Shown piece after piece: positions 1-64,000 of a stretch of DNA of 64,000 bases. This DNA is from a bacterium HR11 (GTDB lineage Bacteria; Acidobacteriota; HRBIN11), in NCBI GenBank assembly GCA_002898535.1, contig BEHN01000001.1, positions 186,001 to 250,000 on the forward strand. The letters run 5' to 3'. Under the pieces are notes generated by a model. The model was given only the letters and a program-made list of their open reading frames with translations. It was not told the DNA's origin and did not search any database. A program made the translations under genes and the position numbers. How positions within the stretch are numbered: position 1 is the first letter of the stretch; each line of letters begins with the position of its first letter.

Positions 1-239
1 CCCCGCCCCGTCGGGAGCGCCACGTCCACCTCCATCACGACCGTCCCCAGGTCGTGGGTCTGGCAAAATTGGCGAAGGACGTAGAAGAGTACACCTACGA
101 TGTCCTGGTGTCGGCGTGTCGGCGAGGGCATCCGAATGAGCCTCCCCTCCTCCAGTTCGTAGTAGGGCGGCCCCTCCGGCAGACGGAGCCAGTCCTCGAT
201 ATTCTGAAGACGAGGGACTCGGACCGTCTGTACCGTCAT
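1..239 (-). CDS. Uma2-family putative endonuclease, partial (5' part)
   Basis: A reading frame starts at the ATG at 239 on the minus strand and stays open to the window edge, about 79 codons. It begins MTVQTVRVPRLQNIEDWLRL and contains PPYYELEEGRLIRMPSPTRR, the N-terminal signature of Uma2 (DUF820) proteins, which have a PD-(D/E)XK nuclease-like fold. The stop lies outside the window. It is a tandem paralogue of the next gene, offset by exactly 600 bp. Bases 1-60 equal 601-660, and 111-180 match 711-780 at all but three positions, while the DNA between is diverged. The biological role of Uma2 proteins is not settled. Confidence 0.8.
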   Translation of the reverse strand, partial: MTVQTVRVPRLQNIEDWLRLPEGPPYYELEEGRLIRMPSPTRRHQDIVGVLFYVLRQFCQTHDLGTVVMEVDVALPTGR

Positions 240-242
240 TCC

Positions 243-839
243 TTATTTCTCCTGCTTCTGGGGTCGTCGTCCTGCCGCTCCGACCCAAGCCGTCAGGTCG
301 ATTTCCAGGCCGGCCAGGGCCTGGGGTCGGAAGACCTCCCCCGCCTCGACGGTCGCCCGGCAGAGGTAGCCCTCCGGCGTATACTGAAACTCTTGGATGA
401 CCAGGGTCTCGCTGTCGACCAGCCAGTACCAGGGGACGCCCGCCGTCCAGTAGGCCCGAAACTTCGTGTACCGGTCCCGCCCGTGCGTCCCCGGCGAGAC
501 GACCTCGACGACCAGGTCGGGGACGCCCCGGACCTTGCCGTCAGGCGTCAGGAGCTCGGCCTCCCGTTCCCGCCGGACGAAGGCCAGGTCGGGGATGTAG
601 CCCCGCCCCGTCGGGAGCGCCACGTCCACCTCCATCACGACCGTCCCCAGGTCGTGGGTCGTCGCCCAGTCGTCGATGAGGGCAAAGAGGCGGCCCACGA
701 TCTTTTGGTGCTGGCGTGTCGGCGAGGGCATCCGAATGAGCCTCCCCTCCTCCAGTTCGTAGTAAGGCGGCCCCTCCGGCAGACGGAGCCAATCGTCTAA
801 CTGAGAGACCCGACGCAGGCGTGCGGCTGAGATGGCCAT
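243..839 (-). CDS. Uma2-family putative endonuclease
   Basis: A 198-residue protein of normal Uma2 (DUF820) length. Visible family features are the N-terminal PPYYELEEGRLIRMPSPT segment, the acidic core D-V-A-L-P-T-G-R-G-Y-I-P-D-L-A-F, and PDLVVEVVSPGT, which supplies the E-x-V-S-P residues of the PD-(D/E)XK-like site, followed by K-F-R-A-Y-W. The fold is nuclease-like; substrate and role are unknown. It lies 3 bp upstream of the paralogue at 1-239 and 21 bp downstream of mrp, all on the same strand, so co-transcription is likely. Patchy identity with the paralogue suggests gene conversion. Confidence 0.85.
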   Translation of the reverse strand: MAISAARLRRVSQLDDWLRLPEGPPYYELEEGRLIRMPSPTRQHQKIVGRLFALIDDWATTHDLGTVVMEVDVALPTGRGYIPDLAFVRREREAELLTPDGKVRGVPDLVVEVVSPGTHGRDRYTKFRAYWTAGVPWYWLVDSETLVIQEFQYTPEGYLCRATVEAGEVFRPQALAGLEIDLTAWVGAAGRRPQKQEK

Positions 840-860
840 CGTAACTCTCCTCGCAGGATC

Positions 861-1922
861 CTACTGGCGAATGGATGCGACCGGCAAGGTAGCCGCCACC
901 TTCCGAGCGATTTCCATGAAGACCCGGGCGGCCTCCGAGTCGGGCGCGCACAGAAAAACCGGTTCGCCCCGGTCGGCCCCCTCCCGGAGGCGGGGCTCGA
1001 TGGGGATCTCACCCAGGAAGGGGACGCCCAGCATCTTGGCCGCATGGAAGCCCCCGCGGCGGTCAAAGATCTCAAAGACTTCACCGCACTTGGGGCACCG
1101 GAAGTAGCTCATGTTCTCGACGATACCCAGGACCGGCGTGTCCAGACGCTTAAACATCGTCACGCCCTTTCGGGCGTCGACGAGGGCGACCCGCTGGGGC
1201 GTCGTGACGATGATGGCTCCCGAGAGCTTGACCTCCTGCAGGAGGGTCAGTTGCGCGTCGCCCGTCCCCGGCGGCAGGTCCACGACCAGATAGTCCAGGG
1301 GCGCCCATTCGACGTCCCACACGAGCTGATGGACGGCCTTCATGACCATCGGCCCCCGCCAGATCAGGGCCTGGTCCTCCGTCGGCAGGAAGAACCCGAT
1401 GGAGATCATCTTGAGGCCCATCGTCTGGACGGGGAAGATCCGCTGGCCGTCCGTCGTCGGTTCCCCCTCCGTCTTCAGCATGATGGGGGCGCTGGGACCA
1501 TAGATGTCGGCATCCAGTAAGCCGACCGCGTAGCCCAGTTCTTTCAAGGCATAGGCCAGGTTCACGGCGACCGTCGATTTCCCGACGCCACCTTTAGCCG
1601 ACGCCACGGCGATGACGTGCTGAACGCCCGGGACAGGCTGTTTCTGGGGTACACTCGGCCGGGCCATCTCCCGTTGGGTCGCCCGGACCTCCACGTCTTG
1701 GATGCCCTGGATGCCCTGGACGGCCTGAACGACAGCCTGCTCGATAGCCTGTCGAATGCGGTCTGGCTCCGTCGAGTATACGAGTGTGACCGTTACCCGA
1801 CCCTGGTCGTCGACAGCTACGTCCCGGACTATACCGAAGGACACGATGTCCCGGCTGAATCCCGGATAGGCCACCGTCTTAAGACGGCTCAAGACGGCTT
1901 CCCGAAGTTTTTCCACTTCCAT
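861..1922 (-). CDS. mrp: Mrp/NBP35-family Fe-S cluster carrier ATPase
   Basis: A 353-residue protein. Residues 1 to about 90 form a MIP18 (DUF59) domain and the remainder is a ParA-like ATPase with the deviant Walker A AKGGVGKST at about 109-117. A later CPKC pair (SYFRCPKCGEVFEIF) matches the bridging Fe-S ligands of Mrp/ApbC proteins. The family binds and transfers 4Fe-4S clusters to apoproteins in the cytoplasm. The ATG at 1922 was chosen because the upstream extension is repeat-derived and MEVEKLREAV begins the domain. A stand-alone MIP18-domain gene lies just upstream on the same strand, consistent with shared Fe-S work. Complex I and haem or Fe-S proteins elsewhere in the window are possible clients (inference). 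Confidence 0.92.
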   Translation of the reverse strand: MEVEKLREAVLSRLKTVAYPGFSRDIVSFGIVRDVAVDDQGRVTVTLVYSTEPDRIRQAIEQAVVQAVQGIQGIQDVEVRATQREMARPSVPQKQPVPGVQHVIAVASAKGGVGKSTVAVNLAYALKELGYAVGLLDADIYGPSAPIMLKTEGEPTTDGQRIFPVQTMGLKMISIGFFLPTEDQALIWRGPMVMKAVHQLVWDVEWAPLDYLVVDLPPGTGDAQLTLLQEVKLSGAIIVTTPQRVALVDARKGVTMFKRLDTPVLGIVENMSYFRCPKCGEVFEIFDRRGGFHAAKMLGVPFLGEIPIEPRLREGADRGEPVFLCAPDSEAARVFMEIARKVAATLPVASIRQ

Positions 1923-1948
1923 ATCCTGCCTCGACGGAAACCGATTCC

Positions 1949-1972
1949 GCAGGCCAGAGGCCTGCGCTCCTA
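1949..1972. repeat. GCAGGCC-loop-GGCCTGC hairpin
   Basis: A perfect 7-bp dyad GCAGGCC/GGCCTGC with loop AGA, followed by GCTCCTATT. Similar hairpins lie at 19537-19560 and, inverted, near 40292. This copy sits between mrp and the MIP18 gene, and its T-containing tail points away from their transcription, so it does not act as their terminator. Confidence 0.6.
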
Positions 1973-1990
1973 TTTCCCGACCTGTCGACT

Positions 1991-2034
1991 GCCCATAGCC
2001 CGTGGTCCATGGCCTATGGTCCATAGTCCATCAT
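1991..2034. repeat. 7-bp tandem repeat tract (GTCCATR type)
   Basis: Successive heptamers GCCCATA, GCCCGTG, GTCCATG, GCCTATG, GTCCATA and GTCCATC fill the gap directly after the stop codon of the MIP18 gene. They belong to the ACCATAG/CTATGGT heptamer family found at 6449-6545 and elsewhere. Confidence 0.6.
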
Positions 2035-2336
2035 ATCCACCCCAACATCTTCTTGGCTTCTTCCGACATCATGTCCGGGTTCCACGGGGGGAACCACACG
2101 ATTTCGACTTCGGCATCGCGAGCACCGGCTAATTCGATGAGCCTTTGACGGATCATCTCCGGAAACTCGACGGCGATGGGACAGCCTGGCGCCGTGAGGG
2201 TCATCTTAACGTAGACCTTATCGTTTTCGTCGACCTGGACGTCGTAGATGAGGCCCAGGTCCACGATGTTGATGGGAATCTCGGGGTCATAGCATGTCTT
2301 TAGGGCTTCATAGACCTTATCCAACGAGACGGCCAT
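2031..2336 (-). CDS. MIP18/SufT-like Fe-S assembly protein
   Basis: A 101-residue single-domain MIP18 (DUF59) protein with the characteristic DPEIPINIVDLGLIYDV segment and TLTAPGCPIA, whose cysteine is the conserved functional residue of SufT/PaaD-like proteins. The family helps mature Fe-S proteins. It sits about 108 bp upstream of mrp on the same strand, and mrp has the same domain at its N terminus. The two are plausibly one Fe-S trafficking operon (inference). Length is normal for SufT. Confidence 0.88.
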   Translation of the reverse strand: MAVSLDKVYEALKTCYDPEIPINIVDLGLIYDVQVDENDKVYVKMTLTAPGCPIAVEFPEMIRQRLIELAGARDAEVEIVWFPPWNPDMMSEEAKKMLGWI

Positions 2337-2422
2337 CGTCCCTTCCTCCTGAGAGGATTGGGGGAATGACGCATCGGGAGGCGGTCCTTCTAAGATAGTC
2401 CCCTGGGGCAGAAAAGTACAAG

Positions 2423-2535
2423 ATTCGGTGTTGGAGGAATTGTGAATTGCGGGTCACGGATGGGGCATCCCTCAGGCCGCATCTCGCATCCCCCATCCCC
2501 TCATCTTCGGTGCCCAAGACCCGACACCGATTCAC
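2423..2535. repeat. inverted short-period repeats around an intergenic loop
   Basis: The outer arms are ATTCGGTGTTGG at about 2423 and CCCGACACCGATTC at about 2522, inverted copies of an ACCGAAC-type heptamer. Between them lie GCATCTC, GCATCCC, CCATCCC and CTCATCT heptamers. This fills most of the gap between the MIP18 gene and the 465-aa gene. Confidence 0.5.
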
Positions 2536-3929
2536 GAGATGTCCAGGTCTTCCAGGTCAGATTCGGATGGCGGGGCGGGGGCCTGAGCCAGGCTTCGGAC
2601 CCAGTCCACGAGGTCTTGGAGCGTCCAGGTCAGTAAAGTCTTTATCCCGGCAGTGACCGTCTCGTCCAGGGGTCGATTCCGGACCAGGACGTAGGCCTTG
2701 GCCAGAGCCTGCCGGACTTCCGGTGTCAGGCGAGGCGGGACGGGAGCAAAGACAGAGCCCCGGTAGCGCTCGATGAAGCGTTCCAGAAAAGAGGGGCGTT
2801 GCGAGTCTCGCGTGACCTCGGCCAGCCAGTCCACGAGACGGGTCGCTTCCTCAGGGGCATGGTATCCCCAAAGGACGTTGAACAGGTGGGCCAGGAAAGA
2901 GGTCGCTTCCTTCGGGTGAGAGAAGGGGAGTCGGGCCATTCCCATGGCTGAGAAGACAGAGGTCGTCAGCAGGTCCCGGACCTGGTGGAGTTCCGGCGTG
3001 GCATCCCACCGGAGCCAGGGGTCTACAAAAGTGGCGGCGTAAGTTCGCAAGTAAAACGGCCAAGCGGCCCGAGGCGTACGCTCTAAAGCCTGAATGATGA
3101 AGGGGCTGGCGCTCTCCCGGCGCACGACCCGCCGGCGAAGCGGACCCTGGGGCTGGTCCAGGTCCGGCCCGAAGAAGGCCGGATGCTGAAGGACCAAGTA
3201 GGCGAGGAGGACCCGGTAGCTTGGGTCCAGGGTCCCAAAGTACTTCGCCCGGTCCTCAGGGTCGAGGCGGACGAGGACGGCGTCCTGGACCGTGCGGTCC
3301 ACCTGCGTGCGGAGGCCCAAGACGGCCCACGCGTCGGTCAAGGGGGTCGTGTATCGGATCAGCCAGTAGTAGCGCCCGTTCATAGGGGTGGCATAGTAGA
3401 CCGAGGAAGCGGCCTCCCAGGTCGACGCCTCCGTCGGCACCGCCGGGGGTCCTGCCTGGGGAGCTTCCGGCAGAATTTTGCGACGCATCCGGTCAGACCG
3501 GATGTGGTGGGCCCGTTCGGCGACCCACACCCGCCAGGCGGGGTCCTGGCGACTCCATTGGAGGAGCCACTGAAGGACGGTGGCGTCATTTAAACAGCCG
3601 GTCCAGAAGTCCGACTCGGGGGGCCATCGGCGGGACCATGCCTGGAGGACCCACATCCGGAGCACAGCCGGCAGACGGTCCAAGAGCCGGGCCCATTCAG
3701 GTCTCCAGGTCTCAGCGGGGACGACCTGTCGAAGGATATCGACCCAGCCGGCGATCTTGCGATGGGCGGTGATGAGGGCCCCGACCTGCTCATCTCGATA
3801 GGCCCACAGGGCCAGGGCCGGGTGGTCGTCCGTCCGGTCCAGGGCTTGCCGGATGGACTCGGCGGGGTCTCCGCCCGTGGACCATGTTTGGACTAAGGTC
3901 TCCAGACGTTCCGGTTCCGATATCATCAT
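2532..3929 (-). CDS. hypothetical protein, 465 aa
   Basis: A Trp-, Leu- and Arg-rich soluble protein with no signal peptide, membrane segment or motif that I recognise. The composition (many W-x-x-x-L and R-x-L stretches) suggests an all-alpha, possibly repeat-based fold. The ATG at 3929 overlaps the stop of the upstream DUF2007 gene by four bases (ATGA), so the two are translationally coupled, and pheT lies just upstream of both. The function is unknown; operon membership with a tRNA synthetase subunit is the only clue. Confidence 0.7.
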   Translation of the reverse strand: MMISEPERLETLVQTWSTGGDPAESIRQALDRTDDHPALALWAYRDEQVGALITAHRKIAGWVDILRQVVPAETWRPEWARLLDRLPAVLRMWVLQAWSRRWPPESDFWTGCLNDATVLQWLLQWSRQDPAWRVWVAERAHHIRSDRMRRKILPEAPQAGPPAVPTEASTWEAASSVYYATPMNGRYYWLIRYTTPLTDAWAVLGLRTQVDRTVQDAVLVRLDPEDRAKYFGTLDPSYRVLLAYLVLQHPAFFGPDLDQPQGPLRRRVVRRESASPFIIQALERTPRAAWPFYLRTYAATFVDPWLRWDATPELHQVRDLLTTSVFSAMGMARLPFSHPKEATSFLAHLFNVLWGYHAPEEATRLVDWLAEVTRDSQRPSFLERFIERYRGSVFAPVPPRLTPEVRQALAKAYVLVRNRPLDETVTAGIKTLLTWTLQDLVDWVRSLAQAPAPPSESDLEDLDIS

Positions 3930-4222
3930 GAGGTAGGCTCCTCCGTATTCGATTCGACCAATCGGAGCCAGAGATGTCGACGGCGGTGCTCGTCGATGAT
4001 CCGTCGGGCTTCCGACCCCTCCTCAGCCGGGACCAAGACCCGATACCAGTCCCAACCCGCCATGGAAAAGGGAAAGACTTGGTAAGGGGCCGGTGCTTGG
4101 ATGCGCCCGGTCAGGCCGTACCCCTGCAGGAGCCGCTGGACTAACAGGGCTTCTGTCAGGGACCCGGTCGTCAGGACGACCTGCCAGTCGGTATGAACAC
4201 CGGGTTCGGAAACAGGGGCCAT
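3926..4222 (-). CDS. DUF2007-like small protein
   Basis: A 98-residue protein. DWQVVLTTGSLTEALLVQRL near residue 12 and YRVLVPAEEGSEARRIIDEH near the C terminus resemble DUF2007, the putative signal-transducing family that begins with a V-Y-T-T-G-D-P-x-E-A strand and ends with V-L-V-P-x-E-D-x-x-x-A. The biochemical role of the family is not established. A GAGGA ribosome-binding site precedes the ATG. It is 9 bp downstream of pheT and overlaps the next gene by ATGA, so it is the middle gene of a three-gene operon. Confidence 0.7.
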   Translation of the reverse strand: MAPVSEPGVHTDWQVVLTTGSLTEALLVQRLLQGYGLTGRIQAPAPYQVFPFSMAGWDWYRVLVPAEEGSEARRIIDEHRRRHLWLRLVESNTEEPTS

Positions 4223-4231
4223 CTGAAGTCC

Positions 4232-6289
4232 TCATTCTGTTCGAAGTCTCGCCCCGATGCGGTCGGATAGGTCCGTCAGGAGTCGTTGGATGCGCTTGTC
4301 CACTTCTTCCGAAGACCGGGGCGCCTGGGGATGGAAGGTGAGGCGGATCGTATAGCTCAGGAAGCCCGTCGGGACCTGGGGGCCTGCGTATCGGTCGATG
4401 AGGTCCCAGCGGGCCAGTTCGGGGACCCGGGCCTCGGCGAGGGCCTGCTCGACGGCGGCGTACGGGACGGACTCGGGGACGATGAGGGAGATATCCCGTA
4501 GGATGGCCGGAAGTCGGGACCACTCTTGAAACACGGGCACAGCCCTGGGGAGGGTCCGGAGCACGTCCCAATCCAGCTCGGCCAGATAGACCGGCGTTCG
4601 TAATTCATAAAGCTCCGCCCAACGGGGGTGAAATGTGCCCAGGAAGCCGACTCGCTGACCCTGGACTTGGACCTCAGCTTGCTGATAAGGATGGAGAAAG
4701 GGGTAGCTCGAAGGGGCGAAGGCGACAGGCCGCCACCCCAGGGTCTCCAGGAAGGTCTGAACGAGCCCCTTCAAGTCAAAAAAGTCGACCGGTCGGGTCG
4801 AGTCCCGCCACGTCTGAGTCGGCCGGTCCCGTCCGCTCAGGATCAGGCCCAGATGGCATGCCTCCCGGGGAAGGCCCTGCTCGTCCCAAAAGACCTGACC
4901 GATCTCCCACAGACGAACGTCGGTGACACCGCGCTGATGATTCCACTGAGCGGCCTCGACCAGCCCCATGGCGATCCACCGGCGCAGAAAGGCCCGCTGG
5001 TCGGACAGCGGGTTGGCGACCCGCAGGGGGTCGGCGACGGAAAAGACCTCGAGGGGACGGTCTGGATAAAAAGACGTCGAGACCGTCTCGTGCAAGCCGA
5101 GGCCCTGTAAGACCCGTCGGGCGGCCCGTTCCAGGTGAAAGCCCGGATAGTCCGGTTGGACCTTCTTTTCCGTGACGGGCAGGGTCAGGGGCACCCGCTC
5201 GTAGCCGTAATGCCGAGCGATCTCCTCCAGTAAGTCCGCTTCTTCCTGCACGTCCGCCCGAAACGAAGGAGGCGCCACCTCCCAGACGGGAGTCGGCCTC
5301 TCTTGGACACGGTCGACCCCGAACCCCAAGCTTTGCAGGCGTTTTTCGATCCAGGTCGGCGGGATTGCTACGTCCAGAAACTGCTGGACCCGCTCGTAGC
5401 GCAGGCAAATCGACCGAGGCGACCAAGGCCGTAAGTTCACGTCCACCCGACCGGCCAGGACCCGGCCGCCAGCCAAAGTCTGAATGAGGTAAGCCGCGTG
5501 GTCGGCGGCCAGGGGAGCCATCTCAGGGTCCGTGCCCCGTTCGAACCGATAGCTGGCCTCGGTTTGCAGGCCGAGCCGCCGACGCCCGCGCCGGATGACC
5601 CGGGGTTCAAACCAGGCGCTCTCGATGAGGACCCGCCGGGTACCGGGTCGAACCGCCGTTTCCAAACCCCCGATAATCCCGGCCAGGGCGATGGGCCGCT
5701 GGGCGTCGGCGATGACTAAGGTCTCGGGCGTCAGGGGATAGGTGTTTTCATCCAGGGCCTGCAGAGACTCTCCCGGACGGGCCCACCGGACGACGATGCG
5801 ACCCCCGCGAACGGCGTCCAGGTCAAAGGCGTGCAGGGGCTGGCCGTACGCCAGCATGACGTAATTCGTGACGTCGACCACGTTATTGACGGGTCGGACC
5901 CCGACGGACTCCAGACGGTCCTTGAGCCAGGCCGGCGATTCTCCCACGCGGACATCCTCGACGACCCGGGCCACGTACCGGAAGCACCCGTCCGGGGCCT
6001 CGATATGGACCGAGACCGTCTCCTCGATGGACCGGTCGGCCCTTTCCTCGGGCGACCGCCACCCAGGCTCCAGGGGCCGCTCGAGCCAAGCGCTCAATTC
6101 CCGGGCCACACCGAGATGACCGAGGCAGTCCGGCCGGTTGACCGTGACCTCCAGGTCCAAGACATAGTCTGTACCCCAGGGCGTCAGGTCCTCCGCCGGC
6201 AGGCCCAGGTGAAGCAAGATATGGGCGATGCTCTCGGGGCTCTCGTGCAAGACGACATAATCCTTCAGCCATGCAATTCGGACCTTCAT
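4232..6289 (-). CDS. pheT: phenylalanine-tRNA ligase beta subunit, short form
   Basis: A 685-residue protein beginning MKVRIAWLKDYV. The VTVNRPDCLGHLGVAREL motif follows almost directly after LGLPAEDLTPWG, so the roughly 110-residue EMAP-like OB domain (B2) present in most bacterial PheT (about 800 aa) is missing. The B3/B4 core, B5 region (Y-G-Y-E-R-V-P), catalytic-like core and C-terminal anticodon-binding FDX-ACB domain (PAILRDISLIVPE) are present. The beta subunit recognises tRNA-Phe and edits mischarged tyrosine. The partner pheS is not in the window. The ATG at 6289 was chosen by family alignment; the upstream extension is intergenic. Confidence 0.95.
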   Translation of the reverse strand: MKVRIAWLKDYVVLHESPESIAHILLHLGLPAEDLTPWGTDYVLDLEVTVNRPDCLGHLGVARELSAWLERPLEPGWRSPEERADRSIEETVSVHIEAPDGCFRYVARVVEDVRVGESPAWLKDRLESVGVRPVNNVVDVTNYVMLAYGQPLHAFDLDAVRGGRIVVRWARPGESLQALDENTYPLTPETLVIADAQRPIALAGIIGGLETAVRPGTRRVLIESAWFEPRVIRRGRRRLGLQTEASYRFERGTDPEMAPLAADHAAYLIQTLAGGRVLAGRVDVNLRPWSPRSICLRYERVQQFLDVAIPPTWIEKRLQSLGFGVDRVQERPTPVWEVAPPSFRADVQEEADLLEEIARHYGYERVPLTLPVTEKKVQPDYPGFHLERAARRVLQGLGLHETVSTSFYPDRPLEVFSVADPLRVANPLSDQRAFLRRWIAMGLVEAAQWNHQRGVTDVRLWEIGQVFWDEQGLPREACHLGLILSGRDRPTQTWRDSTRPVDFFDLKGLVQTFLETLGWRPVAFAPSSYPFLHPYQQAEVQVQGQRVGFLGTFHPRWAELYELRTPVYLAELDWDVLRTLPRAVPVFQEWSRLPAILRDISLIVPESVPYAAVEQALAEARVPELARWDLIDRYAGPQVPTGFLSYTIRLTFHPQAPRSSEEVDKRIQRLLTDLSDRIGARLRTE

Positions 6290-6626
6290 CGTGAGTTCTC
6301 CGGGCGGGTCCCTGATGGGCAAACCGAGGGCCGGGTCTGTCCCCTGAACCGATTTTAAGATGGGACTTCAGTCCATGGACGTCAACAAAGGGCGGCGAAC
6401 GGCGAGTAGCGAATGGCAGGGGGGAGTCCAGCAGAGGCCATTCGCTATCATAGACCATAGACCACAGACCACGGACCATGGACCATAGACCATGGCCCCC
6501 CTGGGCCCAAGCCGCTCTATGGTCTGTGGTCTGTGGTCTATGGTCGAATATGGAGGGTCCGATCCCGGTCCCGTCGGATTGATGAGATCGGTTCTATTTG
6601 CGACTTGCCATTCGCCCATCGCTAAG
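6290..6626. repeat. 337-bp intergenic region dominated by heptamer repeats
   Basis: There is no gene here. It holds GCGAACG, GCGAGTA and GCGAATG heptamers (about 6394-6417), the long heptamer palindrome at 6449-6545, and a conserved block (about 6553-6585) whose reverse complement recurs at 24533-24560. Inverted CATTCGC/GCGAATG motifs flank the palindrome. Confidence 0.7.
6449..6545. repeat. palindrome with 7-bp tandem-repeat arms (ACCATAG family)
   Basis: The left arm is six exact-phase heptamers: ACCATAG, ACCACAG, ACCACGG, ACCATGG, ACCATAG, ACCATGG (6454-6495). A spacer CCCCCCTGGGCCCAAGCCG follows, then an inverted right arm of CTATGGT/CTGTGGT heptamers (about 6516-6545). Related elements with nearly the same spacer lie at 24567-24650 and, inverted and with one arm lost, at 46741-46796. 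Confidence 0.8.
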
Positions 6627-8054
6627 TCATATACCGGTGTAACGGAACATCCGGAATGGGGTGACGAGCAGGATCCACAGGTCCAGCCAGATGGACCAGT
6701 GGGTCAGGTAGTAGAGGTCGTACTCGATCCGACGCTCGTAATCCCGGTCGCCCCGAAAGCCGTTCACCTGGGCCCACCCGGTGATCCCGCCCTTGACCCG
6801 GTGGCGGAGCATATACTGGGAGTACCGCCGGCAGAAGTCGGCCACGAAGTAGGGCCGCTCCGGCCGGGGTCCGACCAGGCTCATATCGCCCTTCAGGACG
6901 TTCCAGAACTGAGGCAGTTCGTCAAAGCTGAGGAAGCGGAGGACCTTCCCGATGGGGGTCCGACGGGGGTCCTGGGCATGGCTCATCGTCGGCCCCGTCG
7001 CCTCTTCGGCGTCTTCGACCATCGTGCGAAACTTGTACATGACGAAGGGCCGTCCGTCCAGGCCCATCCGGATCTGGCGATAGATGACGGGGCCCCGGGA
7101 AGTCAGCTTGATGAGGAGGGCGATCAGGAGCATCAGGGGAGACAGCAGGACGAGGGCCAGGGCCGACAGGACGATGTCGAGGACCCGCTTGGCGACGGCG
7201 GCGGCTCCCTGGAGCGGCGTGTCGTTGATGTTCAAGAGCGGCAGGCCGTCGATTTCCGAGACTGTCGTCCGCAGGTGGCTAGCCGTCAGGACGTCCATCG
7301 CCATGTGGATGCTGATGGGCTGAGTCTGGAACTGCTGGACGATCGACATGGCCTTTGGAAATTCATCCGCCGGCAGGGCGATAAACAAGGCTTGAACCCC
7401 ATGCTCCCGGACGATGCGGGGCAAGTCCTCGATACTCCCCAAGACGGGCACGTCGTGGAAGGCGTCTCCGTTTTCGCCGTCGACCATCCCGACGACCTGG
7501 ATACCGTACTCAGGATGTTGCCAGATACGGCTCGCCAGGGCTCGGCCCAGGGTGCCGTTGCCGACGATGAGGGCGCGCTGGATCTGCCATCCCCGCGCCC
7601 GGAGTCGCTCGGCCAGCCATCGAACGAAGGCCCGGCCGGCGACGATGCCCGTCACGTCCAGGCACATGAACATGACGAACATCAATCGAGAGGGCTCTAA
7701 GAACTGCTCCGGCGGGGCGTTCCGCTGATGGAAGACCCGATAGTACAGGGCCAGGCCCCATACAACGGCCGAGGCCACACCGACGCCGATCAGGATGTGA
7801 AAGAATTCCTCCTCCCGGCCCTCGAAGTGCCGGGGCCGGTAGGCTCGCATCGAGTAGAAGACGACCGTCCAAGCGAGCAAGACTAAACCGAAGAGCTTCC
7901 AGTAAATGGATATCTCCGGATAGCCCCAGCGGACCGGAAAGAGCCACGTGAGGGCATCAAATCGCAGGTAATAGGCCAGCCAGAAGGCCAGGACGGTCAC
8001 GCTCAGGTCAGTCAGCCACTTGAGGAAGCCCACCCAGTAGCCGTAGCTCCTCAT
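6627..8054 (-). CDS. polyprenyl-phosphate sugar-1-phosphate transferase (WcaJ/EpsE-like)
   Basis: A 475-residue membrane protein. The N-terminal half has about five transmembrane helices and a CoA-binding-like Rossmann segment (RALIVGNGTLGRALASRI). The C-terminal bacterial sugar transferase domain has the family signatures YKFRTM, LSFDELPQFWNVLKGDMSL and VGPRPERP. These enzymes start glycan assembly by moving a sugar phosphate from a nucleotide sugar to undecaprenyl phosphate at the inner membrane. The ATG at 8054 is preceded by GGGGAGGG and overlaps the upstream glycosyltransferase by 47 bp, so the two are coupled. Confidence 0.92.
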   Translation of the reverse strand: MRSYGYWVGFLKWLTDLSVTVLAFWLAYYLRFDALTWLFPVRWGYPEISIYWKLFGLVLLAWTVVFYSMRAYRPRHFEGREEEFFHILIGVGVASAVVWGLALYYRVFHQRNAPPEQFLEPSRLMFVMFMCLDVTGIVAGRAFVRWLAERLRARGWQIQRALIVGNGTLGRALASRIWQHPEYGIQVVGMVDGENGDAFHDVPVLGSIEDLPRIVREHGVQALFIALPADEFPKAMSIVQQFQTQPISIHMAMDVLTASHLRTTVSEIDGLPLLNINDTPLQGAAAVAKRVLDIVLSALALVLLSPLMLLIALLIKLTSRGPVIYRQIRMGLDGRPFVMYKFRTMVEDAEEATGPTMSHAQDPRRTPIGKVLRFLSFDELPQFWNVLKGDMSLVGPRPERPYFVADFCRRYSQYMLRHRVKGGITGWAQVNGFRGDRDYERRIEYDLYYLTHWSIWLDLWILLVTPFRMFRYTGI

Positions 8055-9159
8055 CGAGGGCCCTCCCCGCCCGAAATCGAGTCCACGCCCACTGGACGAT
8101 GGCTTGGAAGCGGGTTTGGAAGGCCGTCTCCCCCAGGGTCTCGACACGGGCCCGGATGACGTCCTTATTAAAACGCCCCGTCAGGACCCTGTCAATCGCG
8201 GCCTGGAGGGCCGGGACGCTGACTTCCGGCAAGACGATGCCCGTCACGTCTGGTTCCACGACCTCCCGAGCCCCGCCCCGAGGCCCGACGATGGCCGGCC
8301 GACCGCAAGCATGGGCCTCGGCGACGACCATCCCGAAGTCCTCGACGGCCGGCAGGAGGACCGCATGGGCCCGCTGGTACAGCGTCCGAAGCACTTCGTC
8401 GTCGACCCGACCGACCCACCGGACGTTCGGCGGCGCCCGACGCTGGAGGGTCCGCCGCAGGGGGCCATCGCCCACGACGACGAGGGGGACCCGGGGGAAG
8501 GCCCGAAAGGCCTCGACGACGACTTCGATGCGCTTGTAAGGCACGAGGGCCGACACGACCAGAAAGTGCTCGGGGGCGACGTCGGCCGGCTGAAAGAAGT
8601 CCGTCCGGATCGGAGGATGCAGGACCAGGGCCGGACGACCGTAGTACTTTTGGACCCGGCGGGCGACAAACCGGGAGTTCGCCACAAAGAGGTCGACCCG
8701 GGCGGCCGACACCGTATCCCACCGGCGGAGACGATGGAGGAAGGCGTACTCCAAGAGACGGTACCGGGGTCCATGGCCCCAGTAGTCGAAACGGCGGTCC
8801 CAGACGTACCGCATCGGCGTGTGGATGTAACACACGTGGAGCGTGTCGGGGTCCGGGATAACCCCCTTGGCCACGCAGTGACTGGAGCTCACGACGAGGT
8901 CGTACCCGCTGAGGTCCCATCGTTCGACCCAGTAAGGAAACAACGGCAGGAGCCACCGGAAGTAACGCCGGGCGCCGGGCCATCGCTGAAGGGGGGACGG
9001 GCAGACGCGCACGTCCGGCAGGTGCCGGGCCAGTAGACGGGGATCGGCGATCAGCGTGTACACTGGCGCTCGTGGCCATATCCGGTGCAGGACCGCCAAG
9101 ACCCGCTCGCCGCCCCGCCACGTCACCAGCCAATCGTGTACGAGGGCCACACGTTCCAT
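8008..9159 (-). CDS. GT4-family glycosyltransferase
   Basis: A 383-residue retaining glycosyltransferase. The N terminus VALVHDWLVTWRGGERV and the C-terminal donor site EDFGMVVAEAHACGRPAI, with the E-x7-E motif, are typical of GT4. A LVVSALVPYKRIEVVVEAF strand precedes the donor domain. It probably adds a sugar to the lipid-linked intermediate made by the overlapping downstream gene. The polysaccharide cannot be named. It is first in a two-gene operon, and repeat-rich DNA lies upstream. Confidence 0.92.
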   Translation of the reverse strand: MERVALVHDWLVTWRGGERVLAVLHRIWPRAPVYTLIADPRLLARHLPDVRVCPSPLQRWPGARRYFRWLLPLFPYWVERWDLSGYDLVVSSSHCVAKGVIPDPDTLHVCYIHTPMRYVWDRRFDYWGHGPRYRLLEYAFLHRLRRWDTVSAARVDLFVANSRFVARRVQKYYGRPALVLHPPIRTDFFQPADVAPEHFLVVSALVPYKRIEVVVEAFRAFPRVPLVVVGDGPLRRTLQRRAPPNVRWVGRVDDEVLRTLYQRAHAVLLPAVEDFGMVVAEAHACGRPAIVGPRGGAREVVEPDVTGIVLPEVSVPALQAAIDRVLTGRFNKDVIRARVETLGETAFQTRFQAIVQWAWTRFRAGRALDEELRLLGGLPQVAD

Positions 9160-9233
9160 AACGGAGCCGTTCGTGCGGTGAGAAGTGCGATGGGAAGCGG
9201 AAAGGGCATCTCCACGAAAGCACGATGTTTCAG

Positions 9234-9288
9234 GCAGTTGGCAGATGGGCAGGTGGGCAGGTCGGCAGATAGGCAGATGGGCAGGTCG
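9234..9288. repeat. 8-bp tandem repeat array (GCAGGTGG family)
   Basis: Six in-phase octamers follow a partial unit: GCAGATGG, GCAGGTGG, GCAGGTCG, GCAGATAG, GCAGATGG, GCAGGTCG. The same family occurs at 17518-17590, 24350-24412, 37569-37607, 47357-47430 (inverted) and 49640-49716. Confidence 0.85.
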
Positions 9289-9299
9289 AGCGACGGGCG

Positions 9300-9480
9300 T
9301 CTATCCCCGGAACACCGGCCGTCATGCCGGTGTCTTCTTTAGAGAGCCCGCCGTCCTGCGGGCGTCCTCCTCATGGACCGCCCGTCCTGGCCGGGTCGAT
9401 CCCATCTGAACACCGCCAGGGGTGGCGGCGTCATCCCCTCCAAACACCGCCCGTCATGGCGGTGTCGTCCTTAACAAGCT
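9300..9480. repeat. array of five short hairpins with conserved loop
   Basis: Hairpins begin near 9313, 9346, 9375, 9411 and 9445. Stems differ: CACCGGC/GCCGGTG, GCCCGC/GCGGGC, an imperfect one, CCGCCA/TGGCGG, CACCGCC/GGCGGTG. Four of the five loops are CGTCAT or CGTCCT. Linkers such as ATCCCATCTGAA separate them. The whole block recurs inverted at 47110-47345. Confidence 0.8.
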
Positions 9481-9540
9481 TGAAACATCGAGATCGCCGG
9501 GCCATCGTTTTCCCGGATGGGAACCGCATTTCTCCCGACC

Positions 9541-9660
9541 GAACGGCTCTGATAACGGAGCCGTTCGGTTCGTGAGAAGGGCGTCAGAACGACCTTTCCC
9601 ATCCACCGGCAAGCACGATGTTTCAAAGGGACGGAGTGACGACGAAGTGACGAGCGACGG
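9541..9660. repeat. GAGCCGTTCGG-type dispersed element
   Basis: It starts with GGAGCCGTTCGGTTCGTGAG (about 9557) and continues through CCTTTCCCATCC and AAGCACGATGTTTCAAAG to GTGACG/AAGTGACG heptamers. Inverted or partial copies lie at 9755-9905, 24094-24180, 24411-24520, 37490-37755, 38690-38828, 47086-47160 and 49800-49875. Confidence 0.65.
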
Positions 9661-9671
9661 CCGGGCGGTCG

Positions 9672-9745
9672 GATGACCGCGACCCCGCTCTGACGGGCGG
9701 GCCTGAGATGAAAGGACCCCGCTCTTGGGCGAGCGGGGCTGGGAT
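9672..9745. repeat. paired GC-rich hairpins
   Basis: GACCCCGCTC-TGACG-GGCGGG is followed by CCCCGCTC-TTGG-GCGAGCGGGG, linked by GAGATGAAAGGA. A diverged copy in the same orientation lies at about 57490-57560, with the linker GGATGAAAGGA. Confidence 0.65.
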
Positions 9746-9918
9746 AAAAACGGCCCATCGGCCGGCCGGATTACTCGTCACTCCATTGCTCCGTCACTTC
9801 GTTACTTCGTCGCCCCATCCCTTCAAAAAATCGTCCTTCCTGAAGGGTCGGAAAGACTGAATCCATACGGGTTTTCCCGAACCGAACGGCCCTGCTCCCG
9901 TGGCCCTTTGCATCGTCC

Positions 9919-10209
9919 TCAGTGGACCGGTCCGATGGGCAGGACTTGCTCGGGGATCGTCCCGAAAGTCGCTTCATACCGGCGGATGTTTTCCTCCAGG
10001 GCCTTCAGGAGCCGTTTGGCGTGTGGGGGCGTCAGGATGATGTGAGCGACCAGCAGACCCCGCTGGGAACCCGGCGGGATATAAAGAAACCGCAGTTCGA
10101 AGGACTCCGGGTCATGGCCGATCATGACCTGGTTCGAGAAGCGGCCGACCGTCTGAGCATCGACCTGGACTTCTATCGGGGGGATTCCTTCGGGGGGCGT
10201 TTCGGGCAT
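9919..10209 (-). CDS. DUF3467 family protein
   Basis: A 96-residue protein matching DUF3467 in length and pattern: GRFSNQVMIGHDPESFELRF near the N terminus and ILTPPHAKRLLKALEENIRR near the C terminus, as in the family's F-x-N-x-x-x-V-x-x-x-P-x-x-F and L-x-P-x-x-A-K-x-L motifs. The function is unknown. GGAGGTG sits 6 bp before the ATG at 10209. Its first 37 bp overlap the 3' end of the NUDIX gene, so it is the last gene of a three-gene overlapping operon. Confidence 0.88.
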   Translation of the reverse strand: MPETPPEGIPPIEVQVDAQTVGRFSNQVMIGHDPESFELRFLYIPPGSQRGLLVAHIILTPPHAKRLLKALEENIRRYEATFGTIPEQVLPIGPVH

Positions 10210-10688
10210 GGGACACCTCCGTAGCGGATTTGCTGAAGATAGTCCAGGGCATGTCGGAAGAGGTCCCGGAGGTTGTCGTACCCGAGGGCTTGCGGGACCT
10301 CGGCCGTCGGCATCCAGCGGGCCGACCGGTGCTCCCGAGAGGGCCGCAGGGCTGCCTCGTGGGTCTCGGCCAGATAGAAGACGACCGTCTTATCGACGGT
10401 CACCGCCTCGCCAGGGCGATGCCACCGGTCTCGGTAAGTATAGTGAATGGTGTGGGTAAAGCCCTCGATGACGTGAACGTCGGACACGCCGGCCTCCTCC
10501 CGGACTTCCCGGATGGCCGCCTCGAGGGGAGTCTCCCCAGGCTCGACCTTCCCCTTTGGGAACTCCCACCGGCCATTCGGTTTCTGGAGTAGGAGCCACT
10601 CGAACCCCTGGTCCGTCGTCCGCAGGACCAGGAGACCCGCCGAAAACTCCGGAATCCGAGCGTCAAGGCCGGGCGTCCCTTCCCTCAT
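10173..10688 (-). CDS. NUDIX hydrolase (Ap4A hydrolase-like)
   Basis: A 171-residue protein. The complete NUDIX box runs from GKVEPGETPLEAA to REVREEAGV and carries the G-x5-E-x7-R-E-x-x-E-E-x-G metal-binding and catalytic pattern. NGRWEFPKG before the box and the overall length resemble diadenosine-tetraphosphate hydrolases that clear nucleotide by-products. The substrate is inferred only from resemblance. The ATG at 10688 overlaps the upstream gene's TGA (ATGA). The longer open frame upstream is antisense-like noise. Confidence 0.9.
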   Translation of the reverse strand: MREGTPGLDARIPEFSAGLLVLRTTDQGFEWLLLQKPNGRWEFPKGKVEPGETPLEAAIREVREEAGVSDVHVIEGFTHTIHYTYRDRWHRPGEAVTVDKTVVFYLAETHEAALRPSREHRSARWMPTAEVPQALGYDNLRDLFRHALDYLQQIRYGGVPCPKRPPKESPR

Positions 10689-12517
10689 GGAGACCAGCCG
10701 TCCGGCACGCGCCATGTCTCGACAGCATCTCGTAAGGCTAAGACCGTGAGCCGCAGGAGGACTGGCGTAGGGGGTAACAAGATCACGTCGCTCCGACTCT
10801 GGAGGGTGCAGACGTCGGGCTCGCACCATACCTTGGTCAACTGACCCTGCCAGGTCTCGGCCCGGTGGAGGAGGTCCGACCATAATCGGGCCGGCAAGGT
10901 CGGGAACGAGGGGTCCGGCGTCGACCCCGGCAGGGAGCCGAGCCGGCGGAACTCCAGCGGCCGCTCCAACGCTAAAAAAGAGGGACCGTCCAAGTATAAA
11001 AAGAGAATCCACCGGTCCGGCCCAAAGGTGTCGAGAGCCCGCCATCGGGGCTTTCCCTTCAAGAGACCCCCCTTGGCGAGGCCCCGACCTTCCAGGGCTT
11101 CATCCATCTGAGCGCCGTGGAGCGTTAAGACGAATCCCAGGGGATGGACCCCAAAGGTCGGTGAGACCGTCGGGAGCAGAAGGGTCGTCGCCTGATAGAG
11201 GGGGAAGGGCCGGTCCCGGACTTGGGTGACCGAGACGAGTCCCTGTTCTCGTCGGGTCTGCTCGACCCAGGCCGCCAACGCCCGCTCCCACCGGGCGGCG
11301 TCCCGGGCCCCCACGAGGACCTTCAGGCGGGCCTGGCCCAGGGACTTCAGGACCTGCGACAGCATACCCAGAGACGAGGCCGTGTTTCCCTGAGAGGAGG
11401 CGGACTCGATGAGCCTTGGCCATTGGGGCCACAGTTGAGTCAAGTTCGCCGTGATCAGGAGGTCGCCGGACCAGTTTTCCACGAGGGCATCGTCGTCCGC
11501 CAGCAGGGTCCGGTGCGTCTCCGAGCCGCCCCGGGCCGAACGCAGGGTCCGGATGTATCGAAGCCATCCGGCCGGGTCCTCCAGGTGAAGGGCTACCACG
11601 ATGCGGTCTTCGTCCCGGACCCACCGGAGGAAATCCTTGGACATGCTCGTTCGCGTGACGAGCCGGTCCCAGGGGGCCGGCCAGGGTCCCTCCGGCCAGA
11701 CCTGCAGGACCGTGTCCTGCCAACCGCCTCGAAGACTGCTACTCAGCGTGACGGCCCGGATATGCCGCAGGACCGTCTCGACCCGCCGGCCGCCGTCCCC
11801 TGCCGGCAGGCACGCCGCCAAACTCCGAGGGACCACTATGAAGTAGGCGCCCGGGCTACGGACCTGCCGGCGCCAGGCCGCGGCGGCCAGGGTCCCCCGG
11901 AGGGCCGATCGATGGCCGGACCGGACGGCGACCAGGTCTTCCCATCCCCGAGCGGACGTGACGAAGTGACGGGGTCCGTCGGCGTGGACGACCGGCGGGA
12001 CGTCCGCCCCGAGAAACCGTGTCCATTCCCGCCAGAGGTCTCGAAGACCGGGTTCGACCACCGCCCAAACGTCGGGCGGTGCCTCGACCATCCAGGCCCA
12101 CTCCCAGGCGCCTTTATCCTGACGACAGTCTTCCGGTGCGTGGACCCAGACGGCCGCCGCGACCCGTCCGACCCGGGTCAGCGTCCCCCGGGCCGCCCAT
12201 TCGTCGATTCGCTTCTGCCAGACGGCTGGCAGACGGGCGTCCGCTCGGGCTTGGACAGACCGGAAATACGCCTGGAGCTCGGGCCAGACCTCGGGCCGAC
12301 GGACGTCCCGCTGGGCGGGACTCGTCTCCATCGCCCGAATCCATGCGGAGAGTCTCGGAATCTCCAACGCCAGGGCTGTCTCTTGGGGCCACCAGGCATC
12401 ACTCACTAACTTGGGTTGCCATCCGATATGTCGCAAGGCCCATATGCCCAGGACGACGAAGATCAGGCTGAAGACGATCAAGCCGCCGATGACCAGCGCT
12501 TTGGGAAGACCCCTCAT
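10685..12517 (-). CDS. membrane-anchored hypothetical protein, 610 aa
   Basis: An N-terminal hydrophobic segment (residues about 8-30, ALVIGGLIVFSLIFVVLGIW) is followed by a large, probably extracytoplasmic, Trp-rich domain. I recognise no catalytic motif. The general layout resembles DUF3352-type anchored proteins, but the match is too weak to name. It is the first gene of the operon with NUDIX and DUF3467 (ATGA overlap). A consensus promoter on the opposite strand begins 17 bp upstream of its start, so control may be mutual. Confidence 0.7.
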   Translation of the reverse strand: MRGLPKALVIGGLIVFSLIFVVLGIWALRHIGWQPKLVSDAWWPQETALALEIPRLSAWIRAMETSPAQRDVRRPEVWPELQAYFRSVQARADARLPAVWQKRIDEWAARGTLTRVGRVAAAVWVHAPEDCRQDKGAWEWAWMVEAPPDVWAVVEPGLRDLWREWTRFLGADVPPVVHADGPRHFVTSARGWEDLVAVRSGHRSALRGTLAAAAWRRQVRSPGAYFIVVPRSLAACLPAGDGGRRVETVLRHIRAVTLSSSLRGGWQDTVLQVWPEGPWPAPWDRLVTRTSMSKDFLRWVRDEDRIVVALHLEDPAGWLRYIRTLRSARGGSETHRTLLADDDALVENWSGDLLITANLTQLWPQWPRLIESASSQGNTASSLGMLSQVLKSLGQARLKVLVGARDAARWERALAAWVEQTRREQGLVSVTQVRDRPFPLYQATTLLLPTVSPTFGVHPLGFVLTLHGAQMDEALEGRGLAKGGLLKGKPRWRALDTFGPDRWILFLYLDGPSFLALERPLEFRRLGSLPGSTPDPSFPTLPARLWSDLLHRAETWQGQLTKVWCEPDVCTLQSRSDVILLPPTPVLLRLTVLALRDAVETWRVPDGWSP

Positions 12518-12533
12518 GGTGCGCCTCCCCGAA

Positions 12534-12562
12534 TTGACAGGCTCAACGGCCTCCGTTATTAT
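12534..12562 (+). promoter_or_regulatory. sigma-70-type promoter, near consensus
   Basis: TTGACA at 12534-12539, a 17-bp spacer, then TATTAT at 12557-12562. It is the best promoter match in the window. Transcription would start near 12569 and could reach inositol-phosphate synthase through a leader of about 310 nt. Confidence 0.65.
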
Positions 12563-12572
12563 AGCGCTCCCG

Positions 12573-12635
12573 ATGTGGAAATTCGAGGAGGTCTTTCACG
12601 GAAAAGTTGGGCTTGTGCGTAAAGGCGTCCGATGA
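12573..12635 (+). CDS. possible near-leaderless 20-aa ORF
   Basis: An ATG lies only a few bases after the start site predicted for the 12534 promoter and encodes MWKFEEVFHGKVGLVRKGVR before TGA. There is no Shine-Dalgarno site upstream, so translation would have to be leaderless. It could be a leader peptide for the gene at 12880, or chance. No homologue is recognised. Confidence 0.2.
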   Translation: MWKFEEVFHGKVGLVRKGVR

Positions 12636-12879
12636 GCCTGGGCTATCTTACGGGAAGCACGATTTCCAAGCAGAGGGACGGCGGGATGAATCAAGTGACG
12701 GAGTGGATGGGGTGACGAAGGGATGAAGTGGAATTCCAAGGGTGTAGCGAAGGGGTAGCCCCCTTTAACTCGTCACTCCGTTATGGCTCGGGACTCCGTC
12801 CCTTTCTCAACAGCTCCCCCAAGAAGATGAGGCTCGGGGGCAGTCGGGTCGATGATTTCCAGCGAGGGGAGGAGCTCTC

Positions 12880-13965
12880 ATGGGGAAGATTCGTATCGCC
12901 ATCGCGGGTGTCGGTAACTGTGCGGCGGCCTTGTTAGAGGGCATCGAACTCTACCGGACCCTGGACCCCAAGGAGGCCATCGGCCTCATGCACTGGGACA
13001 TGGGAGGCTACACACCCGGGGACATCGAGGTCGTCGCCGCCTTCGACGTCGATGCCCGGAAGGTCAACCGAAGCCTGCGGGAGGCCGTATTAAGTGCCCC
13101 GAACTGTATCTATCCCATTTATCGGGACTTGCCGGACTGGCCTGTGCGGGTCCTGATGGGGCCGGTCCTGGACGGCGTCGCCGCCCATATGAAGGACTAC
13201 CCGCCGGGGCGGACCTTTGTCGTCGCCGACGAAAAACCGGTCCCCGTCGCCCGGGTCTTGCAAGAGACGGGGGCCGAAATCTTGCTCAACTATCTCCCCG
13301 TCGGCTCCCAGAAGGCCACCGAATACTATGCCGAGGCGTGCCTCGAGGCGGGCGTTTCGCTCATCAACTGTATTCCCGTCTTCATCGTGTCGAATCCCGA
13401 ATGGGCGGCCCGCTTCGAGCAGGCCGGCATTCCCTGCATCGGCGACGACGTCAAGAGCCAGCTTGGGGCGACGATCCTCCACCGGACCCTGACCCAGCTC
13501 TGCGTCGACCGGGGCGTCCGCATCGACCGGATGTACCAGCTCAACGTCGGCGGGAACACGGACTTCCTGAACATGCTGGAGCGGTCCCGTCTGAAGTCCA
13601 AGAAGATTTCCAAGACGGAGGCCGTGACGTCCCTGGTCCCCTACGACCTGGGATGGGAGAACATCCACATCGGCCCCAGCGATTACGTTCCCTGGCTGAA
13701 AGACGAAAAGGTCTGTTTCATCCGCATCGAGGGCCGCATCTTTGGCCATGTCCCCATCTCGATGGACGTCCGCCTGTCGGTCCAGGACTCGCCCAACAGC
13801 GCTGGTGTCGTCATCGACGCGATCCGCTACTGTAAGATCGCTCGGGACCGGGGCCTGAAGGGCCCCCTCTACGACATCTCCGCTTACACGATGAAGCACC
13901 CGCCCGTCCAGATGCGGGACGAGGAAGCCCGCCAACGGATCGAAGCCTTCCTTCGGCAACGGTAG
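12880..13965 (+). CDS. ino1: inositol-3-phosphate synthase
   Basis: A 361-residue NAD-dependent cytoplasmic enzyme that converts glucose 6-phosphate to 1D-myo-inositol 3-phosphate. The Rossmann start IRIAIAGVGNCAAALLEGI, the long GDDVKSQLGATILHRTL segment and LNVGGNTDFLNMLERSRLKS are characteristic of the short archaeal and actinobacterial type. AGGGGAGGAG precedes the ATG. The product can feed inositol lipids or compatible solutes such as di-myo-inositol phosphate; no partner gene here decides which. It appears monocistronic. Confidence 0.95.
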   Translation: MGKIRIAIAGVGNCAAALLEGIELYRTLDPKEAIGLMHWDMGGYTPGDIEVVAAFDVDARKVNRSLREAVLSAPNCIYPIYRDLPDWPVRVLMGPVLDGVAAHMKDYPPGRTFVVADEKPVPVARVLQETGAEILLNYLPVGSQKATEYYAEACLEAGVSLINCIPVFIVSNPEWAARFEQAGIPCIGDDVKSQLGATILHRTLTQLCVDRGVRIDRMYQLNVGGNTDFLNMLERSRLKSKKISKTEAVTSLVPYDLGWENIHIGPSDYVPWLKDEKVCFIRIEGRIFGHVPISMDVRLSVQDSPNSAGVVIDAIRYCKIARDRGLKGPLYDISAYTMKHPPVQMRDEEARQRIEAFLRQR

Positions 13966-14069
13966 CCTCGGCAGCTTTATCCCCGGGCCATAGCCACGGA
14001 TGGGGCGGGGATATAGCTTTAATTCCGGGTGTTGAGCTGAGACCCCGGTACCCGGCCCCTAACGGCTTG

Positions 14070-14654
14070 ATGCGATACTGGGAACCCGTCGATGAACTTC
14101 GCGTGCGCGGATGGGTCCTCCTGTCTCGGATGGATTATGTCCGGTCCCGCTGGGGCGAAGCAGTCCTGCAGGAGCTCCTGAGTCGGTTGACTCCTGAGGA
14201 ACAGACCCAGTGGCGTCAGGCCAACGTCAACGGCTGGTACGAACTGCGATTCGTTGAGCGCTTCGAGCGTCTCATTGCCGAGTATGCAGGCGAGGACCCA
14301 GATGCGGTCTATGAAGCGATGGGGGCCTTCTCAGCTGAACGGGCCTTCCACCCCGAGAAGGGTCAATACCGACGCTTCCTGGGTAAGCCTCCAGAGCTGT
14401 TCCTGAAGCTGGCCGCCGCTTGGCAGAACGAGTACTACAACGCCGGCCTGACGGAGTACTATCCGACGGGCGTATCATCTTGTATAATCCGTACGCGGTA
14501 CATCCCATATACGACCCGACCCAACTGTCGGAGCAACCTGGGCTTTTTCCGCCGGTCGATTGAAATCCTGGGGGGCCAAGACGTCCGGGCTGAGGAACGC
14601 CGTTGTCTCTTACAAGGCGACGCCTGGTGTGAATTCCATTTCGCATGGCAGTAA
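14070..14654 (+). CDS. V4R-like/DUF2378-like hypothetical protein
   Basis: A 194-residue protein. The C-terminal part, with IEILGGQDVRAEERRCLLQG and DAWCEFHFAW, has the R-C-L-x-x-G-D-x-x-C-x-F pattern seen at the end of V4R (4-vinyl reductase-like) and DUF2378-type sensory domains, which bind small ligands or mediate protein contacts. The N-terminal half is helical and contains a MDYVRSRWGEA segment. A TTG lies directly before the chosen ATG. The function is uncertain, and no neighbour shares an obvious pathway. Confidence 0.6.
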   Translation: MRYWEPVDELRVRGWVLLSRMDYVRSRWGEAVLQELLSRLTPEEQTQWRQANVNGWYELRFVERFERLIAEYAGEDPDAVYEAMGAFSAERAFHPEKGQYRRFLGKPPELFLKLAAAWQNEYYNAGLTEYYPTGVSSCIIRTRYIPYTTRPNCRSNLGFFRRSIEILGGQDVRAEERRCLLQGDAWCEFHFAWQ

Positions 14655-14821
14655 TTAGGGTCCCGGCTATCGGGTTCCGGCCCAAGGGGACCGCTGAGGC
14701 AATAGACTGACTCTGTCAGGGGGTCGACTCCGTCAGACGAGGGGGAAGCCCCGGGCGGACAGCGGTCCGTGGTCTTTCATTCCTGGCCCTGGGACCCGGC
14801 ACCTATCACCCGGGACCTCAC

Positions 14822-14841
14822 TAATACTTGATTAATACTTG
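14822..14841 (+). promoter_or_regulatory. direct repeat TAATACTTG x2 upstream of hflX
   Basis: Two perfect TAATACTTG copies with 11-bp centre spacing (14822-14830 and 14833-14841), in unusually AT-rich DNA just before hflX. One helical turn of spacing suggests a regulator site or promoter element. No regulator is identified. Confidence 0.35.
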
Positions 14842-14871
14842 CATTTTGTGTCGTCGCTCACGAAGGAGGGT

Positions 14872-16191
14872 ATGGAAAAAGCTACGCAGGTCCGTCCAAA
14901 AGCTATCACCGTCGGCCTGATCCGGGACCGGGCGAGGGAAGCCGAAGCCCTCGAGGACCTGGAGGAACTGCGGCGTCTCGTCGAGGACGCCGGGGCCGAC
15001 GTCGTCGCTGTCGTGACCCAGGTCCGCCGGACCCCAGACCCCGGGTTCTATCTGGGCCAGGGGAAGGTCCGGGAGTTGGCGGAGATGGTTTCGGCGTCCG
15101 GGGCGGAATTGGTCGTTTTTGACGACTCCCTTCGTCCCGTGCAGGTCAAAAACCTGGAAGATGCCCTGAACGTCAAGGTCCTGGACCGCATCCAGCTCAT
15201 CCTGGACATCTTTGCCCGACGGGCCCGCACGCGGGAAGGTCAGCTCCAGGTCGAGCTGGCGCAGTTGCAGTATTTGCTCCCCCGCCTGACGGGCCGGGGT
15301 GTCGAGCTCTCCCGGCTGGGGGGCGGCATCGGGACCCGGGGGCCGGGCGAGACCCTTCTCGAGATGAAACAGCGTCAGATCCGGGCCCGCATCGCTCACA
15401 TCCAGCGCGAGCTGGCGGCCATCGAGACCCACCGGCAGGCGCTTCACGCCGAGCGACAGGAAAAGGGCCTCCCGGTCTTCGCCCTGGTCGGGTATACGAA
15501 CGCCGGTAAGACGACCCTGTTCAACCGACTGACCCAGGCGGGGGCACCCGCCCAGGACCAGCTCTTCACGACGCTGGACCCCTTAGTCCGGAAGGTCCGG
15601 CTGAATGACCTGGGGGAGGTCCTCGTCAGCGACACGGTCGGGTTCATCCGGAAGCTCCCGCCCTCGCTGGTCGCCGCCTTTCGAGCCACCTTGGACGAGG
15701 TTTACTCGGCATGGGCCCTCATTCACGTCATCGACATCACGTCCCCTCGGATGGAGACGGAGGTCCAGACCGTCCGGGCGGTCCTGCGGCAAATGCGGGT
15801 CGACGATAAGCCCATCCTGTGGGTGTTCAACAAAATCGACAAGAACACCGATCCCCTGCGGATTCATGAGGCGCGGGCGATGTGCCCGGAAGCCATCTTT
15901 TTGTCCGCCCGTACAGGCGAAGGCCTCGACCGGCTCGTCGAGGCGATGGCCCGGACCCTACGGTCTTACTGGCAGAGGTATCGGTTCCGCATCCCTTATG
16001 CCCATGCCCGGGACCTCCAGTGGTTTTACAAGGCCGGTCGGATTCTCGTTCGGGAGGATCGAGAGGACGGGGTTTATCTCGAAGCCGAGGTACCTCCATG
16101 GTTGGTCGGCCGCATGAAAGCATATCGACTGGAGCCCTCGCCGGTCGGCTCGACCGAAACGGCCGAAGTCATCGCTTCTTCTACGTCCTGA
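14872..16191 (+). CDS. hflX: GTPase HflX
   Basis: A 439-residue protein. The N-terminal HflX domain carries DPGFYLGQGKVREL and is followed by the glycine-rich LGGGIGTRGPGET linker. The G domain has G1 GYTNAGKTTLFN, G3 DTVGFIRKLP and G4 NKID. HflX binds the 50S subunit and splits stalled ribosomes under stress. GGAGGG lies very close (about 2 nt) to the ATG at 14872, which may limit initiation; a TTG at 14839 is the alternative start. The 3' end overlaps the downstream lipoprotein gene by 94 bp. Confidence 0.95.
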   Translation: MEKATQVRPKAITVGLIRDRAREAEALEDLEELRRLVEDAGADVVAVVTQVRRTPDPGFYLGQGKVRELAEMVSASGAELVVFDDSLRPVQVKNLEDALNVKVLDRIQLILDIFARRARTREGQLQVELAQLQYLLPRLTGRGVELSRLGGGIGTRGPGETLLEMKQRQIRARIAHIQRELAAIETHRQALHAERQEKGLPVFALVGYTNAGKTTLFNRLTQAGAPAQDQLFTTLDPLVRKVRLNDLGEVLVSDTVGFIRKLPPSLVAAFRATLDEVYSAWALIHVIDITSPRMETEVQTVRAVLRQMRVDDKPILWVFNKIDKNTDPLRIHEARAMCPEAIFLSARTGEGLDRLVEAMARTLRSYWQRYRFRIPYAHARDLQWFYKAGRILVREDREDGVYLEAEVPPWLVGRMKAYRLEPSPVGSTETAEVIASSTS

Positions 16192-17495
16192 TCGGACTGG
16201 CCAGCCTGAGTTCCTTCCTAATCGGTTGCCCGAAGGCGCCCTACGTCTCCCTGCCGGCGTACTTGCCGGCTCCGACGACATGGGAGCCGCCGCCGGGTTC
16301 GGGGGCGACTGTCCGGGCCCAGATGGCCTGGGAGAGCCTCCAGGCCGGCGACGTCGACACAGCGGAACGCATCGCCGAGTCCTTACAGGCGAATTATCCG
16401 CAGTGGGCGACGCCCCTGGCTCTCCGGGGATGGGCCGCCCTCGCCCGAGACGACGCCTTAACGGCCGCTCAATACTTCCAAGAAGCCCTCAAGCTCGCGC
16501 CTCAGCACGTCGGCGCCCTGGCCGGTATGATGTGGGTCTATCGCGCACGTCAGGACTGGGTCCCCGCCCTGACGTATGCCGAGAAGCTCGAAGTCGTCTT
16601 GGCCCACTCGCCGGATTGGGCCGACGAGGTGGACCTTATCCGGCGTCGGGCCGTCGAGACGATGGTCGAACAGGCCCGGCTCGCCCGGCGCCAAGGGGAC
16701 GTCGCCCAGGCGACGCATTGGTACCGGCAGGCGGCCGCCCGGGCCCTGACCGATACCCGGCTTCAGGTCGAGGCCGGCGACTGGTTTCGCTCTCTGGGCC
16801 AGGTCCAGGAGGCGCTCCCCTACTATCAACTGGCGTATCAAAGCGACCCGGACGACATGCAGGTCCTCCGGCGGCTGGCCGAGGCCCTCGTGGAGACTCG
16901 CCAATGGCTTCAGGCCAAACCGTTACTGGAACGTTTAGTCCGCGCGGAACCGTCCCAGCGACGATGGGCTGAACTCCTCCAGACAGCCGACCTGGAGATC
17001 CAGCGTTCGGCCGTCTACACCGAGTACCAACAGATCGAACGGGCCCTCTATGTGACCCGGGGCCAAGTCGCCGCCCTGCTGTACCTGGAGATCCCCCGCA
17101 TCGCTCAGGAACCCCTCTCGGGTCCGCCACCCATCATCCTGGACCTGGAGGACCACTGGGCGCGGACTTTCATCCAGAAGGTCGCGGCCCTGGGCTTCAT
17201 CCCCCTCTTTGACAATCACACCTTTCAGCCCCACCGAGTCGTCCAGCGGGGCGAGTTCGCCTTCATTCTTTACAACGTCTTGCGGTACTTTGATCGGGAT
17301 ACCCTCGTGAAGATCCCTTCCGGCCTGACGATCCCCGACGTCTCCCCCTTACATCGGTACTACGTCCCGATCCGATATGCCGTCGCCCTCGGACTCCTGC
17401 CCTTGGAGCCGGATGGGTCCTTCCGGCCGGGCCAGAACGTCAACGGCTCCCAGGCCCTTCGGGCTGTCCAAACTCTGGGCAACTTGCTCCGGTAA
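16098..17495 (+). CDS. TPR lipoprotein with C-terminal SLH domains
   Basis: A 465-residue protein. An N-terminal signal (FFYVLIGLASLSSFLIGC) ends in a lipobox L-I-G-C. Several TPR-like repeats follow (for example ALRGWAALARDDALTAAQYF), giving a protein-interaction scaffold. The C terminus has two SLH-type segments: DLEDHWARTFIQKVAALGF plus FQPHRVVQRGEFAFIL, and IPDVSPLHRYYVPIRYAVAL plus FRPGQNV. SLH domains bind secondary cell-wall polymers or peptidoglycan, so the protein may link outer membrane and wall. The start overlaps hflX by 94 bp, and the exact start is uncertain. Confidence 0.8.
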   Translation: MVGRPHESISTGALAGRLDRNGRSHRFFYVLIGLASLSSFLIGCPKAPYVSLPAYLPAPTTWEPPPGSGATVRAQMAWESLQAGDVDTAERIAESLQANYPQWATPLALRGWAALARDDALTAAQYFQEALKLAPQHVGALAGMMWVYRARQDWVPALTYAEKLEVVLAHSPDWADEVDLIRRRAVETMVEQARLARRQGDVAQATHWYRQAAARALTDTRLQVEAGDWFRSLGQVQEALPYYQLAYQSDPDDMQVLRRLAEALVETRQWLQAKPLLERLVRAEPSQRRWAELLQTADLEIQRSAVYTEYQQIERALYVTRGQVAALLYLEIPRIAQEPLSGPPPIILDLEDHWARTFIQKVAALGFIPLFDNHTFQPHRVVQRGEFAFILYNVLRYFDRDTLVKIPSGLTIPDVSPLHRYYVPIRYAVALGLLPLEPDGSFRPGQNVNGSQALRAVQTLGNLLR

Positions 17496-17517
17496 TGCGG
17501 TCTGGGCGGGGTCCTTC

Positions 17518-17590
17518 GGCCGACCTGCCCACTTGCCTATCTGCCCATCTGCCGACCTGCCGAACTCCCGAACTCCCGGATTGCCGGAGA
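17518..17590. repeat. 8-bp tandem repeat array, GCCGACCT to CCCGAACT transition
   Basis: Octamers GCCGACCT, GCCCACTT, GCCTATCT, GCCCATCT, GCCGACCT, GCCGAACT, CCCGAACT, CCCGGATT, GCCGGAGA run continuously. This shows that the GCAGGTGG-type and CCCGAACT-type octamers are one evolving family. The array lies directly upstream of the pilin-like gene. Confidence 0.85.
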
Positions 17591-17598
17591 TCGCGGGG

Positions 17599-18360
17599 AT
17601 GCCATCAAGGGGCGTGACGTTCCTGGCCGTCCTCATCGGAATGGTCCTTGGCCTGATCGTACTGGGGACCGTCTTGGACGTCGGACTTCAAGCCGTTCGC
17701 CTGCGGCGGCGGCAACAGGTCCTCTCGGCCTGGTGGCAGACCCAACGGACGCTCTTCTACTGGACGGCCCGGGACCTGAATACGCGCTTCCACGTTACCC
17801 CCGAGGACCCGGTCGTACGGGGGGTCAGGCAACTGCGATTTTCCCGCCTGGACAAGCCAGACGCCCCCGGCGTGACCTTGCTGGCTCCCGACGGTCGGTT
17901 ATCGGCCGTCCTGATGGACCGGACCCCCATCCAGCCGGCCGCATGGCGGGTTCGCTTTTGGGAACTGCGTCCAGACACCGAGATTCTGTATGTTTGGTGC
18001 CAGCCCGCCGAGTCCCCGGAGGGCATTCTCGTCCGGGGACGACCTGTCCCGCCAAACACCCTGGAAGTCCAGGCTATCGTAGGCCCACCGACCTGGTCTG
18101 GACAGCTTCCGGTGGGGACCCGCTTGGTGTCCGTGGCTTGGACGGCCTACGAGGTCGAGCCCGACGGCGACCGACCCGGCACGTATCGCCTGTACCGTCG
18201 GCACCAAGGCGGCCGTTTGCGATTGGCCGATGGCCTGCGCGACTGCCGGGTCGAGGTCGCCGGACCCCTGCATGGAAGCATTCGATGCCTTTTCCCGGCC
18301 GAGGGGGCCGGAAAGGTTGACCTCCCGGTCCTTTTCGTATTCAATGATCGCCTGTTTTGA
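17599..18360 (+). CDS. pilin-like (PilW/pseudopilin-type) protein
   Basis: A 253-residue protein with a prepilin-like N terminus, MPSRG followed by VTFLAVLIGMVLGLIVLGTV, resembling minor pilins such as PilW. It would be cleaved after RG by a prepilin peptidase and assembled into a pilus or secretion pseudopilus. The usual Glu at mature position 5 is absent, which would impair standard assembly. The rest is a beta-rich globular domain. No other pilus gene is nearby. The ATG at 17599 follows the octamer array, which may separate it from the upstream lipoprotein gene. Confidence 0.6.
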   Translation: MPSRGVTFLAVLIGMVLGLIVLGTVLDVGLQAVRLRRRQQVLSAWWQTQRTLFYWTARDLNTRFHVTPEDPVVRGVRQLRFSRLDKPDAPGVTLLAPDGRLSAVLMDRTPIQPAAWRVRFWELRPDTEILYVWCQPAESPEGILVRGRPVPPNTLEVQAIVGPPTWSGQLPVGTRLVSVAWTAYEVEPDGDRPGTYRLYRRHQGGRLRLADGLRDCRVEVAGPLHGSIRCLFPAEGAGKVDLPVLFVFNDRLF

Positions 18361-18408
18361 CGGGCTTGGCGTTCCGTCCCCGTCATCCCTTGCCCTGAGG
18401 CGCGGTTC

Positions 18409-19536
18409 ATGATCAAGCCGGAGGACGACCCCCCGTGGGTCCCCCTGGTCGACGTTCAGCGTCACAATGCGTCCCTCCGCCCGGCTCTGGATGCGGCCTT
18501 CCGGCGGGTCCTGGAGCGGGGTCACTTTGTCCTCGGGGAGGAGACGGAAGCCTTTGAGGCCGACTGGGCGGCCTGGTGCGGGACCCGATACGGTATCGCG
18601 TGCTCGAATGGGAGCGCCGCCCTCTACATCGCCCTCAAGGCCCTGGGCATCGGTCCGGGCGATGAGGTCATCACGACGGCCTTCACGTTCGTGGCGACCG
18701 TCGAGGCCATCTTGATGGCCGGGGCCCGGCCGGTCCTCGTCGACGTCGATGAGGCGACGGCCCTGATGGACCTTCAGCAGGTCGAGGCCGCCATCACGCC
18801 CCGGACGGTGGCCGTCCTGCCCGTTCATCTATACGGTCAGGTCGGGGACATGGTGGCCTTACGACAATTGTGCGACCGGTACGGCCTGGCCCTCATCGAG
18901 GACGCCGCCCAGGCCCACGGGGCTCGATTTCGGGGACGCCGGGCCGGGACCTTTGGGGATATCGCCTGCTTCAGCTTTTATCCGACCAAGAACCTGAGCG
19001 CCCTGGGGGATGCCGGGGCCATCGTGACGGACGACCCCCAGTGGGCCGAGCGGTGTCGTCTCATTCGGAATCACGGTCGGGCTCAGCATCACTTGCATGT
19101 CCAGGTGGGCTTTAACTTCCGGCTGGGGGAACTCCAGGCCGCCTTTCTGCGGGCCAAGCTTCGATATTTGGACGCCTGGATCGCCCGACGGAATGCCATC
19201 GTGGGGACGTACCGGACCCAAGCCCCGGGGGGTCGGTACTGGCGCTGGGTTCAAACGGTTCCCGAGGCCGAGCCGGCCTGGCACCTGGCTGTCCTGCGCA
19301 CGCCCTACCGGGAAGCCTTGCGGGAGTGGCTCCACGCCCATCGGGTCCAGACGGGCATCTATTATGACACGCCGGTCCCCTTCCAACCGGCTTTCGCCTT
19401 TTTGGAGGTACCGCCCGACCGATTTCCTCAAGCTACCGCTTGGGCCCGGGAAACCCTCAGTGTTCCCCTCTTTCCGGAAATGACTGACCCCGAGGTCCAC
19501 CGCGTCGTGGACGCTCTCCGGCGTTTCCGCCCGTAA
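18409..19536 (+). CDS. DegT/DnrJ/EryC1/StrS sugar aminotransferase
   Basis: A 375-residue PLP enzyme. VPLVDVQRHN at the N terminus, CSNGSAALYIALKALGIGPG, IEDAAQAHGA and the PLP-lysine motif FYPTKNLSALGDAG are all present. The family aminates keto-sugars in nucleotide-sugar synthesis for surface glycans. The exact sugar cannot be read from sequence. It could serve the glycosyltransferases elsewhere in the window, although it follows the pilin-like gene. Confidence 0.93.
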   Translation: MIKPEDDPPWVPLVDVQRHNASLRPALDAAFRRVLERGHFVLGEETEAFEADWAAWCGTRYGIACSNGSAALYIALKALGIGPGDEVITTAFTFVATVEAILMAGARPVLVDVDEATALMDLQQVEAAITPRTVAVLPVHLYGQVGDMVALRQLCDRYGLALIEDAAQAHGARFRGRRAGTFGDIACFSFYPTKNLSALGDAGAIVTDDPQWAERCRLIRNHGRAQHHLHVQVGFNFRLGELQAAFLRAKLRYLDAWIARRNAIVGTYRTQAPGGRYWRWVQTVPEAEPAWHLAVLRTPYREALREWLHAHRVQTGIYYDTPVPFQPAFAFLEVPPDRFPQATAWARETLSVPLFPEMTDPEVHRVVDALRRFRP

Positions 19537-19560
19537 GCAGGCCGAAGGCCTGCGCTCCTT
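19537..19560 (+). terminator. hairpin after aminotransferase gene
   Basis: A perfect GCAGGCC-GAA-GGCCTGC stem-loop begins right after the stop codon and is followed by GCTCCTTAT. It lies in a convergent gap with the pyrophosphatase gene. The tail is only moderately T-rich. The same hairpin is repeated elsewhere, so it may be a repeat used as a terminator. Confidence 0.5.
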
Positions 19561-19592
19561 ATCAGGATGATTCGGACGGGGCGGCGTCTTCG

Positions 19593-21644
19593 TCATCCGA
19601 GGAGGGGTGGGATCCGCTGGAACAGAGGCGTAAAGACCAGCGAGACGATGGCCATCAGCTTCAACAGGATGTTCATCGAGGGACCAGCCGTGTCCTTAAA
19701 GGGGTCCCCGACGGTGTCCCCGATGACGCTGGCCCGATGCGCGTCCGACCGCTTGCCGCCGAGGTGACCCGCCTCGATATACTTCTTGGCGTTGTCCCAG
19801 GCACCTCCGGCGTTGGCCATCATGACGGCCAAAAGGAATCCGGTCGCGATAGAGCCGACCAGCAAGCCCCCAATGGCCTCTCGGCCCAACAGGAAACCGA
19901 CGACCAGGGGGGCCAAGACGGCGATCGTCCCGGGGATGACCATTTCTCGTAAGGCATCCCGGGTCACCAGGTCGACGCACCGCGCATAATCGGGTCGGGC
20001 CGTACCCTCCATGATCCCTGGGATTTCCCGAAACTGGCGGCGGACCTCATGGACGACGGCGAAGGCCGCCTTACCGACGGCCCGCAGGGCATAGGAAGAG
20101 AACAGGAAGGGCAAGACGGCTCCGACAATCAGCCCCGTCAGGACTCGATAGTCCAAGATGCTGACGGTCGAGAGCTGGGCCGTATGCGCATAAGCGGCCA
20201 TAAGAGCCAGGGCCGTCAGGGCGGCCGACCCGATGGCAAATCCCTTCCCCGTGGCGGCCGTCGTGTTCCCCAGGGAGTCCAGGGCGTCCGTCCGCTCCCG
20301 GACCTCCGGGGGCAGGTGTGCCTGTTCGGCGATCCCGCCCGCATTGTCGGCGATGGGGCCGTAAGCGTCCGTCGAGAGGGTGATCCCCAGGGTCGAGAGC
20401 ATCCCCACGGCGGCGATGGCGACGCCGTAAAATCCAAAGCCCGGCTGGATACGCTCCCCCATCAGGAAGGCAATAACGATGCCCGCCGAGACCGTCAGAA
20501 CGGGGATCAGGGTGCTCTGCATCCCGACGGCGAGACCGCTGAGGATCGTCGTCGCCGGCCCCGTCTGGGACTGCTCGGCGATGTACCTCGTCGGACGGTA
20601 CGCATACGACGTGAAGTACTCGGTCGCCAGGCCGATGATGATGCCCGCCAGGAGGCCCGTCACGATGGCCCAGAAGGCGTAGACGCTGACCCCTAAGCCC
20701 CGGACGATGGCCCACGAAAGCAGGACGACCAGGGCCGACGCCGCAAAGATCCCCCGCCGAAGGGCCCAAAGGAGGGCCGTGAATCCGGCGCCTTCACGGA
20801 CCCGGACGAAGAGGATGCCGATGACCGACGAGACGACGCCGGCCGCCGCGATCAGGAGCGGCAGGAGGGCGTAGGGGTCGCGGAAACCGCGTCCTGTGGC
20901 GACACCGGCCGCGATAGCGATGGCCGCGATGATGGACCCGACGAAGGACTCGAAGAGGTCGGCGCCCATGCCGGCCACGTCGCCGACGTTGTCGCCGACG
21001 TTGTCGGCGATGACAGCCGGGTTGCGGGGATCGTCTTCGGGAATGCCCGCCTCGACCTTGCCGACGAGGTCGGCCCCGACGTCAGCCGCCTTCGTGTAAA
21101 TGCCCCCTCCGACACGGGCAAAAAGGGCGATCGAGGAGGCACCAAACCCAAAGGCCGTGACGACCTGGATGTCTCGGAAGAGGGCGTACAGGGCGGCCAC
21201 GCCCAAGATCCCCAGGCCGACCACGGTCAAGCCCATGACGGCGCCCCCCGAGAAGGCAATGCGCAGGGCCGGGTCCAGGCCCCGAAGGGCATGGGCCGTC
21301 GTGATCCAGTTCGACCGCACGGCGATGTTCATGCCCAGAAAGCCAGCCAGAGCCGAAAGCAGAGCGCCTGACACGTAACAAACGGCCGACCGGGGGTCGA
21401 TGAAGACGGCCAGGACGACCGTGACCAGGACGACAAAGGGGATCAGGGCGCTGTACTCACGTTGGAGGAAGGCCAGGGCACCCTCCTGAATCGCCCGAGA
21501 GATCTCCCGCATGCGGGGGAGGAAAGCGGCGATTTCCTCCGCGTAGGGGTTATGGGCCGCCTGCCGCGTGACCCGGAAGGCCAGGAGGGCGGCGACGACC
21601 AGAGCCAAGACCGCAGAAGTCATTGAAAGAAAAAGCAGGTCCAT
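19593..21644 (-). CDS. hppA: membrane-bound ion-pumping pyrophosphatase
   Basis: A 683-residue polytopic protein (about 16 transmembrane helices expected for the family). Catalytic motifs are DVGADLVGKVEAGIPEDDPR, NVGDNVGDVAGMGADLFESF and ATEYFTSYAYRPTRYIAEQS. It hydrolyses pyrophosphate and pumps H+ or Na+ across the inner membrane. GNTTAATGKG has Ala, not Lys, at the K+-determining site, the K+-dependent type. The Glu in GADLFESF is one helical turn earlier than in plant-type H+ pumps, as in known Na+-PPases, so Na+ transport is plausible. It is monocistronic with its own promoter. Confidence 0.95.
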   Translation of the reverse strand: MDLLFLSMTSAVLALVVAALLAFRVTRQAAHNPYAEEIAAFLPRMREISRAIQEGALAFLQREYSALIPFVVLVTVVLAVFIDPRSAVCYVSGALLSALAGFLGMNIAVRSNWITTAHALRGLDPALRIAFSGGAVMGLTVVGLGILGVAALYALFRDIQVVTAFGFGASSIALFARVGGGIYTKAADVGADLVGKVEAGIPEDDPRNPAVIADNVGDNVGDVAGMGADLFESFVGSIIAAIAIAAGVATGRGFRDPYALLPLLIAAAGVVSSVIGILFVRVREGAGFTALLWALRRGIFAASALVVLLSWAIVRGLGVSVYAFWAIVTGLLAGIIIGLATEYFTSYAYRPTRYIAEQSQTGPATTILSGLAVGMQSTLIPVLTVSAGIVIAFLMGERIQPGFGFYGVAIAAVGMLSTLGITLSTDAYGPIADNAGGIAEQAHLPPEVRERTDALDSLGNTTAATGKGFAIGSAALTALALMAAYAHTAQLSTVSILDYRVLTGLIVGAVLPFLFSSYALRAVGKAAFAVVHEVRRQFREIPGIMEGTARPDYARCVDLVTRDALREMVIPGTIAVLAPLVVGFLLGREAIGGLLVGSIATGFLLAVMMANAGGAWDNAKKYIEAGHLGGKRSDAHRASVIGDTVGDPFKDTAGPSMNILLKLMAIVSLVFTPLFQRIPPLLG

Positions 21645-21720
21645 GACGTACCCCCATCGTCGAGTGATCGAACTGGATGGAAACCCAAGCTAAAAGAAGG
21701 CCCCTACCGAGAGCCTTATT

Positions 21721-21749
21721 ATTGTAATGGCGATTTGGCGATTCAGCAA
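21721..21749 (-). promoter_or_regulatory. sigma-70-type promoter of the pyrophosphatase gene
   Basis: Read on the minus strand: TTGCTG (21749-21744), a 17-bp spacer, then TACAAT (21726-21721), about 75 bp before the start codon. The -10 matches five of six consensus bases. Confidence 0.55.
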
Positions 21750-21781
21750 TCCGAGACTTGGGGACCAAAGTATAAGATTAC

Positions 21782-21814
21782 TGCCGGATTCCCGGACCGC
21801 CGGATTGCCGAATG
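21782..21814. repeat. short octamer tract
   Basis: GCCGGATT, CCCGGACC, GCCGGATT and GCCGAATG form a four-unit member of the 8-bp family in the divergent gap between the pyrophosphatase and GT9 genes. Confidence 0.6.
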
Positions 21815-21886
21815 GTAGGGTAGCTTTCCAGATTTTCCGTGAGGCCTCAGTCATGGTAATATGAAGAGAAGAGGCGGAGTTTGCGT

Positions 21887-22903
21887 ATGCGCGTCCTGTG
21901 GGTCCGCCTGCGGTCTTTGGGTGACATCCTCCTGAACCTGCCGGCGCTGGATGCCTTCAAGCAAGTCCAGCCGGACGCGCACGTCACCTACGTGGTCCAC
22001 CCGGAGTTTGTCGAACTCTTAGAGGACTACCCGACGATCGACTGCTTGGCGGTCGTCCCCCGGGAATCCCGGGGGTACCTGCGGGTGCTTTTTCGGACAG
22101 AGGCCTGGCTTCGGGAGTCTTACGATTGGGTCATCAACTTTCACGGCGGCAACTTGAGTGCCTTCATCACGCTATGGACGCACGGGAAGGGGAAAGTCGG
22201 ACTCGAACGGTTTCGCTTCCGCTCGGTGTACACTCATACGGTCAACGACCAGATCATCGGACGCCCCCTGCACACCGTCGAGGTCCAAGCCCGCTTGTTG
22301 TATCCGATCGTCGGGGCGATCCCTCGGGAGTCCCTGCGCAAACCCGTGTTCCCGGCCGCTCGACAGCCTCCCCGACCCCGGGTGCGGTCCCTTCTGGAAT
22401 GGCTCCAGGGTCGACCCTTCGTGCTGGTCCACCCCGGGGCCCGTTTCCGATATAAGCGGTGGCCCTACGAACGTACGTTGGCCCTCTTGCACCAATGGCT
22501 CCGCCAGTGGCCGAATCTGGCCTTTGGTCTCTTCATGGGCCCGACGGAGCAAGACCTTCCCCCGCAGGCCCGGGCCTTCCCGCCGGACCGGGTGGCGGTC
22601 CTGGACCGCTGGCCCCTGCCCGACGTCGTCCAGCTCTTGACTCACACGGACCTCTATGTCGGCTTTGACAACGGGATCACTCACCTGGCGGCTTTGCTGG
22701 ACCGACCCATCGTGGTCATCTGGGGCCCCATCGACCCGACCCGGTGGGCCCCCTGGACGGACCTTCAGATCCGTCTCCACCATCCCAGTCAGCGGGTCGA
22801 TGCCGTGCCCGACGAGGCCCTCACGCAGGCTGTCCGACTGCTCCTGGAGGCGACCCTCTACGGGACCGACCGCTTCCGGCACATCACGATGCCTTCGACT
22901 TGA
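21887..22903 (+). CDS. GT9-family (heptosyltransferase-like) glycosyltransferase
   Basis: A 338-residue protein with the GT9 start VLWVRLRSLGDILLNLPAL, central VLVHPGARFRYKRWPYERT and the donor-site segment YVGFDNGITHLAALLDRPIV. The family transfers heptose or related sugars to lipid A core, which supports a diderm cell plan. GAGGCGGAG lies 7 bp before the ATG at 21887; a TTG six bases upstream is the alternative. The O-antigen-ligase-like gene follows 12 bp later. Confidence 0.93.
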   Translation: MRVLWVRLRSLGDILLNLPALDAFKQVQPDAHVTYVVHPEFVELLEDYPTIDCLAVVPRESRGYLRVLFRTEAWLRESYDWVINFHGGNLSAFITLWTHGKGKVGLERFRFRSVYTHTVNDQIIGRPLHTVEVQARLLYPIVGAIPRESLRKPVFPAARQPPRPRVRSLLEWLQGRPFVLVHPGARFRYKRWPYERTLALLHQWLRQWPNLAFGLFMGPTEQDLPPQARAFPPDRVAVLDRWPLPDVVQLLTHTDLYVGFDNGITHLAALLDRPIVVIWGPIDPTRWAPWTDLQIRLHHPSQRVDAVPDEALTQAVRLLLEATLYGTDRFRHITMPST

Positions 22904-22915
22904 GACGGGGGGAGC

Positions 22916-24085
22916 ATGCCGAAGGACTGGAGGGCCCTGCCGGCTTATTTGGCCCTGGCGTACATCCTCGGATGCTTCTGCTCTATCACGGTCGCCCAGG
23001 TGATGCTGGTCTTGATGGCGATCGTCTTCCTTCTGGGGGACCCCCGCTGGATTCACCGGGGTCTTCGGGCCTCCCCCCGGACGTATGGCTTGTGGAACCT
23101 GCTACTGGTCGGCTGGACTGTCGTGACGGCGACCTGGGCATTAGAGCCGACTCGGGCCTGGCATCACACGCGTAAGCTTATGTTCTGGGCCCCGCCGATC
23201 TTGCTGGCGGCGCTGGTCACCCGCTATGGGGCGCCTTTTCGAAAGGCGTGGCTGTATGCCCTGACCCTGGGGGGCGTCATCACCAGCGGCGTCGGTCTAC
23301 TCCAGTACGTCTGGATCGGTCATGGGACCATCGAGCGGCGCGTAACGGGCCTCTTGAGTCATTACATGACCTTGGGCGGGATGTTGAGCGTCGTCTTCCT
23401 TATCGTCGTGGCCTCCTTGTGGCTCGATCGACTCCGATGGTGGCTCGCCGGGGCCGCCGTCCTGACGGGGACAGTCCTGGTCCTATCGTTGACCCGAAGC
23501 GCCTGGCTGGGGACCCTGGCCGGCCTGACTGTCTTGGCGTCGCTCCGGGGATGGCAAAAGGCAACCCGCTTGGTCTTGACCTGCGGCGTCTTAGGCTTGG
23601 CAGTCTTCTGGTTGGCCCCGCCGGTCCTCTCCTATCGGCTGGAGCATTTCTTCAGTCCCTCGGAAGTGTCCAACCGGATGCGGCTTTGGCTGTGGGAGAT
23701 GGGCCTCCGGGTCGTCCGGGATTACCCCTGGCTTGGGACGGGGCCCGACCAGATGCCTTACATTTATGACAACTACCGTTTGCCGACCATGCCCGAAGGG
23801 GAGGTCCAGGCCCACTTCCACGACAACCTCTTGCAGATGGCCGTCGAACGGGGCTTGCCGGGCCTGGTAATATGGCTGGGATGGTACTTCAGCGGACTCC
23901 AATGGCTCCGGGTCCGCTATCGTCAGGTCGAGGCTCCCTTTGAGAAGGCCCTGGCCGCCGGCCTGCTGGCCGCCTGGGTCAGTTTGGGCGTGGCGGGCCT
24001 GTTTGAATATAACTTCGGCGATTCCGAAGTCTTGATGCTCTGGCTGACACTACCGGCCTGGATCATTCCGGACGAGGGGGCATGA
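22916..24085 (+). CDS. O-antigen ligase/polymerase-like membrane protein
   Basis: A 389-residue protein with about ten hydrophobic helices. The large loop and following helices contain SNRMRLWLWEMGLRVVRDYP, WLGTGPDQMP and HFHDNLLQMAVERGLPGLVI, the pattern of the WaaL/Wzy superfamily (H-x-N-x-x-L-Q near the C-terminal half). It would ligate or polymerise lipid-linked glycan on the periplasmic face. GGGGGAG precedes the ATG, and pairing with the GT9 gene supports a surface-glycan operon. Ligase and polymerase cannot be separated from sequence alone. Confidence 0.88.
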   Translation: MPKDWRALPAYLALAYILGCFCSITVAQVMLVLMAIVFLLGDPRWIHRGLRASPRTYGLWNLLLVGWTVVTATWALEPTRAWHHTRKLMFWAPPILLAALVTRYGAPFRKAWLYALTLGGVITSGVGLLQYVWIGHGTIERRVTGLLSHYMTLGGMLSVVFLIVVASLWLDRLRWWLAGAAVLTGTVLVLSLTRSAWLGTLAGLTVLASLRGWQKATRLVLTCGVLGLAVFWLAPPVLSYRLEHFFSPSEVSNRMRLWLWEMGLRVVRDYPWLGTGPDQMPYIYDNYRLPTMPEGEVQAHFHDNLLQMAVERGLPGLVIWLGWYFSGLQWLRVRYRQVEAPFEKALAAGLLAAWVSLGVAGLFEYNFGDSEVLMLWLTLPAWIIPDEGA

Positions 24086-24349
24086 GGCAGTAGCAGAGCC
24101 GTTCGGTTCGTGAAAACCCGCATGGATTCGGCTTTTCCGACCCTTCGAGAAGAATGGTTTTTCAAGCAAAAGGGCAGTTCGGCAGTTCGGGAAGCCGGGA
24201 AGGCTGTTCGGCGGCCGACGTAGAAGGCAGGGGGCGTCCATCGTTCTAAGTCCCCACGCCTCCCTGAAGTTTTCCTGTCTCTTCGCCTCCCCTGCCGCCG
24301 ACCGCCGGCGCCGGCCTCAAGGCCTTATACCTGTCCCGGCCGACCCCCG

Positions 24350-24412
24350 ATGCCCGGATTCCCGAACTCCCGAATTGCCGGATGGCCGGATTCCCGAACT
24401 CCCGACCGGCCT
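24350..24412. repeat. 8-bp tandem repeat array (CCCGAACT family)
   Basis: GCCCGGAT, TCCCGAAC, TCCCGAAT, TGCCGGAT, GGCCGGAT, TCCCGAAC and TCCCGACC in register, the same octamer family as 17518-17590. Confidence 0.8.
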
Positions 24413-24529
24413 GTCGGCCCAAGACCGTTGTTCATCACGCCGTTCCTTCAAAAAATCGTCCGCCCCGAAGGGTCGGAAAGGCTGAATCCATAGGGGTTTC
24501 CAGGGGCCGAACAGCTCTGGTAGGAGGCA

Positions 24530-24650
24530 TAAATCCGACGGGACCGGGATCGGACCCTCGACATCCGACCAAAGACCACAGACCATGGACCACGGACCAT
24601 AGAGCCCCCAGGCCTCAGCCGGTCTACGGTCTGTGGTCTTTGGTCTGGAT
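24530..24650. repeat. heptamer palindrome with conserved flank, second copy
   Basis: AATCCGACGGGACCGGGATC plus CGGACCCTC (24532-24560) is the reverse complement of 6553-6585. It is followed by ACCAAAG, ACCACAG, ACCATGG, ACCACGG, ACCATAG heptamers, a spacer AGCCCCCAGGCCTCAGCCG, and inverted GGTCTRYGGT-type units. The right arm ends just before the ThiL-RNase HI gene. Confidence 0.75.
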
Positions 24651-24692
24651 TTATGCGAGCGCTTCCAGGCACCTTTTATGAGATGGCTTGCA

Positions 24693-26159
24693 ATGAACGA
24701 GTGGGAATGGGTCGAATGGATCGCCTCGCAGGTCGGGCCGCCGCCCCGGCCGGTCCGGACGACCTGGCAGGAAGATGCTACGGTCTGGCGGGAAGGTGCC
24801 CGATGGTGCGTCTTCTCCGTCGACCAGCTCGTTGAAGACGTCCACTTCCGGCGGTCGTGGTGCTCGCTGGAGGTCGTCGGCTATAAGGCCGTCCTGCGGG
24901 CCGTCAGCGACGTCTGGGTCCAGGGCGCCCGGCCTCGGTATCTATGGGTCGCCCTCCAGGTCCCTCCCGACGGCGACCTGGACAGCCTGCAAGCCCTCTA
25001 CCGAGGCGTCCTCCAGGCCTGCCGAGACATGGGCGCTTACCTCGCCGGTGGAGACACCGTTCGGGATACCCGGTGGGGGCTGGTCGTCTCGGTCCTGGGC
25101 TATACCCGGACGCCTCTCTCCCGACGGGGCGCCCGACCGGGGGCCTCGGTCTGGCTGACGGGGCCTATCGGGTGGGCCGGCCTCGGGGTCGCTTTACTGG
25201 AACGCTGGCATCAGGACGGCCGACCGGTCCCGTTGGCCGAGCATATTTCAGAAATCCTGGTAGCCGACGAGTGGCCCCGCCTCCTTTATCAGGCCGTCGA
25301 ACGGGCGGTCGAAGCCATCCTGCGACCCCGTCTGCCTGTCCGGTGGCGCCGGTGGGCGGCCCGTCATGCCGCTGCCGCCATCGACATCAGTGACGGCCTC
25401 CTCATCGACCTCTGGCGTCTCCTTCAGGTCAACGGCGTCGGGGCCGAGCTGGACGAGGCGGCCCTCGAGCCCGACGAGACGTTCCGGGCCGTCTGCCAGG
25501 AGGTCGGCCGGGATCCTTGGGACATGGTCTTTCGAGGCGGCGAAGATTACGCCTGGATCGTCGTCCTGCCGCCCGAAGTTCCGAAACCACCCTTTGCGGG
25601 TGCCCGTCGGATCGGTCGTGTCGTGGCCGAACCGGTCGGCGAGATCCGCCTCCGGACCCGGGACGGTCGCCTCGTCTCCCTGACACCCGCCGGGTGGGAC
25701 CACCTGGCGGGCCCAGGGGGTCTCCCGACCCAGGCACAGGTCGCGGAAGAAGAAGTTTCCCTGTGGGTCGCGGAAACCGACGGGGCCAGCCTCGGGAACC
25801 CGGGTCCCTCGGGTTACGGATTCGTCATCCGGGACGCCTTCGGTAGGGTGCGACATACCGAATCGGGCTATATCGGCTTCACGACCAATAACGTCGCCGA
25901 GTACACGGCCATCCTCCGGGCCCTCCAGTGGCTCCGATCGGCCGGTGTCGACGGCGTTGAAATCCGGACGGACTCCGAACTGACGGTCTACCAGCTTCTG
26001 GGCCTGTACGAGGTCCGGTCGAGACGTCTCCGGCCGCTCTATGCGGAGGTCCGTCGCCTGCTGGCCGAGTTTCGGACCTGGCGCATCGTCCACGTCCCTC
26101 GCGAATGGAACCAAGAAGCCGACCGGCTGGCCCGCCAAGGTGCCCGGAAGAAGAGCTGA
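24693..26159 (+). CDS. ThiL-like kinase fused to RNase HI
   Basis: A 488-residue single frame. Residues 1 to about 335 match thiamine-monophosphate kinase: FSVDQLVEDVHF, VSDVWVQGARP, LAGGDTV, DISDGL and GGEDY. ThiL phosphorylates thiamine phosphate to the cofactor diphosphate. After a short linker, residues about 345-488 form an RNase HI domain with all four catalytic acids: TDGAS, NNVAEYTAIL, RTDSEL and NQEADRLARQG. RNase HI cuts RNA in RNA-DNA hybrids. I know of no functional reason for this fusion. An ATG at 24678 is an alternative start, and the frame is open into the upstream repeat. Confidence 0.88.
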   Translation: MNEWEWVEWIASQVGPPPRPVRTTWQEDATVWREGARWCVFSVDQLVEDVHFRRSWCSLEVVGYKAVLRAVSDVWVQGARPRYLWVALQVPPDGDLDSLQALYRGVLQACRDMGAYLAGGDTVRDTRWGLVVSVLGYTRTPLSRRGARPGASVWLTGPIGWAGLGVALLERWHQDGRPVPLAEHISEILVADEWPRLLYQAVERAVEAILRPRLPVRWRRWAARHAAAAIDISDGLLIDLWRLLQVNGVGAELDEAALEPDETFRAVCQEVGRDPWDMVFRGGEDYAWIVVLPPEVPKPPFAGARRIGRVVAEPVGEIRLRTRDGRLVSLTPAGWDHLAGPGGLPTQAQVAEEEVSLWVAETDGASLGNPGPSGYGFVIRDAFGRVRHTESGYIGFTTNNVAEYTAILRALQWLRSAGVDGVEIRTDSELTVYQLLGLYEVRSRRLRPLYAEVRRLLAEFRTWRIVHVPREWNQEADRLARQGARKKS

Positions 26160-26164
26160 TTTTG

Positions 26165-26200
26165 GAATGATGAATGATGAATGATGAATGACGAATGACC
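26165..26200. repeat. 7-bp repeat AATGATG tract
   Basis: About five heptamers (AATGATG x3, AATGACG, AATGACC) lie just after the fusion gene's stop and before the four-helix-bundle gene. An inverted ATTCCTC tract follows that gene. Confidence 0.7.
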
Positions 26201-26255
26201 GGAGGGGGTTCTGGAAGACGCATGGTGAAGGAGAGACTCATCTGAGGAGGTCGTT

Positions 26256-26690
26256 ATGCCTGGGCAGGCCTTAGAAAAGAGGACTAAAGCTTTTGCCGTC
26301 CGTGTCATTCGTTTTGTCGAGTCCCTCTCCCTAAGCCGAGCGATGGAGTCTGTACGGGTTCAACTAATCCGAGCCGCTACGTCCATCGGGGCTAACTATC
26401 GAGAGGCTAATCGGGCTGAATCTAAGAAGGACTTCCTTCATAAGGTCTCTATCGTGGGAAAGGAAGCCAGCGAAACGTTCTACTGGCTGGAACTTATGGA
26501 TGCATTAGGGCTCGGAGATTCGGCAGAGCGGATGGCTTTGATCCAGGAGTGTAACGAGTCGGTGGCTATCTTCACGCGCATCGGCCGGACCCTCAAGACT
26601 CGCCTTTCACGATCACGGTCTCGTTTGGGTTTAGGCCGAGGCCGGAGAAAGGAAAGAAGCTCTGACCGAGGGACACAAACTCAGCCATGA
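26256..26690 (+). CDS. four-helix-bundle protein (S23/IVS-encoded type)
   Basis: A 144-residue protein matching the S23 ribosomal intervening-sequence family: FAVRVIRFVESL, IRAATSIGANYREANRAESK, KEASETFYWLELM and ECNESVAIFTRI. Members form four-helix bundles and were first found encoded inside 23S rRNA insertions; related proteins (Avd) serve diversity-generating retroelements. Here it is free-standing, with no rRNA or reverse transcriptase near it. The C-terminal 30 residues are Arg/Ser-rich. AGGAGG precedes the ATG. Lower GC than its neighbours and flanking inverted heptamers hint at horizontal or mobile origin. Confidence 0.85.
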   Translation: MPGQALEKRTKAFAVRVIRFVESLSLSRAMESVRVQLIRAATSIGANYREANRAESKKDFLHKVSIVGKEASETFYWLELMDALGLGDSAERMALIQECNESVAIFTRIGRTLKTRLSRSRSRLGLGRGRRKERSSDRGTQTQP

Positions 26691-26722
26691 AGTGTCTCCC
26701 CACGCGGCTCGGGGCCTTAGAT

Positions 26723-26757
26723 CCCCCATTCCTCATTCCTCATTCCCCATTCCCCCC
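26723..26757. repeat. 7-bp repeat ATTCCTC/ATTCCCC tract, partly coding
   Basis: ATTCCTC, ATTCCTC, ATTCCCC and ATTCCCC overlap the 3' end of cysM, whose last residues (GGMGNEE and the stop) are encoded by this repeat on the minus strand. Confidence 0.75.
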
Positions 26758-27662
26758 GCCCAGGTCGCAGTGCTCAGGTACTTGTCGCCGCCGTCGGCGA
26801 AGATCAGGACGACGACGCCCTGCCGGATCGTGGGGCGCAGTTTCATGAGGGCGGCCAGGACGGCGCCAGAGGACTGACCGACGAAGAGGCCCTCCTCCCG
26901 GGCCAGGCGACGGGTCCAGTAGTAAGCTTCCTCCGTGCGGACCTCGACTTTGAGGTCGTGGACCGACGGGTCGTAGATGGGCGGGACGATGGCCGTCGCC
27001 ATGTTCTTAAGGCCCTCGATGCCGTGGAAGGGCTCCGGCTCGACGGCGATGACCTGGACGTCCGGCCGGAGCTCCTTGAGCCGCCGGCCCGTCCCGACGA
27101 GGGTCCCCGACGTGCCCAGGCCGGCGATGAAGTGGGTGATGCGGCCGTCGGTCTGGCGCCAGATCTCCTCGGCCGTCGTCTTGTAATGGGCCCGCCAGTT
27201 GTCGGGGTTCCCGTACTGGTCCACCCGGTAGTAGAGGTCCGGGGCTTCCCGCATGAGGCGGTCGGCCATCCGGATGGCCCCGTCGGACCCCTCGAGGGGG
27301 TCCGTCCGGATGACCTCGGCCCCATAGGCCCGCAAGATCTTGAAACGCTCCACACTGGCGTTGGCCGGGATGCACAGGCAGACCCGGTACCCCAGGACGG
27401 CCCCGATCATCGCCAGGGCGATCCCCGTATTGCCGGACGTGGCGTCCAGGATGGTCTGGCCGGGCTTCAGGTCCCCCCGGCGAATGGCTTCCAGGACCAT
27501 ATGGAGGGCCGGGCGGTCCTTGACGGACCCGCCGGGATTCATCCACTCAGCCTTGCAATAGACCTCGACGTCCGGCCAGTCGGCGACCAGCCGGCGGAGG
27601 CGGATCAGGGGTGTATTCCCGATTCGCGCCAGCAGACTGTGGGGGTCGAGGGACGGGACCAT
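26733..27662 (-). CDS. cysM: cysteine synthase, CysM (CysO-dependent type)
   Basis: A 309-residue PLP enzyme. LLARIGNTPLIRLRRL, the PLP lysine in NPGGSVKDRPALHM, TSGNTGIALAM, THFIAGLGTSGTLVGTGRRL and ADGGDKYLST follow actinobacterial CysM closely. That enzyme uses O-phosphoserine and the thiocarboxylated carrier CysO. A small MoaD-like carrier gene ends about 108 bp upstream on the same strand, supporting this route. The ATG at 27662 was chosen from the family start; the open frame upstream is heptamer repeat. The C-terminal residues after ATWAGG come from a heptamer tract. Confidence 0.9.
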   Translation of the reverse strand: MVPSLDPHSLLARIGNTPLIRLRRLVADWPDVEVYCKAEWMNPGGSVKDRPALHMVLEAIRRGDLKPGQTILDATSGNTGIALAMIGAVLGYRVCLCIPANASVERFKILRAYGAEVIRTDPLEGSDGAIRMADRLMREAPDLYYRVDQYGNPDNWRAHYKTTAEEIWRQTDGRITHFIAGLGTSGTLVGTGRRLKELRPDVQVIAVEPEPFHGIEGLKNMATAIVPPIYDPSVHDLKVEVRTEEAYYWTRRLAREEGLFVGQSSGAVLAALMKLRPTIRQGVVVLIFADGGDKYLSTATWAGGMGNEE

Positions 27663-27677
27663 GGGAAACCTACGGAG

Positions 27678-27760
27678 TCCTCGGTGTTCGGTCTTGGGTG
27701 TTCGGTGTTGGGTTGGAAGCCCGTATCCCGAAGCCCCAACACCGAACGCCGATCGGTCCA
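27678..27760. repeat. inverted GGTGTTC heptamer repeats
   Basis: CTCGGTGTTCGGTCTTGGGTG and neighbouring units on one side and CCCCAACACCGAACGCCG on the other form a palindrome around a loop of about 20 bp between cysO and cysM. They are the same ACCGAAC heptamer family as at 2423-2535 and 55698-55795. Confidence 0.6.
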
Positions 27761-27770
27761 CCGGTAGGGG

Positions 27771-28046
27771 TCACCCGCCGGCGATGGAGGGGATGATGGA
27801 GACGACGTCCCCGTCCTTCAGGGGCGTCGATCGGCCCTGGAGGAAGCGGATGTCCTCGTCGTTGACAAAAATGTTCACGAAGCTCCGGACCTCGCCCCGG
27901 TCGTCCAGGATCTGTTGAGCCAGGGCTTCATAGTCATAGCGCAACTGCATGAGGAGCTCTTCGACCGTCGTCGCCGACACCGTCAATTCGGCCTGACCCC
28001 CGGTCAGGCGTCGGAGGGGCGTCGGAATACGGACCTTCACGGCCAT
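27771..28046 (-). CDS. cysO: ubiquitin-like sulfur carrier (CysO/MoaD family)
   Basis: A 91-residue beta-grasp protein starting MAVKVRIPTPLRRLTGGQ and ending SIIPSIAGG. The terminal Gly-Gly is the site where such carriers are adenylated and thiocarboxylated. Length and end match CysO/MoaD. It is transcribed just ahead of cysM, whose CysO-type features suggest sulfur donation for cysteine synthesis. Molybdopterin use is the alternative, but no moa gene is near. The activating enzyme (MoeZ-like) and the JAMM peptidase Mec are not in the window. GGGAGGT precedes the ATG. Confidence 0.88.
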   Translation of the reverse strand: MAVKVRIPTPLRRLTGGQAELTVSATTVEELLMQLRYDYEALAQQILDDRGEVRSFVNIFVNDEDIRFLQGRSTPLKDGDVVSIIPSIAGG

Positions 28047-28173
28047 AGGGACCTCCCGGCGAATGGCACGTTGGAATCCCGGCGGCCAGCCGGAGATGAA
28101 CGGCCCGATAGGCTGGCCGGTTCTTTCAAGGCGGGGCGGCCGGCTCGGGCGGCGTTCGGTAGGCCGGTAGGAT

Positions 28174-28201
28174 ATTATGGGTCGGGCCCGCCGGAATGCA
28201 A
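28174..28201 (-). promoter_or_regulatory. promoter of cysO-cysM
   Basis: Minus strand: TTGCAT (28201-28196), 16 bp, CATAAT (28179-28174), about 128 bp before the cysO start. A perfect 15-bp palindrome lies just upstream of the -35 element. Confidence 0.5.
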
Positions 28202-28209
28202 ACCCGATG

Positions 28210-28224
28210 TGCATGTCACATGCA
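28210..28224. promoter_or_regulatory. palindromic operator candidate TGCATGT-C-ACATGCA
   Basis: A perfect dyad of 7-bp arms with one central base, 8 bp upstream of the -35 of the predicted cysO promoter. An imperfect dyad GCGTCTTCAGACACGC follows at about 28227-28242. The placement suits an activator, or a repressor of the cys operon; no regulator gene is adjacent. Confidence 0.5.
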
Positions 28225-28306
28225 GGCGTCTTCAGACACGCACGTCAGGTATGCAAACGGGAGGCTCGGTCGACGCCGACCTTCCGAGACCCCACGTCGG
28301 GTCCGC

Positions 28307-30286
28307 TCAGGCCGGCCGGGCGATCAGGTGACCCGAGGGGTCGACCCGGGCCGTCCAGCTCGGCGGCAAGAAGAAGGTCGCCGTGGCGTCAAACACGGCG
28401 GCCGGTCCCTCCAGGACCGCACCCGCCCGAAGGGCCGACCGGTCATACAGTCGCATCCGATAGCGATGGCCCTCATGGACCAGTGAGGTCTCGCCCAGGC
28501 GAGCCGCTCGCTCGCTGGCCGGGTCCCACGGGAGGGTCGGGACTTCCGGCTGGGGAGCCGGGGCCGTCAGGCGGACGTGGACGCCGACGACCTCGCGGGG
28601 CCGGTCCGTCCGTTCAAAGCCGTACCGCCGCCGGTGCATCTCCTGAAAGGCCGCCAGCGCGACCCGAAGGTCCCCACCGAAGGGCACGAGCAGTTCATAG
28701 GACTGGCCCAGGTAGCGCACTTGGAGGAAGGACGTGACCCGGACGTCCTCGGCCGGGATGGACTCCTGCCGTAGGACAGCCATGCCTTGCTCGACCAGGC
28801 GACCGACGACTTGCTGAAGGACGGCGTCATCGACCTCGTCTTCCCGCACGAGCAGGCTCTGGCTGTACGTCCATATCGGTTCGGCCACCAGCGTCCCCAG
28901 GGCGGAGACGATGCCGGCGTAGGGCGGGCTCACGACGGTCTGGATCCCTAAACGGGCCGCCAGCGTGCAGGCGTGGAGGCCGCCGGCGCCGCCAAAGGCG
29001 AAAAGGACAAAGTCCCGTGGGTCATAACCCCGCTCGACGGATATGACTCGAAGGGCCCGCTCCATCGAGGCATTGGCGACCTCGACGATGCCCTCGGCCA
29101 GGGCTTCCGGGGAGAGACCGAGAGGGGCGGCCATTCGGCGGAGAGCCGCTTCCGTCAAGTCGGGGTACAGCCGCATGCGCCCGGCCAAGAAGAAAGACGG
29201 ATGGATACGGCCCAAAAAAAGGTGGGCATCGGTGACGGTGACTTCTTGACCGCCCCGACCGTAGCAGACAGGACCCGGGTCGGCCCCGGCGCTCTGGGGC
29301 CCGACCCGCAGGGCTCCGCCCGTGTCGACCCATGCAATCGACCCGCCCCCGGCGCCGATGCTCCGGACGTCGATCATCGGGATCCCGATGGGAAGGCCCC
29401 CCAAGCTGACGTCCCGGGTGACCGTCACGTCCCCGTCGATGAGGGACACGTCCGTCGACGTCCCGCCCATGTCCAACGTGATCAGGCGGTCAAAGCCTGC
29501 TCGCCGGGCCAGGAACCGGGCCCCCAAGACCCCCGCCGCCGGACCCGAGAGCAGGGTCTGGATGGGCTCCCGTATGGCCCGCTCGGCCGGCACGGTCCCG
29601 CCCGTCGAGGTCATGACCCGAAGGCGGCCGCCGACTCGGGCCTGGAGACGACGGAGATATCCCTCCATGACGGGCGCCAGGTAAGCGTTCAGGACGGTGA
29701 CGACGGTCCGCTCGTACTCCCGGTATTCGGGGAAGACCTCGGACGACAGGAAGATCGGTACACCCAAGTCGGCCAAGCCGGCCCGGACCGCTTGCTCATG
29801 GGTCGGATTTACGTAAGAAAACAAGAACACGACGGCCACGGCCTCGGGGTCGTGGGCCCGGACGAGTCGTCGGACCCTTTCGACCTCGTCGGCCGTCAGG
29901 GGCGTCACGACCGTGCCGTCCGGCCCGATGCGTTCCCGGACCCCGATCCGCCGCTCGGGCGGGACCAAATCCGGCGGGCGCCGGTAAAATAAGTCGTACA
30001 GCCGCCCCCGGGTCTGGCGCCCGATATGGAGGACATCCTCGAAGCCGGCCGTCGTCAGGAGGACGACCCGACCGCCCTTGCGCTCTAAGAAGGCGTTTGT
30101 CCCGACGGTAGTCCCGTGAATCAGCGTAGCCTTATCTTTGAGCCCCAGGTCGCAGAGGCCCTGCTCGACGGCTTCCGAGGGGTCCTCGGGCGTGGACGGG
30201 ACCTTGTGGATGCGGAGGCCCTCGGCCTCCAGGACGACAAAGTCCGTAAAGGTCCCGCCCGTATCGACGCCGACGACCGGCTTCAT
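28307..30286 (-). CDS. hyuA: hydantoinase/oxoprolinase HyuA-family subunit
   Basis: A 659-residue ATP-dependent amidohydrolase subunit of the ASKHA fold. VVGVDTGGTFTDFVV at the N terminus, IHGTTVGTNAFLERKG, TLLSGPAAGVLGARF, LDMGGTSTDVSLIDGD and FGGAGGLHACTLAARLGI are all family motifs. HyuA works with HyuB on hydantoins, 5-oxoproline or acetone-like substrates. No hyuB is adjacent: upstream is a divergent gene and downstream are the cys genes, which have their own promoter. It is either split from its partner or acts alone. Substrate unknown. Confidence 0.92.
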   Translation of the reverse strand: MKPVVGVDTGGTFTDFVVLEAEGLRIHKVPSTPEDPSEAVEQGLCDLGLKDKATLIHGTTVGTNAFLERKGGRVVLLTTAGFEDVLHIGRQTRGRLYDLFYRRPPDLVPPERRIGVRERIGPDGTVVTPLTADEVERVRRLVRAHDPEAVAVVFLFSYVNPTHEQAVRAGLADLGVPIFLSSEVFPEYREYERTVVTVLNAYLAPVMEGYLRRLQARVGGRLRVMTSTGGTVPAERAIREPIQTLLSGPAAGVLGARFLARRAGFDRLITLDMGGTSTDVSLIDGDVTVTRDVSLGGLPIGIPMIDVRSIGAGGGSIAWVDTGGALRVGPQSAGADPGPVCYGRGGQEVTVTDAHLFLGRIHPSFFLAGRMRLYPDLTEAALRRMAAPLGLSPEALAEGIVEVANASMERALRVISVERGYDPRDFVLFAFGGAGGLHACTLAARLGIQTVVSPPYAGIVSALGTLVAEPIWTYSQSLLVREDEVDDAVLQQVVGRLVEQGMAVLRQESIPAEDVRVTSFLQVRYLGQSYELLVPFGGDLRVALAAFQEMHRRRYGFERTDRPREVVGVHVRLTAPAPQPEVPTLPWDPASERAARLGETSLVHEGHRYRMRLYDRSALRAGAVLEGPAAVFDATATFFLPPSWTARVDPSGHLIARPA

Positions 30287-30378
30287 CGAAAGGGCCTCCT
30301 CTGAGTGGCGGGGGCTACGCGGTCGACGTCGGGTTTTCTGAGACGACCGAACCCCCGATACTCCACCACCGGGGACCG

Positions 30379-31068
30379 ATGACTCGCCATAGGTTACAGG
30401 AAAGGAGCCGTTTGTCCCAAGGTCGGCGGCACCCCCGCATTGGCGGGCCGGCCACGGCCGTCGGCATCGACCTGAGCACCGACGATCGGCGGGCCAGCGG
30501 CGTGGGCGTCACCGACGGTCGGCGGGTCTGGACAGGCTTGCTGGATACCGACGAGGAGCTCCTGGCTCTCGTCGAGGCGGTCCGGCCCGGTGTCGTCGCC
30601 GTCGATGCGCCCCTGTGGCTTCCCCCGGGTCGTCGGGACATCCACGACCGTCGGGGGGAACACCTGCGTCCGTGCGACCGTGAGCTCCTCCGCCGGGGCA
30701 TCCGCTTTTTCCCCATCACGCTGGGCGCCATGCGGAAATTGACCGAGCGGGGTCTCCGTCTGCGGGCGCTCTTAGAGACCCGGGGCTGGCGAGTCATCGA
30801 GGTCTTTCCGGGGGGTGCCCAGGACGTCTTAGGCCTGCCCCGAAAGCATCAAGACCTGGAGGGTCTGCGGGTCGGCCTTCGCCGACTCGGCCTGCGAGGA
30901 ATCCGGGCCTCGGCGACGCACGATGAGCTCGACGCCGCCACGGCCGCCTACGTGGGATGGTTATTCCTCCAAGGTCGGGCCGAGGTCCTCGGCGACTGGA
31001 CGCACGGGGCCATCGTCCTGCCGAGGCCGGAGGCCAGACCGAAGGGGGCGGACGGTGATTTTCCTTGA
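30379..31068 (+). CDS. DUF429 family protein
   Basis: A 229-residue protein with an RNase H-like start ([18 protein letters not shown]), [14 protein letters not shown], and the C-terminal [18 protein letters not shown] segment with conserved H-D-x-x-D-A, as in DUF429. A nuclease-like fold is predicted for the family; activity is unproven. The first 25 residues are basic and lack family character, so the true start may be later. It ends inside the promoter of the nuo genes: its TGA overlaps the -35 hexamer. Confidence 0.82.
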
Positions 31069-31093
31069 CAGACCGGAGAAGGCTCCCTAACAT
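31065..31093 (+). promoter_or_regulatory. promoter of the nuoB-nuoC-nuoI genes
   Basis: TTGACA (31065-31070), 17-bp spacer, TAACAT (31088-31093), about 31 bp before the nuoB ATG. The -35 hexamer overlaps the stop codon of the DUF429 gene. Confidence 0.6.
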
Positions 31094-31124
31094 TGGGGGA
31101 CGATACGGTGAACGGAGTGAGACG

Positions 31125-31766
31125 ATGGTCGCTGTACCGGTCGAGCGGTTCGAAAAAACGGGGGAAGGCTTTGTCCTGTTGACGACGGTCGACGCCATCT
31201 TCAACTGGGCGAGGCTCTCGGCCCTGTGGCCGATGACCTTTGGTCTGGCCTGCTGTGCCATCGAGATGATGGTCACGGTCTCGGCCCGGACGGACCTGGA
31301 CCGCTTCGGGGCGGGCGTCTTTCGGGCCTCCCCCCGGCAGGCGGACCTGATGATCGTCGCCGGCACGGTGACGATCAAGATGGCCACGCGGGTCAAGCGT
31401 CTTTACGAGCAGATGCCCGAGCCCAAGTACGTCATCTCGATGGGAAGCTGTGCGACCTGCGGCGGGCCTTACTGGGATCATGGGTACCACGTCCTGAAGG
31501 GCGTCAATCGGGTCATCCCCGTGGACGTCTACGTCCCGGGCTGTCCGCCCCGGCCCGAGGCCCTCTATGAGGGCCTCCTTCTCCTGCGGGAGAAGATCCG
31601 CCACGAGCGCCTCCTCTCGAACTTCAAGCGGTACCGGGCCGTCCCGACGATGGAGGAGTTGAACCGATGGGCCCAGCAGAAATTGGTCACAAACTTAAAG
31701 CAAGCCTGGGAGACGAAAAAGTCCTGGACGTCCGCGCCGACGTCCTCGAGCCCTACGTCCGGATAG
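31125..31766 (+). CDS. nuoB: NADH-quinone oxidoreductase subunit B
   Basis: A 213-residue peripheral subunit of complex I holding the N2 4Fe-4S cluster next to the quinone site. Ligand cysteines appear in [19 protein letters not shown] and [11 protein letters not shown]. The last 30 or so residues (after RWAQQK) lie beyond the usual end and overlap nuoC by 100 bp, so they may be a dispensable extension. The ATG at 31125 was chosen because [16 protein letters not shown] begins the family homology. It is first in a nuo cluster that lacks nuoA. Confidence 0.96.
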
Positions 31767-32242
31767 CCCCGACGGCTCTGCGGGAAGCCGCCCAGCTCCT
31801 TCGCCACGACCCGGACCTGGACTTCGATTTCCTGATGTGCCTGAGCGGCGTGGACTACATCAAGCAAAACGAGATCGAGGTCGTCTATCACCTGTTTTCC
31901 TTCCGCCATCGGCACCGCATCGCCCTCAAGGTCCGGGTCCCCCGGGACGACCCCCGCGTGCCGACCGTCTCGGACATCTGGCGGACGGCCGAGTGGCACG
32001 AACGGGAGGCTTACGACCTGCTGGGCATCGTCTTTGAGGGCCATCCGGACCTGCGGCGGATCCTCCTGCCGGAGGACTGGGAGGGCTATCCGCTTCGAAA
32101 GGACTATAAGGTCCAGGCCTATTATCACGACATCCCCGTACCCTACGACGTCCGCGAGGACTTCGAAAAGGGCACGTGGATCTTCGAGGACGAGATCCGA
32201 GCCGCCGGGGCCGGAACGTCCTCGCCGGAGGCGGAGGCATGA
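31667..32242 (+). CDS. nuoC: NADH-quinone oxidoreductase subunit C
   Basis: A 191-residue subunit. [51 protein letters not shown] and [18 protein letters not shown] are the standard NuoC signatures. It joins NuoD in the connecting module of complex I on the cytoplasmic side. GAGGAG precedes the ATG, and the gene starts inside nuoB, a 100-bp overlap that implies coupled translation. It overlaps nuoI by ATGA. NuoC and NuoD are separate proteins here. Confidence 0.95.
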
Positions 32243-32754
32243 AGTACTGGTGGTATCGATTCTACTACACGACCCGGGGCGTCCTGTGGCCCCTGTGGGT
32301 CGGTCTCGTGAACCTGTTCCGGCGGCCGGTGACGATTCAGTACCCCCACGAGAAGCCCCGGCTCTTCCCCCGGTCCCGGATGATGCTGTACAACGATATC
32401 GACAACTGCATCGGTTGCCTCCAGTGCGCTCGGGTGTGCCCCGTCGACTGCATCGCCATCGAGACCGTCAAAGCCGACAAGGACCTGGGGGTCACCAACA
32501 CGGGGCACAAGAAAAAGCTCTACGTGACGATCTTCGACATCGACGAGGCGAAGTGCTGTTACTGCAACCTCTGCACGGAGGTCTGCCCGACGGAGTGCCT
32601 CGTCATGACGCCCAACTTCGAGGGGTCCGTCTATGACCGGTACAATCTGATCTTGCGGTTTGCCAAGATCACGCCCGAAGAGCGGGCAGAGATCCTCCGT
32701 AAGGCCGGCGGCAAGACGGCCGGCGTGACGGGCATCCTGGCCCGGAAGGCCTGA
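32239..32754 (+). CDS. nuoI: NADH-quinone oxidoreductase subunit I (2x 4Fe-4S)
   Basis: A 171-residue ferredoxin-like subunit. Two C-x2-C-x2-C-x3-C-P motifs are visible: C57/C60/C63/C67 and C106/C109/C112/C116. These hold clusters N6a and N6b that pass electrons to NuoB. The amphipathic N terminus (WWYRFYYTTRGVLWPLWVGL) fits membrane contact. The ATG overlaps the nuoC stop. Its position between nuoC and nuoD is unusual, since nuoI normally follows nuoH. Confidence 0.94.
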   Translation: MKYWWYRFYYTTRGVLWPLWVGLVNLFRRPVTIQYPHEKPRLFPRSRMMLYNDIDNCIGCLQCARVCPVDCIAIETVKADKDLGVTNTGHKKKLYVTIFDIDEAKCCYCNLCTEVCPTECLVMTPNFEGSVYDRYNLILRFAKITPEERAEILRKAGGKTAGVTGILARKA

Positions 32755-32853
32755 AGAATGGAGCCCCAGGGACCGGGTCTCAGGCCTCGGGCCCATGAAG
32801 ACCGGGGCGTTCGAGAGCCCGGGACCCGGCCCCTTGAGATGAGGATGGCACCG

Positions 32854-33639
32854 ATGCCGGTCGGGGACTTGGTCATCCCGGAAGTTCACCTGGTCACCGA
32901 TGACGGGGAACCCATGGATTCGCCCTGGCACCGGGCCCAGATGCACCTGCTCATCGAGTCGATCCGTCATCACTGGCGGGACCGGACGGACTATTACGTG
33001 GGCGGCAATATGTTTATCTATTACAGTAGCCAGCAGGCCGAGCAGGTCGCCCGGGACATTCAAGAGGGCGTCCGTCGGGCGTACCGGGGGCCGGACTTCT
33101 TTGTCGTAAAAGGCGTGGACGGCCGCAAGCCCCGGCGGGCCTGGGTCGTCTGGGAGGAGGACGGCCGTTACCCGGACGTCATCATCGAACTCCTGTCGCC
33201 GACGACGGTCCGGGAGGATACGGTCCGGAAGAAGGAAATCTACGAACGCATCTTTCGGACCCCTGAATACTTTTGGTATGACCCGGATGCGGACGAACTG
33301 GTCGGCTGGCGGCTCCGCCAGGGCCGCTACCGGCGGATTCGGGAGAACCCCCAGGGCTGGCTGTGGAGCCAAGAGTTGGGTCTATGGATCGGCCGCTGGG
33401 ACGGCGAATACTTGGGCGAACCGGCACGATGGATTCGGTTTTACGACCCGACGGGTCAGCTGGTCCTGATCGCCGCCGAGGCGGCGTCCCAGCAGGCCGA
33501 GATGGAGCGTCAACGGGCAGAAGCGGAACGCCAGCGGGCCGACCGGCTGGAGGCCGAGCTGGCCCGTCTGAAGGCCCGCTTGGCCGCCCTGGGCCTGGCG
33601 GCCGAGGCGCCCTCGACGGAGCCTCCGAAAGAATCGTGA
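32854..33639 (+). CDS. Uma2-family protein with C-terminal coiled coil
   Basis: A 261-residue protein inserted between nuoI and nuoD. The core PEVHLVTDDGEPMDSPWHRA, GPDFFVVKGVD, YPDVIIELLSPTT and EYFWYDPD belong to the larger Uma2 (DUF820) type, with E-L-L-S-P and the preceding D as likely nuclease-fold residues. Residues about 205-245 (QQAEMERQRAEAERQRADRL) form a coiled coil. The start is uncertain: ATGs at 32758, 32839, 32845 and 32854 are in frame. I chose the one after GAGGATGG because the upstream stretch resembles the GGGACCCGG repeat DNA. Confidence 0.82.
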   Translation: MPVGDLVIPEVHLVTDDGEPMDSPWHRAQMHLLIESIRHHWRDRTDYYVGGNMFIYYSSQQAEQVARDIQEGVRRAYRGPDFFVVKGVDGRKPRRAWVVWEEDGRYPDVIIELLSPTTVREDTVRKKEIYERIFRTPEYFWYDPDADELVGWRLRQGRYRRIRENPQGWLWSQELGLWIGRWDGEYLGEPARWIRFYDPTGQLVLIAAEAASQQAEMERQRAEAERQRADRLEAELARLKARLAALGLAAEAPSTEPPKES

Positions 33640-33644
33640 GGGTC

Positions 33645-33700
33645 TCCGTTCCCGGGTGTCCGGACGCCTGGGACCTGAGACCCGACACCTGGTTTCACGG
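33645..33700. repeat. GGGACCYGRCACC-type repeat before nuoD
   Basis: CCCGGGTGTCCGGACGCCTG followed by GGACCTGAGACCCGACACCT are heptamer-like units related to those at 14790-14820 and 57595-57630. They separate the Uma2 gene from nuoD. Confidence 0.45.
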
Positions 33701-33708
33701 ATACGACC

Positions 33709-34854
33709 ATGACGACGATTCTGGACGTCGAACGGATCGGACCCAATGCCATGGTCCTTCACATGGGGCCGCAACATCCGGCGACCCATGGGATCTTGCG
33801 GCTGGACCTCGAGACCGAGGGCGAGGTCATCACGAAGGTCACGCCCTACATCGGGTATCTCCACCGGTGCTTCGAGAAACATGCGGAGTCCATGGGTTGG
33901 CAGATGGTCATCCCCTATACGGACCGGATGGACTATGTGGCGGCCATTCATATGGAGCTGGGCTATTGTCTGGCCGTCGAGAAGCTGGCCCGCATCGAGC
34001 CGCCCGAGCGGGTCCAGTACATCCGGGTCATCGTCGCCGAGCTCCAGCGGATCGCCTCCCATTTACTGGCCATCGGGACGTACGGCCTGGACATCGGGTC
34101 CGTCACGCCCTTCTTCCACGCCTTCCGGGAGCGGGAAAAAATCCTGGACCTGCTGGAAGAGCTGACGGGGGCCCGGCTTCTTTACAACTACGTCCGCATC
34201 GGGGGCGTGGCCTTCGACCTGCCGGACGGCTGGCTCGATAAGGTCCAACGGTTTCTGGACCAGTTCGAGAAGGCGTGGGACGAGCTCAATAAGATCCTGA
34301 CATACAACGCTGTCTTCATCGAACGGACGGCCCGGATCGGGGTCATCCCGGCCGAGGTCGCCATCGCGTACGGCCTGACGGGCCCGAACCTCCGGGGCTC
34401 GGGCGTCCGATGGGACCTCCGGAAGGACGAGCCCTGCCTGGTGTACGACCGATTCCAGTTCGACGTGCCCGTCGGGACGGGGCAGTACGGGCCCCTGGGG
34501 TCGGCCTGGGACCGGTACTACGTCCGGGTCCAGGAGATGGCCGAGTCGGCCAAAATCGTCCGTCAGGCCATCGAGCAGATGCCCAGGGGCGAGGCCGGCG
34601 ACGTCCAGAAGGCCATCCCCCGGGTCGTCCGACCGCCGGAGGGAGACATCTACTTCCGGTATGAGGCGGCTCGCGGCGAAATCGGGTACTATATCGTCTC
34701 GGACGGGTCGCCCGTCCCGTACCGGGTCAAGGCCCGGTCGCCGTGCTTCTGCCATATCAGCGCTCTGCCCGAGATCGGACCGGGGGCGATGATCGCCGAC
34801 GCCGTCGCCCTCGTCGGGAGCCTCGACATCGTCATGGGTGAAGTGGACCGCTGA
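33709..34854 (+). CDS. nuoD: NADH-quinone oxidoreductase subunit D
   Basis: A 381-residue 49-kDa-type subunit forming the quinone pocket with NuoB. HMGPQHPATHGILRLDLE, GYLHRCFEK, YTDRMDY, DIGSVTPFFHAFRERE and the C-terminal EIGPGAMIADAVALVGSLDI are diagnostic. It follows the Uma2 insertion and a short repeat. The remaining complex I genes (A, E-H, J-N) are absent from the window, so this is one of at least two nuo loci or a reduced cluster. Confidence 0.96.
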   Translation: MTTILDVERIGPNAMVLHMGPQHPATHGILRLDLETEGEVITKVTPYIGYLHRCFEKHAESMGWQMVIPYTDRMDYVAAIHMELGYCLAVEKLARIEPPERVQYIRVIVAELQRIASHLLAIGTYGLDIGSVTPFFHAFREREKILDLLEELTGARLLYNYVRIGGVAFDLPDGWLDKVQRFLDQFEKAWDELNKILTYNAVFIERTARIGVIPAEVAIAYGLTGPNLRGSGVRWDLRKDEPCLVYDRFQFDVPVGTGQYGPLGSAWDRYYVRVQEMAESAKIVRQAIEQMPRGEAGDVQKAIPRVVRPPEGDIYFRYEAARGEIGYYIVSDGSPVPYRVKARSPCFCHISALPEIGPGAMIADAVALVGSLDIVMGEVDR

Positions 34855-34856
34855 TG

Positions 34857-34945
34857 GGAATGGCGAATGGCGGATGAAGGAATTGGGGAGTAATCAGACC
34901 GAGGACCTAACACCCAATCCCTGACACCGAATCGCCCTGTGGAGT
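34857..34945. repeat. short heptamer tracts after nuoD
   Basis: GAATGGCGAATGGCGGATGA right after the nuoD stop (GCGAATG family), then ACCTAACACCC and GACACCGAATC (ACCGAAC family). Confidence 0.5.
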
Positions 34946-34950
34946 CACCG

Positions 34951-35334
34951 ATGAAGGAACTCCGCCGAATCCAGGGCCGGGTCCCGTGGGGGACGCTGTT
35001 TTGGCTTCTCCTTTTAGGAGGCGTTGTGTATGTCGCCCTGAAGGTCGTCCCGGCATACATGGATGTCTACCGATTCGAAGACTCGGTGCAGGAGATGATG
35101 ACAGGCCTGAGTACTTATTCGGCTTCCGTCCGGGGTCAGACCGAGCGACGCCTCCGGGATGAAATCCTGCGGCTGGCCGGGGAGTACAATATCCCGGTGC
35201 AGGACCCGGACATTCAATTCCAATGGTTTACCGACCGGGTCATCGTCGAGCTCCACGTCGTACGGGAGGTGCCCTTGCAAGTCTATACGTGGCGCATCGA
35301 ACGCCACGTCCGGGCCGAGCGTCGATTCTTCTGA
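34951..35334 (+). CDS. single-pass membrane protein, DUF4845-like
   Basis: A 127-residue protein. A basic N terminus (MKELRRIQGRVPWG) precedes one transmembrane helix (residues about 14-32) followed by KVVPAYMDVYRFEDSVQEM, which resembles DUF4845 (K-x-x-P-x-Y-x-x-x-x-x-V-x-x-x-L). The rest is predicted periplasmic. The family function is unknown. GTGGAGTCACCG precedes the chosen ATG; a GTG at 34939 is in frame. Confidence 0.6.
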   Translation: MKELRRIQGRVPWGTLFWLLLLGGVVYVALKVVPAYMDVYRFEDSVQEMMTGLSTYSASVRGQTERRLRDEILRLAGEYNIPVQDPDIQFQWFTDRVIVELHVVREVPLQVYTWRIERHVRAERRFF

Positions 35335-35340
35335 ACGTCG

Positions 35341-35455
35341 AACAAGACCATGGACCATAGACTGCAGCAGACTACAGACCATGGACCTTATGGAAAGGGG
35401 GAGTTTTATAGCCTGTGGGTTTATGACCTGTGGTCTATAATCCGTGGGAGGTAAG
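35341..35455. repeat. degenerate ACCATGG/CTGTGGT heptamer region
   Basis: GACCATGGACCATAGACTGC, GACTACAGACCATGGACC and, inverted, GACCTGTGGTCTATAATCC: a decayed member of the ACCATAG palindrome family between two membrane/exported protein genes. Confidence 0.55.
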
Positions 35456-35458
35456 GCC

Positions 35459-35860
35459 ATGTCCCGACGTTCATCGTGGCACCCCTGGATTATGGGATGG
35501 ATAGTCTGGGGCCTCATCGTCAGTGCTCTGGTCTTTTCCAGCGAAGCCGGACCCCTGACGCAGGAGGTGCGGGCCGGTGTCGTGACCCTGCCGCGTGCCC
35601 TTCAATTGGGGAAGACGGTCCTCTCGCCGGGGACCTACGAGGTGAAGCTCGTGCCCAAGGCCGAGGGCGTGTTCTTCCAGTTCTACCAGAAGGGTCAACT
35701 CGTGGCCGAGGACTTGGCCATCGAACAGCCGGCGACCCGAAGCCGTCGCACGCCCGTCCTTCACGCGGCCAAGGTCCCGAACCAGGAGTTCTTCCGAATC
35801 CTAGTCGAATACGGAGATGCCGTCTATAAGCTCTTTCTGGCGCCGGCCTCCGGCGGATGA
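35459..35860 (+). CDS. small exported hypothetical protein
   Basis: A 133-residue protein with an N-terminal signal-like segment (SSWHPWIMGWIVWGLIVSAL, then VFSSEAGP). The mature part, with LPRALQLGKTVLSPGTYEVK and LVPKAEGVFFQFYQKG, looks like a compact beta domain. I do not recognise the family. GGGAGGT precedes the ATG at 35459. The stop overlaps the DUF4416 start (ATGA). Confidence 0.65.
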   Translation: MSRRSSWHPWIMGWIVWGLIVSALVFSSEAGPLTQEVRAGVVTLPRALQLGKTVLSPGTYEVKLVPKAEGVFFQFYQKGQLVAEDLAIEQPATRSRRTPVLHAAKVPNQEFFRILVEYGDAVYKLFLAPASGG

Positions 35861-36435
35861 CCTGCATCGGGCCGATGGGCGTCCCGCGACCTCCCGAACC
35901 CGTCAAGTATTTCTGTGGCGTCTTGGCCAGTGACCTGGCGGCGTGGGCGTGGGTCGTCCCGCGATTGACGGAGCGACTGGGTCCCGTCGAGGCTGAAACG
36001 CCGTGGCTTCCCTTTACCTACACGGATTACTACGATGCCCAGATGGGCCGACCCATCGAGCGGAAGTTCGCCGGCTTTGAGGTCCTGGGGGACCCCGCCG
36101 AATTGGCGACCCTGAAGCACTGGACGAATGAACTGGAGCAATGGGTTCAGGCCGAGCATCCCTCGGGCCAGCGGGTCATCAACCTGGACCCCGGTTGGCT
36201 GAACCTTCAGCAGGTCGTCTTGGCCTCGACCAAGCCGGCGGGTCATCGCATTTACATCGGGCAAGGCATTTACGCCGAGCTGACCCTGTGGTTTCGGGAC
36301 GGTCGGTGGACGCCCCTGCCGTGGACCTATCCGGATTACCGAGAACCGGCGACGATCGCCTATTTTATGGACCTCCGCCGGCGATATCGTTCCCAGCGGC
36401 ACCAATGGCTGAAATCCTGTCCCTCCGGTTTCTGA
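35857..36435 (+). CDS. DUF4416 family protein
   Basis: A 192-residue protein matching DUF4416: PVKYFCGVLASDLAAW near the N terminus, WLPFTYTDYYDAQMGRPIER, INLDPGWLNLQQVVLASTKP, and RIYIGQGIYAELTLWFRDGR with the terminal T-Y-P-D-Y motif. The function is unknown. It overlaps the upstream exported-protein gene by 4 bp and the FecCD permease gene by 31 bp, so all three are probably co-translated. Confidence 0.85.
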   Translation: MTCIGPMGVPRPPEPVKYFCGVLASDLAAWAWVVPRLTERLGPVEAETPWLPFTYTDYYDAQMGRPIERKFAGFEVLGDPAELATLKHWTNELEQWVQAEHPSGQRVINLDPGWLNLQQVVLASTKPAGHRIYIGQGIYAELTLWFRDGRWTPLPWTYPDYREPATIAYFMDLRRRYRSQRHQWLKSCPSGF

Positions 36436-37424
36436 CGCCTCTTCGATGGTTTTCCCTGCTCGCCGTGGGCCTCCTGATCCTGGGGGGATCGGCGTGGGTC
36501 GCCGTTCGCTTGGGACCCCGGTATGACGGGAGCGCCGAGCCCATGGCGGACGTACCAGCTTCCATCTTCTGGAGCATCCGGGTCCCCCGGGTCTGGGCGG
36601 CCGTCGTGGTCGGCTGGGCCCTCGGCGTGGCCGGGGCCTTGTATCAGGGGATGCTTCAGAATCCCTTAGCGGACCCCTATTTGCTGGGTGTGTCCGGCGG
36701 AGCCGCCCTGGGGGTCACGCTGGCCGTCCCGTGGGACTGGGCCGTCCCCTGGCCATGGGTCTCCCTCCCGATGGTCGCCGCCTTTGCCGGCGCCCTGGCC
36801 TTTGCGTTCCTGGTCTACGGCCTGGCCCGCATCCGGGGCCAGCTACCCGTCTATGGCCTCGTCCTGGCCGGCGTCGTCCTGAACGCCGTCGCCGGGGCCT
36901 TCATCCTGCTGGTGACCGTGACGCGGGAGTACTTTCAGGTCCAACGGGTCGCCCTCTGGCTGATCGGTCAGATTCAGCCCTTAGCCTACCCCCTGTTGAT
37001 TACGGCGACGGCCTGGGTCCTCGTCTGGACGCTCGGGGCCTGGCGAGACGCCCCGTACCTGAACCTGCTCGTCCTGGGCGAGGACGTCCCGGCGGCCTGG
37101 GGCTTGGCACCGGACCGGCTCCGGGTTCGATGGTTGATCATCGGCGCCGCCCTGGCGGCCATGACGGTGGCGATGGCCGGCATGGTCGGCTTTGTCGGCC
37201 TGATCGTGCCCCATGCCGTTCGGCTCGTCGTCGGATACGACTTCCGGAAGGTCCTGCCCCTGAGCGCCGTCGTCGGGGCCCTGGTCGTCCTGTGGAGTGA
37301 TACCCTGGCCCGGACGCTGTGGGCCCCGACGGAGATTCCCGTCGGGGCCCTCACGGCAACCTTGGCGGGTCCGTATTTCCTATGGCTCCTTCGCCGCACG
37401 CTCCACCGGGGTGTCTCCTTGTAA
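36405..37424 (+). CDS. FecCD-family ABC transporter permease
   Basis: A 339-residue protein with about nine or ten membrane helices. IRVPRVWAAVVVGWALGVAG, ALYQGMLQNPLADPYLLGVS, GGAALGV and MVGFVGLIVPHAVRLVVG are the BtuC/FhuB/FecCD signatures for importing siderophores, haem or cobalamin. The ATG at 36405 overlaps DUF4416 by 31 bp. No substrate-binding protein or ATPase gene is adjacent: repeats follow, then an unrelated lipoprotein. The substrate cannot be assigned. Confidence 0.92.
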   Translation: MAEILSLRFLTPLRWFSLLAVGLLILGGSAWVAVRLGPRYDGSAEPMADVPASIFWSIRVPRVWAAVVVGWALGVAGALYQGMLQNPLADPYLLGVSGGAALGVTLAVPWDWAVPWPWVSLPMVAAFAGALAFAFLVYGLARIRGQLPVYGLVLAGVVLNAVAGAFILLVTVTREYFQVQRVALWLIGQIQPLAYPLLITATAWVLVWTLGAWRDAPYLNLLVLGEDVPAAWGLAPDRLRVRWLIIGAALAAMTVAMAGMVGFVGLIVPHAVRLVVGYDFRKVLPLSAVVGALVVLWSDTLARTLWAPTEIPVGALTATLAGPYFLWLLRRTLHRGVSL

Positions 37425-37816
37425 GACGTGCCGACGTGGGGAGGGACGGGGGCTGAGAACGTCCATCCCGTATCTCGCATCCCCTCTTATCAGAGCCGTT
37501 CGGCCCGTGAAAACCCGTATAGATTCAGCTTTTCCGACCCTTCGGGGCGGACGGTTTTTCAAGCTAAGGGCCATTCGGCACTTCGGGAATTCGGGAGTTC
37601 GGCCGAGGGTCCCAAAAGCCCTGCCATCCAGGGCTCCATCGGCCTATCGGCCCAAGGCCGTTGCTCGTCACTCCGTCCCTTCGAAACATCGTCCTTCCCG
37701 GGCGATGGAAAAGGCCGTCCCGACGCCATTCTCACGAACCGAACGGTTCTGTTATCTTGCATCCTGCATCCTGCATCTTGTATCCTCATTTCATCCCGAC
37801 TCCCGTATGGCCGGCG
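37425..37816. repeat. 392-bp intergenic repeat region
   Basis: It contains CAGAGCCGTTCGGCCCGTGA (37491) with its element to about 37565, octamers GCCATTCG, GCACTTCG, GGAATTCG, GGAGTTCG (37569-37607), an inverted element ending CACGAACCGAACGGTTCTG (37630-37752), and GCATCCT/GCATCTT/GTATCCT heptamers (37758-37786). No gene is supported before the ATG at 37817. Confidence 0.7.
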
Positions 37817-38620
37817 ATGCTTCGACGTATTTGGGTTTGGCTTGGTTCCGTGGGCATTCTGGCCTGCGGGGTTGCATGTGCGCCCCGAGTGATCGAGATC
37901 CCGGTTCCCCTGTCGACCCAACCCCAGGTCGCCCTTCATGCATACGAGGCCGTCGCCGTTCTGCCTTTTCTGACCTATCGGGAATTCCGAGTCCCGGACG
38001 CCAAGAGCGAGCCTGCGATCGACTATAGTCAAGAAGTCACGGCCTTCGTCCGCAATCAGATTCAAAGTCATGTGGAACGACCCGTGATGGCCCTCGACTG
38101 GACGGACCTGCCGGCGTCGGCGTCCCCCGAGACGGGGGACCTGCCGTCGCTTCCGACCTGGGAAGCCGATGGCTTTGCCCTGACGTGGCTGGCCCGCCAT
38201 TTGCGACCGGACGGCTTGCGAGAAATCACCCGGCCGATCGTCGTCTTCGGCATCCTGATTGTCCGTCAACAGTACGCCTTCTTGAATGCTTCATCGGGCC
38301 CGACGACCCTGATCTTGCGCTCGACGGAGCCGGCCGTCCCGCCTTCGACGACGCCCATGGTTCGGCAATTCGGAATCGGAGTTCGGCTATTTGCCGTCGA
38401 CTGGGGTCGGCGGGAGGTCCTGTATACCGACTACGTCGAAGCCGCCATGGACTTATCGGACGTCTTCCGGATGCATCGGGACATTCAAGTCTGGGACGCC
38501 GAGCGCATCCGGATGGCCGCCTTTTATACATTGCTGGACCGGACGGTCCCCTTGCTTCTGGGGAACATCATCCCGCTCCCCGTCATGCGGGAGCGTCTAC
38601 TGGTTCGGGAACGACCGTGA
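37817..38620 (+). CDS. hypothetical lipoprotein
   Basis: A 267-residue protein. The signal MLRRIWVWLGSVGILACGVA ends at a lipobox Cys (G-V-A-C), followed by APRVIEIPVPLSTQPQVALH. The mature part has strands such as YEAVAVLPFLTYREF and GIGVRLFAVDWGRREVLYTD. This may be a GNA1162/CsgG-like periplasmic fold, but the match is weak. The start was set by the signal peptide. Confidence 0.7.
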   Translation: MLRRIWVWLGSVGILACGVACAPRVIEIPVPLSTQPQVALHAYEAVAVLPFLTYREFRVPDAKSEPAIDYSQEVTAFVRNQIQSHVERPVMALDWTDLPASASPETGDLPSLPTWEADGFALTWLARHLRPDGLREITRPIVVFGILIVRQQYAFLNASSGPTTLILRSTEPAVPPSTTPMVRQFGIGVRLFAVDWGRREVLYTDYVEAAMDLSDVFRMHRDIQVWDAERIRMAAFYTLLDRTVPLLLGNIIPLPVMRERLLVRERP

Positions 38621-38689
38621 CGTAGCCGTTGGGCCTCGGCGTCGGCCGAGGGTCGTCCCAAAGGTCCTGGGGCCACGCCTGGCTCATCC

Positions 38690-38828
38690 AGGGCTCTATC
38701 GGCCCATCGGCCCGGGGCCGTGGCTCGTCACTTCGTTACTCGTCACTCCGTCACTTTAAAACATCGTGCTTCCCGAGCGATGGAAAAGGCCGTCCCGACG
38801 CCATTCTCACGAACCGAACGGCTCTGTG
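38690..38828. repeat. dispersed element, inverted copy
   Basis: GGGCTCTATCGGCCCATCGG, then CGTCACT/TCGTTAC/TCGTCAC heptamers, ACATCGTGCTTCCCGAGCGA, GGAAAAGGCCGTCCCGACGC, and the end ACGAACCGAACGGCTCTGTG. It is very close to 37655-37752. Confidence 0.7.
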
Positions 38829-38857
38829 AATGGACAAAGCACGACGAGAGGGATCCC

Positions 38858-40237
38858 ATGCGGGGGTGGAAAAGGGGACTGTACTTCATCGTCCTGGGTG
38901 TGCTCACGAGCGTGAGCCTCGGTCGGCCCTCACCGAACGGGCCACCGGCCGGCCGTCCCATTGCCCTGGTCGGGGGCATGTTGATCGACGGTTACGGGGG
39001 ACCACCCCTGCAGGACGCCGTCGTCCTCATCGAGGGGGATGAAATCCGGGCCGTCGGTTCCGTCGGAAGCATTTCGATCCCGCCCGACGCTTACGTCATC
39101 GACACGGACGGCAAGACCGTCCTGCCGGGTCTGATGGACATGCACGTCCATCTGGACATCCTCGGGCACGCCGACTATGCCTACTGGTTTACGAAGTACC
39201 GGGGCCGGTGGCTGGACCTCATCATGCCGATTGCGGCCCGCCAGCTCCTGATGGCTGGCGTGACGACGGTCCGGGACGTCGGGGCCGAACTCGAGAGCAT
39301 CATCGAATTCAAGCGGCGAGTCGAACGGGGTCAAGTCCCGGGACCGCGTCTCTTTGTCAGCGGGCCCTTCCTCCAGGTGGCCGAGACGATCAGCGATTAC
39401 GATAAAGACTTCCGATGGCCCGTCCGGGACGTCGCCGACGCCCGGGCCAAAGTCCGGAAGCTCGTCGAGGCCGGCGTCGACCTCATCAAGCTCATCGACC
39501 AGGACCGGATGCCCCAGGAGGTCGTCAACGCCATCGTGGACGAGGCCCACCGGCACGGCCGTCACGTGGCGGCCCATGCCCATCGGGAGGGTGAGATCAT
39601 TCAGGGCCTGCGGGCCGGCGTGGACTGCTTCGAGCATACGGGGTTGGCGACGGAACCCCGCTATCCGGACGAGGTCATCCGCCTGATCGAACAACGGAAC
39701 GCCAGCCTCTATTGGGTCCCGACCCTCGAGGGCCTTTACCTGTACGCCCTGACCGAGCAGTATCCGGAGCGGCTCGACGACCCCCGCCTGAAGATGACTC
39801 TCCCGCCAGACCTGTACAGGGACATCCGGGAGTCCCTCCGACACATCAGCCAGTTGGAGTACTTTGTCTTGACTAAGCGACGGATTCCGACGCTGAAGAC
39901 GAAATTCCAGCAACTCCGGGATGCCGGCGTGACCCTCCTGGTCGGGACCGACTCGGGCATCCCCATGAACTTCCACTTCGACTCGACGTGGCGGGAACTC
40001 TACACGTGGCAACAGCTCGGCGTGCCGCCCATGGACGCCATCCGGGCCGCCACGTTCTGGCCGGCCCGGCTCCTTCGGCGGCCTGACCTGGGCGTCATCG
40101 CGCCCGGGAAAAAGGCAGACGTCATCGTCGTGGACGGCAATCCTTTGGAGGACCTGCGGGAGCTTCGGCACGTCGTGACAGTCATCAAGGCCGGCCAGAT
40201 TTACGTGGAAGACGGCCGCTGGGTCTTCGGTAAGTGA
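38858..40237 (+). CDS. exported metal-dependent amidohydrolase
   Basis: A 459-residue protein. A signal-like N terminus (GLYFIVLGVLTSVSLG) precedes the imidazolonepropionase/prolidase-type amidohydrolase fold. Metal ligands are visible as H96-x-H98 (MDMHVHLD), a Lys in GVDLIKLIDQ, His in HVAAHAH and in CFEHTG, and the Asp in VGTDSG. Members hydrolyse cyclic amides, imidopeptides or Xaa-Pro dipeptides; the substrate here is unknown. GAGAGGG precedes the ATG at 38858, and DNA before it is repeat element. Confidence 0.9.
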   Translation: MRGWKRGLYFIVLGVLTSVSLGRPSPNGPPAGRPIALVGGMLIDGYGGPPLQDAVVLIEGDEIRAVGSVGSISIPPDAYVIDTDGKTVLPGLMDMHVHLDILGHADYAYWFTKYRGRWLDLIMPIAARQLLMAGVTTVRDVGAELESIIEFKRRVERGQVPGPRLFVSGPFLQVAETISDYDKDFRWPVRDVADARAKVRKLVEAGVDLIKLIDQDRMPQEVVNAIVDEAHRHGRHVAAHAHREGEIIQGLRAGVDCFEHTGLATEPRYPDEVIRLIEQRNASLYWVPTLEGLYLYALTEQYPERLDDPRLKMTLPPDLYRDIRESLRHISQLEYFVLTKRRIPTLKTKFQQLRDAGVTLLVGTDSGIPMNFHFDSTWRELYTWQQLGVPPMDAIRAATFWPARLLRRPDLGVIAPGKKADVIVVDGNPLEDLRELRHVVTVIKAGQIYVEDGRWVFGK

Positions 40238-40291
40238 CAGCGTGATGAGCCATCGCTTGGGCAGATAGGCGGGTCAGCAGGGAGCAGGGGC

Positions 40292-40311
40292 GCAGGCCTT
40301 GGCCTGCTTTC
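40292..40311 (+). terminator. hairpin between convergent genes
   Basis: GCAGGCC-TT-GGCCTGC followed by TTTC lies 55 bp after the amidohydrolase stop and before the convergent tmk end. It could terminate the plus-strand transcript. It is the same hairpin sequence as at 1949 and 19537. Confidence 0.5.
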
Positions 40312-40326
40312 ACCGATGTCCGGCCC

Positions 40327-41016
40327 TTACGGCAGAAGCCACGGAAACTTCTGACGCAAGGCGGCCTGAACTCTCTGGAATACGGTGTCCGGGTCGGCGT
40401 CGGCCGGGACGACGACGATGCGGTCGGGGAACATCTCGGCCAGTCGTCGGTAGCCCTCGGCCACGGCCTGGTGAAAAGCCGCATCCTCCCGTTCAAATCG
40501 ACTCCATTCGGCCAGCGAGGTCGCCGTCTGGGCCTGGCGACGTTTGCGCTGAAGCCCCAGGCGGGGGTCGACGTCCAAGAGGACCGTACAGTCCGGCCAC
40601 CGTAGGAGACCCAGCTTCTGATGGACCTCGATGAGCGTCTCGATCCCGAAGCCCCGGGCGACGCCTTGATAGGCCAGGGTCGAATCGATGAAACGGTCCG
40701 AGACGACCATTTGTCGGCTCCGCAGGGCCGGTTCGACGACTTCTTGCCAATGCTGGGCCCGGTCGGCTAAATAGAGGAGTAGTTCGGTCAGCGGCGCCGG
40801 GCCGGTCGCCGGCGGGGGTGGGGGTTGCAGGAGAATACGCCGGAATTGCTCTCCCAGGGACGTGCCGCCGGGCTCTCGGGTCAGGACGACGGGCCAACCG
40901 GCTTGGCGGAGGGCCTCGGCCAGGCGTCGGGCCTGGGTCGTCTTGCCGGAGCCGTCCACGCCCTCAAACGAGATCAGCAATCCGACTCGGTCCTCAGGCC
41001 GTCTCTGAAGCGGCAC
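40327..41016 (-). CDS. tmk: thymidylate kinase
   Basis: A 229-residue cytoplasmic kinase converting dTMP to dTDP for DNA synthesis. P-loop FEGVDGSGKTTQARRLAEAL, LTREPGGTSLGEQFR, the DR motif VVSDRFIDSTLAYQG and VLLDVDPRLGLQRK are present. The start codon is GTG (41016) with AGGAG 9 bp upstream. It is divergent from rsmB; a TATAAT box lies on the minus strand at 41054-41049 but lacks a well-spaced -35. It does not appear to be in an operon here. Confidence 0.95.
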   Translation of the reverse strand: MPLQRRPEDRVGLLISFEGVDGSGKTTQARRLAEALRQAGWPVVLTREPGGTSLGEQFRRILLQPPPPPATGPAPLTELLLYLADRAQHWQEVVEPALRSRQMVVSDRFIDSTLAYQGVARGFGIETLIEVHQKLGLLRWPDCTVLLDVDPRLGLQRKRRQAQTATSLAEWSRFEREDAAFHQAVAEGYRRLAEMFPDRIVVVPADADPDTVFQRVQAALRQKFPWLLP

Positions 41017-41126
41017 GCCGTCCGACTCCTGTTCGATGACTGCCCCGCATTATACCGTTGTCAAAGGGTAGCCGTCCTCCCATCTTTCAGGAGGACATTC
41101 ATCGCCGGCCACCGTGGGGCGGGTCG

Positions 41127-42539
41127 ATGATGCGGAAGCGGCGACGGACTGTCAAGTCGGTCGGGTCGCCCCGAAAGGGCGTCCGCCTTCGGAAGATGGC
41201 CTACCAGGTCCTGTGGGCCGTCGAACGGGGGGCCGATGCCGATACCGTCTTGGAAAACTTCCGAAGCCAGCTCTGGGACCCCCGGGACCGGGACCTCCTG
41301 ACGGAGATCGTCCAGGGGGTCTTGCGGAAGCAGGCGTATCTGGATCACGTCCTGCATGCCCTCACCGGGGGGTCTTACTATGACCTCGACCCGGCGGCCC
41401 GAATCCTCCTGCGGATCGGACTGTACCAGCTCTTGGAGATGGACCGGATACCGCCCTATGCGGCCGTCCATGCGACCGTCGAGGTCTCCCGGCATATCAG
41501 CGGCGTTTCGACCAAGCTCGTCAACGCCGTCCTCCGGAAGGCCGTCGGCCTGAACGGACGGTCGCTCCTTCCCGACCGGGCCCAGGACCCCATCCGCTAC
41601 CTGGCCGTTCGGTATTCTTTCCCCCAATGGATGGTCCGCCGGTGGGTCGAATGGTGGGGCGAAGCCAAGGCGGAGGCCGTCCTGCAGGCCCTCCAGGCCC
41701 GGCCCGTGCTGTACATCCGGCGGCATCTGCCCGTGCCCGACGAAAGGTTCATCGAGCTCCTACGTCAGGAACGCCTCATCGTGGAACCGGTTCCCGGCAT
41801 CCCGGACTGCTTCCGGGTCGTCGAGGGCCGACCCCAACGGACGCCCAGCTTTCGGAAGGGCTACTTCGCTATCCAGGACGCGACCTCACAAATCGTGAGC
41901 CTCCTCGTGCGGGTCCGCCCCGGCGAGACCTTGCTGGATGCCTGCGCGGCACCCGGGAACAAGACGACCCGGTTCCTCCAGCAGATGGACTATCGGGGCA
42001 CGGTCGTCGTCGCCGACGTCTCCCCTGCCCGACTCCGCGAGACCCTGGAAAACCTTCGGCGATGGCTCCAACGAGAACGGCTTTCGGACGCGAACCTTCG
42101 GGTCCTACCCATCGTCGGCGACATGAGAACACCACCCCTACGGCCGGACGTGCTCTTTGACTGGGTCGTCGTCGATGCGCCCTGCTCCAACCTGGGGGTC
42201 GCCCATCGTCACCCGGAGCTGAAGTGGCGCCTTCGGCCGGAGGACATTCAGGCCCTGGGCCGACTGCAGGGGGCGCTCCTGGCCGGCGTGGCCCCTCACG
42301 TGCGGCCGGGCGGCTTCCTGCTGTACGCCGTGTGCACCCTCGAGCGGGAGGAGACCTACGACGTCGTGGAGGCGTTTCTGAAGACGCACCCCGACTTCTC
42401 CCCCGTCCCCCTGCGGAGTCTTGGGGGGCCGGCCTGCATCGAGGCCTTCATAGAAGACCGGCACTTCTTCGTGGCTTGGCCCGACCGATTTCCGGCCGAC
42501 GGCTTTTTCGGGGTCGTCTTCCGGCGGAGAGCCTCGTGA
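41127..42539 (+). CDS. rsmB: 16S rRNA (cytosine-C5)-methyltransferase RsmB
   Basis: A 470-residue protein. An N-terminal NusB-like RNA-binding domain (residues about 20-150, including AVHATVEVSRHIS) is followed by a SAM methyltransferase domain with LDACAAPGNKTTRFLQQM. The catalytic cysteine pair sits in VVDAPCSNLGVAHRHPELKW and YAVCTLEREE. It methylates C967 of 16S rRNA. The paired ATG codons at 41127 and 41130 follow GGGGCGGG. Confidence 0.93.
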   Translation: MMRKRRRTVKSVGSPRKGVRLRKMAYQVLWAVERGADADTVLENFRSQLWDPRDRDLLTEIVQGVLRKQAYLDHVLHALTGGSYYDLDPAARILLRIGLYQLLEMDRIPPYAAVHATVEVSRHISGVSTKLVNAVLRKAVGLNGRSLLPDRAQDPIRYLAVRYSFPQWMVRRWVEWWGEAKAEAVLQALQARPVLYIRRHLPVPDERFIELLRQERLIVEPVPGIPDCFRVVEGRPQRTPSFRKGYFAIQDATSQIVSLLVRVRPGETLLDACAAPGNKTTRFLQQMDYRGTVVVADVSPARLRETLENLRRWLQRERLSDANLRVLPIVGDMRTPPLRPDVLFDWVVVDAPCSNLGVAHRHPELKWRLRPEDIQALGRLQGALLAGVAPHVRPGGFLLYAVCTLEREETYDVVEAFLKTHPDFSPVPLRSLGGPACIEAFIEDRHFFVAWPDRFPADGFFGVVFRRRAS

Positions 42540-42679
42540 CGTCGTAAACGGGGCGATGGGGATTCCCCTCAGCCCATCCCGCCCATCGGTCCCCATGGGA
42601 GGGCTCGTCCCGCCGTCCCGTGGGCTTGACGGGATGGCCGTCGGCCGGTAGCCTGAAGAGACCGGTCGCCGGAGGCACC

Positions 42680-42922
42680 ATGCGAGGCTTCTTCTTCGGG
42701 TCCGGCTCGTCGCCCCGGAAGACTCCGAAGACCCCGACCCGGGAGAAGCCGGCCCGGGACCCCGTGTGTGGGATGACCCTGAACCCCCGCTACGTCGAGC
42801 ACTTCACGGAGTGGCAAGGCGTGCGATACGGTTTTTGTAGCCTGTCCTGCAAACTCCTGTTTGACCAGGACCCGGACTACTATATTCGGATGCAAGACTC
42901 GGCGTCGGGACCGGGGTCTTAG
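42680..42922 (+). CDS. YHS-domain protein
   Basis: An 80-residue protein. DPVCGMTLNPRYVEHFTEWQ and YGFCSLSCKLLFDQDPDYYI form a YHS domain, a small metal-associated module with a C-G-M motif and a C-x3-C pair. YHS domains often accompany copper or heavy-metal proteins. The first 25 residues are basic and disordered. GGAGG lies 4 bp before the ATG. Role unknown; it lies between rsmB and a ROK gene. Confidence 0.85.
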   Translation: MRGFFFGSGSSPRKTPKTPTREKPARDPVCGMTLNPRYVEHFTEWQGVRYGFCSLSCKLLFDQDPDYYIRMQDSASGPGS

Positions 42923-43012
42923 ACGCCGGGTTTGACAAGAACCCGTTTCCAAAGCCGGTCCCGGAGGGCCTGCCATCGGGCATCCGGCGCCGACGCCTGC
43001 AGGAGACCCGTG

Positions 43013-43990
43013 GTGTGGTTGGGCATCGCGATTGGCCCGACCTTCTTGAAGGTCGGTGTCGTTGAAAACGACCGACTCGTATACCGGGAGGTCTTTCCCC
43101 TCGAAGGTCGAGACTTAACGGGCTTTCTGGATGAGGTCGATGCGGTATATCAGCGGGTCTTGACCCAGTTTCCCGCCCAGGGCCTGGGCGTTGCCCTGCA
43201 AGCCATCCTTTCGTATCCGGAGGGTGTCGTCCAACATGCGCCCCAACTGGCCTTTCTACAGGGGGAACCGCTGAAGTTTCATCTGGAACGGCGATGGTCT
43301 CGGTCGGTCGTGGTGGCCAGCGAGGCCCAGATGGCCGCCTATGGCGAGTATCGGCTTCACCCCGAGGTTCAGCGTAGCCAGGCTCGGCACCTCGTGTATC
43401 TGGCCGTCGAAAACGGCTTGAGCGGAGGCGTTGTCGTGGACGGCCGCCCTTACTGGGGTGCTCACGGATGGGCCGGCACTATCGGGCACATCCCCATCCA
43501 GCCGGACGGACCCGAGTGTACCTGCGGCCGTCGGGGCTGTCTGGAGGCCTTTGTGACGCCGCAAGGGATTCTCCAGCGGCTTCAGTCCGTCTTGTGGCGG
43601 CATCCCCAATCTCGACTTCGGCAGATCCGCTTGGCCAACCTGCGGGTCGAGGACGTCTTAGAGGCGGCCCGCTTTGGGGACCCCGCCGCCCAGGAGGTCA
43701 TCGAGGAAGCGGCTCAGGTGCTGAGTCTGGGGGTCCACATGGTCGCGAGTTTACTGGACCCCGACGTGATCGTCGTCGGGGGAAGTATCGTCGGTTCGAA
43801 CGACTTCTTCGTCGAAATGGTGTCTCAACGGGCCCATGCGTATGGGCCGGCTGAATCGTCGTCGACGCCGCTGATCCTGCCTTCCCATTTAAAGTACTTC
43901 GCCAGTGTCTGGGGGGCCGCCTTGGCCGCCGAGATGGCCCAGACGGCGGGACGGTCATCCCGTCCATCCCGTCGTAAGAAATCCCCGTAA
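43013..43990 (+). CDS. ROK-family protein with altered kinase motifs
   Basis: A 325-residue ROK-fold protein. The zinc motif is intact (CTCGRRGCLEAF), as are GHIPIQPDGPECTC and VIVVGGSIVGSNDFF. The phosphate-binding D-x-G-G-T at the N terminus reads IAIGPTFLKVGV, with no Asp. The catalytic N-D-x-N is replaced by SEAQMAAYGE, with Glu in place of Asp. There is no helix-turn-helix domain, so it is not a standard ROK repressor. It may be a weak or inactive sugar kinase. Tandem GTG codons at 43010 and 43013 follow AGGAG; I chose the second on spacing. Confidence 0.8.
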   Translation: MWLGIAIGPTFLKVGVVENDRLVYREVFPLEGRDLTGFLDEVDAVYQRVLTQFPAQGLGVALQAILSYPEGVVQHAPQLAFLQGEPLKFHLERRWSRSVVVASEAQMAAYGEYRLHPEVQRSQARHLVYLAVENGLSGGVVVDGRPYWGAHGWAGTIGHIPIQPDGPECTCGRRGCLEAFVTPQGILQRLQSVLWRHPQSRLRQIRLANLRVEDVLEAARFGDPAAQEVIEEAAQVLSLGVHMVASLLDPDVIVVGGSIVGSNDFFVEMVSQRAHAYGPAESSSTPLILPSHLKYFASVWGAALAAEMAQTAGRSSRPSRRKKSP

Positions 43991-44074
43991 GGGGCGGGCT
44001 TCATGGGATGGCCGCTCGCCCGGCCGTTCGCGAAGGCCCGACACCCCACCCCTCAGCCCCGAGCGTCAGAGGCC

Positions 44075-46711
44075 CTACCGGGCCAGGCCCCACAGGAGGG
44101 CGTTCAAGACGAACCGGTGGGTCCCCCAGTAGTCCCCCCGGAACATCGGATGACTTGAAATCGCGAAGATCTGGCCGCGCCCGAGCCCCACATACCAAGC
44201 ATAGGCCGTGCCGGCCAAGGCTTCCTTCGTATCGTCCCATACGAAACCGCTGGCCGCCAGCCGGTCGGCCGGGGCGAACCGGGCGACGACGAAGGCCGTC
44301 TCGGGGTCCGGCCGGGCGATCCGATTCCCTTCATAAAAGACGGCGATGTCCGGCGTCTCGTAGCCGCCCATCCAGAAATGGCGGTTTTCTAATCGGACCC
44401 GCAGGAGAGCGCCCGGTACGTCGGCCAAGGGCGGAGGCTTCTGTGGCGTCTTAGCCTCGTCAGTCTTCTTTTCAGGTCCCCACTCGACCTTCATCAAGCC
44501 GGTCTCGGAGGCCCAGACGGCACCACTTCCGATAGCGACGAGGGCGCCGCCGTCTTCGATCCAGAGCTTCAGCCGCTGGACCGTTTCGTCCCCCCAGAGT
44601 CGCTTGAGGACCTGGGGCGAGACGTCCGCCACGATAAGGACCCCGACGTCGGACCAGTCCATCGAAGCCACCATGTCCGTCCGGACTCGGGTGATGGGAA
44701 ATCCGTACACGACCTCCAGGGTATGCCACAAAGCACCCACGCTGTCGGGTCGGGTCCCGGGCCCGACCAGGAGGACGATTCGTTTGTCGGATGGGACGAA
44801 AGCGGTTTGGGGAGAACTCAGGGAGATGCCGTCCGTCGTCCAACCACTATCTAAGGCCAAGAGAGCGGGTCCCAGCCATCGGGCCCATGTCTCCATCCAG
44901 GGTCCAAACTCGGCCGGTTCTTGGGCCACGAAAAAGATGAGGCTTCCCGGCGGACACCGGTTTGAGCCCAGGTGGAGGGGCTTCCGGTTGACGTAGAAGG
45001 GGAAGCGGCGTTCTAAGGCGGAAGCGGCGGCTCCATAGACCCCCAACGTCCGATTACACACGACGTAGGCGTAGGTCGCCCGTCGGAACGTCGAGTCGGT
45101 CGAGTCTGGTCGATCCGCCGGCACGGATTGAAGCAAGCTTCGGTCGGGTCGGCCCGTCAGCTCGACGACCCGCAGGTTCCAGGCCAGGGGGAGGGACCAG
45201 CCGGTGATGTCGTAAAAACCGGGCTCTTCCCGGAGCTCCCGCTGTTCCCGGACCGTCGCCAGGAATTCGGGGTCCATGGGGACCTCCCGGGCAAGCCAGG
45301 CCTTCAGGAGGAGGCGCTGGGCCTGCTGGAGGGGGATCAGCCAATCGCCGGGCCGGACGTCCGACCGGCTCCCCTGCGTCCCGAAGTAGGGGTCCCGGGC
45401 CGTCAGCGCCACGGGCTTCGAGACGGTGTAGACCTCGACGCCCATCCGGCGGAGGCGCTCCAGGAGCCGCTGACGCAGAAACGGGTCGGCGTCGGCCGGC
45501 ACGAGCCACCCCCAGACGTCCTCGGTGGTTTGGAGATTGGCCGTCCGACTCTGGAAGAAATCCCGCAGGATGTCGGCCCGATGCTCGGCGGCCGTCTGAA
45601 GCGTCGTCCAGGCCGTCGTCCAGTGGTGGGCGATGGCGTCCGCCAGGGTCAGGACGGTCCCGTCCGACCGACGGACCCGTACGCCCCGGGCCGAGGCCTG
45701 CTCGTAGGTCATCCCGATGGCCCCGTTCAGGGCCGGGAAGCTGTCCCCGTAGCCGGGGTAGTACGTATCGAACCATTCCCGGGTGAAGTACCGCCAGCCC
45801 TTCTGCTCGAAGGCCCGGGCGTTCGCCTGGCCGAATCGCTCCCACCACGTCCGCAGGGTCGGCGGAAGCCAGGGGATGATCGGGCGGGTCGGCGGCGGGA
45901 AGAAGTACGTCTCGTCCCGGCCCATCTCGTGAAAGTCGACGAAGACCTGCGGCGGGTGCCGGACGTAGGCGGCGACACGGGCCTGGGATTCCACTTGCGT
46001 CTGAAACAGCCAGTCCCGGTTCAGGTCGTACAGAAAGTGATTGAATCGGCCGGAGGGCCATTCCTCGGTGTGCTCGGTCGCCCAGGGGGATTCGTCCGGC
46101 TGACGACCCATCTGGGCCCGCACGTGCTGGACAAACCGACTCCGACCGTCCGGATTCTGGACGGGGTCGATGACGAGGACGACCCGCTCCAGGACCTGCT
46201 GGACCTCGGCTCTCTCCGAGGCCACCAGGAAATAGGCCAGGGCCAGGGCGGCCTCCGTACTCGAGTGTTCGTTGCCGTGGATGCTGAACCCGAACCAAAC
46301 GAGCAGGGGCAGGCCCTCCGAGAGCCAGGCGTCCAGGTCTTCTCGGCGGACCTGAACCGGATTCCAGAGGTCCCGCCAGCGGCGTTGCCACGTCTCGAGC
46401 CGGGCCAGGTTCTCCGGCGTGCTGACCCAGGCCAGCCGAAGGGGCCGTCCCTCGAAGGTCCGCCCGTAGGTTTCGAGTCGAATCCGTGGGGACGCCTGGG
46501 CGAGGGCCTCCAGATAGTGGAAGGCTTCCTCCGGCGTGATGGGTCGCTCGCCGAAGGGAAAACCCAGGACCCGGTCCGGGGTCGGCACGTCGGGTCGGTA
46601 AGAGCCCTCGGGCAGGGGAAAACCAAAGGGCTGGAGAGCGGGGGACATCGCCGCCGCCCCTCCGACGACAAGAATGGTCAGCAAGGTCCAATGAATCCAA
46701 CGGCTCATCAT
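44075..46711 (-). CDS. exported M14-family zinc carboxypeptidase-like protein
   Basis: An 878-residue protein with an N-terminal signal (WTLLTILVVGGAAAMSPA). The M14 metal site is visible: H145-x-x-E148 in FSIHGNEHSS, D-P-V-Q-N-P-D-G-R, and the later ligand His in FVDFHEMGRD. ALNGAIGMTYEQAS holds the general base region (T-Y-E). The large C-terminal half includes VGVLIVADVSPQVLKRLWGD, a glutamine-amidotransferase-like Rossmann segment. It probably trims peptides or cell-wall stems in the periplasm. It is monocistronic. The DNA is open in other frames over most of its length. Confidence 0.9.
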   Translation of the reverse strand: MMSRWIHWTLLTILVVGGAAAMSPALQPFGFPLPEGSYRPDVPTPDRVLGFPFGERPITPEEAFHYLEALAQASPRIRLETYGRTFEGRPLRLAWVSTPENLARLETWQRRWRDLWNPVQVRREDLDAWLSEGLPLLVWFGFSIHGNEHSSTEAALALAYFLVASERAEVQQVLERVVLVIDPVQNPDGRSRFVQHVRAQMGRQPDESPWATEHTEEWPSGRFNHFLYDLNRDWLFQTQVESQARVAAYVRHPPQVFVDFHEMGRDETYFFPPPTRPIIPWLPPTLRTWWERFGQANARAFEQKGWRYFTREWFDTYYPGYGDSFPALNGAIGMTYEQASARGVRVRRSDGTVLTLADAIAHHWTTAWTTLQTAAEHRADILRDFFQSRTANLQTTEDVWGWLVPADADPFLRQRLLERLRRMGVEVYTVSKPVALTARDPYFGTQGSRSDVRPGDWLIPLQQAQRLLLKAWLAREVPMDPEFLATVREQRELREEPGFYDITGWSLPLAWNLRVVELTGRPDRSLLQSVPADRPDSTDSTFRRATYAYVVCNRTLGVYGAAASALERRFPFYVNRKPLHLGSNRCPPGSLIFFVAQEPAEFGPWMETWARWLGPALLALDSGWTTDGISLSSPQTAFVPSDKRIVLLVGPGTRPDSVGALWHTLEVVYGFPITRVRTDMVASMDWSDVGVLIVADVSPQVLKRLWGDETVQRLKLWIEDGGALVAIGSGAVWASETGLMKVEWGPEKKTDEAKTPQKPPPLADVPGALLRVRLENRHFWMGGYETPDIAVFYEGNRIARPDPETAFVVARFAPADRLAASGFVWDDTKEALAGTAYAWYVGLGRGQIFAISSHPMFRGDYWGTHRFVLNALLWGLAR

Positions 46712-46740
46712 GCCTGCCCTAACCGGGAAGCGCTCTCATA

Positions 46741-46796
46741 AATCCGACCATAGACCCATAGACCACAGACCATAGGCCGGCTTGGGCCCAGGGGGT
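46741..46796. repeat. third heptamer element, inverted, one arm lost
   Basis: ATAAATCCGACCATAGACCC, ATAGACCACAGACCATAGG, then CCGGCTTGGGCCCAGGGGG, the reverse complement of the 6496-6514 spacer. No right arm follows. Confidence 0.7.
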
Positions 46797-46867
46797 CTCC
46801 TCATCTTGAGGGGATGGCTTGTGGAATCCATCGGGCTCTGTTGGACATCCCTGAGCCATCGTCTCAA

Positions 46868-46990
46868 AGCCCCTGAGGCGTCCATCCCATCCAAACGCCG
46901 GGCGTCATCCCGGCGTCCCTCGGTCCCGGCGCCGCCGGTGACGGCGGCGTCCATCCCGTCCGGACGCCGGCATGACGACCGGCGTCCGCC
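46868..46990. repeat. array of three hairpins
   Basis: ACGCCGGG-CGTCAT-CCCGGCGT, CGCCGCC-GGTGAC-GGCGGCG and GACGCCGG-CATGACGA-CCGGCGTC, separated by CCATCCCRTCC-like linkers. Stems differ from the 9.3/47.2-kb arrays, while the first loop is the same CGTCAT. Confidence 0.75.
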
Positions 46991-47109
46991 CCCTGTGTCG
47001 GCGGGCCCAGGGCCTCCGGGCCTCTCCAGAAGCCTGAAGAGGATATCGACAGAGCCAATCCATCCCAAGTCCCTCTCTTATAGCAGAGCTGTTCGGTCAG
47101 GAGAAATGC

Positions 47110-47345
47110 GGCTCCCATCCGGAAAACGGTAGCCCGGCGATCTCGACTTTTCAAGCTTGTTAAGGATGACACCGCCATCCCTGGCGGTGTTCAGAGGGGA
47201 TATGACACCGCCATGACGGGCGGTGTTCAGATGGGATCGACCCGGCCAGGACGGGCGGTTCACGAAGATGACGCCCGCAGGACGGCGGGCTCTCTACGGA
47301 AGCCACCGGCATGACGGCCGGTGTGCCGGGGATAGACGCCCGTCG
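47110..47345. repeat. hairpin array, inverted copy of 9300-9480
   Basis: It contains ACACCGCCATCCCTGGCGGT, ACACCGCCATGACGGGCGGT, an imperfect CCCGGCCAGGACGGGCGG, GCCCGCAGGACGGCGGGC and CACCGGCATGACGGCCGGTG. Flanks match on both sides, including TCAAGCTTGTTAAGGATGAC. The order of the two CACCGCC hairpins is swapped relative to the 9.3-kb copy. Confidence 0.85.
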
Positions 47346-47356
47346 CCCGACCGGCC

Positions 47357-47430
47357 CATCGGCCGACCTGCCGACTGCCCATCTGCCTATCTGCCGACCT
47401 GCCGACCTGCCCACCTGCCCATCTGCCGAG
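47357..47430. repeat. 8-bp tandem repeat array (inverted GCAGGTGG family)
   Basis: About nine units of the GCCGACCT / GCCCATCT / GCCTATCT type, one of them a base short, directly follow the hairpin array, mirroring 9234-9288. Confidence 0.85.
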
Positions 47431-47661
47431 GGTCATTTACGGCTCATGGATGAGGCCCGGTGCGGAGAGTTCGCATTGTAGTCACGTCGGGAGGCCGTTG
47501 TAAAGTCGGACGTAAGCTGACCGGTTGGGCGAAAAGTGTCATACGCTCAGGGATAAGGGGGGCAACGGCCACGTCGGGGATGAGACCCCCTCCGGGAATA
47601 AACGGCTGGTTCAGGGACTCTTGTTAAGAAGGGATTTGCATGCCCATCGGGGAGGTAAGCC

Positions 47662-49026
47662 ATGGCTTATCGGCGTGTCCTGTTCACCGGACTGTTCTTG
47701 GGTGTCTTCCTGGGCGGCTGGGCCTGGGCCCAGGGACAGGTCCATAAGGTCTCCATCAATGACAAGCGCCCGTGGTTTACGCCCAACAATCTGCGCGTGA
47801 ACGTCGGCGACACCGTCGAGTGGAGTAACGTCTCGGCCGGCTGGCATCGGATGGCCGACGTCGGCGGGGCTTTTCTGTCGAAGACCCTGGCGCCCGGCGA
47901 GACGTTCCGGTTCACCTTCACGAAACCGGGGGTTTATGACGTCCGTTGTCTGACCCATCCGGTCTACATGCGGATGAAGGTCTTCGTCGGCGTCGACGAT
48001 GCCACCTGGCAGAAGGAGCAGTACCGGATCCCGACGCCCACGAAGGTCCCGCCTCCGAATGCCAAGGGTGAGCCCGGCGATGAGGTGTGGGTCTGCGCCC
48101 AGTTCTCCGATACCGTTCAGGTCATCGACCCCGCCAGCAATCGCGTTCGTCAGGCCATCCGCGTGGAAGGCGACCCGCATAACATCTGGCCGTCTGAGGA
48201 CGGCAAGTACATGTATGTCACGAGCTGGCACCGGGATTACGTCACGGTCATCGACGCTCAGGCCAAGCGGGTCGTCCGGTCCCTGAAGGTCGGTCCCAAC
48301 TGCGCCCACGTCATGTACGACCCCAACGACCCCAACGTGGTCTTTGCCACGATTCAGGGGGCTGACTACATCGTTAAGTTCGACCGGGAAGCCGGGAAGG
48401 TCCTGAAGACCTACAAGATGCCTCGGGAAGCGCCCCACGGCTTCTGGTTTACCCCCAAGGGGAAGGGTCACTACGTGTTGGTTCCCCACACAGTCCCGGC
48501 GGGCGGCGTCACGATCGTGAACCTGGATACGGACAAAGTGGCGTTGGTCGAGACGGGCGTCTTGTCGGTGGCCGTCGGGATCACGCCGGACGGCAAGAAG
48601 GCCTACGTCGCCAATGCGCTATCGGGAACGGTCTCGGTCGTGGACATCCCCAACGCTAAAAAGATCAAGGACATTCAGGTCGGCCCGGGCGTCATCCAGC
48701 TTCCCGTCGACCCGACGGGCAAGTACGTCGTCGCCGCCGTCGGCGGGACGGGTGAGGCCGTCGTCATCGATACGGCCAAGGACGAGGTCATCAAGCGGAT
48801 CCCCAGTGGCCAGAGCCCCCACGGCGTCGCCTACAGTCATAATGGCAAGTACGCCTGGGTGACCAACGAGTTCGACGACCACGTGACCCGCATCACGATG
48901 GGCACCTGGGAGACCGTCAAGATTCCGCTCCTGCGGGCGCCTTACACGGGCGGCAACGGCATCACGTCCCTGACGGCCCGTTTCATGATCAGCCCGCCCG
49001 CTCCCAAGGTCGCTGGAATCCCTTAA
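47662..49026 (+). CDS. blue-copper (cupredoxin) domain fused to YVTN beta-propeller
   Basis: A 454-residue exported protein. A signal peptide (LFTGLFLGVFLGGWAWAQG) is followed by a cupredoxin domain with type-1 copper ligands H62, C96, H99 and M103 (C-x2-H-x3-M in RCLTHPVYMRM). A seven-bladed YVTN propeller follows from about residue 140 (VIDPASNRVRQAI, YVANALSGTVSVVDI, YAWVTNEFDDHVTRI). It probably carries or senses electrons in the periplasm next to the cbb3 oxidase genes downstream. GGGGAGGT precedes the ATG. No enzymatic centre is seen in the propeller. Confidence 0.9.
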   Translation: MAYRRVLFTGLFLGVFLGGWAWAQGQVHKVSINDKRPWFTPNNLRVNVGDTVEWSNVSAGWHRMADVGGAFLSKTLAPGETFRFTFTKPGVYDVRCLTHPVYMRMKVFVGVDDATWQKEQYRIPTPTKVPPPNAKGEPGDEVWVCAQFSDTVQVIDPASNRVRQAIRVEGDPHNIWPSEDGKYMYVTSWHRDYVTVIDAQAKRVVRSLKVGPNCAHVMYDPNDPNVVFATIQGADYIVKFDREAGKVLKTYKMPREAPHGFWFTPKGKGHYVLVPHTVPAGGVTIVNLDTDKVALVETGVLSVAVGITPDGKKAYVANALSGTVSVVDIPNAKKIKDIQVGPGVIQLPVDPTGKYVVAAVGGTGEAVVIDTAKDEVIKRIPSGQSPHGVAYSHNGKYAWVTNEFDDHVTRITMGTWETVKIPLLRAPYTGGNGITSLTARFMISPPAPKVAGIP

Positions 49027-49187
49027 ATCCCGCGGAGGGATGCGGAGGCGTCCCCGGAGGGACTGGCCCCGACCCTTCGGTGGGTGCCTCCTTCCGCGGT
49101 CCTTCCGGCCATACGGCCGCCGGGCCACGGGAAGACGGGCATCCCAGGCGGGATTTCAATTCAAACGCCTGCTCCAGGGAGGCGGTC

Positions 49188-49790
49188 ATGATGCGCTGTT
49201 GGCGGCGATGGTGGATGGCTGGGGGCATCGTCCTGGCCGTCGTCGGGATGGCCGTCGGGGCGGCGGGACCCCGCAAGATTCCCGTCGTCTTCCGGGTTCA
49301 CGTCCCTGAAGAATTGCCCCTGCAGGTCGAGGCCCGGCCGGCCGAGGCCGACGTCGAGGTCGGCAAGCGCTTCCGCATCGAATACACCTTTCGGAATCCC
49401 TCGAATCAGACCGTCCGCTTTATCGCGGGCCACTTTGTCGCCCCGGCCGAATACTACGCCTATTTCGAGATGATCGAGTGCTTCTGCATCACGGGACCCG
49501 ACAAACGCTCCCGGGCCATCACACTGAAGCCGGGCGAGTCCCTCGATGCGGCGGCGGTCATCAAGATCGACAAGACGATCCCGGACGTGCGGCGTCTGAC
49601 GTTTTCGTACCTCCTCGTGCCGGCGCCGGTAGAGGAAGCGGATGGGCAGGTGGGCAGGTGGGCAGGTCGGCAGATAGGCAGGTGGGCAGATAGGCAGATG
49701 GGCAGGTGGGCCGGTGGGGCAACCCCCATAGGATGCGGGATACGAGATACGAGATGCGGGATAACAGGAATGGCGGGGCCTGGGCGATAG
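49188..49790 (+). CDS. Cox11/CtaG-like copper chaperone with repeat-derived tail
   Basis: A 200-residue protein. An N-terminal membrane helix (AGGIVLAVVGMAVGAAG) precedes a beta domain with APAEYYAYFEMIECFCITGP, where C98-F-C100 is the copper-binding C-F-C of Cox11, which loads CuB of haem-copper oxidases. GGGAGG lies before ATG 49188. From about residue 152 the protein is encoded by the octamer array: GQVGRWAG, RQIGRWAD and RQMGRWAG repeat every 8 residues, followed by a heptamer-encoded end. This tail is not part of the family and probably replaced the native C terminus. Confidence 0.82.
   Translation: MMRCWRRWWMAGGIVLAVVGMAVGAAGPRKIPVVFRVHVPEELPLQVEARPAEADVEVGKRFRIEYTFRNPSNQTVRFIAGHFVAPAEYYAYFEMIECFCITGPDKRSRAITLKPGESLDAAAVIKIDKTIPDVRRLTFSYLLVPAPVEEADGQVGRWAGRQIGRWADRQMGRWAGGATPIGCGIRDTRCGITGMAGPGR
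49640..49770. repeat. octamer and heptamer array inside a 3' coding end
   Basis: GGGCAGGT/GGGCAGAT-type octamers (49640-49716), then GATGCGG, GATACGA, GATACGA, GATGCGG heptamers (about 49732-49765), run to the stop codon of the Cox11-like gene. Confidence 0.85.
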
Positions 49791-49799
49791 CTTTTTCCG

Positions 49800-49875
49800 G
49801 CCCCTGGCCCATCGGCCGGACCTTTGAAGACCGGAAAGGCCGAATCCATCGGACTTTTCACGAACGAAGGGCTTT
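49800..49875. repeat. partial dispersed element
   Basis: CCCATCGGCCGGACCTTTGA, GACCGGAAAGGCCGAATCCA and CACGAACGAAGGGCTTTGTG form a diverged inverted copy of the element at 9755-9905, ending just before the ribosome-binding site of the cytochrome gene. Confidence 0.55.
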
Positions 49876-49894
49876 GTGAAGGAGGTCGTTTCCG

Positions 49895-50770
49895 ATGCAT
49901 CAGGGGTCGCGGATGATTGGATTCTGGGTCTTCGCCGCATTGGGTGTGGCCAGCGTCTTGGCCCAGTCGGTCCAGTGGCCTCAACCCCCGATTCAACAGA
50001 GGCAGGTCATCGAAAATGGCCGTCGGGTCTACCTGCGCTACTGCGTCGGGTGTCATGGTGAGCGGGGCGACGGCCAGGGTCCGGCGGCGGCCATGCTGTG
50101 GCCGAAGCCCCGGGATTTCCGGGACGGCGTCTTCAAATTCCTGACGGTCCCTCGGGGAGACTTGCCGCCGGACCGGGACCTCTTTCGGATCGTCACGCAC
50201 GGGCTTCCGGGGTCCGCCATGCCGTCTTGGCGGCTCTTGCCCGAAGCCGAACGGTGGGCCGTCATTCAGTACATCAAGACCTTTTCGACCCGCTGGCAGG
50301 AGGAGTCCCCGGGCCAGCCCATCGAGGTCGCGCCCGACCCCTATGCCTTTTACGACCCCGATCAGATTCGGGCGGAGGTCCTCCCCCGGGGCGAGGCCGT
50401 CTACCACGGCCTGACCAAGTGTTGGGCCTGTCATCCGGCTTACGTGCCGGCCGACAAGATCGCCGAGTACCTCCGGCAGTTCGGTCGGGGCGAGGAGGCC
50501 GCCTCCATCCGGCCCGACCTGTACAAGCCCCAGAAGACGACGGACCGGTGGGGAAACATCCTGTTCCCGCCGGACTTCACGCGCAACCGCCTGAAGTCGG
50601 TCTCGTCGCTGGAGGACCTCTACATCCGCATCGGGGCCGGCGTCGGCGGGACGGAGATGCCCGTCTGGAAGGGCCAGATCCCCGAAGAGGACCTCTGGGC
50701 CGTCACATACTACGTGGCGTCCCTCATCGAAAAACGAGGCATTTCCCTGCCACGGAGGAGACCGCTATGA
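49895..50770 (+). CDS. dihaem cytochrome c
   Basis: A 291-residue exported protein. A signal segment (MIGFWVFAALGVASVLAQS) precedes two haem sites: C50-V-G-C-H54 and C176-W-A-C-H180. Likely axial methionines follow each (GSAMPSW and GTEMPVW). It probably donates electrons to, or is a subunit of, the cbb3 oxidase encoded directly downstream, replacing the haem part of CcoP, which is missing. GGAGGT precedes the ATG, and the stop overlaps the ccoN start (ATGA). Confidence 0.92.
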   Translation: MHQGSRMIGFWVFAALGVASVLAQSVQWPQPPIQQRQVIENGRRVYLRYCVGCHGERGDGQGPAAAMLWPKPRDFRDGVFKFLTVPRGDLPPDRDLFRIVTHGLPGSAMPSWRLLPEAERWAVIQYIKTFSTRWQEESPGQPIEVAPDPYAFYDPDQIRAEVLPRGEAVYHGLTKCWACHPAYVPADKIAEYLRQFGRGEEAASIRPDLYKPQKTTDRWGNILFPPDFTRNRLKSVSSLEDLYIRIGAGVGGTEMPVWKGQIPEEDLWAVTYYVASLIEKRGISLPRRRPL

Positions 50771-52203
50771 CAGACCGCGCCACGACGCATCCGGCGCCTT
50801 TGGCGCCGTCCGGGGCCGGGGAGCGCCCCCTGGTCAACCTGACGCTCGTCAAGTACCACATCATCGCCAGCCTCGTGTGGTTCTTCGTCGGTCTGACGGG
50901 CGGGTTCCTGTTCTCGATGCAGTTCTTCCGGTACTATCCGTTCCCAGGCGTCGAGCTCCTGTCGCCCGGTCGGGTTCGGATGGTCCACACGAACATGATG
51001 GCTTACGGGTTCATCCTGAATGCCTACTTCGCCGGGATGCTGTGGGCGATCCCCCGTCTGACGGGCTTCCCGATCCTGTCGGATAAGCTCGGGAAGGTCT
51101 TCTTCTGGGGCTGGCAGGTCATTCTGGCTTTCGTCGTCGGGGGCATCCTGACGGGGCATGCCCAGGCCGTCGAGTGGGGCGAGACACCCATCTTTACCGA
51201 CCCCTTCATCGCCCTGTGGGCTCTGCTGGGGATCGTGAATCTGGTAGCGCCCATCCTCAAGACGCGGGGCCGGCCCCTGTACGTCACCCTGTGGTACTTC
51301 ACGGCGTCCTTCGTGTGGACGATCCTGAACTACCTGATGGGCAACTACATCCCGCAGTTCTTCGTCCCGGGCGCCGGCGGGGCGGCCGTCGCCGGCCTGT
51401 TCATCCACGACCTCGTCGGGCTGTTCGTGACGCCCATCGGGTGGGGCCTGATGTACTACTTCGTCCCGTCGATCCTGAACCGGCCCATCTGGAGCCACGC
51501 CCTGTCGTTGGTCGGCTTCTGGGGCCTGGCCTTCTTCTATCCCCTGAACGGGGTTCACCACTTCCTGTACAGCACGATCCCGATGTACGTCCAGTACGGA
51601 GCCGTCACGGCGACGGTCGCCGTCGAGCTGGTCGTCACGACGGTCATCGTCAACTTCTTCATGACGCTCCGGGGGATGGGCCGGACGCTGGTGACGAGCC
51701 TGCCGATCCGGTGGTTCTACACGGGGATGGTCGCCTACTTTACGACGTGTCTCCAGTGCGCCGTCCAGGTCCAGCTCCCCGTCCAGCAGATCATTCACTT
51801 CACCGACTGGGTCGTCGCCCATGCCCACCTCGTCATGTTCGCCGTCTTCGGGTCCTGGATCATGGGCTTCTTTACGGAGCTGTGGCCCCGTCTGGTGCGG
51901 CGGCCCTGGAAGAGCCGGGCCCTGCTGGAATGGCACTACTGGCTGACGACGCTGGGCATCTGGCTGATGTTCCTGACTTTAACGGCCTTGGGCCTCCAGG
52001 AGGGTTACCTGTGGCGAGGTTTGAATCCGTGGGAGGATATGCTTCGGTCCGCTATTCCCTTCTGGGTCTTCCGGACCTTTACGGGCCTGATGATCATCGC
52101 TGGGACGGTCGTCTTTGCCTATCACGCCTGGGCGACGGCCCGTCAGCCGGCACCGGCGGCCGTCGCCGAGCGGGTCGAGGGCGCCGAGCCGGCGGCCCTG
52201 TGA
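50767..52203 (+). CDS. ccoN: cbb3-type cytochrome c oxidase subunit I
   Basis: A 478-residue polytopic class C haem-copper oxidase subunit with about 12 helices. Haem and CuB histidines are visible in RMVHTNMMAYGF, LFIHDLVGLFV, NGVHHFLYS and VVAHAHLVMFAVFG; GLMYYFVPSIL carries the tyrosines of helix VII. It reduces O2 to water with high affinity and pumps protons. GGAGG lies before the ATG, and it overlaps the cytochrome gene by 4 bp. The last 20 residues are Ala/Glu-rich and not conserved. Confidence 0.94.
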   Translation: MTDRATTHPAPLAPSGAGERPLVNLTLVKYHIIASLVWFFVGLTGGFLFSMQFFRYYPFPGVELLSPGRVRMVHTNMMAYGFILNAYFAGMLWAIPRLTGFPILSDKLGKVFFWGWQVILAFVVGGILTGHAQAVEWGETPIFTDPFIALWALLGIVNLVAPILKTRGRPLYVTLWYFTASFVWTILNYLMGNYIPQFFVPGAGGAAVAGLFIHDLVGLFVTPIGWGLMYYFVPSILNRPIWSHALSLVGFWGLAFFYPLNGVHHFLYSTIPMYVQYGAVTATVAVELVVTTVIVNFFMTLRGMGRTLVTSLPIRWFYTGMVAYFTTCLQCAVQVQLPVQQIIHFTDWVVAHAHLVMFAVFGSWIMGFFTELWPRLVRRPWKSRALLEWHYWLTTLGIWLMFLTLTALGLQEGYLWRGLNPWEDMLRSAIPFWVFRTFTGLMIIAGTVVFAYHAWATARQPAPAAVAERVEGAEPAAL

Positions 52204-52227
52204 CCGCTCCGCTGGGGAGGTCGGACG

Positions 52228-52956
52228 ATGAACACGCGATGGCTTGAGAAGGCATCGGCCACGCTGGGGATCTCGGGGTTTGGGTTTTTCATCTTCTCGG
52301 TCGCCGCCATGGCGTTGGGCCCCGTCGTCATGCTCCGGAAGGTCCCGATGCAGACGGTCGAACAGATCAGCCAGAACGTGATTCCCGACTTCTACGACCT
52401 GCTGGTTCGGTACCCCGACGAGTTCAAGAAATACTTCGGCGACCCCGGCGACCCGCCCGACGAGGCCAAGATGCGGCAGTACTTCGCCGAGGCCCTCCGC
52501 CTCGGCCGGAAGGTCTACATCGCCGAAGGGTGCTGGCACTGCCACAGTCAGTTCGTCCGCCCCCTGGCCGACGAACAGCTCCGATTCGGGCCGACCTCCT
52601 GGGCGGCCGAGCACCAGAACGAACTTCAGCTCCCGCCCCTTTTCGGGACCCGACGGGTCGGGCCGGACCTCATCCGGGAGGCCGGCGTTCGTTCGAATGA
52701 CTGGCACGCGGCCCACTTTTACAACCCACAGGCCGTCGTCCCCGATTCGGTCATGCCCCGGTTTACGTGGTTTTTCGAGGAACGCAAGACGCCTTACGAG
52801 AACGGCGTGAAGATCGTCCCCAACAAGCGGGGCCTGGCCATCATCACGTACGTCCAGTGGCTCGGGAGCTGGGTCCGGTCCCCGGCGGAGGGCGCGCCGC
52901 TCACGGCTTCGGGGGCGGAGGATTCCGGTCAGAGGACCCTATCGATGAACCGATAG
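52228..52956 (+). CDS. ccoO: cbb3-type cytochrome c oxidase subunit II (mono-haem)
   Basis: A 242-residue membrane-anchored cytochrome. An N-terminal helix (FGFFIFSVAAMALGPVVML) is followed by C102-W-H-C-H106 in EGCWHCHSQFVRPL, then GTRRVGPDLIREAG and the axial Met in PDSVMPRF. It relays electrons to CcoN. It follows ccoN by 24 bp, with GGGGAGG upstream. The C-terminal tail of about 20 residues is variable. Confidence 0.94.
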   Translation: MNTRWLEKASATLGISGFGFFIFSVAAMALGPVVMLRKVPMQTVEQISQNVIPDFYDLLVRYPDEFKKYFGDPGDPPDEAKMRQYFAEALRLGRKVYIAEGCWHCHSQFVRPLADEQLRFGPTSWAAEHQNELQLPPLFGTRRVGPDLIREAGVRSNDWHAAHFYNPQAVVPDSVMPRFTWFFEERKTPYENGVKIVPNKRGLAIITYVQWLGSWVRSPAEGAPLTASGAEDSGQRTLSMNR

Positions 52957-52966
52957 GAGGTACCCC

Positions 52967-53314
52967 GTGGCCCACGTCATGCCCGCATGGGAACGAAAGT
53001 TCCTGAAGGTCTTCAGCTGGACCGTCCTGATCGGGTCCGGCCTGGGCTTCACGTTCAAGCTGATGGACTTCCTGTTCTCCGTCATCCGGGGCGACGTCGA
53101 GCGGGCCTTCATCATTCCCGTCGTGACCTACCTGTCGGTGGCCGTCGGCTGGTTTTTGATCTTTCTGTGGACCCTGAGCCGGGGGCACTACCGGGACGTC
53201 GAGGCGCCGAAGTATGAGATGCTGGAACGGGAGCGGCAGTTAGACGAAGAGACCCGGGACTGGTGGTACACCCGTTGGCCCGAAACCCAATACGATGCGG
53301 AGGACCTCCGATGA
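52967..53314 (+). CDS. small two-helix membrane protein of the oxidase operon
   Basis: A 115-residue protein with a GTG start 5 bp after TAGGAGGT. Two membrane helices lie at about residues 16-38 and 45-68 (VVTYLSVAVGWFLIFLWTL). The C-terminal tail is charged and predicted cytoplasmic. I do not recognise a family. Tight spacing with ccoO and ATGA overlap with the next gene suggest an accessory oxidase subunit. Confidence 0.7.
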   Translation: MAHVMPAWERKFLKVFSWTVLIGSGLGFTFKLMDFLFSVIRGDVERAFIIPVVTYLSVAVGWFLIFLWTLSRGHYRDVEAPKYEMLERERQLDEETRDWWYTRWPETQYDAEDLR

Positions 53315-53532
53315 GCGATCGGGAAGCGGAACGGGAAAAGCTCGAGTCCATTCGAGACTATCCGGCCACGCAGGACTTCACGTACGAGGGGAATGCCTTC
53401 CCGTGGTGGCTCCAGGCCATCTGGTACGGGTGGCTCCTGTGGACGGTCATCTACATGGTCACCCGCTTCTGGCCGGACCTGAAGGCGTGGCTGACCCAGC
53501 CCCCTATCGGTCCGGTCCCGCCCCATGGGTGA
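53311..53532 (+). CDS. small CcoP-anchor-like membrane protein
   Basis: A 73-residue protein. DFTYEGNAFPWWLQAIWYGW resembles the N-terminal anchor of CcoP (D-x-Y-D-G-I-x-E-x-x-N-P-x-P-x-W-W), and one helix follows (IWYGWLLWTVIYMVTRFW), but there is no haem domain. It could provide the membrane anchor, while the dihaem cytochrome gene upstream provides the redox part. The ATG overlaps the previous stop and is preceded by GGAGGACC. Confidence 0.68.
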   Translation: MSDREAEREKLESIRDYPATQDFTYEGNAFPWWLQAIWYGWLLWTVIYMVTRFWPDLKAWLTQPPIGPVPPHG

Positions 53533-53592
53533 AGAGGGCGAAGGGCAATGGCATAGAGCATAGGACAAGGGACGGAGAGCGAGCCGAGGCTC

Positions 53593-53913
53593 ATGCGCGG
53601 CGGAGAGTCGGAGCAGATGCGAAGTCCAGTCCGTGCGGTGGCGGCCAACCTCGAGGCGTCGGGAGCCTCCGCCCCGGCATGGGCGGAGACTTACCGGACC
53701 CAAGAGTTAGACCGCCTCTTGCGCCGGCATGCCTGGACGCCTCGGGAGCGGGCGCTGATTCAAGCCTACAGCCGGCGTCTCGTACGGCGGGTCCTGAAGG
53801 CCATCTCTCACGCCCTGATAGGGGCCAAAGCGGATAGGCGTCCCCGCGGCCCCGAGCCTGCGGGCCTCACGCGCCGCGGGGCCTCATCGTCGGAGAGGCC
53901 ATGGACGGACTGA
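53593..53913 (+). CDS. small protein resembling glutamyl-tRNA reductase dimerisation domain
   Basis: A 106-residue protein. ELDRLLRRHAWTPRERALIQ plus YSRRLVRRVLKAISHAL look like the C-terminal dimerisation helices of HemA (L-x-R-L-x-x-L-x-x-x-E-R-x-x-x-x-x-x-T-R-R-L-V-x-K-L-L). No catalytic or NADPH-binding part is present upstream. It may be a domain relic or a small helical adaptor. The tail after residue 80 is low complexity. It overlaps the next gene by 13 bp. Confidence 0.45.
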   Translation: MRGGESEQMRSPVRAVAANLEASGASAPAWAETYRTQELDRLLRRHAWTPRERALIQAYSRRLVRRVLKAISHALIGAKADRRPRGPEPAGLTRRGASSSERPWTD

Positions 53914-54149
53914 TGGAATGGCTTCGCGTGTATGCCGTCCAGCCCTGCTGTAACGTCCAGGGCGAGGTCGTCGAGGCCTCCGCCATTCAGCGCTGGTTCT
54001 ACCACTTCCTGTTTATGGGCGGCTACCTGTTCTTCAGCCTGTGGGCCCTCGTCTTCTTCGGGTACCGCTGGTGGAGCCGCCGGCAGGAAGCGTCAAGCAC
54101 GGGTCCCCGGGGGGTCTGGAAAGACCGAACTGATGGCTCATGGTCATGA
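53901..54149 (+). CDS. small single-pass membrane protein
   Basis: An 82-residue protein with LRVYAVQPCCNVQGEVVEAS and one helix (FLFMGGYLFFSLWALVFFGY) followed by RWWSRRQ. The C-C pair before the helix could bind metal or form a disulfide. No family is recognised. It is the last gene of the oxidase operon; its stop lies inside a 9-bp inverted repeat. Confidence 0.55.
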   Translation: MDGLMEWLRVYAVQPCCNVQGEVVEASAIQRWFYHFLFMGGYLFFSLWALVFFGYRWWSRRQEASSTGPRGVWKDRTDGSWS

Positions 54150-54159
54150 CCCATGAGCC
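54135..54159. terminator. inverted repeat at the end of the oxidase operon
   Basis: GGCTCATGG (54135-54143), 7-base loop, CCATGAGCC (54151-54159): a perfect 9-bp dyad overlapping the last stop codon. There is no T tract, so intrinsic termination is uncertain. Confidence 0.4.
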
Positions 54160-54203
54160 GATGAGAGAAGGGGGCTCCTACGTTCTTCCATGATCCCACG
54201 CGC

Positions 54204-54249
54204 GCGGGACGGGGATCGCATTTCGCACTATGCAATCCCTGCCCCGCCA
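54204..54249. terminator. imperfect inverted repeat between convergent operons
   Basis: GGGACGGGGATCGCAT is opposed by ATGCAATCCCTGCCCC around a loop of about 11 bases, midway between the oxidase operon and the anti-sigma gene. It may serve both strands. No T tract is visible. Confidence 0.4.
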
Positions 54250-54266
54250 TTCCCACGCATCGTCCC

Positions 54267-55076
54267 TCACATCTCGGCCGGCGTAAACGACTGAAGCCAG
54301 CGGGGGTCCCGGCTCGGGTCATGACACTGCATACAGCCGTCGCGGGACCCGGACGATATCAAGACGTGGATGAAGGCGCCCCGCCGCCAGGTCAGGACGT
54401 CGTAGCCCTGGAGGGTCTGGCGTTGAGGCCGTTCAGGGATGCCCAAGTCTCGGGCCGTGTCCGGCGGGAGCATCCACACGAAGAGGGTCGCCTGGCTCGT
54501 GCCTTTGACGAAAAAGAGGCCGACGCCGGGACGGCCATACATGGCGATCAGGCGCACGCCTTTTAGGTGCAAGTCCGGCGGTATCGAGGATGGAAGCTCG
54601 ATCCGCCACCCGGCCTGGTGAAGCCATCGAACTAATACGTGGGGGTCGCTCCCCGTCTGGTCGAAGGCGAGTTGACCCTGCCGGAGGAGCTGGTGGTAGC
54701 GGAGGGCTTCCTGAATCAGGGCGACCGGGGCCGATGTCGGCAGGACCACGTGGCGGTAGACGGGGATCGCGACGAGGACGCCCAGGGCGATACCCACGAG
54801 GAGGGCGAGCACGACGGCGAACATCCACCGGCGGCGATGATACCGTCGGATCTGGGCTTGGCAGAGGATACAGCGGGTGACCTGCCGATAGAGCTCCGGG
54901 GGTGCCAGCTCTTCCAAGAGGGCGGCCCGCAGTTTTTGCCGCAGGAGATAGGCCGCCTCCACGTCCCGCCAGCAGGCAGGGCATTCCCGTAGATGGGCCT
55001 CGACGGCCGGGCGTTCCGAATCGTCCAGATCATCAATGTAACGTTGAATCCGACGACGCCATAGGTCGCACGCCAT
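54267..55076 (-). CDS. membrane anti-sigma factor with CxxCH motif
   Basis: A 269-residue protein. The N-terminal zinc-binding anti-sigma domain has H28-x3-C32-x2-C35 (EAHLRECPACW), with an additional C69-x2-C72. A membrane helix spans about 84-106 (WMFAVVLALLVGIALGVLVA). The extracytoplasmic part (about 160 residues) ends with GCMQCHDPSRDPRW, where C248-M-Q-C-H252 matches a c-type haem attachment site. It should hold the sigma factor encoded just upstream (44-bp overlap) inactive at the membrane. Whether haem is bound is unknown; zinc or a disulfide are alternatives. Confidence 0.85.
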   Translation of the reverse strand: MACDLWRRRIQRYIDDLDDSERPAVEAHLRECPACWRDVEAAYLLRQKLRAALLEELAPPELYRQVTRCILCQAQIRRYHRRRWMFAVVLALLVGIALGVLVAIPVYRHVVLPTSAPVALIQEALRYHQLLRQGQLAFDQTGSDPHVLVRWLHQAGWRIELPSSIPPDLHLKGVRLIAMYGRPGVGLFFVKGTSQATLFVWMLPPDTARDLGIPERPQRQTLQGYDVLTWRRGAFIHVLISSGSRDGCMQCHDPSRDPRWLQSFTPAEM

Positions 55077-55620
55077 CGGGGTTCTCTCTCCTCGAGACTT
55101 GCAGGTCGATCAACGCCCTCTTGAGAAGCGCTCGGGCCCGATGAAGGCGGGACATGACGGTCCCGACCGGCAGGTCCAAGACGCGAGCGATATCTTGATA
55201 AGCCAGGTCCTCGACTTCCCGCAAGAGGAGGACCTCCTGGAAGGGCAAGGGCAGGGCCGCCAGGGCCGCTCGGACCAACTGGGTATCGGCTTCTCGCAGG
55301 ATCTGCAGTTCCGGGTCGCTCCAGGCCTCCGGGACGCCCGCCAGTTCTTCGGATTCCCAGGCCTCGGCCCGGTGACGCCGAAAGAACCGGAGGAGTACCA
55401 AACGTCGGTTGAATTTTCGTCGCTGTTCACGGTGCCACAAATGCCGCAGGACCGTAAAGAGGTAGGCCTTCACGTTGGCATCCGGCCGGGGCACGCGTCC
55501 CTTCCCGATAAACCGCAGGAAGGTTTCCTGGACCAGGTCCCGAGCCTCCTCCCGGTCGCCCGTCAAGCGCACGGCATACCGGTACAGGCTATCCGTGTAC
55601 TCCAGCCAGAAGGGGTCCAT
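55033..55620 (-). CDS. ECF-type RNA polymerase sigma factor
   Basis: A 195-residue sigma-70 family protein with only regions 2 and 4. Region 2: YAVRLTGDREEARDLVQETF. Region 4: LPLPFQEVLLLREVEDLAYQ followed by DIARVLDLPVGTVMSRLHRA. It directs RNA polymerase to a small regulon. The ATG at 55620 follows AAGGAG. The gene overlaps its anti-sigma gene and is divergent from the FHA-PrsW gene. A target promoter cannot be defined from this window. Confidence 0.94.
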   Translation of the reverse strand: MDPFWLEYTDSLYRYAVRLTGDREEARDLVQETFLRFIGKGRVPRPDANVKAYLFTVLRHLWHREQRRKFNRRLVLLRFFRRHRAEAWESEELAGVPEAWSDPELQILREADTQLVRAALAALPLPFQEVLLLREVEDLAYQDIARVLDLPVGTVMSRLHRARALLKRALIDLQVSRRENPDGVRPMASSDSTLH

Positions 55621-55697
55621 GCATGGAAACTCCTTCCCTATTATAAGGCTCCGTGGATTGGATTTATTCCCGCGGAGTATACTGGATACGGTGCTTT

Positions 55698-55795
55698 CGG
55701 TGCCGGGTGTTGGGGATTCGGTGTGCTGAATCGGGACTCCCACGGGTGGAACGGTTCTGTCCCATGGCCCGACACCGAATACCCAGCGCCCGGGA
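55698..55795. repeat. inverted GGTGTTG/ACACCGA heptamer repeats in a divergent promoter gap
   Basis: GGTGCCGGGTGTTGGGGATT and CGGTGTGCTGAATCGGGAC are opposed by CCCGACACCGAATACCCAGC. They occupy the region upstream of both the sigma operon and the PrsW gene. Confidence 0.55.
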
Positions 55796-55802
55796 GCTTG
55801 GC

Positions 55803-57308
55803 ATGGCGTGGATTCTGACGATTCAAGGCGGGTCCCTGCATGGGACCCAGTTCCGATTCGAGGCCCCCAGACGTCTGACCGTCGGACGGGGCGCCGACTG
55901 TGACGTCCGGTTCCACCCGACGGCCGACCGGATCGTCTCGACCCTGCATGCCGTCTTCCAGCAGGAGGCCGACGGTCTTTATGTTATCGACCAAAACAGC
56001 CGGAACGGGACGTTCGTCAACGGGGTCCGCGTCCAGCGGGCCCGTCTCCAGCATGGCGACGTCGTCCAACTGGGTCCCCAGGGGCCTCAGATATGGGTTC
56101 AGGTCGAGGAAGTGTCGGCACCTGCGGCCGAGGCGCCTTCCGAGGTGACCGGGACCGGACTGCGGCGACGGACGCTGGCCGACCTGGGGATGTATGACCC
56201 GGACCGGGAAAAGGCCCCAGCCAGGGAGGGTCGATGGGTCGGGATCGGCTGTCTGATCCTGGCGGGAAGTCTCCTTGCCTTTATCACGGCGGGCCTCATC
56301 ATGCTGGAGCTGGGCCTCGTCGGGACGCTGGTCGGGGGCCTCGTGGCGTTCCTGCCGGCGCCGTTTTACCTGATGCTGTTTCTGTGGCTGGACCGGTATG
56401 ACCCGGAACCGGCCTGGGCCCTGGTCGGAGCCTTCTCGTGGGGCGCGCTGTTTGCCGTCGTCGTTTCCATCGTCGTGAACAGCCTGTTCGGCGCCGTCTC
56501 GACGGCCCTGGCCGGGCCGGCAACTGGGGAAGTCCTGGCGTCCGTTATCTCGGCGCCGCTCATCGAGGAGTCGACAAAGGGCCTGGGCGTCCTCGCGTTT
56601 TGGCTCTTCCTGAAACGGGAATTTGACGACGTCTTAGACGGCATCGTGTACGCCGGATTCATCGCCCTGGGGTTCGCTACGGTCGAGAACGTACTCTACT
56701 ACGGGCGAAGCTTTGTCCAAGAGGGCCTGGGGGCCCTGGCCGTCGTCGTGTTCCTGCGGGGCGTCTTATCGCCGTTCTCCCATGCCCTCTTTACGGCGAT
56801 GACGGGCATCGGCTGTGGGATCGCCCGGGAGACGCATCGACCCGTCTTGCGGGTCGTCATGCCCGTGGCGGGATGGGTTGGGGCCGGCTTCCTGCATGCC
56901 CTTTGGAACTTCATCGGCTCCCTGGCCGGGGCCTTCTTCTTTGTCCTGTACCTGGTCGTGTGGGTGCCCTTGTTTCTGGCCTTCCTGGGCGGCGTCGTCT
57001 ACTTGGTCGTCCGGGAGGGCCGGATCGTCCGGCGCATGCTGGCGTCGGAGGTCGGACGCCTGATCTCGGAGGACGAGCTTCGGATAGCCGGCTCGTTCTG
57101 GGGTCGGGTCCGATGGCTTCTGGCGTCGTTGGGGAATCCCCCGAGATGGCAGGCCCGCCGGCGTTTTCTCCGGGCGCTGACGAAGCTGGCCTTTTGCTAC
57201 TGGCACGTCGAGCGGGCCCAGGCGGCCGGCGCCCAGACGATGAGCCTTCCGCGAATCCCCCGCCTCTACGAAGAGGTCCGGCGCTTACGGGGTCAGGTCG
57301 GACCGTGA
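55803..57308 (+). CDS. FHA-domain PrsW-family intramembrane protease
   Basis: A 501-residue protein. Residues 1 to about 100 form an FHA phosphothreonine-binding domain (LTVGRGADCDVRF, DQNSRNGTFVNGVRV). After a linker come about eight membrane helices with PrsW motifs: PLIEESTKGLGVLAFW (Glu pair), DGIVYAGFIALGFATVENVL, SPFSHALFTAMTG and FLHALWNFIG. PrsW cleaves membrane anti-sigma factors such as RsiW. The divergent neighbours are an ECF sigma factor and a membrane anti-sigma factor, an obvious candidate substrate. GGGAG precedes the ATG. The FHA domain would let Ser/Thr phosphorylation control it. Confidence 0.88.
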   Translation: MAWILTIQGGSLHGTQFRFEAPRRLTVGRGADCDVRFHPTADRIVSTLHAVFQQEADGLYVIDQNSRNGTFVNGVRVQRARLQHGDVVQLGPQGPQIWVQVEEVSAPAAEAPSEVTGTGLRRRTLADLGMYDPDREKAPAREGRWVGIGCLILAGSLLAFITAGLIMLELGLVGTLVGGLVAFLPAPFYLMLFLWLDRYDPEPAWALVGAFSWGALFAVVVSIVVNSLFGAVSTALAGPATGEVLASVISAPLIEESTKGLGVLAFWLFLKREFDDVLDGIVYAGFIALGFATVENVLYYGRSFVQEGLGALAVVVFLRGVLSPFSHALFTAMTGIGCGIARETHRPVLRVVMPVAGWVGAGFLHALWNFIGSLAGAFFFVLYLVVWVPLFLAFLGGVVYLVVREGRIVRRMLASEVGRLISEDELRIAGSFWGRVRWLLASLGNPPRWQARRRFLRALTKLAFCYWHVERAQAAGAQTMSLPRIPRLYEEVRRLRGQVGP

Positions 57309-57725
57309 CTTAGCGTAGCCGTTCAGCTCACGAGGACCCCGATCAGCTCAGCTTTTTCGACCCTCGCACGGCGAACGGCGAGTGGCGAATGGCGAGTAGC
57401 GAATAGCGAATGGCGAGTAGTCTGTACGTTGAATCGGCGGACGTTATCCTGTCACGCCGTCCTGCCGTCACGACGTCCCGTTAAAACGGCGACCCCGCGC
57501 CCAGACGGGCGGAGCCGGGATGAAAGGACCCCGCTCGGGCGGGCGGGACCGGGATGAAGATGGCCCGCTGGCCGAGCGCCCGAATTCCCGAACCTGGGAC
57601 CCGACACCCAGGACCCGGGACCTCGTTGTCCATTCCCATCTTGCGTCCCGCATCCTGCATCTTGTATCCTGCATAGAGCCGGAATCGTCCCGAGTCGGCC
57701 GGCATCCTGCGCCGTGAGGCCTCGA
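57309..57725. repeat. 417-bp intergenic repeat region
   Basis: It contains GTAGCCGTTCAGCTCACGAG (57311), a GCGAACG/GCGAGTG/GCGAATG/GCGAGTA/GCGAATA heptamer array (57371-57419), GC hairpins with GGATGAAAGGA linkers (57490-57560), an octamer piece, GGGACCCGACACCCAGGACC units (57595-57630), and GCGTCCC/GCATCCT/GCATCTT/GTATCCT heptamers (57645-57675). No gene is seen. Confidence 0.75.
57371..57419. repeat. 7-bp tandem array (GCGAATG family)
   Basis: Seven in-phase units: GCGAACG, GCGAGTG, GCGAATG, GCGAGTA, GCGAATA, GCGAATG, GCGAGTA. Shorter tracts of this family lie at 6394-6417 and 34857-34876. Confidence 0.85.
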
Positions 57726-58994
57726 ATGAAGCGGGTCTGGATGACGGCAGTCTGCGTCTTGGGCATCGGGTGGGGCCTGTACGCCTTATGGGCCGAGCGG
57801 CAAGTTCATCGGGGAACGACGCCCCTGGGTTGCGGTATCCAGGGGTCGGTCCGGTGTGACGTCGTGCTGACGAGTCCTTATGCGAACTGGCTGGGCGTTC
57901 CGCTTCCGGCCTGGGCGCTGGTCCTGTACGGGGGCCTCCTGATCCTCCTGTGGCGAGTCCGTTCGGCGGAGCGGGTCGGCGTCCTGTTCGCCTGGGCCAG
58001 CCTCGGGGCCGTCTTGACCTCGGCCGGCCTGTTCTGGATCATGCGGACCCGCCTGGGGGCCGTCTGCCCGATATGCTATACGGGCTATGCGATTAACCTG
58101 CTCCTGCTGGTTTCGACGGTCATCGGATTCGGTCCGGTCTTGCGTCGTCTGCCGGCGATATGGCGGCGAGACCGAGCCCTGCGACGTTGGGTCCTGGTCC
58201 TAAGCGTGGGTGCCATCGCCCTGGCCGGCTGGGGATACAGGCAAAACACGGTGAGTCTGGAGCGGCTCTCTTCGAGGACTCTGCCGGGGCCGACGGTCGA
58301 TGAGGACCGGGCGCCCGTGGCGACGCCCTACACGGGGGGCGGGACGCCGTATACGGGCGGCCCGAAGGCGGGCCTCTGCACGGACGAACCCATCCCGGCC
58401 GACTGGGCGGAGTTCCTGCAGGCCCCGCCCCCGCCGGTGGAGATTCCGACGGGCGTTTGCAACTACCTGGTCGGCGGCCCCGACTCGCCCGTCCAGGTCG
58501 TGGAGTTCATCGACTTTCAGTGCCCCGTCTGTGCGCAGATGGCCTTCATCCTGGACCGGCTGGCCGAGGAGTTTCAGGGCCGCCTCGGCATCCAGGTCTG
58601 CCATTTCCCCCTGGACCCGGCTTGTAATCCGAGCGTCTCTCGTCCCGTCCACCCGTTGGCTTGCGAACTGGCGGCCATCGCCGAATGCGCCGCCGCCCAG
58701 GGCCGCCTGCGGGCCGTCCACGATGAAATGTTCATGTATCAACCCTCCATCGCCCTCTGGCTGGAGGGCCGGATTCCGGGGGCGAGTACGGCCTCGGCCT
58801 TTGGGGCCTGTGCGACCGCGCCGGCGACGCAGGAGCGCGTACGCCGCCAGGTCGAGTTGGGCCTGCGTTTGAACATCGCCGGCACGCCGACGGTCTTTTT
58901 GAACGGCGTACTCCTCCGGGGCGGTCTGGTCCCGCCCTCGGTCCTGTGCCGTCTGATCCGACAGGCGTTGGGCCGACCGACTTCCCCGGGTTGA
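57726..58994 (+). CDS. VKOR-thioredoxin (DsbA-like) fusion
   Basis: A 422-residue protein. Residues 1 to about 170 are a vitamin K epoxide reductase domain with four or five helices, the loop cysteines C36/C44, the conserved S-x-Y-A-N-W-L-G-V-P, and the quinone-facing C114-P-I-C117. A linker with repeated TPYTGG leads to a DsbA-like thioredoxin domain with C266-P-V-C269 and the cis-Pro in NIAGTPTVFLNG. Together they make disulfides in periplasmic proteins and pass electrons to quinone. The ATG at 57726 is preferred over the GTG at 57714. It could serve the many Cys-containing exported redox proteins upstream. Confidence 0.93.
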   Translation: MKRVWMTAVCVLGIGWGLYALWAERQVHRGTTPLGCGIQGSVRCDVVLTSPYANWLGVPLPAWALVLYGGLLILLWRVRSAERVGVLFAWASLGAVLTSAGLFWIMRTRLGAVCPICYTGYAINLLLLVSTVIGFGPVLRRLPAIWRRDRALRRWVLVLSVGAIALAGWGYRQNTVSLERLSSRTLPGPTVDEDRAPVATPYTGGGTPYTGGPKAGLCTDEPIPADWAEFLQAPPPPVEIPTGVCNYLVGGPDSPVQVVEFIDFQCPVCAQMAFILDRLAEEFQGRLGIQVCHFPLDPACNPSVSRPVHPLACELAAIAECAAAQGRLRAVHDEMFMYQPSIALWLEGRIPGASTASAFGACATAPATQERVRRQVELGLRLNIAGTPTVFLNGVLLRGGLVPPSVLCRLIRQALGRPTSPG

Positions 58995-59164
58995 GCCCGA
59001 CGGCATCGAATTTGCACAATCCCCCTTGGGTCCCACCGCCCGGCCGGGAGGGGCAAACCGATGGGCGCGTTTTCCGGTCGAGGCGGTCCAGCTCCGGGCC
59101 GACGGGAGTTTTTCACCGAAGAGACGCCGAGGACAACGTGCACATCGGGCCGGCAAGGACCGGG

Positions 59165-59581
59165 ATGGTCCGTGGAATCCATATCGCGTGGATCGGCCTC
59201 TTTTTGCTGATCAGCGGCCTGCCGGGGCGGGCCTCCGAGCTGGGGGACGCCGTCGCCCAGGCCTTTCGGGCGAACGCTTGGACGCGGCTGGGCGCCTACC
59301 TGAGTCCGGAGGGCCGGGTCTATGTCCGAATTCCCAATCTCCGGAGCGGTTTCCTGACGGCGGACCAAGCCCAGGCCCTTTTCCAGGAGATGGAGCGCCG
59401 TTTGGAGACACGTGTCTTCCAGGTGGCACAGGACGAGGGTTCGGAGCGGAATCGGTGGTTGGTCCGGGGGATGTGGCGCTTTCACGACCGGGCCCACGGC
59501 AAGGACTTTGAGTACACGGTCGAACTCGGATGGGAGTTTCGCGAACGGGCCTGGCGTTTGATCGTATTGCAGACCCGATGA
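59165..59581 (+). CDS. small exported protein, DUF4783-like
   Basis: A 138-residue protein. The signal peptide MVRGIHIAWIGLFLLISGLP is followed by an alpha/beta domain: LGDAVAQAFRANAWTRLGAY, TADQAQALFQEMERRLET and WRFHDRAHGKDFEYTVELGW. The pattern resembles NTF2-like/DUF4783 proteins. No catalytic residue stands out. AAGGA precedes the ATG. Its stop overlaps the histidine-kinase start (ATGA), so it may modulate or sense for that kinase. Confidence 0.7.
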   Translation: MVRGIHIAWIGLFLLISGLPGRASELGDAVAQAFRANAWTRLGAYLSPEGRVYVRIPNLRSGFLTADQAQALFQEMERRLETRVFQVAQDEGSERNRWLVRGMWRFHDRAHGKDFEYTVELGWEFRERAWRLIVLQTR

Positions 59582-62500
59582 CCCTGCGTTGGCTCCGATG
59601 GTTCCTGCTGTGGGTGGCCCTCTTTCGATGGCCGGGCTTTCTCCTCTTGTGGGTCGGTCTTTGGATTTTGGACCGATGGGGTCGCCTGCGGCTTCGGACC
59701 TGGGAGCGATGGGTCGGTTCCGGGGTCGCCCTGTGCCTGCTGGCCGGTTGGGGGCTCTCCCGCTCGACGGACTGGGTCGCCCGCGTCCAGTGGGGCGTCT
59801 GGCAGGCTCGGTTGATTCAAGCGACGGACCGGGACTTTCGCCGTTGGGTCGGCCGGTCGGACGTCGGCGTATGGGTCGCCCGGGGGTCTGCCGTCGAGCG
59901 GTGGGGAGCCTTCTTCACGGTCGATCCGCAGGAGATCGCCGACTCGGATCGTCCTGCCGGCTGGTTTCTGCAGGCCCGGCCGGGGGGTCTATTCGTCCTG
60001 GGGCTTTGGCGGGAGGGGTCCGCACGGGTCGTCGTTCAGCAGAGGCTGGGGCTCCGTATCGAGGAAGGACAAACGCTGTGGGACACAGTGCCTCAGCCGG
60101 TCTGGCAACGGTGGCTCCGGCTACCGGTCCTGTGGGAAGTCGCTCCCGAGGTGAACGATGCACTGGCGGCGTCCTGGAACCAAACAATCCGGGTTGAGGA
60201 GCCGGACCGGATTTTGCGACGGGTTCCCGACGCCTCGACTCGTATGCAGGCCTGGTGGGCGGCCTTCCAGGCCCTGGTCGGCATCGGGCTGGCGGTCGGC
60301 CTCTGGGTCGGCTTAGCAGGAATGGTCTATCAAGCCCTGGGAGATGGGCCGGCGGGGTCGGAGAGGGGCCGAAAAGTCCTCTGGGCGGCCCTGGGGACTG
60401 TCCTGTGGGTTGGCCTGGTGGCTCGACTGGAGGGGCCGGGCTTCGACGTCTTCAGTCCCGTCCTCTTTACCCTCCACGGTCTTCCCGTGTGGGGGCGGAA
60501 CCTCTGGGCGTTCACGGTCGGCGGCGCGGGCCTGATCTTGTGGGGTTTGGGGACGGCCTATGCCGTGGCCCGTTGGCCGGGGATGTCTTGGAATCGGCCG
60601 GGATTCCGACAGCGTATCGGCGCGGTCCTGATCGGCTTGGGGTGGACGTTGATCGTCACCGACGGGGCCCGCTTCCTGATGGACCTCTTGACGAACGTCC
60701 TCCACGTCAGCCACTTGGAGGTCCTGGAGGTCGAGCAGGCCAGCGGATTCCACCGGTGGGTCCGGCTCGCCCTGGGTCTCTGGCTGATGGGGGCCATCGC
60801 CCCCGTCGGTTCGCTGACCTACGGATGGCTTCGGTGGCTGGGGGGCTGGGTCTTGATCGGCGCCGCCGCCGGTGTGGGGATGACTTGGAGGGCTTTACCG
60901 GGCGCCCCCTGGCCCGTCGTCTTGATTTTTTGGGCGGTGGCCGTGGTCGTGTGGGTCGGGACCCGGTGGGTCCGCCGACCGGACGCCCATCCGGTCTTGC
61001 TTCCGGCCTGGTGTCTGTTTTACTGTCTCCATCCCTTCCTGTTGACCCGGAGTCACGCCGTCCGGCGGGAATTCGTCGAACGGGACTGGCAGGCCCTCTA
61101 TCAGTTCCGCCAGGCGCAGGCGGCCATCGACCTGGAGCAGGCCCTCCGGTCGGTCGACCGTTGGCTCCCCGTCTTAGCGGCGCAGGACCCGGACCCGGCG
61201 CATGCCTTTTTCCTGTGGATGCGGCTTCCTTTGGCCCGCTCGATGAACGCTTCATCGGTCATCCTGCGTTGGTACGACGAGCGGGGCCGGCGCCTGGCCG
61301 AATCCCGGATGGACTGGCAAATGCCGTGGTGGCCGGAACCCGACGGCATACCCGGTCTGGCCGGTGAGGGATGGTCGCTCACCCGGCGGACCGTTTACGA
61401 CGGCGGCGTCCGGTATCTGCGGGTCGCCCGTCGGACCGTCTCCCACCCGAGGGGCGTCCTCCAAGTCGTCGTGGCCATCGCCGAGGACCTCTACTGGGCT
61501 CCCTGGGACGCCCGTCCCGACTTTGTCCCGCCGGCCCTCCGGATGGACGAGACCCAGACGTTCCAGAAACTCCTGGGGCCTTTCCGATTCGGGGCCTGGA
61601 CCCGGGAGGGCGCCGCCCTGACGGAGACGACCTGGTTTTTCCCCCTCCCCCGGCCCCCGGCCCGGCCGGGTCAGTGGCAGGTCATCGAGACGCCTTCCGG
61701 GGAACGGCTGGCCGTGTACACCCTGCCGCATCCGTCCCTGGACCTGCAGTTCGCCATTCGGTATGACCGTCCCGGGGATCTCCTCGACCGACTCGCCGTC
61801 CTCGTTTTATGGGACGGCCTGACGCTGATGGTCCCGGCCTGGCTGTGGGTCCTCCGCCGGCACCGACCCCGGCGGGGCCCTCCTCGATTCCGGACCCTCA
61901 TCTTCGGGACGACCGTCACCAGCGTGGGCTTGCTGTGGCTGGTCGTCTATGGGGCCATCGGCTTTTACGTGTACCGGGACTACCGGTCCCAGTTCGTGAC
62001 CCAGACCCGGCAGGTCGCCGCCGAGGCCCAGACCATCCTGCAGGACTATCAGACCTTCACGGGTTCGACCGACGTCGAGGACGCCCTCCTCCACTGGGTC
62101 CGACGGACCCTCCGGCGGGACGTGGACGTCTTCGAGGCAGACCGCCTCCATGCGACCAGCCGCAGGGCCTGGTACCTCATGGGCCTGCTCCCCCAAGTGT
62201 CGGTGGACCCGAGGGACCTCCCCGACACCCTGACGACGGACCTGCCGCCCTTTACCCTCTGGCTCCCCGTCTCGGTGGACTCCTACGTCTTGCAGTTCCG
62301 CATCGGACACATCGTTCACCAGCTCCTGACGGGCTTCTTCCTGACGATGGGCCTGTCCATGATCGTCAGTTACTACCTGTCCACCCGATTGGTCCGGCCC
62401 GTCCGGCGGATCGTCCAGTTCATCCAGGGCATCGACCCGGCCCGCCTCGAGGCGCCGTCGCCCGCCCCGACGGGCCTGCCCGAAGAGTTCCGACCGATCC

Positions 62501-63300
62501 TGACTCGATTTGGGGACCTCCTCGAACAACTCCGCCACTATCAGGCTGAGGCCCGGCGGGCTGAACAGCTGGCCGCCTGGCAGGAAATGGCCCGCCAGGT
62601 CGCCCACGCCGTCAAGAACCCCCTGACGCCCATGCAACTCACGCTGGACCAGATGCGCTCGATGGCGGCCGCCGGGGAATGGGCCCGTCTGCAGGCTCGA
62701 TTCCCCGTGTTTCTCGAGCGTCTGCAGAAGCAGATCGAGACCCTCAAGCGCCGGGTCCAGGAGTTTGCCCAGTACAGCCAGGAACTCCGCCTACGGCCGT
62801 GTCGACTGGACCTCCGAGTATGGCTCCCGGAGGTCCTTCAGCCTTACGCATCGGAGGCCGGCCCTCGGGTCGAATTCCGCATCGAGGGAGACGCGTCTCG
62901 ACCTTGGACCGTCTGGGCTGACCCCGAATGGCTCGGCCGGGCCCTCCATAACATCCTCGAAAATGCCGTCGAAGCCGTCGGCCGAGACGTTCATATTCGC
63001 GTGACCCTCCGGCCCATCGGCACCGCTACCTATGTCATCGAGGTTTGGAATCGGGGGCCGACGATTCCCGACGAAGTCCTGCCGCGTATCTTCGAGCCGT
63101 CCTTCACGACCAAACAGTACGGCTCCGGCCTCGGCCTGCCCCTGGCCCGGCGGTACATCGAAATGCAGGGCGGGACCCTGGAGGCCGGGAACACGCCGGA
63201 CGGCCCCGTCTTCCGGATCGTCCTGCCGGCCATGCGGGAGTACGATGGGAGTCGGGGACCGGATATTCCCGCCTCGCCGACCCCAAATCCCTATCCCTGA
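59578..63300 (+). CDS. giant NtrY-like sensor histidine kinase
   Basis: A 1240-residue membrane kinase, longer than usual NtrY (about 700-770). The N-terminal half has many hydrophobic helices (roughly a dozen), two large loops, a periplasmic sensor segment between about residues 800 and 920, then a HAMP region (STRLVRPVRRIVQFIQGI). The H-box is ARQVAHAVKNPLTPMQL (H1010), the N-box NILENAVEAVG, and the G-box YGSGLGLPLARRYIEMQGG. It autophosphorylates and should pass phosphate to a response regulator, but none is in the window. The ATG overlaps the upstream exported-protein gene. Confidence 0.92.
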   Translation: MTLRWLRWFLLWVALFRWPGFLLLWVGLWILDRWGRLRLRTWERWVGSGVALCLLAGWGLSRSTDWVARVQWGVWQARLIQATDRDFRRWVGRSDVGVWVARGSAVERWGAFFTVDPQEIADSDRPAGWFLQARPGGLFVLGLWREGSARVVVQQRLGLRIEEGQTLWDTVPQPVWQRWLRLPVLWEVAPEVNDALAASWNQTIRVEEPDRILRRVPDASTRMQAWWAAFQALVGIGLAVGLWVGLAGMVYQALGDGPAGSERGRKVLWAALGTVLWVGLVARLEGPGFDVFSPVLFTLHGLPVWGRNLWAFTVGGAGLILWGLGTAYAVARWPGMSWNRPGFRQRIGAVLIGLGWTLIVTDGARFLMDLLTNVLHVSHLEVLEVEQASGFHRWVRLALGLWLMGAIAPVGSLTYGWLRWLGGWVLIGAAAGVGMTWRALPGAPWPVVLIFWAVAVVVWVGTRWVRRPDAHPVLLPAWCLFYCLHPFLLTRSHAVRREFVERDWQALYQFRQAQAAIDLEQALRSVDRWLPVLAAQDPDPAHAFFLWMRLPLARSMNASSVILRWYDERGRRLAESRMDWQMPWWPEPDGIPGLAGEGWSLTRRTVYDGGVRYLRVARRTVSHPRGVLQVVVAIAEDLYWAPWDARPDFVPPALRMDETQTFQKLLGPFRFGAWTREGAALTETTWFFPLPRPPARPGQWQVIETPSGERLAVYTLPHPSLDLQFAIRYDRPGDLLDRLAVLVLWDGLTLMVPAWLWVLRRHRPRRGPPRFRTLIFGTTVTSVGLLWLVVYGAIGFYVYRDYRSQFVTQTRQVAAEAQTILQDYQTFTGSTDVEDALLHWVRRTLRRDVDVFEADRLHATSRRAWYLMGLLPQVSVDPRDLPDTLTTDLPPFTLWLPVSVDSYVLQFRIGHIVHQLLTGFFLTMGLSMIVSYYLSTRLVRPVRRIVQFIQGIDPARLEAPSPAPTGLPEEFRPILTRFGDLLEQLRHYQAEARRAEQLAAWQEMARQVAHAVKNPLTPMQLTLDQMRSMAAAGEWARLQARFPVFLERLQKQIETLKRRVQEFAQYSQELRLRPCRLDLRVWLPEVLQPYASEAGPRVEFRIEGDASRPWTVWADPEWLGRALHNILENAVEAVGRDVHIRVTLRPIGTATYVIEVWNRGPTIPDEVLPRIFEPSFTTKQYGSGLGLPLARRYIEMQGGTLEAGNTPDGPVFRIVLPAMREYDGSRGPDIPASPTPNPYP

Positions 63301-63307
63301 GAAGCCT

Positions 63308-64000
63308 GTGCAACGACTCGGCGTCATCGTCGTCCACTACCGAACGCCCGACGACCTGTGGGTCGCCCTGCAGAGCCTGCGCTTTCAGGGCCTGCCCCTC
63401 CAGGTCGCCGTCGTCGATACCTCTGAAGAGCCCCAGGTCCGGCCCTGGTTCCACATCGCCGTCGAGTGGCTCGGCGACGTCCGGCTCGTCGAGCGGCCCG
63501 ACAATCCGGGCTTCAGCGCCGCCTGCCACGCCGGCTGGTCGGCCCTGGACGCAGATGTCGACCCCGTCTGCATCGCCAACGCCGACGTCGTGTTCCCGCC
63601 GGGAGCGCTCCGGGACCTCGTCGAATTCATGGCGTCCCGACCCGAAGCCGGGGCCGTCGGTCCACGCATCCAGTCGCCCGACGGCCTCATCGAGCCGTCG
63701 TGGGGCGCGCCCATCACCTTCGGCCGGGAGTTCCTGTACCGGTGGCGGACCCGATGGATGGCATTACCCTGGCTCCAAGCCCGATGGCGACGGCGGTCCG
63801 AACCCGTGCCCGTCACGTGGGTCTCGGGGGCCTGCATGATGGTCCGGCGGGCCGCCTGGGAAGCCGTCGGCGGCCTGGACGTCGGGTTCTTCATGTACTA
63901 CGAGGACTGCGACTTTGGCCTGCGGCTGAATCGAGCGGGCTGGCAAATCTGGTGGGTCCCGACGGCCCGCGTCGTCCACTTTCGGGGCCAGAGCGTGCAC
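63308..64000 (+). CDS. GT2-family glycosyltransferase, partial (5' part)
   Basis: An open frame of 231 codons from GTG 63308 to the window edge with no stop. It begins with QRLGVIVVHYRTPDDLWVAL and has DNPGFSAACHAGW, the D-x-D-like IANADVVFPPGAL, and WVSGACMMVRRAAW ahead of GFFMYYEDCDFGLRLNRAGW (E-D-x-D-x-x-x-R motif). These are signatures of rhamnosyltransferase-like GT2 enzymes that build cell-surface polysaccharide. It starts 8 bp after the sensor kinase. The 3' end is outside the window. Confidence 0.88.
   Translation, partial: MQRLGVIVVHYRTPDDLWVALQSLRFQGLPLQVAVVDTSEEPQVRPWFHIAVEWLGDVRLVERPDNPGFSAACHAGWSALDADVDPVCIANADVVFPPGALRDLVEFMASRPEAGAVGPRIQSPDGLIEPSWGAPITFGREFLYRWRTRWMALPWLQARWRRRSEPVPVTWVSGACMMVRRAAWEAVGGLDVGFFMYYEDCDFGLRLNRAGWQIWWVPTARVVHFRGQSVH

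Follow-up and report, generated by a model that had tools for sequence, protein, structure and literature searches.

Known modular repeats

MITEs with variable tandem arrays, modular stem-loop elements and REPs that preserve their palindromes are all already known. The BOX elements of Streptococcus pneumoniae are modular (boxA-(boxB)n-boxC), with a variable number of stem-loop units in the center and with terminal inverted repeats (TIRs) and target-site duplications (TSDs) at their borders (PMC3049150). The BrickBuilt MITE of Porphyromonas gingivalis has a leader and a tail with TIRs that bracket variable tandem units, is intergenic, and is found only in a few related species (PMC4596501). CGTC-tagged REPs have 8-bp stems, a CGTC AT motif, a high copy number and no dedicated transposase (PMC3733652). 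GTAG REPs with their RAYT are covarying palindromes that occur in clusters (PMC2817692). In the literature, we found no account of Acidobacteria with such repeats.

The locus described here shares the features just listed for each of these systems but also departs from all of them. The comparison with BOX and BrickBuilt is one of architecture (PMC3049150, PMC4596501). Compared with BOX, its sequence and ends appear unrelated, the end modules are of several interchangeable kinds, the element is GC-rich, and no candidate parent IS was found (PMC3049150). BrickBuilt uses one 23-nt repeat and has TIRs close to those of a known IS, whereas the MITE here has octamer and hairpin arrays, TIRs of another sequence and a 4-bp NTAN target, and its hairpins are also found outside of it (PMC4596501). 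The CGTC REPs have their unpaired tag at an end of the stem and form HH dimers, whereas in the present hairpins the motif is in the apical loop and the arrays are head-to-tail; Acidobacteriota is not one of the five phyla named for the CGTC REPs (PMC3733652). Unlike the GTAG REPs, the hairpins have no GTAG head, their own genome is without a RAYT, and the RAYT of a sister genome is linked to another palindrome (PMC2817692).

The locus

The 64,000-nt stretch of DNA analyzed here (the window) belongs to an Acidobacteriota MAG of 2.99 Mb in 49 contigs (G000), which we compared with two sister genomes (G001 and G002). The closest named relatives of one window protein are in the Acidobacteriota MAGs JZ-1.bins.94 (95% identical) and SKYB104 (88%), which, judging from the isolate names, we take to be from hot-spring samples.

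A first-pass annotation of the window had described a block at 9234–9552 that is repeated in inverted orientation 38 kb away. The inverted match is real: 9234–9552 and the reverse complement of about 47088–47428 are 88% identical over 315 nt, and both have the octamers, the leader, five hairpins, TTAACAAGCTTGAAA and the GTTCGG end. The two are a pair but not the whole set, as 92 stretches of the same genome match the block and at least 43 hairpin-bearing elements could be parsed. The identity of the window copies would have been in keeping with a 320-bp segmental inverted duplication unique to the two loci, but the dispersed copies with their target duplications refute it, and we give that explanation practically no chance. 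The block is also not a complete unit. It is, very probably, the interior of a composite non-autonomous DNA transposon (MITE) that was moved in trans and carries the hairpins as passengers. The window element has CAGAGCCGTTCGG ends, is 390 bp long and is bordered on either side by the duplicated target (Table 1). The left TSD overlaps the start region of a leftward glycosyltransferase gene (8008–9159).

Table 1. Features of the hairpin-bearing MITE and of related elements in the window
Feature	Position	Strand	Basis
Left target-site duplication, ATAA	9158–9161	.	Direct reading, TSD statistics
Left terminal module, type c: outer TIR CGGAGCCGTTCG... to inner box AAAGCACGATGTTTCA	9162–9236	+	Most hairpin-class elements have this module on their left
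Octamer array, about six GGCAGRTN units	9237–9286	+	8-nt spacing
Leader CGAGCGACGGGCGTCTATCCCCGG ahead of hairpins	9287–9310	+	Conserved in copies
Hairpin H1, ACACCGGC-CGTCAT-GCCGGTGT	9312–9333	+	Perfect stem
Hairpin H2, GCCCGC-CGTCCT-GCGGGC	9346–9363	+	Direct reading, per-pair counts
Hairpin H3, ACCGCC-CGTCCT-GGCCGGGT, stem imperfect in most copies	9377–9396	+	Per-pair counts
Tandem hairpin unit U1, 34 nt, loop AGGGGT	9410–9431	+	Element parsing
Tandem hairpin unit U2, 34 nt, loop CGTCAT	9444–9465	+	Element parsing
Right terminal module, type d: CTTAACAAGCTTGAAACATCGAG... to outer TIR CCGAACGGCTCTG	9470–9551	+	Comparison of copies
Right target-site duplication, ATAA	9552–9555	.	Identical to 9158–9161
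Second MITE, same terminal-repeat superfamily, different interior; abuts the first and shares its ATAA	9556–9894	+	
Other MITE of CAGAGCCGTTCGG superfamily	24094–24519	+	
Other MITE of CAGAGCCGTTCGG superfamily	37491–37751	+	
Unrelated MITE with three hairpins of the same family, ends GGCTCTGTTGGACATCC...GACAGAGCC, 8-bp flanking repeat AATCCATC	46834–47056	+	
Second hairpin-class copy; right end kept, left terminal module missing	47084–47428	-	

Ends, target and mobility of the MITE

Well-preserved copies all have TAxCAGAGCCGTTCGG at one end and CCGAACGGCTCTGxTA at the opposite end. When at most one mismatch was allowed, the genome had 531 CAGAGCCGTTCGG ends vs. 12 for a reversed-pattern control. 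A longer version of the end has 396 matches in the genome, 156 and 1 in the two sister genomes, and none in another 96 genomes from the phylum; a search of viral contigs with the TIR pattern gave no match. Exact 4-bp repeats flank 41 of the 66 paired ends in the stretches read (8.1 after shuffling, maximum 18), and 3-bp or 5-bp repeats flank none of the same 66. The duplicated target is mostly ATAA, TTAA, TTAT, TTAG, CTAA or CTAT, with the consensus NTAN. The remaining 25 paired ends, which are without an exact TSD, count against the MITE reading; some of these pairs join ends of different elements. Insertion is demonstrated by two filled and empty sites: element C7 (TSD CTAA) is present in G000 where both G001 and G002 read through a single CTAA, and the site of element C14 is empty in G001. 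The C7 MITE (L027, 1989–1992) sits exactly at a stop codon, and the duplicated CTAA keeps the TAA stop of the upstream gene.

Elements of the hairpin class are 276–541 bp long and contain no coding gene. Four marks of a MITE are present: TIRs at both ends, a TSD, a length below 1 kb without a transposase gene, and empty sites. The end modules, each about 75 nt long and carrying CAGAGCCGTTCGG as their outer and GATGTTTCA as their inner box, are of at least four kinds that combine freely around different interiors, which makes the whole a superfamily. One orthologous pair of sites counts against the MITE reading. L039 carries a MITE at 1968–2416, and at the corresponding site of G001 (L014, 1297–1685) there are nine hairpins and a few octamers whose internal orientation is reversed, the hairpins adjoining a TIR-like CAGATCCGTTCGC. 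A 1298-bp pair of ends in L055 looked like an IS but was rejected; the ends are separate and enclose what is probably a gene for a secreted protein. The genes flanking the MITEs, as called with a home-made gene caller, are tandem in 22 cases, divergent in 13 and convergent in 2; this skew is probably driven by gap length, and hence no evidence was drawn from it.

Two terminal modules of about 75 nt thus enclose an octamer array and a hairpin array, both variable, and the unit inserts at NTAN with duplication of 4 bp. As to mechanism, a DDE-type transposase acting in trans on these ends probably spread the element and its sister MITEs; action in trans is the usual explanation where a MITE has TIRs and TSDs. 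None of the three incomplete genomes of the genus has the transposase domains PF01609, PF13358, PF13546 or PF13586, which is weak evidence since the genomes are fragmented and the search covered these four DDE domains. Multi-copy IS elements often fail to assemble in MAGs. An IS630/Tc1-mariner origin, which would go with a 2-bp TA duplication and DDE_3, is ruled out by the 4-bp TSD and the absence of PF13358.

Variation of the interior

The parsed elements have from one to seven hairpin units each. The number of octamers differs between copies, and the terminal 34-nt hairpin unit occurs in differing numbers and orders. The two hairpins that the first-pass annotation saw as swapped, and from which it concluded that units move or are replaced individually, are therefore array variants. 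Array length could shift by recombination or slippage between near-identical units.

At a given hairpin position, the stems do not covary from copy to copy. In 52 copies, H2 has 24 broken pair cells and a single one in which both sides have changed; the mismatch in H3 is fixed, and most copies have it. Inside the MITE copies, stem decay thus goes uncompensated, and nothing points to folding being still under selection there. The earlier view that the stems differ yet stay paired does not hold between MITE copies of one hairpin position. The differences on which it was based are between different hairpins of the array, and it is across the wider hairpin family that it holds.

A genus-restricted hairpin family

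A covariance model built from 15 diverse hairpins gave at least 228 matches in the genome itself, at least 183 in G001 and at least 17 in G002, all of them minimum figures because scoring covered 150 candidates in each genome; elsewhere the model found nothing above chance level, and the family is restricted to the genus. Rfam gave no match at the gathering score, and two sub-threshold matches at most. Outside the MITEs, the hairpins are head-to-tail units of 31–35 nt with a conserved xGTCAT loop. For the test of stem pairing, the fetched arrays were searched with a sequence-only model to avoid circularity. The inner stem triplets are GGC/GCC, GCC/GGC, GGG/CCC, AGC/GCT or CGC/GCG, and are perfectly complementary in 109 of 126 units. 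When the best unit of each locus was left out, 90 of 108 were complementary vs. 27 (maximum 42) with the right arms shuffled, although the units share descent and such counts are not independent events. At an array position defined by the downstream spacer alone, three different triplets occur among nine units, every one of which is paired. A fixed loop with covarying stems, as first suggested from the window, is thus a property of the family as a whole. In short, stem covariation is strong in the free hairpin family and absent inside the MITE copies.

The two arms of a unit pair with each other in 76/81 cases, compared with 17/81 for pairing across the spacer (random 29%), which means that the structure is a hairpin with xGTCAT as its loop; the CGTC-tag register was ruled out by the same counts. 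The window array folds better than all of 200 shuffled versions (z -3.25). Strand orientation relative to genes is not significantly biased (11 opposite, 4 same). One orthologous free array has four units in G001 (L176) and one in G000 (L198), the first unit being identical.

The hairpins are also present outside the CAGAGCCGTTCGG MITEs in both sister species, and in the window they are found in an unrelated MITE (Table 1). That the same hairpins occur free and in two unrelated MITE families suggests that they form a family of their own, carried along by mobile elements. They would be passengers that came out of an older, dispersed repeat family restricted to the genus.

The GGCTCTGTTGGACATCC/GACAGAGCC-ended family with these hairpins is also found at L029 (2266–2411) and L044 (59–264). 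A third likely type of MITE has the ends GAGCCTGTTTCAAAACTC...GAGTTTTTGAAATACGCTC and the interior CGCCGAGGCGCAGAGGACGCAGAGGATGAGGG (L041, about 2410–2560; L024, about 1440). L021, L047 and other flanks have intergenic arrays such as GACCATAGACCACAGACCATAGACC and GATGCAAGATGCGGGATGCAGGAT, and much of the sequence between genes is pieced together from short repeats.

Possible causes of stem pairing

With their covarying stems and their presence in the hundreds, these small extragenic palindromes call to mind a REP/BIME-type system, in which each hairpin would be copied singly as single-stranded DNA by a RAYT (Y1 HUH transposase); the first-pass annotation had also entertained copying by such an enzyme. 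Palindrome-preserving change is known for REPs (PMC2817692), and the sister genome G001 does have a true RAYT (NF047646, 108 bits). However, neither G000 nor G002 has a Y1_Tnp, the RAYT of G001 has another kind of palindrome (GCAGACGTCCCCGTCTGC) on its flanks, one that is absent from the window, and direct reading of the arrays reveals no unpaired GT(A/G)G head beside the palindrome. The block moves inside a MITE with TIRs and a 4-bp TSD, and we consider copying by a RAYT improbable. The G001 gene (L210, C103, 1285–1812), bracketed by GCAGACGTCCCCGTCTGC/GCAGGCGTCTCGCCTGC palindrome arrays, is in itself an example of the classic RAYT-REP system from an Acidobacteriota MAG.

With the hairpins taken as passengers of the MITE, pairing in the parent family could be kept either by selection on RNA or single-stranded DNA, or by arm-to-arm correction during replication. 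Quasipalindrome correction by template switching is established in bacteria. If template switching copied one arm onto the other, covariation would arise without selection, and the MITE would merely spread the result. Whole inner triplets change together between units while the outer stem, loop and spacer stay constant, as expected of such copying, and the uncompensated decay in the MITE copies fits the absence of selection, but sporadic mismatches in one arm are seldom seen in free arrays. We regard template switching as a possibility to be taken seriously, if short of probable. The hairpins may instead be selected as a protein-binding RNA or single-stranded DNA element with the loop as the recognition site. 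An xGTCAT loop that stays fixed while the inner triplets take five complementary forms, the pairing within but not across units, and the folding of the window array above all its shuffles argue for a selected element. Against it are the decay in the MITE copies, the lack of significant strand bias and the fact that selection-free arm correction yields the same pattern, and we find selection for binding rather unlikely. It is doubtful that the xGTCAT hairpins represent a new kind of structured repeat that keeps its pairing through selection by a loop-recognizing protein or through its own copying, and that has spread alone and in at least two unrelated MITE families.

Significance

The locus presents a two-layer system: a MITE with several interchangeable end modules that carries a separate hairpin family with strong stem covariation. 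With 531 ends, the mobile element is very abundant, and by a rough estimate it takes up about 2–3% of the 3-Mb genome. Because free and MITE-borne arrays differ in whether the stems stay paired, an odd duplicated block with covarying stems becomes a testable question of selection vs. replication-driven arm correction.
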